A DNA stretch of 51,435 nt from positions 1 to 51,435 of the forward strand of contig JAOPWJ010000199.1 of NCBI GenBank assembly GCA_025965715.1, in the 5' to 3' direction. A model generated the notes under the pieces. The model did no database searches and was not told where the DNA came from. It worked only from the letters and a program-made list of their open reading frames with translations. Of the stretch, positions 1-51,435 are shown piece after piece. The DNA comes from Blastococcus sp. (GTDB lineage: Bacteria; Actinomycetota; Actinomycetes; Mycobacteriales; Geodermatophilaceae). Made by a program: the position numbers and the translations under genes. Each line of letters opens with the position of its first letter. Position 1 is the first letter of the stretch.

Positions 1-2
1 TG

Positions 3-485
3 ACCCACGGGCCGGTCGGCGTGGCAATGGGTGGGGAGCCGGCTGCGCCCGACGTGCTCCGCCGTCGGCCCCGCGACCCGGCCACCGGGGTGCTCGACCG
101 GTCGCTGGTCACCGCGCTGGTGGTGAACGGGCTGGCGCTGACGGTGGTCTGCCTCGGCGTGGCGGCATGGTCGGAATCGGCCGGTGGGCCGTGGCAGACC
201 CAACTGTTCGTCACGTTGTCCGTCGGCCAACTGATGCTCGCGCTCGCACTGCGGCCGGCCGGTGCGTGGTCCGGCGGCGCGCCGTGGCTGCCCATCGCCG
301 TCGCGGGGAACCTCGTCCTGCTCACGGCCGCGGTGCTCCTGCCCGGCCTGACCGACCTGCTCGGCACCGAGCCGCTGAGCATGAACGAAACCCTTCTCGC
401 GGTCGGGCCGGCTCTGCTGCCCGGCACCCTGGTGCTCCTGATCCGCGCGGCCCGACGTCCGGCCCGAGACGCAGGGGGCGAGTGA
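3..485 (+). CDS. Cation-transporting P-type ATPase, C-terminal fragment (5' end outside the window)
   Basis: Open reading frame from the window edge; THGPVGVAMG followed by about 4 hydrophobic segments typical of the P-type ATPase C-terminal membrane domain. Confidence 0.75.
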   Translation, partial: THGPVGVAMGGEPAAPDVLRRRPRDPATGVLDRSLVTALVVNGLALTVVCLGVAAWSESAGGPWQTQLFVTLSVGQLMLALALRPAGAWSGGAPWLPIAVAGNLVLLTAAVLLPGLTDLLGTEPLSMNETLLAVGPALLPGTLVLLIRAARRPARDAGGE

Positions 486-736
486 TGGCCGTTCGGGGCA
501 CCGATCCGCCTCCCGTACCGGTTCTCGTCGCGCTCACGCGTGGGCGGCTGGGAACGGCCCGGTCACCCGTGGAGGAAGATGCTCTGCTGGCGGCCGCCGC
601 GTGAGCATCACCTGGTCGCGGGCCGGCTCCGAGTGGCCGCTGCGCAGGCCCGAGGGGACAGGGTCGGACCGATGACCAGTCACGACGGCGGACATACCCG
701 CGCCCGGCCCGAGGCCGGGCGATCAGAGGAGATGGA

Positions 737-1732
737 ATGAACGAGCGCCAGTGGACCGACATCGTCACGGCGGCCACGAAGGCGCCCTCGATCCACAACA
801 CCCAGCCGTGGGTCTTCACCGCTTCGCCGGACCGGTTGGAGGTCGCCACCGACCCCGGGCGCGCCCTTCCGGTGCTGGACCCGACGGGTCGCCAGCGCGT
901 GATCAGCTGTGGCGGCGCCGTGGAGTTCGCCGTGGTCGCCATCCGTGCGCAGGGATACGGCGTCGAGGTGACCCAGCTGCCCGATGCGGGGGATCCCGAC
1001 CACCTGGCCACCCTGCGCGTGACGGAGCCGGTGGCGCCGACGGAGACGGACAGGAAGCGGGCGGCCGCCATCGAGCATCGCCACACCCAGCGTGGCGCCT
1101 TCCTGCCACGGGCCGTCCCGTCGGAGCTCGTCGACAGCCTGCAGGCGGAGGCCAGAGAATTCGGGATCTGGGTCAAACACGTCAGCCAGTCCGAGGAAGA
1201 GGTCGCCAGCGTCTTCCTCACCTCCCGGGCCGAAGAGATGGAGCAGCGCGAGCCGGCCTATCTGGCCGAACTCGAGCGGTGGCTCCGCACCGACCCCGCC
1301 GCGGTCGACGGGGTGCCGGTGGAGGCGGTGCCCAGCGCTGATCCGGCGACCCGGCCGTCCAACTGGCTCATCCGCGACTTCGTCGTCGGCTCACGGCCGG
1401 AGGATCGCCCGTCGGCCGGGGAGGACCGGGACGCGCCGCCGCCTCCGGTGGAGCGGCCGACAGTTCTGCTGCTGGGCACCGAGAACGACGATCGCTACGC
1501 CTGGCTGGACGCGGGCCGTGCGCTCGGCCGCCTGCTGCTCAGCGCCACCGATGCGGGCCTCGCGGCGTCCCCCCTCACCCAGGCGCTCGACTGGCCCGCC
1601 ACCCGCAGCCAACTCCGTTCGCGGCTGTCCCTGGTGGGACATCCCCAGATGCTGCTCCGCCTGGGCTATCCGGCCACGACGGGCACGGTCAGCGGACGAC
1701 GCCCGATCGGAGAGGTGCTCCGTACGCGCTGA
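737..1732 (+). CDS. Acg-like nitroreductase family FMN-binding oxidoreductase
   Basis: N-terminus MNERQWTDIVTAATKAPSIHNTQPWVF is characteristic of Acg/Rv2032-type nitroreductases; strong GC3 codon usage. Confidence 0.85.
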   Translation: MNERQWTDIVTAATKAPSIHNTQPWVFTASPDRLEVATDPGRALPVLDPTGRQRVISCGGAVEFAVVAIRAQGYGVEVTQLPDAGDPDHLATLRVTEPVAPTETDRKRAAAIEHRHTQRGAFLPRAVPSELVDSLQAEAREFGIWVKHVSQSEEEVASVFLTSRAEEMEQREPAYLAELERWLRTDPAAVDGVPVEAVPSADPATRPSNWLIRDFVVGSRPEDRPSAGEDRDAPPPPVERPTVLLLGTENDDRYAWLDAGRALGRLLLSATDAGLAASPLTQALDWPATRSQLRSRLSLVGHPQMLLRLGYPATTGTVSGRRPIGEVLRTR

Positions 1733-1761
1733 ACGCCGGGGGAGTCCGCCCCCGGGTTCAG
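1729..1761 (+). terminator. Terminator-like hairpin overlapping the nitroreductase stop codon
   Basis: CTGAAC-g-CCGGGGG-agtccg-CCCCCGG-GTTCAG: 6+7 bp stem with one bulged base; no U-tract. Confidence 0.5.
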
Positions 1762-1865
1762 CCCCCGACGGCCCGGGCGGGGGGCAGGCGGCCAGCTCGG
1801 CGGCTGTCTCCTCCGCCCAGCTCCGGACGGCGTCCCGGTCGCGGAGGTCGCCGACCGGCGCACAC

Positions 1866-2297
1866 ATGGCCGTCGCCATCGCCGCGGGCCAGCCGGGCGG
1901 TAGCCGATGGGCGGGATCTCCGTCCCGCCCGCACTCCGCGCGGGGCGTTCGGTCCGATTTCTCCGAACTCGCCGTCGTCACCAGGTTCCCGGTCAACCTC
2001 CGCTGGTCCAGCGACCTCCCACCGGAGGTGCCCGACACCGACGCGATCCACGTCGCCACGGAGTTCCGCGTCCAGGCCCTCGTCGACGAGGTGCGGAGCG
2101 AGCTCTCCACCGACGGGCTGCCCGGCCTGGACACCATCGACGTCCGGCTGGTGGTGTGCGAAAGCCGTCTTGTGCTCGGCTCGGTCGCTCTGCACCGCGC
2201 CATGCGCGCCCCCGGTCCGGTGATGCCCCCACATCCGCAGCGGAGCGGGTCGGCCGCGGCGGACCCGGATTCGCAGCCGGCCATGGCCGGGCACTGA
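1866..2297 (+). CDS. Hypothetical protein
   Basis: The stretch DFSELAVVTRFPVNLRWSSDLPPEVPDTDAIHVATEFRVQALVDEVRSELS... shows clear GC3 bias in this frame; start site uncertain; no recognised family. Confidence 0.45.
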   Translation: MAVAIAAGQPGGSRWAGSPSRPHSARGVRSDFSELAVVTRFPVNLRWSSDLPPEVPDTDAIHVATEFRVQALVDEVRSELSTDGLPGLDTIDVRLVVCESRLVLGSVALHRAMRAPGPVMPPHPQRSGSAAADPDSQPAMAGH

Positions 2298-2351
2298 GCA
2301 GCGGAGACGCCGGCGGACCCGTTCAGAGGGGTTCGGTGAGCTCCGTGTCGC

Positions 2352-4121
<1,770 letters not shown>

Positions 4122-4574
4122 TCACAGCAATGTGGGCGTCCGATCGGTGCCCGGACGCACACGGTAACCCCGGAGGAGGCTGATCTGTACCGCTACGTAA
4201 CCGTAGTGTTCCGTCGGCATCCACGTTCGTAGTCCCAGGAGCGCGGCACCGGCGACTTCGTCGGGATGAGTGAGTACGCGCGCCGGCCCCACGGCGGTGA
4301 CCGTCCACCCACCACCGGTCAGCCGATCCAGACAGTCGACCTCGAAGGCGACGACGGCGCCGCGAACCGCGCGGCCGAGTCTGCTGCCGGCATGCGTCGG
4401 AATCACCACCTGTCCGTCCCCGATGCCGAAACGCACCGGCTGGACGACCGGGAGGGCCCCCTCGGTGAAGGCGAGCCGGCCGACGTCAGCCGTGCACATC
4501 AGACGTCGGCACTCCACGTCATCGAGTGCCTCGGCCGTCCAGGGCAGGCTGCCGTCGATGTGGACCACCGCCAT
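4122..4574 (-). CDS. Pyridoxamine 5'-phosphate oxidase (FMN-binding split barrel) family protein
   Basis: MAVVHIDGSLPWTAEALDDVECRRLMCTADVGRLAFTEGALPVVQPVRFGIGDGQVVIPTHAGSRLGRAVRGAVVAFEVD...; 150 aa. Confidence 0.75.
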   Translation of the reverse strand: MAVVHIDGSLPWTAEALDDVECRRLMCTADVGRLAFTEGALPVVQPVRFGIGDGQVVIPTHAGSRLGRAVRGAVVAFEVDCLDRLTGGGWTVTAVGPARVLTHPDEVAGAALLGLRTWMPTEHYGYVAVQISLLRGYRVRPGTDRTPTLL

Positions 4575-4992
4575 TCGGGCTCCGTTCCGTCCTACGGGCG
4601 CGCCGCGAACGCGGAAGCGGATCGGTGGACGCCTCGACCGGTCACTCCGACTGTGCGCCATGCCCCAGGTGGCAGCGCAGGGGCGATGGGCCCCTGAGGG
4701 CAGTCGCAGGTCCCGACGGCGGTGCGGCCGGCGGCGAGCGGGGGATGCCGCCGGCGTGTCCACGGTCGGATGCCCCGCAGACGAGGGAGCGTGGGGCCGA
4801 GGCGTCGAGTGCCCGCTCCTGGGTCGCTCGATCCGCTGTAGTGGGCTACGAACGTCCACATGGGCGACCCGCCGCATGGTGAACTGCGTGTCCACAACGG
4901 AGCTGGGGGAGGGGCGGCATGAATCTCTGTGGTCGTGCATCGGCCCGCCCACCTCTCGGTCGGTCCGACGTCGGCACCGGGGCACCCGCGCG

Positions 4993-5907
4993 ATGACCCC
5001 GGAGTCACGTGTCCAGGGTGCCGCCCCAGCCGCCCAGCCGGCGGTGGTCCCGGTGTTCTTCCTGTCCGACAGCACCGGGATCAGCGCCGAGACGATGGGC
5101 AACGCCCTGCTCATCCAGTTCCCGGACCTGTACTTCGAGCGGACCCTGATCCCGTTCATCTCGACGGTGGAGATGGCTCGCGACGTGGTGGCCCAGCTCG
5201 ACGAGGCGATGCAGGGCCCGGTGACCCCGCTGGTGTTCACCACCGCGGCGGTCGACGAGGTGCGCGAGGAGCTGCTGAAGACGAAGGCGCCGATCATCGA
5301 CTTCTTCGGCATCCACATGAACCGGCTGGAGGAGCAACTGGGGGCCCGCGGGCTGCACGAGGCCCGCCGGCTGCACGGGGTGGGCGACGTCCGGCGCTAC
5401 AACAACCGGATGGCGGCGATCGAGTTCGCCATCGAGCACGACGACGGACTGAGCCCCCGTGGGCTGGACCGGGCCGACGTCGTCCTGCTGGCGCCGTCAC
5501 GGTGTGGCAAGACCCCGACCGCCATGTACCTGGCGCTGCAGCACGGTCTGTTCGTGGCCAACTACCCCCTGGTCGACGAGGACCTCGAGACGACCGACCT
5601 GCCTCGACCGGTCCGCGAGCTGGGCGACCGCTGCTTCGGGTTGACCACCACGGTGGCCCGGCTCAGCCGTGTCCGCCAGGAGCGGCGCCCGGACTCCCGG
5701 TACGCCTCGGAGGAGCAGTGCCGCTTCGAGCTGCGCCGGGCCACCGCGATGTACGACAGGCATCATCTGCCCACGGTGGATACCTCGTCGGCCTCCGTCG
5801 AGGAGATCGCCGCCGTGGTGATCCAGACCCTGGCCCGCCAACGGCGCACTTCCGGGCGCCGGCAGACCGGCCACGATCTTCAGCGAGGAAGGACGAACCA
5901 CTCATGA
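4993..5907 (+). CDS. ppsR: PEP synthase regulatory protein (DUF299 kinase/pyrophosphorylase)
   Basis: [24 protein letters not shown]-loop-like [17 protein letters not shown]; directly upstream of ppsA. Confidence 0.9.
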
Positions 5908-8315
5908 ACAGCGACACCACACCCGAGGCGCCGGCCGAGGACGGCGACAACGTCCGCTGGTTCGCGGGGCTCGGGCTGGGCGACCTGGAAGTGGTCGGCG
6001 GGAAGAACGCCTCGCTCGGCGAGATGATCTCCAACCTCGCCGATGCCGGGGTCAGCGTTCCGGACGGCTTCGCGACCACGGCGGCGGCCTACCAGCGCTT
6101 CCTGGGTGACACCGGGCTGGCCGCCAGGATCGCCGACCAGCTGCGCACGTTGGACACCGACGACGTGCGCGCGTTGTCCGCGGCCGGCCGGGAGATCCGC
6201 AAGGCCGTGGTCGAGCAGCCGTTCCCGCCGGCCCTCGAGGCCGATATCCGGGCGGCGTACGACCAGCTCGCCGGCGACGACGCAGAGGCCTCCTTCGCGG
6301 TGCGCTCCAGCGCCACGGCCGAAGATCTCCCCGACGCCTCCTTCGCGGGCCAGCAGGAGACCTTCCTCAACGTGCGGGGCATCGACGCGGTCCTGCAGGC
6401 GGTGCGGGAGGTCTATGCCTCCCTCTACAACGACCGGGCCATCGCCTACCGCGTGCACCACGGCTTCGACCACGAGGCGGTGTCGCTGTCGGCGGGCGTC
6501 CAGCGGATGGTGCGCTCGGACGTCGGGGCCTCGGGGGTCGTCTTCACCATGGACACCGAGTCCGGCTTCCGGGACGCAGTCTTCGTCACGGCGGCCTACG
6601 GGCTGGGTGAGGGCGTCGTCCAGGGGGCGGTCAACCCGGACGAGTTCTACGTCTACAAGCCCGCGCTGCGGGCCGGGCGCCCGGCGATCCTCAAGCGGGG
6701 CGTGGGCGACAAGGCGACCAAGATGGTCTACACCGAGCACGCCGAGGTCGGCCGGACGACGGAGTTCGTCGACGTCGACCCCGCCGAGCGCCGGCTGCTC
6801 TCCCTCACCGACGACGAGGTGACCGAGCTGGCTCGCCAGGCCTGCCGGATCGAGGAGCACTACGGCCGGCCGATGGACATCGAGTGGGGCAAGGACGGCC
6901 TCACCGGGAAGATCTTCATCCTCCAGGCCCGTCCGGAGACCGTGCAGTCCCGCTCGGGCAACGTCACCGAGCGCTACAGGCTGACCGGTACGGGCGACGT
7001 CCTCGTCGAAGGGCGGGCGATCGGCCAGAAGATCGGGGCCGGCGCCGTCCAGGTGCTCACCGACATCGATCAGATGGACGGGTTCACCGCCGGCGACGTG
7101 CTCGTGGCCGACATGACCGACCCGGACTGGGAACCGATCATGAAGCGCGCGTCGGCCATCGTCACCAACCGCGGCGGCCGCACCTGCCACGCGGCGATCA
7201 TCGCCCGCGAGCTCGGCATCCCCGCCGTCGTCGGCACCGGCGACGCCACCCGCGTGCTGAGCGACGGGGACCTGGTCACCGTCTCCTGCGCCGAGGGCGA
7301 CACCGGAATGGTCTACGCCGGCGAGGTCGGCTTCGAGGTGGCGGAGACCTCACTGGAGGCCATGCCGGAGATCCCCACCAAGATCATGATGAACGTCGGG
7401 ACACCCGAGCAGGCGTTCGCCTTCTCCCGGCTGCCGCACGCCGGCGTGGGGCTGGCCCGGCTGGAGTTCATCATCAACCGCCAGATCGGCATCCACCCTC
7501 GGGCGCTGCTGGAGCTCGACTCGCTCGACGAGCCGCTCAAGGCCCAGATCGAGGAACGGATCGTGGCCTATCCCTCCGCGCGGGACTTCTTCGTGCAGCG
7601 GGTCGCCGAAGGTGTCTCCATGATCGCCGCGGCGTTCGCGCCGGAGCCGGTGATCGTGCGGATGAGCGACTTCAAGTCCAACGAGTACGCCAACCTCCTC
7701 GGCGGGGAGCTCTACGAGCCCCACGAGGAGAACCCGATGCTCGGCTACCGGGGTGCCTCCAGGTACCTGTCCGCCGATTTCGCCGACTGCTTCGCGATGG
7801 AGTGCGAGGCACTGCGGTACGTCCGCGACGAGATGGGCCTGACCAACGTCAAGATCATGATCCCGTTCGTCCGGACCGTGGCGGAGATCGAGGGTGTGGT
7901 GCGCCTGCTGGGCGAGCACGGTCTGCGCCGCGGCGAGAACGAGCTGTCGGTCGTGATGATGTGCGAGCTGCCCTCCAACGCGCTGCTGGCCGGCGACTTC
8001 CTCGAGCACGTCGACGGCTTCTCGATCGGATCCAACGACATGACCCAGCTGACGCTGGGCCTCGACCGTGACTCCAGCCTCGTCGCCGCCGGCTTCGACG
8101 AGCGCGACCCGGCCGTGCTCGCCCTGCTCGAGATGGCCATCAAGGCGTGCCTGGAACGCGGGAAGTACGTGGGCATCTGCGGGCAGGGCCCCAGCGATCA
8201 CCCGGATCTGGCGCTGTGGCTCGTGGAGCAGGGAATCGAGTCGATGTCTCTCAACCCCGACACCGTCATCGACACCTGGCTCCACCTGGCGAAGGCCACC
8301 GTGCCCAGCACGTGA
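5904..8315 (+). CDS. ppsA: Phosphoenolpyruvate synthase
   Basis: [39 protein letters not shown], catalytic-His region [23 protein letters not shown]; 803 aa; ATGA overlap with ppsR. Confidence 0.96.
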
Positions 8316-8412
8316 GCCGCCTGTTCGGCGCAACGGCGCAACGGCCGGCCCCGAGCCCTCAGTCCGGGAGCGCTACCCGTGCCGAGCAGGCCTCCCCGGT
8401 ACGGAGTTCCCG

Positions 8413-8461
8413 GGCCCGCGCGGTGCAGGCGTCGTCGTCGACGCCGCATGCCGCGCGGGCC
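8413..8461. terminator. Large bipartite hairpin between convergent ppsA and the SIS gene
   Basis: Outer 11-bp stem GGCCCGCGCGG/CCGCGCGGGCC (8413-8423/8451-8461) and inner 7-bp stem GGCGTCG/CGACGCC (8428-8434/8439-8445) with a TCGT loop. Confidence 0.55.
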
Positions 8462-8552
8462 GAGCGGGACGTCGCCCCCGCTGTCGCCGGTGCGCTGGGT
8501 GGAGAAGAGCTGCGCACCCTGGCGGGAGGGGCACGTGCGCGACCGCGATGTG

Positions 8553-9101
8553 TCACTCGAGGTTCGTGTGGCGTGACCGCAGTCGCTCCACGGACTCCGT
8601 CCGGCGTTGGCGGACGCGATTGGTGATGAGATCGACGAGCACGAACAGGGCGATCTCGTACGCGCTGCCCATCGGCAGCGCCGCGGCGGATGCCTGGTCG
8701 TCGGCCATCGTCTGCGCGGTCACACGGACCACCACGTCGGCCTGGTCGGCGGGCGGGTTCTGGGGCTGTGCGGTCAGGTAGAGCAGCCGGGCCCCGTCGC
8801 GCCTCGCCACCCCCGCGAGCGCCTCCACCATGGAGATCCGCCCCGGTCCGCAGGAGAGCACCAGCAGGTCGCCGGGCCCGACCGCCGGGCAGGTCATCTC
8901 GCCGACGTAGTGCGCGTCGAGCCCGGCATGGAAGAGCCGCATCACCAGCCCGCGCATGACGAGGCCCTCGCGGCCCCCCGCGTAGCAGGCGATCCGGCGG
9001 GCGTGCAGCAACTCGTCGACGACGCCGTCGAGGTCCGTCCCGGGAACGCTGCGGACGGCGTCCCCGATCTCCTGCAACGCGCGCTCGGTCTCGCTGGTCA
9101 T
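8553..9101 (-). CDS. SIS-domain sugar-phosphate isomerase, 6-phospho-3-hexuloisomerase-like
   Basis: ARRIACYAGGREGLVMRGLVMRLFHAGLDAHYVGEMTCPAVGPGDLLVLSCGPGR...; ATGA overlap with the upstream permease gene. Confidence 0.8.
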   Translation of the reverse strand: MTSETERALQEIGDAVRSVPGTDLDGVVDELLHARRIACYAGGREGLVMRGLVMRLFHAGLDAHYVGEMTCPAVGPGDLLVLSCGPGRISMVEALAGVARRDGARLLYLTAQPQNPPADQADVVVRVTAQTMADDQASAAALPMGSAYEIALFVLVDLITNRVRQRRTESVERLRSRHTNLE

Positions 9102-10114
9102 GTCGTCCTCCCCGTGGCGTTCCGCCGCCTCACCAGGCGTACCTGCAGCAGCACGACGACGAGCAGGAAGGCCCCGCGGATCACCGACTCCCAGTACGAG
9201 CTGATGGTGATGCTGCCCTCGCCGTTCTCGAACACGATCAGGTTGAAGATGAGCTGCAGCAGGAGCACGCCGACGAGGGTCGACAGCACCGACCCGACGC
9301 CGCCGGTGAGCAGTGTGCCGCCCACGACGACGGCCGCGATGGCGGTGAGTTCCCAGCCCAGCCCGGCGGCCGTGTCGACCGAGCCGTTCTGCGAGCCGAG
9401 GAAGACACCGGCGCATCCGGCCAGCGCCCCGGAGAGCAGATAGACGCTGAACGTGGTGCGGGCCACCGGCAGGCCCATCAGCCTGGCGGCGTCGACATTG
9501 CCCCCGATCGCGAGCACCTGCCGGCCCCAGGGTGTGAAGTGCAGGGCGGCGGCGCCGAGGAGGAAGGCCAGGAACATTGCCTCCGCGGCGACCGGCAGGC
9601 CGAGCAGCGACCAGTTGCCGAGCTTCTGGAAGCCGCCGGGCGCGGCGACGGACGCGCGGGCACCGGCGAGGTTGAGGGCGAGGCCACGGACGGCGAGCAG
9701 CGTGGCCAATGTGACGATGAAGGGTTGCAGCTTCAGCCTGGTGATGAGCACGCCGTTGAGCGCGCCGACGGCCGCGCCCGCGGCGACGCCGGCCAGCAGA
9801 CCCGGCAGCAGCCCGTGCTCGCTGACCTTGATGGCGACGACGCCCCCGAGGGCGGCGACCGAGCCGACCGAGAGGTCGATGCCGCCCGTCATGATCACGA
9901 AGGTCATGCCCAGGGCGACCAGGCCGTACTTGGCCGTGTCGCCGGTGAAGCTGCTGAGGTTGTAGCCGGTGGCGAAGTTCGAGCCGTAGCGCGCCGCCCC
10001 GAAGGCGAGGAGCAGCACCAGCGCGAAAAGAGCGCCTTGGCGCTGCAGCAGCAGGCCGGCCCGGACGCGGCGGCCGCGCGACGTGCCCCCGGGAACCTCA
10101 ACGGTGGTGGTCAT
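9098..10114 (-). CDS. Sugar ABC transporter permease (RbsC/YjfF-like)
   Basis: GMTFVIMTGGIDLSVGSVAALGGVV...; VVGGTLLTGGVGSVLSTLVGVLLLQLI. Confidence 0.9.
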   Translation of the reverse strand: MTTTVEVPGGTSRGRRVRAGLLLQRQGALFALVLLLAFGAARYGSNFATGYNLSSFTGDTAKYGLVALGMTFVIMTGGIDLSVGSVAALGGVVAIKVSEHGLLPGLLAGVAAGAAVGALNGVLITRLKLQPFIVTLATLLAVRGLALNLAGARASVAAPGGFQKLGNWSLLGLPVAAEAMFLAFLLGAAALHFTPWGRQVLAIGGNVDAARLMGLPVARTTFSVYLLSGALAGCAGVFLGSQNGSVDTAAGLGWELTAIAAVVVGGTLLTGGVGSVLSTLVGVLLLQLIFNLIVFENGEGSITISSYWESVIRGAFLLVVVLLQVRLVRRRNATGRTT

Positions 10115-10123
10115 GGCAGGTCC

Positions 10124-11185
10124 TCACGCCTCGTGCCGCTGGAGCCAGAGGGCGCCGATGATGACCGCGCCCTCGATGATCTGCGCGACCTCCTTGGTGA
10201 TGCCGTGCGAGATCAGCGTGTTCTGCAGCAGCTTGAGCAGGACGGCGCCGACCACGGCACCCCAGACGTTGACCTTGCCGCCGGTCAGCGGGGTGCCGGC
10301 GACGGCCACCGCGGCGATGGCGTCCAGTTCCATCCCGAGCCCGACGTTGTTGGCGTCCGACGCCGAGTTGGCGCTCACCGCGATGAGACCGACCAGACCG
10401 GCGAGCGCGGCGGAGATCACGTAAGCGAGCAGCTTGACCCGCGCCGCCGGAACCCCGGCGAGCCGCGACGCCGCCTCGTTCCCTCCGACCGCCAGGACGT
10501 AGCGGCCGAAGACGGTGAGCCGCATGACCAACCAGGCGACGACGGCGACGAGGACGGCGATGAACACCTGCGCCGGCACACCGAAGGGCCGCGCCAGACC
10601 GATCCACTGAAACTCGGGGTTGGCCAGCGGCTGCAGCGCGCCGCCGGTGATGAGCTGGGCGATGCCCCGGCCGGCGATGAAGAGGATCAGCGTCGCGATG
10701 ATCGGTTGCACCCCGAAGCGCGCGACCAGGGTGCCGTTGAACAGGCCGCACACGGCGGCCACCAGCAGCGCGGCCACCATGGCCAGCAGGAACGGCTGGT
10801 CGTGCAGCACCAGCGTGGCGCCGACCTGACCCGCGATCGCCATGACGGAGCCCACCGACAGGTCGATGCCGGCTGTGCCGATGACGATGGCCATGCCCAC
10901 CGCGACGATCGCGATCGGTGCCGCCTGCCGGAGGAGCACGAACAGCAGCGACTGGGGCGTCAGGAAGAAGGGCGTATCGATGGCGTTGTAGACGAACAGC
11001 ACGACCAGTGCCGCGAGTGCGCCGTAGCGCTGCGCCCACACCGTCCAGCGCACGTGCCGGATCCCACCGCCCCGCAGGAGCGTCGTCCTGCCGCGAGCCG
11101 GTTCGGCGACCGGCGCGCCGTCAGTGGACGGGGTCGCAGGCGCCCCCCGCTCCGGGGTCGGGTCCGCCGTACGCCGGTCGGTCAT
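10124..11185 (-). CDS. Sugar ABC transporter permease (RbsC/YtfT-like)
   Basis: GMAIVIGTAGIDLSVGSVMAIAGQVGATL; AVAGTPLTGGKVNVWGAVVGAVLLKLLQNTL. Confidence 0.9.
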   Translation of the reverse strand: MTDRRTADPTPERGAPATPSTDGAPVAEPARGRTTLLRGGGIRHVRWTVWAQRYGALAALVVLFVYNAIDTPFFLTPQSLLFVLLRQAAPIAIVAVGMAIVIGTAGIDLSVGSVMAIAGQVGATLVLHDQPFLLAMVAALLVAAVCGLFNGTLVARFGVQPIIATLILFIAGRGIAQLITGGALQPLANPEFQWIGLARPFGVPAQVFIAVLVAVVAWLVMRLTVFGRYVLAVGGNEAASRLAGVPAARVKLLAYVISAALAGLVGLIAVSANSASDANNVGLGMELDAIAAVAVAGTPLTGGKVNVWGAVVGAVLLKLLQNTLISHGITKEVAQIIEGAVIIGALWLQRHEA

Positions 11186-12744
11186 GCCCGGCTCCCGGAC
11201 GACGTGCCGTCGGGTCCGGCGTCGTCGGCCGCGGCCCCGGTGGCCATCGCCTGCATGAGCGCGTCCTCGCTGATCTGGTCGCCGGTGAGTTCGGCGACCG
11301 ACCGGCCGTCGCGCAACGTCACCACCCGGTCGGAGTCGGCGATGATCTCCTCGAGTTCCGAGGAGATGAGGAGGACGGCCAGGCCCTCGTCGGCGAGCTG
11401 TCGGATCAGCACCTGAATGTCGCGCTTGGCCCCGACGTCGATACCGCGGGTGGGCTCGTCGAGGATCAGCAGCTTCGGATTGGTGCACAGCCAGCGGGCG
11501 AGCAGCACCTTCTGCTGGTTGCCCCCGGAGAGCTCGCGGATCGGCTGGTCAGGGCTCGAGCACTTGATGCCGATGGCCGTGATGAAGCGGTCGACGGTCT
11601 CTGCCTGGCGCCGGCCGTCGACGATGCCGTGGCGTCGGAGGTGGGGCAGCAGGGCGAGCGTGAGGTTCTCGCGGACCGAGAGCTGGGGGATGATGCCCTC
11701 GGTCTTCCGGTCCTCCGGGGCGAAGCCGATCTTGTGCGCTACCGCGTCCTTCGGCGACCTGAGGTGCAAGGGCGTGCCGTCGATGGCGACCGTTCCGGAG
11801 TCGGGCGGATCGGCGCCGAAGATGGCGCGGGCCGTCTCGCTGCGGCCGGAGCCCAGCAGACCGGCCAGGCCCACGATCTCCCCCGAGCGGATCGAGAGCG
11901 ACACGCCGTCCAGAGCGCGGCCACGGCGCAGGTCGGTCGCCTCCAGCACCGGCCGGCGATCCGGCACCGCACCCCCGTCGTCGGCACGCCGGTGCGAGAG
12001 CTCTTCGGCGAGCTCGCGGCCGAGCATCTTGGAAACCAGCTCGTAGCGGCTGATGTCCGACATCGGGCGCACCTCGATGGTGCGACCGTCGCGCATCACC
12101 GTGACCCGGTCGCAGACGGCATAGAGCTCGTCGAGGCGGTGCGAGACGAACACGACCGAGATGCCCTCGCTCTTGAGCTGCCGGATCACCCGGAAGAGCG
12201 TCTGCACCTCCTGCTCGGCGAGCGCGGACGTCGGCTCGTCCATGATGACCAGCTTGGCCTCGGTGGACAGCGCCCGGGCGAGTGCGGTCATCTGCTGGGT
12301 GGCGATGGAGTACTCGTAGATGGGGCGGGTCACGTCGACGTTGATGTCCAGCCGGTGCAGGAGCGCGGACGCCTCACGGTTCATGCGACCCCAGTCGATG
12401 AGTCCGAAGCGCTTCGGTTCGCGGTTGAGGAAGACGTTCTCGGCCACGGACCGGAAAGGCACCAGGTTGACTTCCTGGTAGATGGTCGACAGGCCCGCCA
12501 GCTGAGCCGCGTGCGGCGACGGGAAGGCCACCTCCCGGCCGTCGAACTCGATGTGTCCGGAGTCCTTCGCGTAGACGCCGGTGAGCACCTTGATCAGGGT
12601 GGACTTGCCAGCACCGTTCTGCCCGATCAGCGCATGCACCTCACCGTGGGCCACCTCGAAGTGCGCTTCGCGCAGCGCCGGAACCCCCACGAACGACTTG
12701 TTGATGCCCTGCATGGACAGCAGGGCCGTTGGACTGTCAGCCAA
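11182..12744 (-). CDS. Sugar ABC transporter ATP-binding protein, two ABC domains (RbsA/YtfR-like)
   Basis: GQNGAGKSTLIKVLTGVY Walker A; LVIMDEPTSAL; second domain ELSGGNQQKVLLARWL. Confidence 0.95.
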   Translation of the reverse strand: MADSPTALLSMQGINKSFVGVPALREAHFEVAHGEVHALIGQNGAGKSTLIKVLTGVYAKDSGHIEFDGREVAFPSPHAAQLAGLSTIYQEVNLVPFRSVAENVFLNREPKRFGLIDWGRMNREASALLHRLDINVDVTRPIYEYSIATQQMTALARALSTEAKLVIMDEPTSALAEQEVQTLFRVIRQLKSEGISVVFVSHRLDELYAVCDRVTVMRDGRTIEVRPMSDISRYELVSKMLGRELAEELSHRRADDGGAVPDRRPVLEATDLRRGRALDGVSLSIRSGEIVGLAGLLGSGRSETARAIFGADPPDSGTVAIDGTPLHLRSPKDAVAHKIGFAPEDRKTEGIIPQLSVRENLTLALLPHLRRHGIVDGRRQAETVDRFITAIGIKCSSPDQPIRELSGGNQQKVLLARWLCTNPKLLILDEPTRGIDVGAKRDIQVLIRQLADEGLAVLLISSELEEIIADSDRVVTLRDGRSVAELTGDQISEDALMQAMATGAAADDAGPDGTSSGSRA

Positions 12745-12883
12745 CGAGGAGCCTTCTTCCGTATCGATGGGTCCGGCGGGGCGCGAGGCGTCGCCTCGGC
12801 CCCCGCCGGAGTACTCGAGGTGCGATCGCCGGACAGGACCGGGACCGGGTCGACGACGCGCCCCCGGCCCGGCGCACGGCAGG

Positions 12884-13984
12884 TCAGTACGCCTTGTCGA
12901 CGTTCTCGGCCGCGTTGTCCTTGGTGAACAGCTGGTCGGAGTTGATGATCAGCGTGGGGACCGGCTTGCCCGCCGCGTAGTCGGCCATGGTCTGGAACGC
13001 GGAGGTACCGAAGCGGGGGCTGCACTCCACCGTCGCGTACATGTCGCCGGCCTGGACGGCCTTGAGCCCGTCCTTCTCGCCGTCGATCGAGACGACCTGG
13101 ATGTCCTTGCCGGGCTCCTTGCCGATCGCCTTGACAGCCGCGATCGCGCCCAGCGCCATCTCGTCGTTGTGCGCGTAGATCGCGGTGGCGTCCGGGTGCG
13201 ACTGCAGCAGGGTCTCGGTGACCGACTGGCCCTTCGCCCGGGTGAAGTCGGCGTCCTGCGAGACGACGATCTTCATTCCCGGGCAGTCCTTGATCGCGTC
13301 GTCGAAGCCCTTCTTGCGGTCGATCGCCGGGGACGCGCCGGTCGTGCCCTCGAGCTCGATGATCGTGGCGTTGCCGTTGGTGGCCTTGGCCATCTGCACC
13401 GCGGCCCGCTTGCCCTCCTGGATGAAGTCGGACTGGATGACGGTGACGTAGTCCGTGCCCGGCTCCGCGACGCTGTGGTCGACATCGCGGTCGAGCAGGA
13501 AGACCGGGATACCCGCGGCGGCGGCGTCCTTGACGACGTTGCCGAGCTGCTCGGTGATCGGGGCGATGAAGAGCGCGTCCGGCTTCTGGGCGATGAGGCC
13601 CTTGATGTCGGCGATCTGCTTGGACTGGTCGTTGTTCGCGTCGGTGATGGTCAGGTCGATGCCTGCCTTCTCCGCCTCCGACTTCATGCTCTCGGTCTCC
13701 GCGAGCCGCCAGGGGTTGTTGCTCGCGTTCTGACTGAACGCAACCGAGTAGCTCGAGCTCTGGGCGAGCTTCGGCGCGTTCTCAGCGGTCGGCACGTCGG
13801 CGGGGGCCTCGGAGTTGCCTGGGTCCTCGGCGTCCACGAGCGGACAGTCGGCAGCGGCTCCGCTGCTGGCAGCGTTGTCATCGCTGCTGTTGCTGCCGCC
13901 GCCGCAGCCGGCGAGCAGGCTCACCGACAACACGGCCATGCCCGCGATTGGCGCAATCTTCCTAAGGTGCACGGAACCCTCCAT
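12884..13984 (-). CDS. Sugar ABC transporter substrate-binding lipoprotein (YtfQ/RbsB-like)
   Basis: Lipobox LLAGCGGG; SVAFSQNASNNPWRLAETESMKSEAEKAG; VVSIDGEKDGLKAVQAGDMYATVECSPRFG. Confidence 0.92.
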   Translation of the reverse strand: MEGSVHLRKIAPIAGMAVLSVSLLAGCGGGSNSSDDNAASSGAAADCPLVDAEDPGNSEAPADVPTAENAPKLAQSSSYSVAFSQNASNNPWRLAETESMKSEAEKAGIDLTITDANNDQSKQIADIKGLIAQKPDALFIAPITEQLGNVVKDAAAAGIPVFLLDRDVDHSVAEPGTDYVTVIQSDFIQEGKRAAVQMAKATNGNATIIELEGTTGASPAIDRKKGFDDAIKDCPGMKIVVSQDADFTRAKGQSVTETLLQSHPDATAIYAHNDEMALGAIAAVKAIGKEPGKDIQVVSIDGEKDGLKAVQAGDMYATVECSPRFGTSAFQTMADYAAGKPVPTLIINSDQLFTKDNAAENVDKAY

Positions 13985-14170
13985 TGGGTGCGTCCCCAGC
14001 GCATGGCCGGGTCCTGAACAGGTGTCAAGAGGATGGCACCGAATGGGACCTACGTCACACGAAGTCGCCGCCGTGCAGGTATCTAGCGCATAACCGGTCC
14101 AGGCGGACCGCCGGAGTCCGCGCGGGCCCAGCGACTGCGCATTAGCGTGGGCCGGCCAGAGGGAGGCGCC

Positions 14171-15043
14171 GTGCCAGCACCTGAATCGAGCATCGCCGAT
14201 GCGGTCCGGGCCGCACGTCCGGCGGACGGGGTGACCGTGTGGCTGCTCGGCAACGCGGGGGTGCTCCTGGTCGGGTCGACGGGACGCCGGATCGCGATCG
14301 ACCCCTGGACGTCGGACTGGTTGGAGGTCCACAGTGCGGCCGATCCCGACCCCGTGGTCCGGCAACGCCCTGCGCGCCTGACCTCGGCGGAACTCGCCGA
14401 GCTGGTGGACGCGGTCCTCGTCACCCACGAACACCCCGATCACCTCGACCCGGGGCTGGCGCGCACTCTGACCGCGGCGGGCGTGCCTGTCCACCTGCCG
14501 CGAGGTTGCGTTCCGGCGGCCGAGGCCTGCGGCTATCCGGCCTCGGCCCTACGTCCCCTGGAGGTGGGGCAGGAGGGCGAGGTCTGCGGCTTCGACGTCG
14601 CGGCCCTACCCGCCGCACACGCGCTCGCGGGCGACGGGTACGGCAGGTACACGCAGTGGCTGGACGAGAGGGGCGCCCACCGGGCGGTCGGCTTCCTCGT
14701 TCGCGGGGGAGGACGCGTGCTCTTCCACGGAGGCGACACCGTCATGTGGCCGGGACTGCAGGACCGACTCCGGGCCGCCCGCGTCGACACCTGCCTGCTG
14801 CCCATCAACGGCCGGGACTGGCTGCGGGAAGAACGCGGTCTGGTCGGCAACCTGACGGCACGGGAGAGCGCGGACCTCGCCGCAGCGTGCGGTGCGGAGG
14901 TCCTCATTCCCGTCCACTTCGATGGCGTGGTCGGCAACACCGGCTCCCCGGGCGAACTGGTCGACTACGCCGCGGCGACCTATCCCCGACTGACGGTCGC
15001 GATACCGGGACGTTCCGGCGTCCACCTGCCCCCGATCCTCTAG
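14171..15043 (+). CDS. MBL-fold metallohydrolase
   Basis: VLVTHEHPDHLDPGL (HxHxDH motif), VLFHGGDTVMWPG, LIPVHFDG; GTG start with GGGAGG upstream. Confidence 0.85.
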   Translation: MPAPESSIADAVRAARPADGVTVWLLGNAGVLLVGSTGRRIAIDPWTSDWLEVHSAADPDPVVRQRPARLTSAELAELVDAVLVTHEHPDHLDPGLARTLTAAGVPVHLPRGCVPAAEACGYPASALRPLEVGQEGEVCGFDVAALPAAHALAGDGYGRYTQWLDERGAHRAVGFLVRGGGRVLFHGGDTVMWPGLQDRLRAARVDTCLLPINGRDWLREERGLVGNLTARESADLAAACGAEVLIPVHFDGVVGNTGSPGELVDYAAATYPRLTVAIPGRSGVHLPPIL

Positions 15044-15184
15044 GGGCGGGGCGCCGGCGTGAGCAATGCCGACATCCTGAACGCGGTGACGGGTGTGCCC
15101 GGGGTCATCGGCAATCCGGCGCGCGCGTACCCGTCGAACCGCGGTGGGCGGTGTGCGACCGCCGCCACCGGGTAGGCGTGCGCC

Positions 15185-15697
15185 ATGGCGACAGGGTCGA
15201 GGTCAGCCGGGCGCCTGCCCGCCCGTTCCTCCGCTCTGCTGCTGGGCCTCGGTTTCGGCGGTTTCGTCGACGGGATCGTGCTGCACCAGATCCTGCAGTG
15301 GCACCACATGGTCAGTGCGGTCGAGGGCGAGCCGGTGGGCACTCTGGCCGGGCTGGAGGCGAACACCGTCGCCGACGGGCTCTTCCACCTGGCGACCTTC
15401 GTGCTCACCTTCGCCGGCACGGTGACCGCGTTGATCGCCTGGCGACAGGGCCGGATCGCGCCCAGCTGGAGCTTCCACTTCGGCCTGGTCCTCGCCGGGT
15501 GGGGCATCTTCAACCTGGTCGAGGGCGTCGTCGACCACCAGATCCTCGGCGTGCACCATGTCCGCGACGATCTCGGCGCGCCACTGAGCTGGGACATCGG
15601 CTTCCTGGTGTTCGGTGCGCTGCTCGTCGTCGGCGGTTGGCTGCTCTACCGCCGCGGCCGCTCCGCCATGACAGGAGGTCCAGGGCCGGTCCCGTAA
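15185..15697 (+). CDS. DUF2243 family membrane protein
   Basis: GFGGFVDGIVLHQILQWHHMVS ... GWGIFNLVEGVVDHQILGVHHVRDD. Confidence 0.9.
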   Translation: MATGSRSAGRLPARSSALLLGLGFGGFVDGIVLHQILQWHHMVSAVEGEPVGTLAGLEANTVADGLFHLATFVLTFAGTVTALIAWRQGRIAPSWSFHFGLVLAGWGIFNLVEGVVDHQILGVHHVRDDLGAPLSWDIGFLVFGALLVVGGWLLYRRGRSAMTGGPGPVP

Positions 15698-15768
15698 GCC
15701 CTTGATCGGGCCCTCCCCGGCGGGCAGGCTGTGAGCTGGACCACAAGGGATACCGCCGGGAGGCCACC

Positions 15769-15966
15769 GTGGAAGCTCACGTGGGGGACAGGATCATCGT
15801 CCGCTCGACCCACCAGGGGGAGCCGGAGCGGACGGGCGCGGTGGTGGAGTGCGCGGAGCCCGGCGGTGGCCCGCCCTATCGGGTCCGCTGGGAGTCCGAC
15901 GGCCACACCGCGCTGTTCTACCCTGCCGGCACGTGCACCGTGGTGCACGAAGCGGCGCAGGGCTGA
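15769..15966 (+). CDS. DUF1918 family small protein
   Basis: MEAHVGDRIIVRSTHQGEPERTGAVVECAEPGGGPPYRVRWESDGHTALFYPAGTCTVVH. Confidence 0.9.
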   Translation: MEAHVGDRIIVRSTHQGEPERTGAVVECAEPGGGPPYRVRWESDGHTALFYPAGTCTVVHEAAQG

Positions 15967-15975
15967 CCGGCCGGC

Positions 15976-18054
15976 ATGGGCAAGGACACCGGGAGCGCCC
16001 CGGCACCGCGGTCGGCCGACAAAGTGCGCAATGTGGCCCTCGTCGGCCACGCGGGCGCGGGCAAGACGACACTGGCCGAGGCCCTGCTCGTCGCCACCGG
16101 TGCCCTGCCCCGCCTGGGACGGGTCGAGGACGGCACCACCTGCCTCGACACCGAGGAGGTGGAGATCCGGCAGCGACGCTCCGTCTCCCTCGGTGTCGCC
16201 ACGGTGGAGCACGCCGGGCACCGGCTGACGATCCTCGACACCCCGGGCTCGCCCGACTTCGTGGGTGAGTTGCGCGCCGGGCTCCGGGCGGCCGACGCGG
16301 CGCTGTTCGTCGTCTCCGCGGTCAACGGCGTCGACGCCACCACCGTGGCGCTCTGGCAGGAGTGTGCGACGGTCGGGATGCCGCGGGCGGTGGTCATCAC
16401 CCAGCTCGACCGCGCACGGGCCGACGTCGACGACGCCGTCCGGCTCTGCCAGCTCATGCTGGGCGAGGGCGTCTACCCCATGCACCTGCCCGACCGGGGC
16501 CCGGACGGCGGCGTCCGGGCGCTCGTCTCGCTGCTCGAACCGCACCCCGGGACCAATGGCAACGCCGCGGAGGCCGACCGGCTCCGTGGCGAGCTCATCG
16601 AGGGGATCATCGGCGAGAGCGAGGACGAGACCCTCATGGACCGGTATCTGGCCGGCGACGAGCTGGCCGTGGCCGACCTCGTCGCCGACCTGGAGACGGC
16701 GGTGGCCCGCGGCCATTTCCATCCGGTGCTCTGCGTCGCGCCGCTGACCGGGGTGGGCGTGCCGGAGCTGCTGGATCTGCTCGTCTCGGCCTTTCCCTGT
16801 CCGATGGAGCACGGCTGCCCGTCAGTCACCCGGCCCGACGGATCACCGGCGCCGGCGCTCCGGTGCGACCCCGACGGGCCGCTGGTCGCCGAGGTCGTCA
16901 AGACGACCACCGACCCCTACGTGGGTCGCGTCTCGCTGGTGCGGGTCTTCTCCGGCACCCTCCGGCCCGACATCCTCCTCCACGTCTCCGGGCACGGCAT
17001 GAGCGAGCGCGGCCACCCCGACCATGACGTCGACGAGCGGATCGGCGCCATCACCTCACCGCTGGGCGCCGCCCTGCGCCCCGTCGCGGCGTGTCCCGCC
17101 GGGGACATCTGTGCCGTGGCCCGCCTGGGCAGCGCCGAGACCGGCGACACCCTGTCCTCGCCGGAGAACCCGCGGCTCGTCCCCCCCTGGGATCTCCCCA
17201 CGCCGCAGCTGCCGGTCGCCGTCGAGGCGGTCTCCCACGCCGACGAGGACCGGCTGGCCACCGCCCTGGCACGGCTCGTGGCCGAGGACCCGACCGTGCG
17301 GCTGGAGCGCCGCCCGGACACCGGCCAGCTGCTGCTGTGGTGCGTCGGGGATGCCCACGCCGAAGTGTTGCTGGAGCGGCTGCGGGTCCGTCACGGCGTC
17401 GGTGTGACCACGGCGCCCGTGCGGGTGCCCATGGTGGAGACGCTGGCGGGCAGTGCCCGGGTGACCGGCCGGCACGTCAAGCAGTCGGGCGGGCACGGCC
17501 AGTACGCCGTCGTGGTGATCGAGGGGGAGCCGGGCCCGCCGGGTTCCGGCATCGTCTTCGAGCAGCGCATCGTCGGCGGCACGGTGCCCAGCCAGTTCCA
17601 CGGCAGCGTGGAGAAGGGGATCCACACGCAGGCCCGGCGCGGAGTCAGCGGGGACCGGCCGATCGTCGACGTCCGCGTCACCCTGGTCGACGGGAAGGCT
17701 CACTCGGTCGACTCCTCCGACGCAGCGTTCCAGGCCGCCGGCGCTCTGGCGCTCCGTGAACTGGTGAGCACCGCCGGCACGCGGGTCCTGGAACCGTGGT
17801 GCGAGGTCGCGGTGACGGTGCCCGGCGAGTACGTCGGTGCGGTCATGAGCGACCTGTCGGGACGGCGGGCCCGGGTCACCGGCAGCGACGCCGATCCGGC
17901 CCGCGACCGGACGACCGTGCGGGCCGAGATCCCCGAGGTGGAGCTGCTCGGCTATCCCGGTGTCCTCCGGTCGGTCACGCACGGCACGGGGAGCTTCATC
18001 CGGCGGCCCATGGGATACGAGCCGGTGCCCGCCTCGGTCGCCGTTCCGGCGTGA
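15976..18054 (+). CDS. Elongation factor G-like protein EF-G2
   Basis: VALVGHAGAGKTTLAEALL, LDTPGSPDF, VITQLD; EF-G domain IV KQSGGHGQYAVVVIEGEP; 692 aa. Confidence 0.92.
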   Translation: MGKDTGSAPAPRSADKVRNVALVGHAGAGKTTLAEALLVATGALPRLGRVEDGTTCLDTEEVEIRQRRSVSLGVATVEHAGHRLTILDTPGSPDFVGELRAGLRAADAALFVVSAVNGVDATTVALWQECATVGMPRAVVITQLDRARADVDDAVRLCQLMLGEGVYPMHLPDRGPDGGVRALVSLLEPHPGTNGNAAEADRLRGELIEGIIGESEDETLMDRYLAGDELAVADLVADLETAVARGHFHPVLCVAPLTGVGVPELLDLLVSAFPCPMEHGCPSVTRPDGSPAPALRCDPDGPLVAEVVKTTTDPYVGRVSLVRVFSGTLRPDILLHVSGHGMSERGHPDHDVDERIGAITSPLGAALRPVAACPAGDICAVARLGSAETGDTLSSPENPRLVPPWDLPTPQLPVAVEAVSHADEDRLATALARLVAEDPTVRLERRPDTGQLLLWCVGDAHAEVLLERLRVRHGVGVTTAPVRVPMVETLAGSARVTGRHVKQSGGHGQYAVVVIEGEPGPPGSGIVFEQRIVGGTVPSQFHGSVEKGIHTQARRGVSGDRPIVDVRVTLVDGKAHSVDSSDAAFQAAGALALRELVSTAGTRVLEPWCEVAVTVPGEYVGAVMSDLSGRRARVTGSDADPARDRTTVRAEIPEVELLGYPGVLRSVTHGTGSFIRRPMGYEPVPASVAVPA

Positions 18055-18182
18055 GCCACCCGCCCTGACCCGTCCCGACCCCGGGGAGCCCATCCAGAGG
18101 CTCGCCGCCAGTGTGCGAGTGGGGAGGAGGATGGGGTCCTTCGACTAGCCTCGGGCACGGTGTGCAGCGGGCTGGAGGGATC

Positions 18183-18854
18183 GTGACGTCGTCGAACGGG
18201 CCGTCGGCCGGTGGCCCCGTTCCGCAGGTGGGCGTTGCGACGCCGTCGGTCACCGACCGCGAGAAGCTGCCGGACCGGGTGTGGACGCTGCCGAACGCAC
18301 TGTCGGTGCTGCGGCTCCTGGGGGTGCCACTGTTCCTCTGGTTGCTCCTCGGGCCCCAGGCGGACCGCTGGGCCGTCGCCGTCCTCATGATCTCCGGCTT
18401 CACCGACTGGCTCGACGGCAAGCTCGCCCGCTGGCTCGACCAGGGCAGCCGCCTGGGCGCGCTGCTCGACCCGGCCGCCGACCGGCTCTACATCGTCAGC
18501 ACCCTGGTTGCCCTCGCGCTGCGCGAGATCGTGCCCCCCTGGATCGTCGTCCTGCTCGTGGGCCGTGAGTTCGTCCTGGCGGTTGCGCTGCTGGTCCTGC
18601 GTCGCTACGGCTATCCGCCGCTGCAGGTGCACTACCTCGGCAAGGCCGCGACCCTCCTGCTCCTGTACGCATTCCCCGGCCTCATGCTGGCCGACGGGGA
18701 CGGGTGGCTGGCCACCCTGCTCGAACCCTTCGCCTGGGCCCTGACGATCTGGGGCACCGCCCTCTACGTGCTGGCCGGCCTCTTCTACCTGATTCAGGTG
18801 GGCGGGATCGTGCGGGCGGAGCGCGCTGGCCAGGGTCCTGGGACGGTGCGGTGA
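18183..18854 (+). CDS. CDP-alcohol phosphatidyltransferase family (PgsA-like)
   Basis: Motif DGKLARWLDQGSRLGALLDPAADRL matches DG(x)2AR(x)8G(x)3D(x)3D; first gene of an Rv1822-like block. Confidence 0.88.
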   Translation: MTSSNGPSAGGPVPQVGVATPSVTDREKLPDRVWTLPNALSVLRLLGVPLFLWLLLGPQADRWAVAVLMISGFTDWLDGKLARWLDQGSRLGALLDPAADRLYIVSTLVALALREIVPPWIVVLLVGREFVLAVALLVLRRYGYPPLQVHYLGKAATLLLLYAFPGLMLADGDGWLATLLEPFAWALTIWGTALYVLAGLFYLIQVGGIVRAERAGQGPGTVR

Positions 18855-19780
18855 CGCTGATCCCGCGGAGCGGCGGCACGCGCTCGATGGGCGCCTCCCT
18901 GCTCGACGCCGTCCTGGCCGACACGCTGGACCCCGCGTACGCCCAGGCGGCGGCCGACCGCGCGATGCCGGCCGAGCACGCGGCGACCGGCCGGCCCGCA
19001 CCGGCCCGACGGCGGCGGGGACAGCTGCTGGTCGCCCTCACCATGGTGGGCGCCGGCCTGCTGGTCGCCGTCACCTATGACCATGCCGTGACCAAGTCTC
19101 AGGGCCGGGAACAGATTCGTACGGCGCTGATCGACGACATCCAGCAGGCCTCGGCCGTGACCGACGACCTCGCCGCGGAACTCGAAAAGCTCCGCACCCA
19201 GGTCAGCGCCACGCGGGAGGAGTTGCTGGCCACGACCACCGTCGGCCAGCGGGCGCTCGACGAGCTGGCGCGGGCCCAGCAGGGGGCGGCGGCCGTGCCG
19301 GTGACCGGACCCGGTCTGCTGGTCACTCTGGCCAACGCCGACCCGACGGCCGACCAGGACCCGGTCGGCGGCACCACCGAGCAGAACTCCGGCGGCCGCG
19401 TCATGGACGGCGACCTGCAGCGTGTCGTCAACGCGCTCTGGGCCGCCGGTGCCGAGGCGGTCAGCATCAACGGTCAGCGACTGGGCCCCACCAGCGCCAT
19501 CCGCTTCGCCGGTGAGGCGGTCCTGGTGGACTTCCGGCCGGTCACCAACCCCTACGAGATCAGCGCCATCGGCGACCCGGAAAGGCTCTCCAGCCGATTC
19601 CTGGCCAACCCACAGGTGATCGCGCTGGCGTCGATCTCCGAGACCTTCGGCCTGCGCTTCGACTTCGCCCAGGAGGACGAACTGTCCCTGCCACCCGCCG
19701 GCACTCCCGAGCTCCGCGCCGCCCGCGTGGACGCTCCCCAGTCGGCCGCGCCTGCCCCCGACCCGACGCCGGGAGGCTGA
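18851..19780 (+). CDS. DUF881 family protein
   Basis: GPGLLVTLANADPTADQ...MDGDLQRVVNALWAAGAEAVSINGQRLGPTSAIRFAGEAVLVDFRPV; GTGA overlap with the upstream gene. Confidence 0.9.
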   Translation: MTLIPRSGGTRSMGASLLDAVLADTLDPAYAQAAADRAMPAEHAATGRPAPARRRRGQLLVALTMVGAGLLVAVTYDHAVTKSQGREQIRTALIDDIQQASAVTDDLAAELEKLRTQVSATREELLATTTVGQRALDELARAQQGAAAVPVTGPGLLVTLANADPTADQDPVGGTTEQNSGGRVMDGDLQRVVNALWAAGAEAVSINGQRLGPTSAIRFAGEAVLVDFRPVTNPYEISAIGDPERLSSRFLANPQVIALASISETFGLRFDFAQEDELSLPPAGTPELRAARVDAPQSAAPAPDPTPGG

Positions 19781-19783
19781 CCC

Positions 19784-20116
19784 GTGATCCCGATCATCGG
19801 ACTGGCGGCCGGCGTCCTGCTGGGGCTGATCTTCGACCCCACCGTGCCGCTGTCGCTGCAGCCCTACCTGCCCATCGCCGTGGTCGCCGCCCTGGACGCG
19901 GTCTTCGGTGGGCTCCGCGCCCGCCTGGACGGGATCTTCGATGCCAAGGTGTTCGTGATCTCGTTCGTGTCCAACGTCGTCGTCGCGGCGCTCATCGTCT
20001 TCCTCGGCGACCAGCTCGGGGTGGGCGCTCAGCTGTCCACCGCGGTGGTCGTCGTCCTCGGTATCCGCATCTTCGGCAACGCCGCCGCCATCCGGCGGCA
20101 CGTCTTCCGCGCATGA
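19784..20116 (+). CDS. Small basic family protein (DUF1290)
   Basis: IPIIGLAAGVLLGLIFDPTVPLSLQPYLPIAVVAALDAVFGGLRARLDGIFDAKVFVISFVSN. Confidence 0.92.
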   Translation: MIPIIGLAAGVLLGLIFDPTVPLSLQPYLPIAVVAALDAVFGGLRARLDGIFDAKVFVISFVSNVVVAALIVFLGDQLGVGAQLSTAVVVVLGIRIFGNAAAIRRHVFRA

Positions 20117-21027
20117 GCGACGCTCCCGGACCGGACGCCACCCCGCCAGACGGCGAGGTGCCACAGCCCCCGGCGGGCGAGGTGCCACAGCCCCCGGCGG
20201 GCGAGCTGCCACAGCCCGCCCCCGCGGGCGACGCCGTACCGGAGCTCGGGACCGACGCGCCCCCGCCGGCCCCGGACGCCGGGAGCCCAGCCCCGCCCGC
20301 CGAGCCGACCGGCCCGTCGGGCACGGCGCCCGGCAGTGGCCGGCGCAGCGACCGTCTCGCCGCGGCGCTCATCGGTGTCCTGACCCTGCTCCTCGGGTTC
20401 GCGTTCGCCGTGCAGGTGCGCACGGTCGGCGACGACAACCAGTACGCCGGTGCGCGCGAGGAAGACCTCGTGCGCATCCTCGACGAGCTCAATGCCCGCG
20501 AGGAGCGGCTCCGCCAGCAGCTGGCCGACCAGCGGTCGGCCCTGCAGGACCTCAGCAGCTCCGACAGCCAGACCGCCGCGGCGGTCGAGGAGGCCCGGCG
20601 GCGGTCGGAGGCCATCGGCATCCTCAACGGCACCATCGCGGCGCGCGGGGCGGGCCTCCGCATGACCATCCACGACCCCGACCAGGAGGTGCGCGTCGCC
20701 GACATCCTCGACGCGGTCCAGGAACTGCGCGGCGCGGGCGCCGAGACGATGCAGATCGACGACGTCCGCGTCGGGGTCTCGACCGCGGTCACCGGTCAGC
20801 CCGGGGACCTCATGATCGACGGCCATCCGATCAGCGCCCCGTACGAGGTGCTCGTGATCGGGTCGCCGCAGGACATGGAGACGGCACTCAACATTCCCGG
20901 GGGAGTCGTTCAGGACATCGGCAACCGCGGGGGAACGGTTGACATCGCGCAGTCACGGGACGTCGTGGTCGACGCGTTGCGGCCGCTGGAGGCTCCTCAA
21001 TACGCTTCGCCGAAGACCGCCGACTGA
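20113..21027 (+). CDS. DUF881 family protein with a Pro-rich N-terminal repeat
   Basis: GAGLRMTIHDPDQEVRVADILDAVQELRGAGAETMQIDDVRV...; paralogous to 18851..19780. Confidence 0.88.
   Translation: MSDAPGPDATPPDGEVPQPPAGEVPQPPAGELPQPAPAGDAVPELGTDAPPPAPDAGSPAPPAEPTGPSGTAPGSGRRSDRLAAALIGVLTLLLGFAFAVQVRTVGDDNQYAGAREEDLVRILDELNAREERLRQQLADQRSALQDLSSSDSQTAAAVEEARRRSEAIGILNGTIAARGAGLRMTIHDPDQEVRVADILDAVQELRGAGAETMQIDDVRVGVSTAVTGQPGDLMIDGHPISAPYEVLVIGSPQDMETALNIPGGVVQDIGNRGGTVDIAQSRDVVVDALRPLEAPQYASPKTAD
20152..20223 (+). repeat. Three tandem 24-bp units inside the DUF881 gene
   Basis: GGCGAGGTGCCACAGCCCCCGGCG x2 exact plus a diverged third copy, encoding GEVPQPPA-GEVPQPPA-GELPQPAP. Confidence 0.9.
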
Positions 21028-21039
21028 AGGGACCCACCT

Positions 21040-21064
21040 CCTGCGGGGCGCCAGCGCCCCCAGG
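21040..21064 (+). terminator. Weak GC-rich hairpin between DUF881 and gcvH
   Basis: CCTGCGGGGCG-ccag-CGCCCCCAGG, imperfect stem. Confidence 0.3.
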
Positions 21065-21140
21065 ATCGCGGGGGGCCCCTGCAGGTAGGCCGTGACACCC
21101 CACTGTCCGCCTCGACCCGACCCCGGGAGACGATCGCCGC

Positions 21141-21545
21141 ATGGCCACACCGGACGACCGCCGCTACACCGACCAGCACGAGTGGGCACTGGTCCAGGGC
21201 ACCGACGGCACGGCGACCGTCGTGCGCGTCGGGATCACCGACCACGCCCAGGACGCGTTGGGCGACATCGTCTTCGTCCAGTTGCCGGAGGTCGGCGACG
21301 AGGTGGCGCCCGGGACGCCGATCGGCGAGGTGGAATCCACCAAGTCGGTGTCGGACGTCTACGCACCGGTGGCCGGCGTCGTGGCCGCCGTGAACGACCG
21401 GCTCGCCGACTCGCCGGAGACCATCAACGCCGACCCCTACGGCGCTGGCTGGCTGGTGGACATCGCCGTGCCGGGCGAGGGCGGCGATCCCATCGGCGCC
21501 CTGCTGGACGCCGAGGCCTACCAGGCGCTCGTCGACGCGTCCTGA
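21141..21545 (+). CDS. gcvH: Glycine cleavage system H protein
   Basis: YTDQHEWALVQ...VGITDHAQDALGDIVFVQLPEVGDEV...GEVESTKSVSDVYAPVAG (lipoyl Lys motif). Confidence 0.97.
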   Translation: MATPDDRRYTDQHEWALVQGTDGTATVVRVGITDHAQDALGDIVFVQLPEVGDEVAPGTPIGEVESTKSVSDVYAPVAGVVAAVNDRLADSPETINADPYGAGWLVDIAVPGEGGDPIGALLDAEAYQALVDAS

Positions 21546-21808
21546 CCGGACCGTCGGCGGCGAGTTCCCGCGCGCGGATCACTATGATCCCTCGAGGGCG
21601 ACGGTGCCGCGGTGAGCAGCCGGGAAACCAGCGCTCCTGACCCTGACCGTCCGGTTGACCCTCGGGCCGACCGGCTGGTTCCATGATCCACGGTCCGCCG
21701 CTCGGCTGCGGCGGCCGACCTGCGGCGGGCCGTCCGGTCCGCCCTCCGCCGGCCGCCCGTGGCCTGTTCCGAGGCCTACGGCGGGCCCCCGCACCCGAGG
21801 AGACCGAA

Positions 21809-22327
21809 GTGCACTGCACTCGATGTGGCCACGAGAACCCCGAGGGCAGTCGCTTCTGCGCGCAGTGCGGGTCGGCGCTCGCCCAGGAGAGGATCGGCGA
21901 GTCGACCAGCGTCATCCCCAAGGTCGGCGGTGAGGACTCGAGCGAGCAGCCCGAGATCACCGAGTCCGCGGCGGACGCGCACGCGGGTGCGGTGGAGTCG
22001 CTGCCCGCCGGCTCCGCGCTGCTCGTCGTCAAGCGCGGCCCCAACGCCGGTAGCCGGTTCCTGCTCGACCAGGACGTCACCACGGCCGGACGGCACCCCG
22101 ACAGCGACATCTTCCTCGACGACGTCACCGTCAGCCGCAGGCACGTGGAGTTCCACCGCGAGGGCGGCGGCTTCTCCGTGCACGACGTCGGCAGCCTCAA
22201 CGGCACCTACGTCAACCGTGAGCCGGTCGACGTCGCGACCCTCGCCGGAGGTGACGAGGTGCAGATCGGCAAGTTCCGCCTCGTCTACCTCACCGGCCCC
22301 CGCACCGGCGAGCCGGCCGCTCGCTAG
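21809..22327 (+). CDS. garA: GarA-type FHA-domain protein with N-terminal zinc ribbon
   Basis: GTG start; CTRCGHENPEGSRFCAQCGSAL zinc ribbon; LLVVKRGPNAGSRFLLDQDVTTAGRHPDSDIFLDDVTVSRRHVEF FHA core. Confidence 0.9.
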   Translation: MHCTRCGHENPEGSRFCAQCGSALAQERIGESTSVIPKVGGEDSSEQPEITESAADAHAGAVESLPAGSALLVVKRGPNAGSRFLLDQDVTTAGRHPDSDIFLDDVTVSRRHVEFHREGGGFSVHDVGSLNGTYVNREPVDVATLAGGDEVQIGKFRLVYLTGPRTGEPAAR

Positions 22328-22403
22328 TGGGCACGCCGGCCGACCCGCGAGGCACAAGGGCGCGGCCGTCCGCGCACCGTCGGACGTTCGGCAAGAAGGG
22401 GGC

Positions 22404-23159
22404 ATGACCGTGCCCGAGCGCGAGAGGGCGCTCGGGGACGCCGCCGACCAGCGCGCGCCACGACTCACCATCGGCGAGGTGCTGGCCGTTCTCCGCGACG
22501 ACTTCCCCGACGTCACGATCAGCAAGATCCGTTACCTCGAATCCGAGGACCTCGTCCACCCGCAGCGCACGCCGTCGGGCTACCGGAAGTTCTCACGGGC
22601 CGACGTCACCAGGCTCCGGTACGTCCTGACCGCGCAGCGCGACCACTACCTGCCGCTGCGGGTGATCAAGGACCACCTCGACGCGCTCGACCGCGGGGAG
22701 CCGCTGCCCTCCCTCACCGGCGCGCCGGCAGAAGTGCCGCCGGTCACCGAGGGTGCCGGGGACGGGGCCGTTTCCGGTGGCGCCACGTCGCCGCCGCTCA
22801 CGTCCGAGCAGTTCGCCCGCGCCGCGGGCCTCGAGCCGGAGCAGCTGGCCGATTGCGTCCAGTTCGGGCTGCTCGCGACGGACGCCGACGGGCGACACCC
22901 CGCCTCCGACCTGCCCATCGCCCGGTCCGCGGCCGGGCTGGCGCGGCACGGCATCGAGCCCCGGCATCTGCGGGTCTACCGCAGCGGGGCCGAGCGCGAG
23001 GCCGGGCTCATCGAGCAACTGGTCGCACCGGTCCTGCGCGCCCGGTCCGAGGAGGCCCGCACCCGCGCCACCGAGAAGCTGCAGGAGCTCGCGATACTCT
23101 CCGCCCAGCTGCACACCGCGCTGCTGGAGGCGAGACTCCGGGACCTCCTGCGCCCCTGA
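22404..23159 (+). CDS. MerR-family regulator (FtsR / Rv1828-like)
   Basis: LTIGEVLAVLRDDFPDVTISKIRYLESEDLVHPQRTPSGYRKFSRADVTRLRYVL; position directly after garA. Confidence 0.9.
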   Translation: MTVPERERALGDAADQRAPRLTIGEVLAVLRDDFPDVTISKIRYLESEDLVHPQRTPSGYRKFSRADVTRLRYVLTAQRDHYLPLRVIKDHLDALDRGEPLPSLTGAPAEVPPVTEGAGDGAVSGGATSPPLTSEQFARAAGLEPEQLADCVQFGLLATDADGRHPASDLPIARSAAGLARHGIEPRHLRVYRSGAEREAGLIEQLVAPVLRARSEEARTRATEKLQELAILSAQLHTALLEARLRDLLRP

Positions 23160-23276
23160 CTCCGGCGTACCGTGAACGCGTCGCCGCGGGACCGCAGCAG
23201 CCGGATCGCGACGCCCCGACCCAGCCGCCAGACCCATCCGCCCGCTTCCCCGGGCCGCAGGTGAGGGAGCCGCACC

Positions 23277-23765
23277 GTGCAGGAGCTTCGAGTCGTCGGC
23301 GTCCGGGTCGAGCTGCCCGGGAACCAGCCGATCCTGCTGCTCAAGGAGACGCAAGGGGAGCGGTACCTGCCGATCTGGATCGGCGCGGTGGAGGCCGCGG
23401 CCATCGCCTTCGAGCAGCAGGGCGTGCGCCCCGCCCGCCCGATGACCCACGATCTGCTGCGGGAGGTCGTCACGGCCCTGGGCGCCACCCTCCAGGCGGT
23501 CAACATCACCGAGATGCGGGACGGGATCTACATCGCCGAGCTGGTGTTCGGCGAGAACCGCGTCGTCAGCGCGCGGCCGTCGGACGCGGTCGCGCTGGCG
23601 GTGCGGACGGGGGCACCGATCTTCGGCGCGGAGGAGCTGCTCGACGAGGTCGGGATCGAGATCCCCGACGAGCAGGAGGACGAGGTCGAGAAGTTCCGCG
23701 AGTTCCTCGACCAGATCTCGCCCGAGGACTTCGGCGCAGGTTCCGGATCGGGCGGCCCCGCCTGA
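23277..23765 (+). CDS. Bifunctional nuclease family protein (DUF151)
   Basis: LRVVGVRVELPGNQPILLLKETQGERYLPIWIGAVEAAAIAFEQQGVRPARPMTHDLL. Confidence 0.93.
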   Translation: MQELRVVGVRVELPGNQPILLLKETQGERYLPIWIGAVEAAAIAFEQQGVRPARPMTHDLLREVVTALGATLQAVNITEMRDGIYIAELVFGENRVVSARPSDAVALAVRTGAPIFGAEELLDEVGIEIPDEQEDEVEKFREFLDQISPEDFGAGSGSGGPA

Positions 23766-23825
23766 AGCGGCCGGGCGCATCCAGGCGGTATCGGCAGGGT
23801 CGCGCGCACCTCCACTCGAAATGAT

Positions 23826-23853
23826 GAGCGGGGCGACACGCCGCCCCGCTCAG
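23826..23853. terminator. Terminator-like perfect hairpin after the DUF151 gene
   Basis: TGAGCGGGGCG (23826-23836) - acacgc - CGCCCCGCTCA (23843-23853), 11-bp perfect stem. Confidence 0.65.
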
Positions 23854-23903
23854 TTGACCCACCCCCTGGCCCGGCTTACGGTCGGCGAACAACAACGGTG
23901 TGA

Positions 23904-23940
23904 CACCTGAGGTCAGATGGGTGCAATACCCATTCAGGTG
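23904..23940. promoter_or_regulatory. Bipartite inverted repeat upstream of a merR gene
   Basis: CACCTGA-ggtcag-ATGGGT-gcaat-ACCCAT-TCAGGTG: nested 7-bp and 6-bp perfect arms. Confidence 0.5.
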
Positions 23941-23994
23941 CGAAGCCGTCTACCCGCCGCCTCAACGCTGCGGGACCGGAGGAGGACGCTGGAC

Positions 23995-24567
23995 GTGAGC
24001 GACCAGAGCGACGGCTCCCAGGGTCAGCTCTTCAGCGACGCCGCTGTCGGAGCCCCGGCCTACGACGAGATCGACACCGATCTCGTCGGTTACCGTGGCC
24101 CGACGGCATGCGCCGCTGCGGGGATCACCTACCGCCAGCTGGACTACTGGGCCCGCACCGGCCTGGTGGCACCGTCGGTACGCACCGCAACCGGCTCGGG
24201 CACCCAGCGGCTGTACTCCTTCCGCGACATCCTGGTGTTGAAGGTGGTCAAGCGACTGCTCGACACCGGCGTCTCGCTGCAGAACATCCGCAAGGCGGTC
24301 GACCACCTGCGCAATCGCGGGATCAAGGACCTGGCGAACATCACGCTGTTCTCCGACGGCGCGACCGTCTACGAATGCACCTCCGCCGAAGAGGTCGTCG
24401 ACCTGCTCGCCGGCGGTCAGGGGGTCTTCGGCATCGCGGTCTCGGGCGCCCTTCGGGAGCTCTCCGGTGAGCTGGCCGAGCTTCCTGCCGAGCGGATCGA
24501 CGGCACCCCCATGCACTCCGCCGACGACGAGCTCTCGATGCGCCGCCGGCGACGCGCCGCTGTCTGA
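23995..24567 (+). CDS. MerR-family regulator (Rv1830-like)
   Basis: [72 protein letters not shown]. Confidence 0.9.
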
Positions 24568-24582
24568 CCCACCCGTACGCAC

Positions 24583-24622
24583 CGCGAAGGGCGTCACCCG
24601 GTCTCGGGTGGCGCCCTTCGCG
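24583..24622 (+). terminator. Strong intrinsic-type hairpin after the Rv1830-like gene
   Basis: CGCGAAGGGCGTCACCCG (24583-24600) - gtct - CGGGTGGCGCCCTTCGCG (24605-24622): 18-bp stem with one G:U. Confidence 0.8.
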
Positions 24623-24746
24623 CGTTGCGGACTGCGGCTCGAGGGGTGGTCCGCGTGTGGCGGGTGCTGCCCGATTCCTCGAGTGCGACCAGCGCCCGCC
24701 CAGCGGCGCAGCGGCCGGGTTGTCGTCCGCTGGTAGCGTCGCAGCA

Positions 24747-27788
<3,042 letters not shown>

Positions 27789-28128
27789 GAGGGGCTGCCC
27801 TGCCACTCTTGGCGAGCTCGGGGCGGTGCCTGGGAGGGGGCCGCATCGCGGGTATCGCTCAGTTGCCCGGGTAGGACTGTGACCACCGGTCGGGGTGGGT
27901 GCCTTCACTCGCGCGAGGGCGTCGTCGGCGGCCATCGACGCGGACCCACTGGTTGCCCGCGGACCGGTCCAGCAGTTTGCGCACGATGGAGCCCACCAGC
28001 AACGCGCCGCCACGGTGTCGATCGGCAGCTCGGTGCCAGCCTGGCGCAGCGCGCCGAGGCCTGGTGGCCGCAGTACCGCGGCCGACTCGAGCGCGTGGCG
28101 CAGGAGGCCGGTTCGGCGGCGAGCGCGC

Positions 28129-28332
28129 TCAGCTGGCCGCGAGCTCCGGGCTGAGCCAGGTGTGGTGGTCGGCGACCGCACGGCCGTCGGGCAGCAGCTC
28201 GCCGCCGTCGTCGAAGAGGACGACGCCGTTGCACAGGAGGCTCCACCCCTGCTCCGGGTGGCTGCTCACGACCGCGGCGAGGTCACGCGCATTGCTGCTG
28301 GCGTCGGGGCAAGGCGTTCCGTGGTGACACAT
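28129..28332 (-). CDS. DUF5999-like small protein
   Basis: MCHHGTPCPDASSNARDLAAVVSSHPEQGWSLLCNGVVLFDDGGELLPDGRAV. Confidence 0.8.
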   Translation of the reverse strand: MCHHGTPCPDASSNARDLAAVVSSHPEQGWSLLCNGVVLFDDGGELLPDGRAVADHHTWLSPELAAS

Positions 28333-28634
28333 GGCAGTCCATCCGTTTCGGCATCCCGGCGCTCGCCGGAGAATTACGTACCGTGCTAGTCCGATTACCT
28401 TTCGGCAAGTCTGCGGCGGCACTGGAGCCGGGATGGGTGACTGACGTCACCTGATCACCCGAAGGGGTCGTCAGCTCCTGCCAACGCTGCCACACGTCCG
28501 TGCCCGACCGGCGTGTCGGCTCATGAGCCACATATGGACAGGCACCGTTGCCGCGCATTCCTGCGTAGATTCGCGACGTCCACGGAGTGCGCCGCATGGC
28601 GACCCGTTCAGGCGCTGACCGCGGAGGATGGCCA

Positions 28635-29894
28635 ATGGTGCTGACGACCTCGAAGCTCGCGGCGGGGGAGTGGAATGCCGCCGAGGATTTCCAGCCGATC
28701 ACCTACGAGAAGGTCATCGGGCTCAATAACCTGCTCAGCATCGCCTGGTTGAGCCAGGGGCTGACCCTGGCGGCGGCCGTGGCCAGAATTGTACTGCCGG
28801 AAGGCGCGGGAACCGGATTCCTCATCGCCCCCGACCTGTTGCTCACGAACAACCACGTGCTACCGGACGCGGACGTCGCCCGGACATGCACTGTCGAATT
28901 CAACTATCAGGCCAACTGGACGGGCAGCCTCGAGCCGGTCAAGCGTTTCACCGTGGATCCGGACCACTTCCGGACGTCGGTCGAGCTGGACTACACGATC
29001 GTCCGCGTGAAGGAGAGCCCGGGTGATCTGTACGGCTACATCGACCTGGCCACCCGGGCCGACGTCGCGGTCAACGACTTCGTCAGCATCATCCAGCACC
29101 CCATGGGTGGGCTGAAGCAGGTCTGTCTCACCGACAACAAGGTCGCCGCAGTCTTCGGCCACCTCGTGCAGTACTCGACCGACACCGAGCCCGGCTCCTC
29201 GGGATCGCCGGTGTTCAACCAGAACTGGCAGCTCGTGGCGCTGCACCATCGCGGGGGCAACCTCCAGGGGCCCGACGGCACCAAGTACTTCAGCAACGAG
29301 GGCATCTCCATTGGCTCGGTCTACCGCGACGCGGCGTCCTTCCTCGGGGTGCCCGACGCGCTGTACAACCTCGCCTTCGGCGACCTCCGGGCGATCCTGA
29401 TCAACCTCGTCGACGTGGTCGATCCACCGACCGACCCGCACGCCGTCGCGGCCGGCCTGCTACGCACCCAACCCCGCTTCTCCTCGAGTCTGGACGACTG
29501 GGCCACGCTCAACGCGGCGGCCCCGGACGCACGGGCCGCCGGTCTGGCGGCCGCCGGCATCGCGACGGGTGTGGCATTGCGGCAGTGGGCCCGCACCTCC
29601 GGACACGAGTCGGTGGCGACGGCGGCGACCCCCGATCCCTCGCCGGCGGAGGCTCTCTACGCACTGGCCGCGCCGTTCAAGGGCACGGGGCAGCTGCCGA
29701 GCGACGTCTACGCAGCCGTGTTGACAGCCCTACGCGCCGCCCCGGACATCCTCGCGCCGATCGTCGCCGCGTCGCCCGCCGCACCGGGCGGGTCGGCCAC
29801 GGTCACGAGTGCGCACGCCTTCGTCCTCGGCGTCATGGCCGGCGCCCGGGCCTACGACGGGCCCGTTGCCCAGGCGGCCGGTACGCCGTCCTGA
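28635..29894 (+). CDS. Trypsin-like serine protease with C-terminal helical extension, predicted cytoplasmic
   Basis: Catalytic triad context: LLLTNNHVLPD (His), ELDYTIVRV (Asp), TEPGSSGSPVFN (Ser). No signal peptide. N-terminal EKVIGLNNLLSIAWLSQGLTLAAAVARI helical segment. Confidence 0.85.
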   Translation: MVLTTSKLAAGEWNAAEDFQPITYEKVIGLNNLLSIAWLSQGLTLAAAVARIVLPEGAGTGFLIAPDLLLTNNHVLPDADVARTCTVEFNYQANWTGSLEPVKRFTVDPDHFRTSVELDYTIVRVKESPGDLYGYIDLATRADVAVNDFVSIIQHPMGGLKQVCLTDNKVAAVFGHLVQYSTDTEPGSSGSPVFNQNWQLVALHHRGGNLQGPDGTKYFSNEGISIGSVYRDAASFLGVPDALYNLAFGDLRAILINLVDVVDPPTDPHAVAAGLLRTQPRFSSSLDDWATLNAAAPDARAAGLAAAGIATGVALRQWARTSGHESVATAATPDPSPAEALYALAAPFKGTGQLPSDVYAAVLTALRAAPDILAPIVAASPAAPGGSATVTSAHAFVLGVMAGARAYDGPVAQAAGTPS

Positions 29895-29969
29895 CCCCGG
29901 CCCGCGGGCCGCCGATCCGGTCCAGCCGGCGTGCCGCCGACCGGGACGGTATCCCCGACAGCGAATGCC

Positions 29970-29998
29970 TTGACGCCGTTGATGCCCGGCGCTACGTT
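29970..29998 (+). promoter_or_regulatory. Sigma70-like promoter for the precursor-peptide operon
   Basis: TTGACG (29970-29975) - 17 nt - TACGTT (29993-29998), about 80 bp upstream of the precursor ATG. Confidence 0.5.
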
Positions 29999-30080
29999 CC
30001 AGAAATCCCGGTACCCGGGCATTCCGATACCGATACGCGGCTGACCGTCAATGGCTCGCGTGTCCATTCAAGGGGTCCTC

Positions 30081-30272
30081 ATGTCGGAACCATCCGATCA
30101 GGCGTCGAAGCCATCGGTCGACATCACCGTCTCCAATCTCGACGTTCCCCGGGAGAATCTCCGGGAAACGCTCATCGCAGCGATCGACGCCGAGCTCGAG
30201 CGGCAGGAGACACAGGAAATGATGCCCATCGATGTTCATTTGAAGGGCAGTACACACCTCAAGTCGTCGTGA
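30081..30272 (+). CDS. Putative RiPP precursor peptide (63 aa)
   Basis: MSEPSDQASKPSVDITVSNLDVPRENLRETLIAAIDAELERQETQEMMPIDVHLKGSTHLKSS. SD-like AAGGGG 5 nt upstream of the ATG. Stop overlaps the GTG start of the radical SAM gene. Confidence 0.8.
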   Translation: MSEPSDQASKPSVDITVSNLDVPRENLRETLIAAIDAELERQETQEMMPIDVHLKGSTHLKSS

Positions 30273-31492
30273 GCGCGTGCGCCGTGCCGGTCGCGGGCCG
30301 GCCCGACGTGCCGGCGGATCCTGTGCCCTTCGGATTGTTCGTGCTCAAAGTTGCGTCGCGCTGCAATCTTAATTGCGATTACTGCTATATGTACAACAAG
30401 GCCGACTCGAGCTGGAGGAACAAGCCAGCGATCATGTCCGAGGAGACCTTCGACGCAACCCTCCTGCGGATCCGCCGACATTGTGCGGCCACCGGCCAGC
30501 GGAGCGTTCGGCTGGCGTTCCACGGAGGCGAACCGACCATGGTCGGACCGGCCAGGTTCGATGCCTGGTGCACCCGGGCCCGGTCGATGCTCGCCGACGT
30601 CGAGGACGTGGGCCTGGGCATCCAGACCAACGGCACTCGGATCGATGCTGTGTGGGCGGAGGTCTTCGCCCGGAACGATGTGCGGGTGGGCGTCAGCGTC
30701 GACGGCGTCCGCGACGAGCACGACCGGCACCGCGTGGACCATCGCGGCCGCGGGTCCTACGACTCGATCGTGCGGGGCCTCGGAGAGCTCGGGGCGGCGG
30801 GGGTGACGTGGGGCGTCCTCTCGGTGATCGAGCCGGGCCGTGACCCGTTGTCCACTCACCGGCACATCGCCGGCCTGGGGGCCGATTTCGTCAACTACCT
30901 CTGGCCCGACCACACCCACGACACGATCGCCGGTGTACGCGCCCGCTTCGGCCGCACCCCGGTCGCGGATTACCTGATCCCGCTGTTCGACCAGTGGTTG
31001 GAGTCGGGGGGCGCCGGCCCACACGTGCCGGAGTTCTGGAACGTCGCCCGGCTCGTGCTCGGCGGGCGCAGCGCGCACGAGAACTACGGCAACGAGCCGT
31101 CGCGCTACGTCTTCGTGGAGACCGACGGGGCGATCGAGGGCCTGGACGTCCTGCGGATCTGCGGCGAGGGAATGGGCCACACCGGCCTCGACGTCCTCTC
31201 GTCGGACTTCGCGGAACTCGCGGCGTCGGGGTCGTTGTCGGCCGCGATCATCATGCGCGGCCTGCCGTTGCCCTCTGGCTGCGCCTCGTGCGTCGAGCGC
31301 ACCACGTGCGCCGGGGGTTACGTGCCGCACCGGTATTCGCGCGCGCACGGTTTCGACAGCCCGAGCGTGTGGTGCGCCGACATCCTCGAGCTGTTCGCGC
31401 ACGCCCGGGCACGGATGGGGGTGACGGCGGCGGAGACGGCGCGGCGGCGCGACGAGCGCGCCCGCCGAATCGCGGCCGTGGCGCGCGGGTGA
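30269..31492 (+). CDS. FxsB-type radical SAM/SPASM peptide maturase
   Basis: KVASRCNLNCDYCYMYN (CxxxCxxC); LAFHGGEPTM; SPASM-like GCASCVERTTCAGGYVPHRYSRAHGFDSPSVWCADILELFAH. Confidence 0.92.
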   Translation: MSACAVPVAGRPDVPADPVPFGLFVLKVASRCNLNCDYCYMYNKADSSWRNKPAIMSEETFDATLLRIRRHCAATGQRSVRLAFHGGEPTMVGPARFDAWCTRARSMLADVEDVGLGIQTNGTRIDAVWAEVFARNDVRVGVSVDGVRDEHDRHRVDHRGRGSYDSIVRGLGELGAAGVTWGVLSVIEPGRDPLSTHRHIAGLGADFVNYLWPDHTHDTIAGVRARFGRTPVADYLIPLFDQWLESGGAGPHVPEFWNVARLVLGGRSAHENYGNEPSRYVFVETDGAIEGLDVLRICGEGMGHTGLDVLSSDFAELAASGSLSAAIIMRGLPLPSGCASCVERTTCAGGYVPHRYSRAHGFDSPSVWCADILELFAHARARMGVTAAETARRRDERARRIAAVARG

Positions 31493-32661
31493 GCGTTCCG
31501 GCGGAACTCCTGACCGCCCTGGGTGGCGCCGGCTTCGCCGGTCCGGAGAAGGAGATCGACGACGACCTGCTCGACCTCGTCGTCGGCGGGCACGCGCGTG
31601 CGGTCACCCGCTCGTTCCTCACAACGCACGGCGACCAGGTGGGCCGGTCGCCCGGCCTGTCCGAGGTGCTCGAGTCCTTCGCATGCGCGCGTCCCTCGTT
31701 CGACCTCGCCTGGGATGTCAGCGCCGGCGCCCTGTCGACGACGTTCCGACGGCCGTGGGGCCCCGCGGCGCAGGTGGCGGCGGTCGAGTTCGCCCTGCAT
31801 CTGCACGAACGCGGCGCCGCAGGGTCGTGGGAGTGCCGCTTTCCTGAGCCGGTCCGGGTGCGAGCCGGCCGTTCCCTCCTCCCGCCGGCCGATCGCCTGC
31901 GCGTCACCGCGAGCGGGGGGCGGCTGGCCGTGGATGCGTGGCTGGGCGGCCGGCGCGAGCCCGGTACCGAACCCCTCGTGCAGGAGCAGGGGATCACGTT
32001 CCTGCCGCGCGCGGCGACCCGCGGACCCGCCTTCACGGGCACCTTCGCCGACCGACGACGAACCGACGGAAGCTGGAACGGACTGCCGCCACCGCTGGAC
32101 GCGATTCCCGAGACCGTGGTGGCCGCCCTGCACAGCGCACTGGGGATGCTCGACCGGCATGCGCCTCAGTACCACCGGTGGGTCACCCGCGCCGTCCGCT
32201 ACGTCGTGCCGTTGACGCCGGTCCCCGGAGTGCAGATCAGCAGCAGCACGGAGGAGACTCCCGCCACCGTGAGCCTGACCGCGCGTCCCCACGCAGCGGA
32301 GCTGGCCGAGACGCTGGTGCACGAGTCGGCGCACCAGTACCTGCACATGCTCGCCCGCCTCGGCCCGTTGGACGACGGCAGCGACCCGACGCTCTACTAC
32401 TCACCGCTCAAAGGAACCGGACGACCGGTCCGCGGGATCCTCGTGGCCTACCACGCCGTCGGCAACATCCTGCTGTGGACGCGTGCGGCCCTGGCCAACG
32501 GGACCGAGGACCCAGCCTACGTCGAGCGCAATGCGGCCGAGCTGCCCGGGAAGTTGCAGCTCCTCGACGAGGCGCTGGCCACCACCGACTCGCTGACCCC
32601 GCTGGGTCTCCTGCTCTGGCGACCGCTCCGCACGTCGCTCGGGGACCTGGCCCTGACCTGA
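31489..32661 (+). CDS. HExxH-motif putative peptide-modification protein (aKG-HExxH-type peptide beta-hydroxylase-like)
   Basis: ELAETLVHESAHQYLHMLARLGPL...YYSPLKGTGRPVRGILVAYHAVGNILLW; GTGA overlap with the radical SAM gene. Confidence 0.85.
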   Translation: MSVPAELLTALGGAGFAGPEKEIDDDLLDLVVGGHARAVTRSFLTTHGDQVGRSPGLSEVLESFACARPSFDLAWDVSAGALSTTFRRPWGPAAQVAAVEFALHLHERGAAGSWECRFPEPVRVRAGRSLLPPADRLRVTASGGRLAVDAWLGGRREPGTEPLVQEQGITFLPRAATRGPAFTGTFADRRRTDGSWNGLPPPLDAIPETVVAALHSALGMLDRHAPQYHRWVTRAVRYVVPLTPVPGVQISSSTEETPATVSLTARPHAAELAETLVHESAHQYLHMLARLGPLDDGSDPTLYYSPLKGTGRPVRGILVAYHAVGNILLWTRAALANGTEDPAYVERNAAELPGKLQLLDEALATTDSLTPLGLLLWRPLRTSLGDLALT

Positions 32662-32663
32662 CG

Positions 32664-33617
32664 TCAGAGCTTGCGGAGCAGGACCCGCCGGACGGCGTGT
32701 TCCGCGGACTTCTGCAGCACCAGCCGCGCCCGCGAGCGGGTCGGGGCGATGTTGCTGCGCAGGTTGGGGCCGTTGACGGCCTCCCAGATGCCGAGCGCCG
32801 TCTCCCTGGCCTGGTCGTCGGAGAAGCCGGCGAAGCGGTGGAAGTAGGCGGTCGTGTCCTGGAACGCCGTCCGGCGCAGGGCGAGGAAGCGCTCCACGTA
32901 CCACCGTTGGATGTCGGCCTCGGCCGCGTCGACGTAGACCGAGAAGTCGAAGAAGTCCGAGAGGAACACCTCGGGTGCCGTTCCGTCCGTGCGGCGACCG
33001 GCCTGCAGCACGTTGAGACCCTCGAGGATCAGGATGTCGGGCCGGTCCACCGCCTGCCGGGCACTGGGCACGATGTCGTAGGACCGGTGGTCGTACACCG
33101 GGGCGAAGACCTCTTCCCGCCCCGACTTCACGTCGGCCAGGAAGCGGAGGAGCGCCCGCCGGTCGTAGCTCTCCGGAAAGCCCTTGCGCCCGAGCAGTCC
33201 ACGGGACTCCAGGACGGCGTTGGGCTGCAGGAACCCGTCGGTGGTGACGAGGTCGACCCTCGGCGAGCCGGGAGCGGCGCTCAGCAAGGTCTGCAGGAGC
33301 CGCGCCGTGGTGCTCTTGCCGACGGCGACGCTGCCCGCGACCGCGATCACGAACGGCACCTTGGCGGTCGTGTCGCCGAGGAACTCGCTCTGCGCCGCCC
33401 ACAGCCGGCGGCTGGCGGCCACGTGCAGGCCCAGAAGCTCGGCCAGCGGCAGGTAGACCGTCCGCACCTCGTCGAGGTCGATGCGGTCGCCCAGCGTGGC
33501 CAGGTCCCGCAGTTCGGCCTCGTCGAGCGGCAGGCGTGATCCCACGGCGAGGGCCCGCCACGACGCGCGGTCGAACACCGCGTAGGGCGAGATGGAGCTG
33601 CGTGTCCCGACCGTCAC
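32664..33617 (-). CDS. coaA: Type I pantothenate kinase
   Basis: [70 protein letters not shown]. Confidence 0.97.
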
Positions 33618-33749
33618 GCCACCATCGTGCCGCCAGACCCGTCCAGCCCGTGCGCGCGGGTCACCCGCCCGGGTGGCCCTGGTCCCGCCACGGCCCCGGG
33701 GCGGCGACGGCGGCGCTCAGCGAGGGCCCGCCGCGTCTAGGGTCGGCGT

Positions 33750-34565
33750 GTGCCGACCCGCCCAGGGCTCCTCGACTACATCGAGGGCTACTTCGCCGCC
33801 GCGCCCCTCCCCGATGCGCGGATCGAGCCGGTGGGCAGCCTCGACGTCCCGATCGGTGACCCGTCCTGGCCGTATCCGGCTCGTCCGCGTCCCGGCGGCG
33901 GAGCCGTCACCGTGGCCGACGTCCAGGCCGCCGTCGCCCTCCAGGAGGACGCCGGACTTCCCGCAGCGCTGGAGTGGATCCCCGAGCGGGCACCGCAGGC
34001 GACCGCCGCGGCGCGGGCCGCCGGTCTCACGGTCGAGGAGCTGCCCCTCCTGGTGGTCGACGACCCGGTGCAGGTACTGCTGCCGGCGGGTGTGCGTCTC
34101 TACCTCGTCGGCGCCGACGATCCCGAGCTGACGCACTACCAGCGGGTGGCGGCGATCGCCTTCGCGCACCCGGGTGGTCGGGCAGAGGTCCGCGAGGCAC
34201 CGCCGGACGACTCATCCGAGGCGGCCGGCCGCACCGCCGTCCTGCGTGAGCGGATCGCGGCTGGCCGCACGGTGATGATGGTGGCGGTCGAGAACGGTGA
34301 GCCGGTGGCCGTCGGATCCCATCAGCCGGTCGACGTCGACGGCACCGAGATCAGCGAGGTCGTGGGCGTGGCCACGCTGCCGCGCCTGCGCGGACGGGGG
34401 CTGGGCGCGGGCGTCGCCTCCGCTCTGGTGGCGCACGCCCGGGAGACGGCGGACATGGTGTTCCTGGCCGCCGGTGACGACGACGTCGCACGGGTCTACG
34501 AGCGCATCGGCTTCGCCCGGATCGCCACGACCGCCGTCGCCGACCGGCGCCCGCCGGCCGGCTGA
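33750..34565 (+). CDS. GNAT family N-acetyltransferase
   Basis: VVGVATLPRLRGRGLGAGVASALVAHARE...VYERIGFARIATTAV. Confidence 0.85.
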   Translation: MPTRPGLLDYIEGYFAAAPLPDARIEPVGSLDVPIGDPSWPYPARPRPGGGAVTVADVQAAVALQEDAGLPAALEWIPERAPQATAAARAAGLTVEELPLLVVDDPVQVLLPAGVRLYLVGADDPELTHYQRVAAIAFAHPGGRAEVREAPPDDSSEAAGRTAVLRERIAAGRTVMMVAVENGEPVAVGSHQPVDVDGTEISEVVGVATLPRLRGRGLGAGVASALVAHARETADMVFLAAGDDDVARVYERIGFARIATTAVADRRPPAG

Positions 34566-34625
34566 CGGGCCGCCCCGTCCAGGGCTCGGCCGATCCCGCG
34601 AGGGCTGAGGAGGGCGGGGGTCCTC

Positions 34626-35168
34626 CTACTGCTCGTACGTCGCGACGAGCGTCGCGCGGGCGAGGGTGTGGAAGAACAGGTTGAAACCCAGCACCGCGGG
34701 GGTGGCGTCGGCGTCCACGTCCAGGTGCTCCGTGTCCACCGCATGGACCACGACGAAGTAGCGGTGCGGGCCGTGGCCGGCCGGGGGCGCCGCGCCCACG
34801 TACCCGGCGAAGCCCCCGTCGTTGCGCAACTGCAGCGCACCCTCCGGAAGCACGGGTGCGTCCTTGTCGCCGGCGCCGCTGGGCAGCTCGGTGACCGACG
34901 CGGGGATGTTCGCCACGGCCCAGTGCCAGAAGCCGCTCACGGTCGGCGCATCCGGGTCGTAGACGGTCACCGCGAAGCTGCGGGTGGCCTCGGGAAAGCC
35001 CGACCACGACAGCTGGGGGGAGCGGTCCTCGCCGCCGGCACCCATGACCCCGCTGACGTGCGGCTGGGGGAGCACTTCCCCGTCGGTCACGTCGCTGCTC
35101 GCGACCGCGAACCCCGGCAGCTGCGGCAGGAAGTCGTAGGGGTTGGGCGGCACTGGGCGGTCGGCCAT
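34626..35168 (-). CDS. YbhB/YbcL family Raf kinase inhibitor-like (PEBP) protein
   Basis: [51 protein letters not shown]...[13 protein letters not shown]. Confidence 0.93.
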
Positions 35169-35336
35169 GGCACATCTCCTCGGGCTGTGATGATCGTTCC
35201 GACCGGACCCTAGGCACCGCGCCCGGACTCCGCTCGTCGGCCCGATGCCCACCCCGGACCGTCGTCCTCCGTCGCGACACACGACGGCGGCGGCGCCGAT
35301 AGGTGTGGGAGCCCCTCCCGCCGGTAACGTCCACTC

Positions 35337-36083
35337 GTGACTGCTCGCACGTCCCTCGGCCTTCCGGACTCCATCCGCGCTTGCCTGTTCGATCTGGACG
35401 GCGTCCTCACTCGGACGGCGACGGTCCACTTCGCGGCCTGGAAGCGCACCTTCGACGGTTTTCTGCAGGCGCACGAACCCGGCGCGCCGGAGTTCTCCCA
35501 GCTCGACTACAACCGCTACGTCGACGGCAGGCCGCGCGCCGACGGCGTGCGCGAGTTCCTCGCCAGCCGGGGCATCACGCTGCCGGAGGGCTCCCCGGAC
35601 GACCCGCCGGACACCGCGACCGTGCAGGGCATCGCCTCCCGCAAGAACGAGCTGGTCCTCGCCGAGCTCGCCGAGCACGGCGTCGAGGTCTATCCCGGCT
35701 CCGTCGACTACCTGCGGGCGGTGAAGGCGGCGGGGATCGCCACCGCGGTCGTCACGGCGTCGGCCAACGGTGAGCAGGTGATGGGCGCCGCCGGTCTGGC
35801 CGACCTGATCGATGCCCGTATCGACGGGGTGGTGGCCGCCCGGGACAACCTTCGCGGCAAGCCGCAGCCCGACACCTTCCTGGCCGGTGCCCGGGCCCTG
35901 GGCGTCGAGCCGGCCGAGGCCGTGGTCTTCGAAGATGCGCTGTCGGGGGTCGCGGCGGGCCGGGCGGGCAAGTTCGGCTTCGTGGTGGGCGTGGACCGGG
36001 TCGGACAGGCCGAGGGGCTGGCCGAGCAGGGTGCCGACGTCGTGGTCCAGGACCTGGCCGAGCTGCTGGGACGGAACGCGTGA
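35337..36083 (+). CDS. HAD-superfamily beta-phosphoglucomutase-like hydrolase
   Basis: [29 protein letters not shown]...[24 protein letters not shown]; coupled to GH65. Confidence 0.9.
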
Positions 36084-38437
36084 CCGAGGGACGCGCGACG
36101 TTCCCGGTCGAACCGTGGTCGCTGACGGAGATCGGCCTCGACCTGAGCTCGCTGGCGGTGCACGAGTCGGTGTTCGCGCTGACCAACGGCCACATCGGCA
36201 TGCGTGGTTCGTTCGAGGAGGGTGAGCCGGTCGCCGTGCCGGGCACCTACCTCAACGGCTTCTTCGAGGAGCGGCCGCTGCCCTACGCAGAGGCCGGGTA
36301 CGGGTTCCCCGAGCAGGGCCAGACGATGGTCAACGTCACCGACGGCAAGCTGATCCGGCTGCTGGTGAAGGACTCTCCGCTCGACCTGGACTACGGCGAG
36401 ATCATCGACCACCGCCGGACGCTGGACCTGCGCGCCGGCGTGCTCCGCCGGTCGACCGAATGGCGGTCGCCGGGCGGTCGCACGGTACGGGTCACCAGCA
36501 CCCGGCTGGTCTCCCTGGCCCGGCGGTCGATCGCCGCCATCGAGTACAAGGTCGAGGTCACCGACGACCTGGGTGACCTCTACGTGGCGCTGCAGTCCGA
36601 CCTCTTGGCCAACGAGTCGGCGCCGTCCGACGAGGACGACCCGCGCGCGGCGGCCATGCTCGGCAAGCCGCTGCTGTCGGAGCTCGCCGTGGCCAGGGGC
36701 CGGCGTGCGGTGCTGGTGCACCGGACGAAGCGCAGCCGGCTGCGCATGGCCGCAGGCATGGACCACATCATCGAGATTCCCGACTCCAGCACCGAGGACA
36801 TCGAGGCCAACGGCGATCTGGCCCGGTACACCCTCGCTGCGCGGATCCCGCCGGGCGGCTCGTTGCGGCTGGTCAAGTTCCTGGCCTACGGATGGTCGTC
36901 CCGCCGGTCGGATGCGGCTGTCCGTGACCAGGTGGAGGGCGCCTTGGCGACCGCGAAGCTGGCCGGCTGGGAACGGCTCCTCCGCGAGCAGCGGGAGCTG
37001 CTCGACCAGCACTGGGACGAGGCCGACGTCGAGATCGAGGGGGACGACGAGCTTCAGCAGGCAGTCCGTGTCGGGATGTTCCACGTCCTGCAGGCCGGTC
37101 TGCGGGCCGAGCGGCAGCCCATCCCGGCCAAGGGCCTCACCGGCCCCGGCTACGACGGGCACACGTTCTGGGACACCGAGACCTACGTCCTTCCCGTCCT
37201 GACCTACACCGCACCGCTTGCGGTCCGCGACGCGCTGCGCTGGCGGCACTCCACGCTGGACATGGCCCGCGAGCGGGCCCGGGTGCTGGGCCGGAAGGGT
37301 GCGGCGTTCCCCTGGCGGACGATCCGCGGTGAGGAGACCTCGGGGTACTGGCCCGCGGGGACGGCGGCCTTCCACATCAACGCCGACATCGCCGACGCCG
37401 TCATCCGGTACTACAACGCCACCCAGGACGACGACTTCGACCGCGACTTCGGCACGGAGCTCCTCATCGAGACCGCTCGACTGTGGGCATCGCTGGGCCA
37501 CTTCGACACCGAGCACGGCTTCCGGATCGACGGCGTCACGGGCCCCGACGAGTACACCGCCGTCGTCGACAACAACGTCTACACCAACCTCATGGCGCAG
37601 CGGAATTTGCGTGAGGCCGCCGAGGCGGTCAAACGCCAGCCCGATGTCGCCGGCCGGCTGCAGGTGGCCGAGGACGAGGTCGAGACATGGCTGCGCGCCG
37701 CCGCGCTCATGGCCGTGCCCTATGACACCCAGCGCGGTGTGCACATGCAGTCCGACGCCTTCACCCATCACGAGGAGTGGGACTTCGCGAACACGCCGCA
37801 GGACAAGTACCCGTTGTTGTTGCACTACCCGTACTTCGAGATCTATCGCAAGCAGGTGGTGAAGCAGGCCGACCTGGTCATGGCGCTGCACCTGAGGGGG
37901 GACGCCTTCACCCTCGAGGAGAAGATCGCCGACTTCGCCTACTACGAGGCTCGCACGACGCGGGACTCCTCGCTGTCGGCCAGTCAGCAGGCGATCGTGG
38001 CGGCCGAGACGGGGCATCTGCAGCTGGCCTACGACTACTGGGCCGAGGCGGCGCTGACCGATCTGCAGAATCTGCACCACAACTCCGGCCACGGGCTGCA
38101 CATCGCCTCACTGGCCGGCGGCTGGATGGTTGCGGTCGCCGGCTTCGGTGGGCTCCGGGACCACAACGGGGAGCTCACCTTCGGGCCGCGGCTGCCCGAG
38201 CGGATCACCCGCCTCCGTTTCCGGGTCGTCTACCGGGGGCGGAAGCTCACCGTGACCGTGACGCACGAGTGCGCCACCTACCGGCTGGAGGACGGCGAGC
38301 CGCTCGACATCCGTCACCACGGCCGCCAGGTGACCGTCGACCACAAGGACTTGGTGCTCGACATCCCGCCGGCGCCCAAGGTGGACCCGGTGCACCAGCC
38401 GGTGGGCTGCGAGCCGCGCAGGCGCGCCCGCTACTGA
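36080..38437 (+). CDS. Glycoside hydrolase family 65 (trehalose/kojibiose/maltose phosphorylase-like)
   Basis: [83 protein letters not shown] (acid Glu). Confidence 0.93.
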
Positions 38438-38441
38438 CCGC

Positions 38442-39164
38442 TCAGCCGAGCAGCCACCAGGCGCCGAGGGCCAGTGCCCCGACGTCGACGACGAGGAACA
38501 CCCCGACCCAGACCAGACCCGGCAGGTGCGTGAGGCCGGCCAGCTGGTCGGCGTCGGAGTGCGGTGCGCCGCGGTGCCGGCGGGAGGTCTGCAGCTCGAT
38601 TACGGTGCGCGGAGCTGCCAACAGGAGGAACCAGGTGGCCAGCGCGGCGAAGGCCGCCTGGCCGTCCGGCGGCAGCCACCACGTCGCGGCGAAGACGACG
38701 CCGCCGGTGACCAGCACCGACCAGAGGCCGTACCAGTTGCGGATCTGCACGAGAAGCAGGGCGAGCAGCACGAGCAGCGCCCAGAGCAGGCCGACGGCGT
38801 GACCGGTGGCCAGGAGCGCCGCGGCGCCGAGCCCGAACAGGCCCGGCCCGGTGTAGCCCGCGGCGCAGGTGAGCACCATGCCGATCCCCGTCGGCCGGCC
38901 GGCGGAGAGCGTCAGCCCGGAGGTGTCCGAGTGCAGCCGGATGCCCGACAGTCGCCGTCCTGCCGCCAGGGCGACGAGCCCGTGGGCACCCTCGTGCGCG
39001 ATGGTCACGGCGTGCCGGGTGGTCCGCCAGAGGGTGGGGGAGAGGACGAGCAGCGCCGCGGCCGCGGCCGCGCCCAGGAGGACCTCGGTGGGAAGGACCG
39101 GCACGGTGGCCGTGACGCGCGCCCAGAACCGGCCGAGGAGGTCCACGTCCGGAGTCAACCGCAC
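38442..39164 (-). CDS. M50-family (M50B-like) membrane metallopeptidase
   Basis: VTIAHEGAHGLVALAAGRRLSGIRLHSDTSGLT (HEGAH) plus multiple TM segments. Confidence 0.82.
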   Translation of the reverse strand: MRLTPDVDLLGRFWARVTATVPVLPTEVLLGAAAAAALLVLSPTLWRTTRHAVTIAHEGAHGLVALAAGRRLSGIRLHSDTSGLTLSAGRPTGIGMVLTCAAGYTGPGLFGLGAAALLATGHAVGLLWALLVLLALLLVQIRNWYGLWSVLVTGGVVFAATWWLPPDGQAAFAALATWFLLLAAPRTVIELQTSRRHRGAPHSDADQLAGLTHLPGLVWVGVFLVVDVGALALGAWWLLG

Positions 39165-39267
39165 CGAGCTGGGGATCCGGGCTCACCAGCAGCGTGTCGA
39201 CGGGTGGGTGCGCGCTCCTGGCGCCGCTCGGGGGCACGCGGACGCCGGGGAAGCCGGGGACGCGCCG

Positions 39268-39462
39268 TCAGTTCCCCGGCTTCACCGCCGTGCCGCGTTC
39301 CCGCTCGACGTCGTCGGCTTCGTAGACGCCGGGCACGGCCCGGGGCGCACCGCCCTCGCCGGAACCGGACCGAGCCGGTCGGTCGGTCAGGTCGGCCGGA
39401 CCCGGCGACGGCGTGCCCCCGGGCTCGGCGCGGTCGTCGGTGTCCGGGCGGGGCTCGGTCAT
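39268..39462 (-). CDS. Hypothetical small disordered protein
   Basis: 64 aa Pro/Gly/Asp-rich; ATG start; frame has GC-biased third positions. Confidence 0.5.
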   Translation of the reverse strand: MTEPRPDTDDRAEPGGTPSPGPADLTDRPARSGSGEGGAPRAVPGVYEADDVERERGTAVKPGN

Positions 39463-39497
39463 CCGGTCCTCCTGGTCGGCGGGCGGGTGTCGGCCTG

Positions 39498-39883
39498 TCA
39501 ATACCCGCGGCAGGGGACCGGACACCCGGCTCGGAGCTGCTGCGTGAGGTTGACGGCGTTCCCGTCGGGATCGGAGACGTGCGCGACGCGCTGCCCCCAC
39601 GGCATGTCGTTCGACGGCCCCTGGACAGCGCCGCAGCGCCCCGGCACCCGGGGGAGCAGCGCGTCGACGTCGTCCACCTCGACGCTGAGCGGCACGCGGA
39701 CCGGCTCGCCGACCGCTACTCCGGCGTCGCAGGTCAGCACGAACTCCGAGTCGCCCACTCGCAGGCCCACGTAGGACGTCGGCCCCGCGTCGGGAACCGA
39801 CTGACCTCCGTCGCGCCGAGCAGACCGGTGTAGAAGGCGTGCAGCCGGTCCAGGTCGGGCGTTGCCAGGATGGCAGTCGGCAT
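39498..39883 (-). pseudogene. VOC/glyoxalase-family protein disrupted by an apparent single-base frameshift
   Basis: N-terminus MPTAILATPDLDRLHAFYTGLLGATEVSRFP in one frame; continuation DAGPTSYVGLRVGDSEFVLTCDAGVAVG...VAHVSDPDGNAVNLTQQ in another; junction near 39788-39796. Confidence 0.75.
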
Positions 39884-40027
39884 GAGGCATCCAGTTCAGT
39901 TCAGTCCAGCTGGGTCGAGCGCCGCGGAGCCTTGCCGAACGAGGCGGACCTGGAGGTCGGGAGCCGAGCCGGAGCCGGCGAAGGGAGCGCACGGCCGCGG
40001 AAGCCTCCTCGGCTCAGGCGGGTTGAC

Positions 40028-40041
40028 ATAATGTGCATTAT
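40028..40041. promoter_or_regulatory. AT-rich 14-bp palindrome next to a TTGAC element
   Basis: TTGAC-ATAATG-TG-CATTAT in a GC-rich intergenic region. Confidence 0.4.
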
Positions 40042-40299
40042 CGGCGCACCGTATCGGCCTCGGAAGGGGTGCATCGCACCGGATCCGCCGGCCCGGATGT
40101 TGTCGTCGTTCGTCGTCACGCATGGGTTTCGTGTGTCGATTCCATCCGATGCCCGATCCGGCGGCCGGACGGTCCGGTGAACTCCAGTGCCGATCCGATG
40201 ACGAGCCCGGATGTCGGCGACCCCGCCCCGGTTCATCTCGGTCCACTGGCGCGCCCCAGGTACTCCGCTCTTCCCACCCGCTCGCACCGGCCTGTTTAC

Positions 40300-40310
40300 G
40301 TCACAGTGAC
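40300..40310. promoter_or_regulatory. Palindrome GTCAC-a-GTGAC, copy 1
   Basis: Perfect inverted repeat (13 bp with flanking C/G); identical core at 40390. Confidence 0.45.
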
Positions 40311-40389
40311 GGAAGTGGTCCGCGGCGTCCGCCCCCGGTGGCCACCTGACGGGTATCGACAGTCGGGCGCACCGCCCGCCCACCGTTCC

Positions 40390-40400
40390 GTCACAGTGAC
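40390..40400. promoter_or_regulatory. Palindrome GTCAC-a-GTGAC, copy 2
   Basis: Identical 12-mer CGTCACAGTGAC, 90 bp downstream of copy 1 and 64 bp before a lipoprotein-like ORF. Confidence 0.45.
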
Positions 40401-40463
40401 ACAACGCGGGCGAACGAGCGTCCTCGACGCGCGAACCTTCCGGTGTGTTCGTAGGGTCGAGTC

Positions 40464-40715
40464 ATGCATGTCCGACGTCCGATCGCCGCTCTGTTCACCG
40501 CGCTCGCATTGTTCGGGGGCGTTACCGCCACGCTGTCCGGCTGCGCCGGCGACCCGGCCGGCCTCGACCGCAACGACGGAACGCCGGACGACGACACGAC
40601 GAACACCCAGGGCAACGATCCGTCCAGTGAGTCGCAGGGAAGCCTGCCCGACAACAGCAACCCCGATGCCGGCAACCCCGAGGACAAGAACGACGACACG
40701 AACGATCCCGACTGA
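40464..40715 (+). CDS. Small acidic lipoprotein-like protein
   Basis: MHVRRPIAALFTALALFGGVTATLSGCAGD (signal plus lipobox LSGC) then an Asp/Asn/Pro-rich disordered tail. Confidence 0.7.
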   Translation: MHVRRPIAALFTALALFGGVTATLSGCAGDPAGLDRNDGTPDDDTTNTQGNDPSSESQGSLPDNSNPDAGNPEDKNDDTNDPD

Positions 40716-40738
40716 GGCGCCAGGTCACGCTGCCAGGC

Positions 40739-41149
40739 TCAGCCGGCCCGTTCGGTGACCCAGAGTCGGTCCAACCGGCCGGTGGAGCGCAGCAGGTCGT
40801 GCAGCGACCGTTCGAGCTCGGCCTTCGTGGGGCGCTCGGCGAGCAGCGTCTGGACGTCCTCCAGCGCGCAGCGCAACTGGTAGAGGCGGTCCTGGAGCCC
40901 GTCGAGCTCCGCGCGGGACACGAGGACGACGTCGCCGGGCAGTCCCGCCTTCGCCGTGGCCGACCGCTGCTCGTAGGCCCGCTGCCGGCAGGCTTGCCCG
41001 CAGTAGAGGCGCGGGCGACCCACCGAGCCCTGTTCGGGCAGGACTCGGCGGCACCAGCCGCACCGCCGAGGCTCCTCGCTCGCGCGCAGGCGGACCGGCC
41101 GCACGTGACGTGTCTCGGTCGCCGCTGCCGACGCCTGCTGCTGTGCCAC
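40739..41149 (-). CDS. Actinobacterial zinc-finger-like hypothetical protein
   Basis: RRCGWCRRVLPEQGSVGRPRLYCGQACRQRAYEQR: CxxC...CxxxC arrangement. Confidence 0.75.
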   Translation of the reverse strand: MAQQQASAAATETRHVRPVRLRASEEPRRCGWCRRVLPEQGSVGRPRLYCGQACRQRAYEQRSATAKAGLPGDVVLVSRAELDGLQDRLYQLRCALEDVQTLLAERPTKAELERSLHDLLRSTGRLDRLWVTERAG

Positions 41150-41233
41150 GACTGCGCACGGTAGACGTCGGGGCCGACAGCTTCCGGGGACACGCCCGGA
41201 GCGGCGGAATCAGCTCCCACTAGCGTTGTCGCC

Positions 41234-42007
41234 GTGCCGGTCCGCTTCGCCTTCCTCGACGGGCCGACCCCGTTGGCGATGGCCCACCGTGGTGGCGCGA
41301 TCGAGCACCTGGAGAACACCATGCCGGCCTTCGAGGCCTGCGTGGCGATGGGCTACCGCTATCTGGAGACAGACGTCCAGGTCACTGCGGACGGCGTCCT
41401 CGTGGCGTTCCACGACCCGACCCTGGAGCGGGTGACCGACCGCAGCGGGCGGGTGGACAGCCTCACGTGGGCCGAGGCGTCGCAGGCCCGGATCGGCGGC
41501 CGGGAACCGATCGTGCGCCTCGAGGACCTGCTCGGTGCCTGGCCGGACGTGCGGTTCAACCTCGATATCAAAGCGCCCGGGGTCCTTGTCCCGCTGGTCC
41601 GCGCGGTGCGGCGGCTGGACGTGGCGGACCGCATCTGCCTGAGCTCCTTCTCCGACGCCCGTATCGCCGCGGCCCGGCGACTGTTCGGCCCGACCGTGTG
41701 CACGTCGCTGGGGCCCCGCGGGGTCGCCGCTCTCCGGCTGTCCTCCTACTCTCCGCGTGCCGCCGGGCTGGTCCGCATCCAGGCCGGCTGCGCGCAGGTC
41801 CCCCTGCAGCTCGGCGGCCGCGCCCTCGTCGACGAGCGATTCCTGGCCGCGGCGCACGCGCGGGGCCTCCAGGTGCACGTATGGACGGTCGACACCGTCG
41901 AGGAGAGCATCACCATGCTGGACATGGGCGTCGACGGTCTGTTGACCGACCGTCCGGCGATGCTCCGCGAGCTGCTCGAGAATCGCGGTCAATGGGTTCC
42001 CCGGTGA
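41234..42007 (+). CDS. Glycerophosphodiester phosphodiesterase family protein
   Basis: AMAHRGGAIEHLENTMPAFEACVAMGYRYLETDVQVTADGVLVAFHDPTLERVTDRSGRV. Confidence 0.95.
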   Translation: MPVRFAFLDGPTPLAMAHRGGAIEHLENTMPAFEACVAMGYRYLETDVQVTADGVLVAFHDPTLERVTDRSGRVDSLTWAEASQARIGGREPIVRLEDLLGAWPDVRFNLDIKAPGVLVPLVRAVRRLDVADRICLSSFSDARIAAARRLFGPTVCTSLGPRGVAALRLSSYSPRAAGLVRIQAGCAQVPLQLGGRALVDERFLAAAHARGLQVHVWTVDTVEESITMLDMGVDGLLTDRPAMLRELLENRGQWVPR

Positions 42008-42146
42008 CCGTTCTCCGGAACCGGTGGCTCCAGTGGCGGCCGCGCACGCCGGAGCTGCCCGAGGATCTCGCTCGTCTGGTGCCGGATGACCGGGGTGGTT
42101 CGGCCGCGAGATGGCCATCGCCGCGGCTCCCCCGTTCTAGGGCTTC

Positions 42147-42639
42147 GTGCTCCGCAACTTCTCGTGGCTGGTCAGGCTCTTCGGCCGCCTGCGGGTGACC
42201 GGCGAGATCCCCGTCGAGCTGCGGAACGGGCCGCTCCTGCTGGCGTTCGGGCGTGCAGCCGACGGCTGGCCCGAACGGGGCCGCACCGGCATGGCCCGGG
42301 TGGCCCTGGGCCTCGGCGTCCCGGTCAGCCAGTGGGGCGCCCACGTGGTGCTGCAGTACGGCAACGGCTGGGGCAAGCTGCGCACCGCTGTGCGGGCCGT
42401 CGTGCGCCGCCCCGTTCTGCAGGTGCACATCGGGCCCCCCGGTCGGGCTCGACGACCTGCAGATGGGCCGGATCGGCGACGCCAACCGCGCCCGGTACCG
42501 CATCGCGGCGGCGATCACCCGGGGCCTGGTGCCGTCGCGCGCCGGCGACGAGGGTCGGCCACGCTTCACCGATGGGACCCGGCTCGCCACCGCGGAGGCC
42601 GCCTATCCGGGCGGCGTCGTCCCCGAGGAGGCCCCCTGA
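42147..42639 (+). pseudogene. Lysophospholipid acyltransferase (PlsC-like) remnant: internal deletion plus frameshift
   Basis: LRNFSWLVRLFGRLRVTGEIPVELRNGPLLLA joins directly to WPERGRTGMARVALGLGVPVSQWGAHVVLQYGNGW (HxxxxD and PEG motifs missing). After HIGPP the frame shifts to GLDDLQMGRIGDANRARYRIAAAITRGLVPSRAGDEGRP. Confidence 0.75.
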
Positions 42640-42709
42640 CGGGGGACATGCCGGCGACCGCGACGGCGCGGTGCTGGACCCGCCGGGCGGTGGCTGGGAA
42701 CCTGCGCCC

Positions 42710-44134
42710 GTGACCACTGCGCCGCCCACCGCCGGAGCCGGGCCCGCCGTTCCGCCTGTCGACCGCGCCCTGCGCCGCGAACGCGTCGGCTGGTACTCCT
42801 ACGACTGGGCGATGTCGGTCTTCAACACCTCGGTGACGACCGTCTTCCTCGGGCCCTACCTCACCTCCGTCGCCGAGTCGGCCGCCGACGCCGACGGGCG
42901 CATCCACCCGCTCGGCATCGGCATGCCCGCCGGAAGCCTCTTCGGCTACGTGGTCTCGCTGTCGGTGGTGCTGCAGGTGCTGGTCCTGCCGCTCACCGGC
43001 GCGTTCGCCGACCGTAGCGGCGCCAAGCGGCAGCTGCTGGCCGGCTTCGCCACCCTGGGGTCCCTCTGCACGATGGCGATGTTCTTCGTCGCCGGCGAGC
43101 GCTACGCGCTCGGCGCCCTGCTGTTCATCGTGGCCAACATCTGCTTCGGCGCGGCCACTGTCGTCTACTACTCGTGGTTGCCGGACCTCGCCTCGCCGGA
43201 CGAGCGGGACGCCGTCTCCAGCCGGGGATGGGCGATCGGCTACATCGGCGGGGCCCTGCTCCTCGCCGCGAACCTGGCGTTGTTCACCCAGTACGAGAGC
43301 CTCGGACTCACCGAGGGCGAGGCCGTGCGGATCTGCCTGGCCTCGGCGGGCATCTGGTGGGCCGGCTTCACCGTCGTCAGCGTCAGCCTGCTGCGCAACC
43401 GCCGCCCGCAGCACCTCGATGACGGCGGAAGTCTGAACGGCGGAGGATTCGACGGCGGGGGTCTCAACGGCGGAAGGCGGGCGGGAGGCTTCGCGGGTGG
43501 ATTCCGGCAGCTGTTCGCGACGTTGCGGGACATGCGCCGGTTCCCCCTCACCCTGTGGTTCCTCGGCGCCTACCTGCTCTACAACGACGGTGTCCAGACC
43601 GTCATCGCCGTCTCCGCACAGTTCGGCGCCGAGGAGCTCGACCTCAGCCAGACCACGCTGGTGTCGGCGATCCTGTTGGTGCAGGTCGTCGCCTTCTTCG
43701 GTGCGCTGGCGCTCGGGCGGATCGCCGCCGCGATCGGAGCCAAGCGCACCATTCTCTGGGCGCTGGTCGGCTGGACCGGCGTCCTCATCGCCGCCTACTT
43801 CCTCCAGGCCGGGGCGGTCGTGCAGTTCTACGGACTGGCGTCGCTGATCGGGTTCATCCAGGGCGGCACCCAGGCGCTGTCCCGATCCCTGTTCAGCCAG
43901 CTGATCCCGCCGGGCCGTGAGGCCGAGTATTTCGGCTTCTACGAGATCAGCGACCGCGGCACCAGCTGGCTCGGCCCGTTCCTGTTCGCCCTGACCTACC
44001 AGCTCACCGAGTCCTACCGCTACGCGATCTTCAGCCTCGTGTTCTTCTTCGTCGCCGGCGGCATCGCGCTGGCCCGGTTGAATCTGCGCCGGGCGATCGT
44101 GGCGGCGGGCAACACTCCCCCGGAACGGCTGTGA
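42710..44134 (+). CDS. MFS transporter, UMF1/Atg22-like
   Basis: VGWYSYDWAMSVFNTSVTTVFLGPYL...QGGTQALSRSLFSQLIPPGREAEYFGFYEISDRGTSWLGPFLF. Confidence 0.92.
   Translation: MTTAPPTAGAGPAVPPVDRALRRERVGWYSYDWAMSVFNTSVTTVFLGPYLTSVAESAADADGRIHPLGIGMPAGSLFGYVVSLSVVLQVLVLPLTGAFADRSGAKRQLLAGFATLGSLCTMAMFFVAGERYALGALLFIVANICFGAATVVYYSWLPDLASPDERDAVSSRGWAIGYIGGALLLAANLALFTQYESLGLTEGEAVRICLASAGIWWAGFTVVSVSLLRNRRPQHLDDGGSLNGGGFDGGGLNGGRRAGGFAGGFRQLFATLRDMRRFPLTLWFLGAYLLYNDGVQTVIAVSAQFGAEELDLSQTTLVSAILLVQVVAFFGALALGRIAAAIGAKRTILWALVGWTGVLIAAYFLQAGAVVQFYGLASLIGFIQGGTQALSRSLFSQLIPPGREAEYFGFYEISDRGTSWLGPFLFALTYQLTESYRYAIFSLVFFFVAGGIALARLNLRRAIVAAGNTPPERL
43421..43500 (+). repeat. Short pentapeptide-like repeat in the MFS central loop
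   Basis: Encodes GGSLN-GGGFD-GGGLN-GGRRAGG; 15-bp periodicity. Confidence 0.6.
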
Positions 44135-44877
44135 CGCGGGTCGATCCCGAGCGGTCGTCGCCGCGCGCCGTGGTGGCCCCGTCGGTTCCGGCGTCCGGCG
44201 ACCGACGCCGCCATCCTGCCCCGGCCCACCTGACGTTCTTCCACGGACCCATGGACTGCGGGAAGTCGACCCTGGCGCTGCAGTTCGACCACAACCAGCA
44301 CCGGCAGGGCCGCCACGGCCTCCTGCTCACCCAGGGCGACCGTTCGGCGGCCCCGCAGATCACCTCCCGCGTCGGACTCAGCCGCCCGGCGATCGAGATC
44401 GAGGCGGGCACCGACCTGCGGCTGCTGGTGCGAGACCGCTGGGCCGAGGGGCAGCGCGTCGACTACCTGATCGTCGACGAGGCCCAGTTCCTCGCCCCTG
44501 GTCAGGTCGACCAGCTGGCCGAGCTGGTCGACGAGTCCCACGTCGACGTCTACGCCTTCGGGCTGACGACGGACTTCCGGGCACGCCTGTTCCCGGGCAC
44601 GCGGCGGCTGCTGGAGGTCTCCGACGTCGTCCAGCGCATCCAGGTCGAGGTGCTGTGCTGGTGCGGCCTTCCCGGGCTGCTCAACGCCCGGGTGGTCGAG
44701 GGGGTGATGGTGCGGTCGGGCGCGACCGTGGCGGTGGCCGACACCGCCCCGCTCGAGCGGCCCGGAACAGCCGGCCCCTCCCCCGTCGTCCGCTACCAGG
44801 TGCTCTGCCGGCGGCACTACGTGCGGGGCGTGCTCGGACCCGCCGGCGCCCGGCCGGGTCCGCCGGGCTTCCCCTGA
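44131..44877 (+). CDS. tdk: Thymidine kinase
   Basis: LTFFHGPMDCGKSTLALQFDHNQ (P-loop), DYLIVDEAQFLAPGQVDQLAELVDE, Cys cluster LCWCGLPG...VLCRRHY. Confidence 0.93.
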   Translation: MTRVDPERSSPRAVVAPSVPASGDRRRHPAPAHLTFFHGPMDCGKSTLALQFDHNQHRQGRHGLLLTQGDRSAAPQITSRVGLSRPAIEIEAGTDLRLLVRDRWAEGQRVDYLIVDEAQFLAPGQVDQLAELVDESHVDVYAFGLTTDFRARLFPGTRRLLEVSDVVQRIQVEVLCWCGLPGLLNARVVEGVMVRSGATVAVADTAPLERPGTAGPSPVVRYQVLCRRHYVRGVLGPAGARPGPPGFP

Positions 44878-44963
44878 CGGCTCGCCGCCGGCTGCAGTCA
44901 CCCGTCCGAGGGGCGCTGAGCCTGCCCATTCCCCCCCATGCGATGATGGGGGACCGAATTAGC

Positions 44964-44989
44964 GGAATCTCTCCGCCATTTCTGTCGTT
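44964..44989 (+). promoter_or_regulatory. SigmaR-type promoter upstream of rbpA
   Basis: GGAAT (44964-44968) - 18 nt - GTT (44987-44989), matching the Streptomyces sigmaR consensus GGAAT-N18/19-GTT. Confidence 0.6.
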
Positions 44990-45077
44990 AATCTAAATGA
45001 CTCCCCGGTCCGTGGGTACATCCCCGCTCGCCGGACGTCGAGTCCCGACCGACATCTAGACGAGAGGACGGTGGGCC

Positions 45078-45422
45078 ATGGGCGAGCGATCCCTGCGCGG
45101 CAGCCGACTGGGTAGCGTCAGCTACGAGACCGAGCGGAACACGTCGCCGATCGACCGGCAGTACGCCGAGTACCGGTGCGCCTCCGGCCATCTGTTCACG
45201 GTGCCCTTCGCCGACGACGCCGAGCTTCCCGACACCTGGGAGTGCAAGTTCGACGGCTCCGCGGCCAAGCTGGTGGGCGGCGCCGAGCCGGCCCCAAAGA
45301 AGGTCAAGCCGCCGCGCACCCACTGGGACATGCTGTTGGAGCGTCGTTCCGTCGAGGACCTCGAAGAGGTCCTCGCCGAGCGCCTCGAGGTGCTCCGCGG
45401 CCGGCGTACCCGCGCCAGCTGA
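45078..45422 (+). CDS. rbpA: RNA polymerase-binding protein RbpA
   Basis: MGERSLRGSRLGSVSYETERNTSPIDRQYAEYRCASGHLFTVPFADDAELPDTWECKFDGSAAKLV. Confidence 0.97.
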   Translation: MGERSLRGSRLGSVSYETERNTSPIDRQYAEYRCASGHLFTVPFADDAELPDTWECKFDGSAAKLVGGAEPAPKKVKPPRTHWDMLLERRSVEDLEEVLAERLEVLRGRRTRAS

Positions 45423-45492
45423 CACAGGCCCCCTCTGCACCCCGCCCCTCGGCCGCCTCGGGTGCGGACCTGCAGGGGGGCCGATAGCTCGA

Positions 45493-45522
45493 ACGGCCCC
45501 GGTGGTTCGCCACCGGGGCCGT
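45493..45522. terminator. Terminator hairpin with TTCG tetraloop between convergent rbpA and fxsA
   Basis: ACGGCCCCGGTGG - ttcg - CCACCGGGGCCGT, 13-bp perfect stem. Confidence 0.8.
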
Positions 45523-45563
45523 CCTGCGTTCTCAGGGGCCGGGGACGTCAGGGACCGGGGACA

Positions 45564-46055
45564 TCACGGACGGGGATCGGCGTCCCGGACGACTTCTCCT
45601 TCGATGACGAGCGGCGCATCCGGGCGGGCCGCCCCGCCCACGGGCGCTGTCCGGTCACTGCGGACGTGCACCGGCCCCCGGAGGCCCCCGGGCAGCCGCG
45701 ACAGCGCCATTCGGGCCAGCAGGGCCCGCGCCGGCCGCCGCGTCACCGGCAGCAGGAACAGCAGCCCCACCAGGTCGCTGAGGAAGCCCGGCAACACCAT
45801 GAGCAGCCCGCCGACGGCGACCAGCCCGGCGTCCCCGAGGTCCCGTCCGGCCGGCTGACGGGACCGGGCGCGCTCGCGGAGGTCCGCCAGGGCGCGCGTG
45901 CCCTGCCGGGCGAGCAGCACCCAGCCGAGCGCCCCGGTCAGCAACGTCGCCAGGATCGTCCAGCCCACGCCGATCCAGGCGGCCACGAGCAGGAAGACGA
46001 CCAGCTCGGCCAGGGCTACCAGCCCCACCACCAGCCGCAATCGCTGAACCACCAC
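45564..46055 (-). CDS. fxsA: FxsA family membrane protein
   Basis: ELVVFLLVAAWIGVGWTILATLLTGALGWVLLARQG...VAVGGLLMVLPGFLSDLVGLLFLLPVTR. Confidence 0.9.
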   Translation of the reverse strand: MVVQRLRLVVGLVALAELVVFLLVAAWIGVGWTILATLLTGALGWVLLARQGTRALADLRERARSRQPAGRDLGDAGLVAVGGLLMVLPGFLSDLVGLLFLLPVTRRPARALLARMALSRLPGGLRGPVHVRSDRTAPVGGAARPDAPLVIEGEVVRDADPRP

Positions 46056-46099
46056 GTCGACGCCTCTCCTGTTCCGCCCGGGGGCGGTGGGCGGCCCGA

Positions 46100-46888
46100 C
46101 TACCGGGTCGCGCTCGACCACCCGCCGTCGCGGGGTCGTTCCGGCACGGGGCGGCGGACCCGGCCCGGCAGCCAGTCGGCCAGCCGGTCCTGCAGGCCCC
46201 ACACGGTGACCCGTACCAACGCTTCCCTAACGATCGAGCGGCTCATCTTGCTCCTGCCGAACGCACGCTCGGTGAACGTGATGGGCACCTCCGTGACCCG
46301 GGCTCCGGCCCGCACAGCTCGCCAGGCCCAGTCGACCTGGAAGCAGTAGCCCTCACTGGCGACGTCGTCGAACGGCAACCGGTCGATCAGCTCGCCGCGG
46401 GCGGCCCGGTAGCCGCCCGTGGCGTCGTTGAGCGGCAGGCGGAGCGCCCAGCGGGTGTAGGCGTTGCCGGCCCGGGAGAGCAGCAGACGGTGCGCCGGCC
46501 AGTCGGCCACCGATCCGCCGGGCACGTAGCGAGAGCCCAGGACCAGGTCGGCGTCGGCCAGCGCCGCCAGCAGCCGCGGAAGCTGCTCGGGTGCATGTGA
46601 GCCGTCGGCGTCCATCTCGACGACCACGTCGTAGCCGTGCCCCCTTGCCCAGCGGAACCCGGCGACGTAGGCCGGGCCGAGGCCGGCCTTGGTGGCGCGG
46701 TGCAGCACGTGCAGCCGGGGGTCGGCCACGGCCAGCTTCTCGGCGAGCTGCCCCGTGCCGTCGGGGGATCCGTCGTCGACCACCAGCGCGTGGGCGGTGG
46801 GCACGCTGGCCCGCAGCCGGTCGAGGATGGCCTCGAGGTTCTCCGCCTCGTTGTAGGTGGGCACGATCACCAGGACGCGTCCACTCAC
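46100..46888 (-). CDS. ppm1: Polyprenol monophosphomannose synthase
   Basis: VLVIVPTYNEAENLEAILDRL...ALVVDDGSPDGTGQLAEKL...VVEMDADGSHAPEQLPRLL. Confidence 0.93.
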   Translation of the reverse strand: MSGRVLVIVPTYNEAENLEAILDRLRASVPTAHALVVDDGSPDGTGQLAEKLAVADPRLHVLHRATKAGLGPAYVAGFRWARGHGYDVVVEMDADGSHAPEQLPRLLAALADADLVLGSRYVPGGSVADWPAHRLLLSRAGNAYTRWALRLPLNDATGGYRAARGELIDRLPFDDVASEGYCFQVDWAWRAVRAGARVTEVPITFTERAFGRSKMSRSIVREALVRVTVWGLQDRLADWLPGRVRRPVPERPRDGGWSSATR

Positions 46889-48711
46889 CGGGCCGCCCTC
46901 CGGGGCCGCAGACGCCGTACGAGGCGTGGCCGGAGCGCGGCACCCAGGGCGGCCAGCGCGAGGGCCGTGAGCGCCCACTCCGGGCCGGCGCCGAGCCGGG
47001 TGGCGATCGTGGTGGAGCTCCGCTGGGCGATCTGCTCGACGAACGTCGCCGGCGTGAAGAGCTCGGAGGAACGGATGACGGAACCGTCCGGCGCCACGAT
47101 CGCCGAGATGCCGCTGGTCGCGGCGATGACCACGGTGCGCCCGTGTTCCACCGCGCGCAGCCGGCTCATCGCCAGCTGCTGCGCGCTCTCGTCGGTGAAG
47201 CCGAACGTGGCGTTGTTGGTCTGGACGACGAGCATGCCGGCGCCGCGGTCGGCCACGTCGTCGACCAGGCCGTCGTAGACCACCTCGAAGCAGATCAGGT
47301 CACCGACCCGGGCGCCGCCGATGTCGAGGACGCCGACCTCCTGTCCCGCCCGCTGGTCGTGCACCCGGTCGACCTGGTCGCTGAAGAACCGGAAGAAGCC
47401 GCGCGCCGGCACGTACTCGGCCAGCGGAACCGGATGCCGCTTGACGTAGGTGTCCCCCGGGCCGCTGTCGGGGTCCCAGACGATCGCGGTGTTGCTGATG
47501 AACCGCCCCGGCCCCTCCACGATCGCGCCCACGAGGATCGGCACGCCGATCGCCTGCGCGGCGCGGTCGATCTGCCGGCCGGCGTCCTCGTTGAGGTAGG
47601 GGTCGATGTCGGAGCTGTTCTCCGGCCAGATCACGACGTCGGGCTGAGGCTCCTCCCCTGCCGCGACCGCCTGGGCGAGTTCCCGCGTCTGCCGCACGTG
47701 GTTGTCGAGGACGGCGCGGCGCTGGGCGTTGAAGTCCAGGCCCGCCCGCGGAACGTTGCCCTGGATCACCGCCACGGTCGTCGTCGGTCCGCCTTCGGTC
47801 AGGGACCTCCCGGCCAGGGGCAACCCGGCCAGGCCGCCCGTCGACGGCACCGCGAGGACGGCGGCGACCGCGAGTGCCGCCGTCCGCAGCGCCGGGCCCG
47901 ACTCGCCCGGGGCTGCGGAGGAGCTGCGCCATGCCCGGGCCAGCGCCGGTATCGCCGCCGCGAGGAGCGCACCGGCGAGCGCGACCGCGAAACTGACCAG
48001 CGGCACCCCGCCGTAGGCGGCCAACGACAGCAGGGGCCCCTCGGTCTGGCTGAAGCCCAATCGTCCCCATGGGAACCCGCCCAGGACGAACCGGCCGCGG
48101 AGCGCCTCGTCGGCGACCCACAGCGCCGCCGTCCACAGTGGCCACAGCCGCAGCCGTGAGGTGACCGCCGCCGCCCCGCCGAGCAGTGCCAGATGCAGCG
48201 CCTCCCAGACCGCCAGGGCCAGCCACGGAAAGGCGCCCACGTAGACGCCGGTCCAGGAGAGCAGAGGCAGGAAGAACGCCAGCCCGAACACCAGCCCCAG
48301 CCACAGGCCGGAGCGGAACCGTTGCCGGTGGACGGCGAACGCGAGGGCGGCCGGTCCCAGCACGGCGAGCGCCGGCAGATCCGCACCCGGGAAGGCGAGC
48401 ACCAGGACGGCCCCACCGAGGGCAGCGAGCAGCGTCCTCCACGGCCACCGCCGGCCGCGGGGTGACGGCGCCGTGCCGGCTGCCGGATCGTCGGTCCGCG
48501 CAAGGGTGCCGATGGCCGCGCCACCTGCTGCTGGCCGCACGCACTGCCTCCCGGAAACCCGCCGTCCCGAGGCCGTGGGGCAGGAGCCCTCTGCCGGGAT
48601 GCCTCCCCGAACCGGTCGGGACGGGGTCCGGACCGCCGCGTCCTGGTGGCGGTCCTGACCCAGCATCCCATCCCGGGCCCCGTCCCGGTTGGGCGTCCTG
48701 CAGGCTCCCAC
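46885..48711 (-). CDS. lnt: Apolipoprotein N-acyltransferase
   Basis: TTTVAVIQGNVPRAGLDFNAQR...VIWPENSSDIDP...YVKRHPVPLAEYVPARGFFRF...GDLICFEVVYDGLV (Glu-Lys-Cys nitrilase-like); start codon uncertain. Confidence 0.92.
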   Translation of the reverse strand: MGACRTPNRDGARDGMLGQDRHQDAAVRTPSRPVRGGIPAEGSCPTASGRRVSGRQCVRPAAGGAAIGTLARTDDPAAGTAPSPRGRRWPWRTLLAALGGAVLVLAFPGADLPALAVLGPAALAFAVHRQRFRSGLWLGLVFGLAFFLPLLSWTGVYVGAFPWLALAVWEALHLALLGGAAAVTSRLRLWPLWTAALWVADEALRGRFVLGGFPWGRLGFSQTEGPLLSLAAYGGVPLVSFAVALAGALLAAAIPALARAWRSSSAAPGESGPALRTAALAVAAVLAVPSTGGLAGLPLAGRSLTEGGPTTTVAVIQGNVPRAGLDFNAQRRAVLDNHVRQTRELAQAVAAGEEPQPDVVIWPENSSDIDPYLNEDAGRQIDRAAQAIGVPILVGAIVEGPGRFISNTAIVWDPDSGPGDTYVKRHPVPLAEYVPARGFFRFFSDQVDRVHDQRAGQEVGVLDIGGARVGDLICFEVVYDGLVDDVADRGAGMLVVQTNNATFGFTDESAQQLAMSRLRAVEHGRTVVIAATSGISAIVAPDGSVIRSSELFTPATFVEQIAQRSSTTIATRLGAGPEWALTALALAALGAALRPRLVRRLRPRRAAR

Positions 48712-49062
48712 CGCGAGCGTAGGAGGGGTCGCAGGCAGGGTCCTTCCACGCGGGGTGGGGAGGACGGGGTTCCCTCACCATCCGGGTCAGCGCCGGCGGA
48801 TGCCCCGTTCGGCTGCCGCACCTTCGGGCCGGCCGGCCGGTCGCTGGCGGCGATCGGCTCGACCGTTGTCTGGTGATGCGGGTCCGAGCAGGCTCCGCCG
48901 GGTCGCCGGTCGAGCCCTCCGGGAAGCCGCCAGAGGATCCGGACGGCTCGATCCGGAGGAGCGCGTCTCGGTGCTCCCGGATGGAACGTGCTGGAACTGT
49001 AAGAACCGGTCCGACATTCGCCGCGACGTGCGAGGGACCTGAGCCGGACTGTGACCGGATCG

Positions 49063-49464
49063 TTACACAGGCGGGTCGGCCGCGGGGACGACGAGCGTGG
49101 CGACGGCCTCGACCACCGTCTCCGGCGTCTCCAGGACCCGGGCCGCGGACGCCCCGCGCTCGGGCTCGGCGCGGGCCATCACGCGGGCCGAGCAGCGCAG
49201 CTCGCGGCTGCGCCGGCCGATCCGGACCACCTCGGCGGTCACCTCCAGGATGTCCCCAGCGCGGACCGGACCCAGGAACCGGACCTCGGAGTAGCCGGCC
49301 AGCAGCCCCTCGTCGCCGTCCATCCGGATGGCCACCTCGGTTGCGACGTCGCCGAACAGCCCGAGGGTGTACGCACCGTCGACGAGCGAGCCGCCGTAGT
49401 GCGCGTGGGCGTGCGGGACGTACCGGCGATGAGTCGCGGTCAGGCCGAGCCGGGGGTCGGTCAT
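49063..49464 (-). CDS. 3-aminobutyryl-CoA ammonia-lyase-like hotdog protein
   Basis: MTDPRLGLTATHRRYVPHAHAHYGGSLVDGAYTLGLFGDVATEVAIRMDGDEGLLAGYSEVRFLGPV; overlaps kamE by ATGA. Confidence 0.85.
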   Translation of the reverse strand: MTDPRLGLTATHRRYVPHAHAHYGGSLVDGAYTLGLFGDVATEVAIRMDGDEGLLAGYSEVRFLGPVRAGDILEVTAEVVRIGRRSRELRCSARVMARAEPERGASAARVLETPETVVEAVATLVVPAADPPV

Positions 49465-50207
49465 GAAGGCGCCTTCGACGGGGTCAGTGCGTGCACGAGG
49501 TAGCTGGCCACCTCGCCGGGCGTCGTCCCCCGGCCGAAGACCTTGTCGACGCCGAGCTCGGCGGCCATTCCGGGGTCGAACCGGGGACCGCCGACGACGA
49601 GCAGCGGTCGCGACTCCCCCATCGCCTCGCGGAAGGCGGCGGCCAGCTCCCGGGTGTTGCGCAGGTGCGCGTCCTTCTGGGTGACGACCTGGGAGACGAG
49701 GACGGCGTCGGCCCGGTCGGCCCGGGCGCGGGCGACCAGCTCGGGCACGGTGACCTGCGACCCCAGGTTGGTCACCGCCATCTCGCGGAGGTATTCCAGG
49801 CCCTTCTCCCCCGCGAAGCCCTTGACGTTGAGGATCGCGTCGATGCCGACGGTGTGCGCATCGGTGCCGATGCATGCGCCGAGGACGACGAGCTTCCGGC
49901 GCAGCCGGTCCCGGATCGCGGCGTTGATCTCCGACGACGTCAGGAGCGGGTACGCCCGCTCCTCCACCTGCACCGCGTCGAGGTCGACGAAATGCCGAAC
50001 GCTGCCGTAGACGACGAAGAACGTGAAGCCGCTACCGATGCCGTGGCTGTGCACCACCATCGCCGGCTCGATGCCCATCCTGCCGGCCAGCTGCAGCGCC
50101 GCCCCCTCGGCTCTCGCACCGGGCGGCACGGGCAGGGTGAACGACGTCTGCACCATGCCGTCGCCGGTCGTGTCGCCGTACGGCCGCACGATGGAGCCGT
50201 CAGGCAC
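49461..50207 (-). CDS. kamE: Lysine 5,6-aminomutase beta subunit (cobalamin-binding)
   Basis: GACIGTDAHTVGIDAILNVKGFAGEKGLEYLREM contains the DxHxxG cobalamin motif; VVGGPRFDPGMAAELGVDKVFGRGTTPGEVA. Confidence 0.93.
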   Translation of the reverse strand: MPDGSIVRPYGDTTGDGMVQTSFTLPVPPGARAEGAALQLAGRMGIEPAMVVHSHGIGSGFTFFVVYGSVRHFVDLDAVQVEERAYPLLTSSEINAAIRDRLRRKLVVLGACIGTDAHTVGIDAILNVKGFAGEKGLEYLREMAVTNLGSQVTVPELVARARADRADAVLVSQVVTQKDAHLRNTRELAAAFREAMGESRPLLVVGGPRFDPGMAAELGVDKVFGRGTTPGEVASYLVHALTPSKAPS

Positions 50208-51435
50208 GGGACACCTCCCGCTGCTGGAGCAGCTCCAGGGCCGGGTTGTAGGCGTCCCGGCCGAGTTCGACGACGCCGGCCAGGCCCTTGCCACCCTCTG
50301 GGGGGCGCTTGGTGATGCCGAACGTGCCGTCGGCGATCGCCTGGATCAGGCCCTCGGGGTGGTCGGCGATCCGGACCAGCAGGTCGACCGCCTCGGTGAG
50401 CACGGTGTGCGCGCGGCGGTCGATGAAGCCGCCCGGCGGGGGCGCGAAGTCCTCGGCGAGGTTGCCGGCGGCGTTCAGCACGTAGCGGACGTTGCGCAGC
50501 GCCAGGTCACGGTCGGACAGCCAGGGGGTGACGACGGCCTCGGTCATCATCCCCACCAGCAGGATTCCCTGGCCGGTCAGCGCCCCGGCGAGGTTGAAGA
50601 ACCCGTCGAGCAGGTAGCCGCGGAAGACGTCGCCGGTCATGTGCTTGGTGGGCGGCATCCACTTGAGCGGGGCTTCGGGGAAGAGGGTGCGGGCCAGCAG
50701 GGCGTGGGCGAGCTCCAGCCGGAAGGACTCCGGAACGTCGGGGTCGATCTCGAACGCGTGCCCCAGGCCGAGCTGCCAGTCCTCCAGGCCCGCCTCGTGC
50801 GCGAGGGTCTCGTTGAGCAGCTGGCTGACCGTGACGGTGTGCGCCTCGTCGACGGCGTCCGCGGTGGTGAGGTAGTTGTCCTCGCCGGTGTTGATGATGA
50901 TGCCGGCGCGGGCGTGCACCATCCGGCTGAACCGCTGGTCGACGAAGGTGCGCCGGGGGTTGATGTCGCGGAAGAGGATCCCGTACATCGCGTCGTTGAG
51001 CATCATGTCCAGCCGCTCCAGACCGGCCAGGACGGCGATCTCGGGCATGCAGAGGCCGCTCGCGTAGTTCGTGAGGCGCACGTAACGCCCCAGCTCCGCG
51101 CTGACCTCGTCCAGGGCCGCCCGCATCAGCCGGAAGTTCTCCTGGGTGGCGTAGGTGCCTGCGTAGCCGGTGCGGGTCGCGCCCTCGGGCACGTAGTCGA
51201 GCAGCGACTGGCCGGTGGACCGGATGACTGCGATGACGTCGGCACCGGCCCGTGCCGCCGCCTGGGCCTGCGGGATGTCCTCGTAGATGTCGCCGGTCGC
51301 GACGATGAGGTAGATCCACGGACGACGCGGTGGGTTCCCGTGCAGCGCCACGAGTTCCTCCCGCCGGCGGCGGTTCGCGTCGATCCGCGCGATGCCGCCC
51401 GCGGCCGCAACCCGGGCGGCCTCGCGGGCGCGCTC
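50200..51435 (-). CDS. kamD: Lysine 5,6-aminomutase alpha subunit (N-terminus outside the window)
   Basis: YLIVATGDIYEDIPQAQAAARAGADVIAVIRSTGQSLLDYVPEGATRTGYAGTYATQENFRLMRAALDEVS...KWMPPTKHMTGDVFRGY. Confidence 0.95.
   Translation of the reverse strand, partial: ERAREAARVAAAGGIARIDANRRRREELVALHGNPPRRPWIYLIVATGDIYEDIPQAQAAARAGADVIAVIRSTGQSLLDYVPEGATRTGYAGTYATQENFRLMRAALDEVSAELGRYVRLTNYASGLCMPEIAVLAGLERLDMMLNDAMYGILFRDINPRRTFVDQRFSRMVHARAGIIINTGEDNYLTTADAVDEAHTVTVSQLLNETLAHEAGLEDWQLGLGHAFEIDPDVPESFRLELAHALLARTLFPEAPLKWMPPTKHMTGDVFRGYLLDGFFNLAGALTGQGILLVGMMTEAVVTPWLSDRDLALRNVRYVLNAAGNLAEDFAPPPGGFIDRRAHTVLTEAVDLLVRIADHPEGLIQAIADGTFGITKRPPEGGKGLAGVVELGRDAYNPALELLQQREVSRA

Follow-up and report, generated by a model that had tools for sequence, protein, structure and literature searches.

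The stretch of Blastococcus sp. DNA analysed here (51,435 nt, hereafter the window) carries between two core genes a horizontally acquired island of four genes, which we interpret as a RiPP cassette of the triceptide kind: a radical SAM/SPASM maturase would form two histidine cyclophanes on a 63-aa precursor, an αKG-HExxH enzyme would hydroxylate the cross-linked core, and a protease would remove the leader. We give this reading, including the predicted cross-links, hydroxylation and cleavage, a probability of about 0.7. A preliminary description had presented the cassette as a candidate undescribed island, which does not hold for its enzymes: the radical SAM and HExxH proteins have homologues in ChlB, ChlH and the FxsB/YhhB maturases. 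The enzyme families are therefore known.

An acquired island between the DUF5999 gene and coaA

The features of the locus are:

28129..28422, minus strand: DUF5999 gene, left neighbour, core gene outside the island (PF19462, 1.7e-28; kept in relatives)
28485..32662 (about), no strand: acquired island, 4178 bp, from the region upstream of the DUF5999 gene to the 3' end of coaA
28635..29894, plus strand: serine protease P0001 (Pfam Trypsin_2, 3.5e-29; domain at residues 59-203)
30081..30272, plus strand: RiPP precursor P0002; translated from ATG 30081 it has 63 aa, of which 1-46 are the predicted leader and MMPIDVHLKGSTHLKSS the predicted core
30219..30269, plus strand: predicted core peptide MMPIDVHLKGSTHLKSS after Glu46, proposed from the sequence, the ChlB/YhhB/HaaB precedents and the Rhizobium core repeats
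30269..31492, plus strand: radical SAM/SPASM maturase P0003 (CNLNCDYC at residue 32; auxiliary-cluster Cys 338/341/347/369)
31489..32661, plus strand: putative αKG-HExxH-type peptide β-hydroxylase P0004 (HESAH at residue 278)
32664..33617, minus strand: coaA, type I pantothenate kinase, right neighbour, core gene outside the island (TIGR00554, 1.9e-129)

The interval between the DUF5999 gene and coaA consists of genes for a protease resembling V8 and glutamyl endopeptidases, a peptide of 63 aa, a radical SAM/SPASM maturase and an αKG-HExxH hydroxylase. The preliminary description had the layout right: its four consecutive same-strand open reading frames are all real, the stop codons of the HExxH gene and the convergent coaA lie 2 bp apart, the gene content supports a biosynthetic make-up, and the four-gene island holds no transporter. 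The radical SAM gene shares 4 nt (GTGA) with the peptide gene before it and another 4 nt (GTGA) with the HExxH gene after it, which makes translational coupling likely; the protease gene has a GGAGG ribosome-binding site. A sigma-70 promoter scan gave no score above shuffles, and an Rfam search of 27700-33000 returned no match.

Comparison with relatives supports horizontal acquisition. In blastn against 16 close relatives, homology ends at 28482-28491 and picks up again at 32660-32668; in 15 of them the cassette is absent and the DUF5999 and coaA flanks lie 19-71 bp apart, forming an empty site. Codon adaptation of the four island genes (0.43-0.655) is in every case below that of the ten other window genes (0.665-0.797), and none of the family's 111 other genomes has a close relative of P0003. 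The suggestion of acquisition made earlier is thus sustained, on better evidence than the GC content first offered for it: the count of 69/120 at 30121-30240 is exact, but low GC is confined to the peptide gene and the island as a whole has 69.8% versus 72.1% in the rest of the window, so that GC alone was rejected as proof. No integrase or transposase was found within the island, and a scan of its ends for repeats revealed neither a convincing target-site duplication nor a convincing attachment repeat. The source genome is a draft (80% complete, 263 contigs).

Predicted chemistry of the cassette

P0002 contains no Trp, Phe or Tyr, its sole aromatic residues being two histidines, and His-Leu-Lys occurs twice within its last 11 residues (chance 6e-4 for the composition of P0002), giving it the aromatic-x-x core motif of triceptide precursors. 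As both histidines stand in these C-terminal motifs, two His-x-Lys cyclophanes are predicted, at His53-Lys55 and His59-Lys61. A Glu immediately precedes Met at the predicted core edge (QE/MM). ATG 30081, with AAGGGG upstream, was preferred to a start at 30051.

P0003 finds its best NCBIfam match in FxsB (TIGR04269; 1.6e-88, 297 bits, below the cut-off of 370), is also similar to YhhB (NF041707; 9.9e-83, 278 bits, below the cut-off of 445), and matches the radical SAM domain of ChlB (PDB 9gm3) over its full length (E 1.6e-54); these matches place it in the cyclophane-forming radical SAM/SPASM family of triceptide maturases. P0004 scores above the curated cut-off of TIGR04267 (5e-27, 95 bits versus 40), matches a ChlH profile (1.3e-88) and has the ChlH fold (ChlH 8s5f, Z 21.6; SjiH 22ob, Z 19.6; the next, unrelated row, 6.0). 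Family and fold together assign it to the αKG-HExxH enzymes as a putative peptide β-hydroxylase.

Among protease families, P0001 comes nearest to the Spl/glutamyl endopeptidases (S1B), with PDB sequence matches to SplE (3.8e-12) and several glutamyl endopeptidases, and bears a C-terminal extension beyond its Trypsin_2 domain. Its catalytic residues are likely His74, Ser189 and, as the third, the Asp of an LDYT motif (residue 119). Thr184 and His204 occupy the Glu-specificity positions of V8-type enzymes, the V8 positions aligned with Thr184, Ser189 and His204 being those we take to be equivalent; trypsin-fold sequence, catalytic residues and specificity residues thus make up a V8-like S1B signature. 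A structure predicted from the single sequence (pLDDT 34) was discarded. Hydropathy revealed no signal peptide, and no relatives of P0001 were found in viral contigs.

From these assignments we infer the exact cross-links, the hydroxylation and cleavage sites, the order of the steps and the biological role. P0003 would cross-link His53 and His59 to Cβ of Lys55 and Lys61, forming two three-residue His-x-Lys cyclophanes; P0004 would next act on the cross-linked core and β-hydroxylate at least one of its residues, just as ChlH hydroxylates His and Asp; and P0001, as a cytosolic Glu-preferring protease, would cut the leader after Glu46 and free MMPIDVHLKGSTHLKSS, a cleavage predicted from Thr184/His204 and from the Glu-Met step in P0002 and in the R. 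lusitanum repeats described below. The mature peptide would then act inside the cell or leave it by an unlinked route.

Related cassettes and named systems

The nearest cassettes lie on two plasmids, p_2 of Rhizobium lusitanum and p4 of R. ruizarguesonis; their maturases are 51% and 49% identical to P0003 and form with it a well-supported clade, outside the actinobacterial FxsB clade and apart from the ChlB-like cyanobacterial enzymes. Annotated merely as hypothetical, radical SAM and HEXXH proteins, these cassettes share with the island an HExxH partner, a protease and His-based cores with a T-H step. They differ in having a NAL1-like protease downstream rather than a V8-like one upstream, and in their precursors: where P0002 has 63 aa and two motifs, these have 380 and 632 aa and hold 8 and 13 copies of the core motif H-x-Q-[TN]-H-S-[ES], amounting to 16 and 26 core His. 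Similarity between these precursors and the P0002 leader is not significant (E 0.26), although its position is suggestive. In R. lusitanum, Glu directly precedes Met in 7/7 MHDQ[TN]H repeats; as the Rhizobium proteases are NAL1-like, Glu specificity need not carry over to them.

A more distant cassette, on a plasmid of Rhodococcus sp. DMU1, likewise combines a small peptide (YDK..HLR), a radical SAM enzyme, an HExxH protein (31.5% identical to P0004) and an adjoining protease gene; it differs in that the protease is a caspase on the opposite strand and the maturase is merely 33% identical. In the tree the Rhodococcus maturase joins that of a comparison locus (L107), a grouping that we do not rely on because both are long branches. 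A further relative, G723, has the core sequence SYYKISYYKISYYK, and the cyanobacterial ChlB-like loci have His-rich cores with H-x-K/S motifs (HTK/HPK/HSK). This shared His-based core logic across Rhizobium, Rhodococcus, G723 and cyanobacterial loci supports the triceptide interpretation.

None of the named systems describes the island fully. ChlB/ChlH of Chlorogloeopsis (fused radical SAM and αKG-HExxH; 9gm3, 8s5f) make a cyclophane scaffold and hydroxylate His and Asp (PMC12636437), and the likeness lies in the radical SAM homology and the HExxH fold; here, however, the two enzymes are separate genes overlapping by 4 nt, which excludes a fused ChlBH-type protein, a V8-like protease adjoins them, and the precursor is a 63-aa peptide with two motifs and no Tyr/Phe. 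YhhB, HaaB and ScaB, His-/Tyr-cyclophane maturases acting on short motifs, join His C2 to Cβ of residue i+2, a link established for Arg/Ala (PMC11002830); the P0002 motif is instead His-Leu-Lys, and the score of P0003 argues against YhhB family membership. The review on these three maturases mentions no protease beside them, and the searched literature yielded no precedent for a cross-link on a His-x-Lys motif. The FxsA/FxsB/HExxH systems of actinobacteria, which often accompany VMAP ternary conflict systems, resemble the island in maturase, HExxH partner and, sometimes, a trypsin within ~4 kb, but the island lacks their MoxR/vWA/AP-ATPase genes; FxSxx membership was rejected, as P0002 ends in HLKSS without Phe and P0003 falls short of the FxsB cut-off.

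Fate of the peptide and role of the protease

All four cassettes pair the radical SAM and HExxH enzymes with a protease, of three unrelated kinds (V8-like, NAL1-like, caspase). A motif scan near the comparison maturase loci found two proteases, both ~4 kb off, and is a rough control only, because it missed both known NAL1-like proteases. Since neither the island nor the Rhizobium cassettes contain an exporter, the product is probably intracellular or exported by an unlinked route.

RiPPs usually end up exported. A secreted antimicrobial or signal triceptide, with the same chemistry, housekeeping or unlinked export and the protease as maturation enzyme, is the best placed of the alternatives and still somewhat unlikely: the usual fate of RiPPs and an ABC transporter gene ~5 kb from the Rhodococcus cassette fit it, against which stand the missing exporter, a protease without signal peptide and the tiny size of the cassette.

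The lack of an exporter and of a signal peptide also speaks for a protease-centred conflict module, with the protease as effector and the modified peptide acting on it as regulator, inhibitor or trigger instead of being exported. Interchangeable proteases beside one enzyme pair, sporadic plasmid-borne occurrence, and P0001-like proteases in protease-rich loci (such as CHAT + S8 + trypsin) point the same way, as does the link of FxSxx peptide systems to VMAP ternary conflict systems (PMC7159879), one locus of this type (L131) holding a trypsin. Core sequence and flanking Glu fit simple processing, however; PADLOC found nothing specific in the island, only weak generic trypsin-domain and radical SAM (viperin) similarity; and no MoxR, vWA, STAND or other sensor gene lies in the island or beside the Rhizobium cassettes. 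We regard defence as improbable, and a VMAP/FtsH ternary system was rejected outright, as MoxR ATPase and vWA (VMAP) genes are missing and the flanks enclose four genes only. Slightly more speculative still is a minimal RiPP-gated form of this idea, an intracellular, plasmid-mobile conflict system in which a His-cyclophane, β-hydroxylated peptide would control an exchangeable cytosolic protease by inhibiting, targeting or triggering it; one and the same chemistry would then underlie all the precursors, the single short peptide as much as the repeat proteins with up to 13 cores.

A role in metal handling, with copper or zinc bound by clusters of hydroxylated histidines, is quite unlikely: the core has no aromatic residue other than His, which also abounds in the Rhizobium precursors, but 4/4 cassettes lack any metal-related gene and an imidazole C2 cross-link may hinder binding. 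A decayed or chance assembly without joint function, which the uniqueness of the island in its family might suggest, is very improbable, given that the genes overlap by 4 nt, keep their active-site motifs intact and sit in a single clean insertion, and that three plasmids carry the same enzyme pair together with a precursor and a protease.

In conclusion, the triceptide cassette proposed here belongs to a maturase clade so far comprising one actinobacterial genome and two Rhizobium plasmids, whose core motifs are cross-linkable through histidine only and whose precursors extend from a single short peptide with two motifs up to repeat proteins with 13 cores, each cassette with a protease. The island offers a short, expressible four-gene system for His-x-Lys cyclophane formation and for HExxH hydroxylation on His motifs, and allows one to ask whether triceptides may serve as intracellular protease partners.

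A four-gene island between DUF5999 and coaA

The preliminary description had proposed an acquired, low-GC cassette of four same-strand genes, and every one of these open reading frames is present and intact:

28635-29894, + strand: P0001, protease, 419 aa; ATG start with GGAGG upstream
ATG 30081 (preferred start), + strand: P0002, peptide precursor, 63 aa (MSEPSDQASKPSVDITVSNLDVPRENLRETLIAAIDAELERQETQEMMPIDVHLKGSTHLKSS); AAGGGG upstream
30269-31492, + strand: P0003, radical-SAM/SPASM maturase; 4-nt GTGA overlap with the preceding P0002
31489-32661, + strand: P0004, HExxH putative hydroxylase; 4-nt GTGA overlap with the preceding P0003

The stops of the last gene and convergent coaA are 2 bp apart, as had been claimed. 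In alignments of the window with 16 relatives, homology runs to ~28483 and restarts from 32662, and the two end points lie 19-71 bp apart in 15 of the 16; the island therefore spans ~28485-32662 with exactly four genes inside, and this empty site bears out the proposed acquisition. The gcvP-coaA gap, the interval suggested for comparison, is 4.88 kb here vs. 0.55-2.8 kb (mostly ~1.04 kb) within the genus, and is ≤8.3 kb in 92 same-family genomes with both genes on one contig. No other genome of the 112-genome family contains a close relative of P0003 (best, comparison genome G027, 35% identity); codon adaptation, likewise proposed as a check, is lower for all four genes than for ten other window genes. 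The earlier GC count (69/120) is exact, but markedly low GC is restricted to the peptide gene (57%), the island overall having 69.8% vs. 72.1% elsewhere in the window. An integrase was not found at the island, and a search for flanking repeats at its ends yielded none convincing. The source assembly is at draft stage, with 80% completeness and 263 contigs; contamination is unlikely because proteins encoded on both flanks in the contig share 89-93% identity with those of the genus, and misassembly is a formal possibility.

At the same DUF5999/coaA junction, comparison genome G033 has a different single gene (L149:1264-3501; 745 aa, by eye a spermidine-synthase-like membrane protein); given this gene, the junction may be a gene-gain hotspot. 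The gcvP-DUF5999 spacing (window 27789-28030) is ~300-500 bp longer in most genus relatives.

Predicted maturation of a peptide with His as its only aromatic residue

We propose, with a probability of roughly 70% and by homology and motif logic at each step, that P0003 would install two His-x-Lys cyclophanes in P0002, that P0004 would hydroxylate the core, and that P0001 would cut off the leader after Glu46.

P0003 carries CNLNCDYC and auxiliary-cluster cysteines. Among NCBIfam models it matches FxsB best (297 bits; cut-off 370), followed by YhhB (278 bits; cut-off 445), but scores under both curated cut-offs; among solved structures, the ChlB radical-SAM domain is its best match (E 1.6e-54). 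In a tree of 61 maturases, P0003 clusters with enzymes from two Rhizobium plasmids, to which it is 51% and 49% identical (support 100/99), separately from actinobacterial FxsB-type, cyanobacterial ChlB-like, and fused Bacteroidota enzymes. Three-residue cyclophane enzymes bond the aromatic ring of residue i to the β-carbon of i+2, and YhhB, HaaB, and ScaB are known to attach His C2 to Arg or Ala in this way (PMC11002830). P0002 lacks Trp, Phe, and Tyr; because its sole aromatics are two His, each in a His-Leu-Lys within the last 11 residues (such a repeat is seen in 6e-4 of shuffles), His53-Lys55 and His59-Lys61 are the obvious predicted cross-links.

According to Morishita et al. 2024, as relayed in PMC12636437, ChlB/ChlH pair a cyclophane synthase with an αKG-dependent enzyme that adds hydroxyl groups to His and Asp of the cyclophane scaffold. 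P0004 scores over the cut-off of TIGR04267 (αKG-HExxH-type peptide β-hydroxylase), and a profile including it retrieves ChlH at 1.3e-88; the AlphaFold model of P0004, whose confidence is confined to residues ~205-390, matches ChlH (Z 21.6) and SjiH (Z 19.6), the following match having Z 6.0.

Sequence matches identify P0001 as a trypsin-fold protease closest to the Spl/glutamyl-endopeptidase group, in which His74 and Ser189 probably serve in catalysis; Thr184 and His204 occupy the sites that confer Glu preference on V8-type enzymes. The predicted P0002 core starts directly after Glu (QE/MM).

Related cassettes and a possible role of proteolysis

On two Rhizobium conjugative plasmids (R. lusitanum p_2 and R. 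ruizarguesonis p4), the gene order is precursor, radical SAM, HExxH, and protease, the protease being NAL1-like whereas P0001 is V8-like. Their precursors, annotated as hypothetical (L031:6736-7878 and L032:5998-7896; 380 and 632 aa), look like multi-core RiPP precursors: H-x-Q-[TN]-H-S-[ES] is present 8 and 13 times, and His is the sole aromatic residue inside the cores, as in P0002. In R. lusitanum, 7/7 MHDQ[TN]H copies have Glu immediately before Met and Glu ending the core. The Rhodococcus sp. DMU1 plasmid (L059:6589-10325) encodes a small peptide (..PYDKHTSNHLRN..), radical SAM, HExxH, and a caspase, whose gene adjoins the cassette on the opposite strand. With the precursor motif SYYKISYYKISYYK of a relative in genome G723 and HTK, HPK, and HSK at cyanobacterial ChlB-like loci, aromatic-x-K/R/Q/S motifs thus recur.

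Other loci were also observed. G723 (L107:5930-7421) has a precursor with three SYYK repeats beside a radical-SAM frame interrupted by one TGA, perhaps a decaying cassette. Sinorhizobium chiapasense pA (L160:8001-8364) retains a frame-split remnant of the Rhizobium-cassette NAL1-like protease, with no maturase nearby. On Sinorhizobium meliloti pCpl (L163:1-6846), a P0001-like trypsin, a CHAT-domain protein, and an S8 peptidase are encoded in one cluster, in what looks like a multi-protease conflict locus.

We favour an intracellular role for the putative product, because a transporter is missing and P0001 has, by hydropathy, neither signal peptide nor membrane segment; a secreted product would share the proposed chemistry and differ only in its fate. 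That the peptide instead regulates the protease, or that the island is a defence module, appears improbable, although related FxSxx peptide systems are known to be coupled to conflict systems (PMC7159879), which speaks for such a reading; PADLOC returned no specific match in the island. The confidence given to these alternatives is not mutually exclusive.

The preliminary term "undescribed" does not hold for the parts, which fall in known families (FxsB/YhhB, ChlB, and ChlH homologues), but survives for their combination: His-only cores, a distinct maturase clade common to an actinobacterium and Rhizobium plasmids, precursors that vary from a single short peptide to proteins with 13 cores, and an exchangeable adjoining protease were not met together in the literature searched, where most subscription papers were beyond reach. 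The same enzyme pair accompanies a protease in four cassettes, with proteases of three unrelated kinds; this non-orthologous replacement suggests that proteolysis belongs to the cassette's job.

Follow-up and report, generated by a model that had tools for sequence, protein, structure and literature searches.

A candidate RiPP cassette of Blastococcus sp. with a predicted H-x-K core and a radical SAM maturase outside the FxsB and YhhB groups

The window analysed here, a stretch of 51,435 nucleotides from Blastococcus sp., carries an accessory cassette of four genes between gcvP and coaA, encoding a trypsin-like protease, a candidate RiPP precursor, a radical SAM (rSAM)/SPASM enzyme and an aKG-HExxH hydroxylase (Table 1). 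Elsewhere in the genus, most genomes have gcvP next to coaA at a distance of approximately 1 kb. Comparison with genus-mates revealed an empty site in 13 of the 14 examined, where the flanks, which end near 28483–28491 and start again at 32662–32664, are only 19–71 bp apart (gaps derived from alignment coordinates). The four genes therefore look like one single insertion; long repeats bounding it were not evident.

Table 1 Features of the cassette and of precursor-like ORFs at related loci (locus coordinates refer to the respective locus).
Feature	Position	Strand	Remarks
Accessory cassette, ~4.2 kb	28492..32663	.	Between gcvP and coaA; flank comparison with genus-mates
Trypsin-like (PA-clan) serine protease	28587..29894	+	PF13365 E=3.9e-29; possible ATG start 28635
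Shine-Dalgarno-like AAGGGG	30070..30075	+	5 nt before ATG; from sequence
Candidate RiPP precursor, 63 aa	30081..30272	+	Leader ~residues 1–46, core ~residues 47–63 (MMPIDVHLKGSTHLKSS)
First HLK triplet (H53-L54-K55)	30237..30245	+	Predicted crosslink site; sequence and inference
Second HLK triplet (H59-L60-K61)	30255..30263	+	-5/-3 register of FxSxx; sequence and inference
rSAM/SPASM maturase, 407 aa	30269..31492	+	GTG start; 4-bp overlap with precursor
[4Fe-4S] motif CxxxCxxC (CNLNCDYC)	30362..30385	+	From sequence
aKG-HExxH-type peptide beta-hydroxylase, 390 aa	31489..32661	+	TIGR04267 95 bits, cut-off 40
HExxH motif (HESAH)	32320..32334	+	Alignment
Rhizobium plasmid precursor-like ORFs	L070 4430-5878; L071 3986-5896		Adjoin rSAM, HExxH and PA-clan-like protease
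L094 paralogous precursor-like ORFs	2627-2929; 4288-4539	+; -	Opposite strands, flanking rSAM gene; three Omega-x-Lys each
L111 precursor	3725-3976 (reverse-complement coordinates)		rSAM from ~4066

The precursor ORF encodes 63 amino acids (MSEPSDQASKPSVDITVSNLDVPRENLRETLIAAIDAELERQETQEMMPIDVHLKGSTHLKSS) with the C-terminal end VHLKGSTHLKSS. An earlier note on this DNA had described an ORF of this length with a Shine-Dalgarno-like AAGGGG, overlapping the radical SAM gene and ending in a doubled HLK triplet. All of these features are present: the ORF starts with ATG, its stop codon overlaps the start of the rSAM gene in the sequence GTGA, and both triplets fall within the last 12 residues. An alternative in-frame ATG at 30051 would yield 73 aa, but no Shine-Dalgarno sequence is visible there. 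The N-terminus is acidic and helical. Since GC content (0.57) and GC3 (0.73) are below those of the neighbouring genes (0.69–0.75 and 0.88–0.94, respectively), coding is not proven by codon bias; support comes from the Shine-Dalgarno sequence, the coupling with the rSAM gene and the gene context. A sigma-70 promoter-like site was not found. The protein reached the cut-off of no family in Pfam, NCBIfam or PADLOC, and no homologue was found, with tblastn against plasmids returning chance-level matches only.

The repeated motif was compared with 200,000 composition-preserving shuffles. Two HLK triplets within the last 12 residues did not occur in any of them (0/200,000), two HxK of any kind occurred in 8, and an identical tripeptide pair of any sort was obtained in 1,174 (~0.6%). 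As the HLK motif was chosen after inspection, this last value, corresponding to "some repeated triplet", is the fairer chance figure. With respect to the FxSxx-COOH peptides, the precursor ends in HLKSS instead, and Phe is absent from all 63 residues. The terminal HLKSS does occupy the -5/-3 register of FxSxx, as had been proposed.

The maturase had been described as an FxsB-type rSAM enzyme. It is indeed a relative of the rSAM/SPASM cyclophane maturases (TIGR04269, E=1.6e-88), but with 297.2 bits it stays below the FxsB cut-off of 370 and is placed outside the FxsB clade. Its score for the YhhB family NF041707 is likewise below the cut-off (278.1 versus 445 bits), and it lies apart from the YhhB-clade loci L006, L010, L012-L014, L089 and L090. 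A plasmid search identified the nearest relatives in Rhizobium lusitanum (51% identity) and R. ruizarguesonis (49%). When 68 maturases were placed in one tree (drawn with a midpoint root, for display only; ChlB left out), these two plasmid enzymes and the window maturase formed one clade with a support of 100/98, which lies outside the FxsB and YhhB groups sampled. Judged from these sequence comparisons, the maturase is a member of an unnamed clade, neither FxsB nor YhhB by the tests run. Nothing closer than ~41% identity emerged when the window rSAM was searched against the genome contigs (25 loci) and the phylum, order, class and family samples. For a Rhizobium rSAM query, a set of 386 genomes sampled around an alphaproteobacterial one contained no match at E<=1e-75. 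Among viral contigs, one full-length relative was found at 32%, other matches being distant. Only one of 98 other genomes of the family sample contained a distant maturase (35%). No precursor is evident in the examined stretch around the distant maturase (35%) of the genus-mate G644 (L110).

Among solved structures, the ChlB radical SAM domain comes closest to the maturase (E=1.6e-54); a profile of four HExxH sequences including the window protein (A2) matches ChlH (8s5f, E=1.8e-16). ChlB and ChlH (ChlH from Chlorogloeopsis sp.; PDB 9gm3, 8s5f) are thus the closest solved relatives and combine, like the cassette, a cyclophane rSAM enzyme with an Asp/His-hydroxylating aKG-HExxH enzyme; this likeness rests on the enzymes, precursors aside. 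In the Chl system, the cyclophane is formed first, followed by beta-hydroxylation of Asp and His (PMC12636437). The HExxH protein of the window has its closer counterpart in Rhodococcus (33%, against 22–23% for Rhizobium), indicating that the gene set is no simple vertical unit.

The protease has no evident signal peptide and contains the motifs TNNH, LDYTIV and GSSGSP. Its best solved relatives are glutamyl endopeptidases of the SplE/SplD/V8 type, and a Thr at the fifth position ahead of the catalytic Ser as well as the His in VALHHRGG are what we take to be features of Glu specificity as in V8. A cut after Glu46 would release MMPIDVHLKGSTHLKSS. In the PADLOC analysis, only weak protease and viperin-type matches were obtained, the protease weakly matching RT-Protease_XI and a trypsin-like defence model.

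Precursor-like ORFs were found beside the maturases of several relatives. It was the maturases that led to these loci, and attention fell on the motifs only later; the loci therefore support, but do not prove, the interpretation given below. Both Rhizobium plasmid loci contain the gene set of the window cassette, in the order precursor, rSAM, HExxH and PA-clan-like protease. Their first ORFs comprise 482 and 636 aa with 9 and 13 copies, respectively, of H-x-Q-[T/N]-H-S-[E/S] and are apparently multi-core RiPP precursors. Across the 22 repeats, H(i), Q(i+2), H(i+4) and S(i+5) are kept and position i+1 is D, G, S, H or L; invariant H and Q around a variable middle residue are the pattern expected of an i to i+2 crosslink.

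The proposed HxK core gains support from aromatic/His-x-Lys repeats beside other non-FxSxx relatives (Omega-x-Lys, with Omega being His or an aromatic residue). A Polymorphobacter plasmid (L094) has two precursor-like ORFs, with HAK-FSK-HTK and HGK-FSK-FTK, by one rSAM gene. In a genome of the window's order (G660, L111), a precursor with three YYK motifs precedes rSAM and HExxH genes, and on the Rhodococcus DMU1 plasmid (L072) a small ORF with YDK and HLR does so. The L111 rSAM gene is split over two frames close to its 3' end, a frameshift or sequence error, and the DMU1 cassette (L072 4589-8325) also includes a convergent caspase-family gene. Compared with shuffles, Omega-x-Lys counts are clearly elevated in the window precursor and in one Polymorphobacter ORF (L094b), moderately in L111 and weakly in the other Polymorphobacter ORF (L094a), with no excess in L072. 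Leader similarity was not significant (shuffle fractions 0.08–0.30 for Rhizobium and 0.08–0.65 for Polymorphobacter), and neither were alignments of the tested leaders and cores of the Omega-x-Lys relatives with those of the window; a shared leader family is therefore not claimed.

At the cassette, a small leader-core ORF lies beside an rSAM/SPASM cyclophane maturase, as in triceptide-type systems. Together with the adjoining HExxH enzyme, this gene context supports the candidate RiPP precursor of the earlier note, and the cassette is probably a genuine new RiPP cassette with a predicted HxK core variant. It is very unlikely that the 63-aa ORF is a partner, a regulator or a chance ORF and that rSAM and HExxH enzymes act on a target protein elsewhere: the failure to find a homologue, the low GC3 and the absence of a family match would fit such a reading, but the Shine-Dalgarno sequence, the 4-bp coupling and the location inside the inserted cassette argue against it, as do the acidic helical N-terminus with the repeated terminal triplet and the small or repeat precursors at the same place in relatives.

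We consider it reasonably probable that the locus is a triceptide-type RiPP cassette whose product would carry one or two His-Lys cyclophanes and would then be beta-hydroxylated. The N-terminal ~46 residues of the precursor would serve as leader. The rSAM/SPASM enzyme would link His53, through an imidazole carbon, to the beta-carbon of Lys55, and likewise His59 to Lys61, yielding i to i+2 crosslinks with a mass change of -2 Da each. Afterwards, the HExxH enzyme would beta-hydroxylate the nearby Asp51 or a His on the cyclised core, and the cytosolic trypsin-like protease would probably cut the core free, possibly behind a Glu, for instance Glu46. A crosslink at the C-terminal HLKSS only, with the first HLK being fortuitous or a recognition repeat, appears unlikely. 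It would agree with the FxSxx-COOH register, in which many precursors carry one motif each, but the repeated motifs of the relatives (YYK three times, HxK/FxK three times, HxQTHS 9–13 times) suggest multi-site processing.

The non-significant leader similarity and the closer affinity of the HExxH protein to Rhodococcus weigh against this reading, as does the fact that the precursors next to the closest maturases carry H-x-Q and H-S-E/S and not H-x-K. A check of HLK conservation at homologous maturases found no close precursor homologue, and the closest loci have a His-rich ORF with H-x-Q/H-S-E at the same place. These H-x-Q and H-S-E/S motifs offered by the Rhizobium cores, as well as the position of the maturase clade outside FxsB and YhhB, would also be compatible with another bond on the HLK core (His-Ser, His-Thr, C-N or C-O). 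However, the characterised FxsB-, YhhB- and HaaB-type relatives form bonds from a ring carbon to C-beta between residues i and i+2, and we regard such a different chemistry as quite improbable.

The history implied by the earlier suggestion, with His replacing Phe in an FxSxx peptide, may be wrong, as the maturase is not FxsB proper and the precursors of its nearest relatives are His-rich (HxQTHS) rather than FxSxx. FxsA/FxsB resembles the cassette in its small precursor before the rSAM gene, its HExxH enzyme and the terminal register, but differs by the Phe that the window core lacks and by its maturase. A His-centred lineage fits better, comparable to YhhA with its HxR motif. YhhA/YhhB shares with the window a His as ring residue and a basic third residue, and YhhA C-termini are His-rich, for example HRHNRS; it differs in having HxR in place of HLK and in its separate maturase clade. 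Some YhhB loci encode long YhhB-type proteins of ~710–730 aa, probably rSAM-HExxH fusions. YhhB joins His-Arg and Tyr-Arg, and HaaB joins His-Ala (PMC11002830). The imidazole C2 to C-beta bond of HaaB/ScaB, between residues i and i+2, is like the one predicted here except that the partner is Ala and not Lys, a likeness of described chemistry and not of sequence. A Lys partner in a C-C crosslink is described for darobactin (PMC9055067), where the ring residue is Trp; its maturase DarE is far more distant (61.8 bits for the window maturase on the DarE model versus 650).

The broader possibility that this clade is a distinct group of three-residue cyclophane maturases which, with its gene set (precursor, rSAM, HExxH and PA-clan protease), acts on paired His motifs, with H-x-Lys twice here and H-x-Gln/H-S-Glu in the Rhizobium repeats, and that His-Lys and His-Gln would be new crosslink types, is put forward tentatively, at slightly less than even odds. 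That the product acts in competition or defence can only be guessed, on the grounds of the protease and the cassette context. Peptide-processing systems have been linked to conflict systems by Kaur et al. 2020 (PMC7159879), and the available part of that work describes FxSxx, RxD, acidic and FtsH-associated types, the HxK type being absent from the types described there.

Known chemistry covers both halves of the predicted crosslink separately, with His joined to Arg or Ala and, in darobactin, Trp joined to Lys. If the proposed reading is true, Lys would be added as a partner of His in three-residue cyclophanes, as would Gln in the Rhizobium relatives, and the precursors of this maturase clade would range between a 63-aa form with a single paired core and forms of ~480–640 aa with 9–13 repeated cores. 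The cassette would then provide a two-enzyme route to small, strained and possibly metal-binding His peptides.
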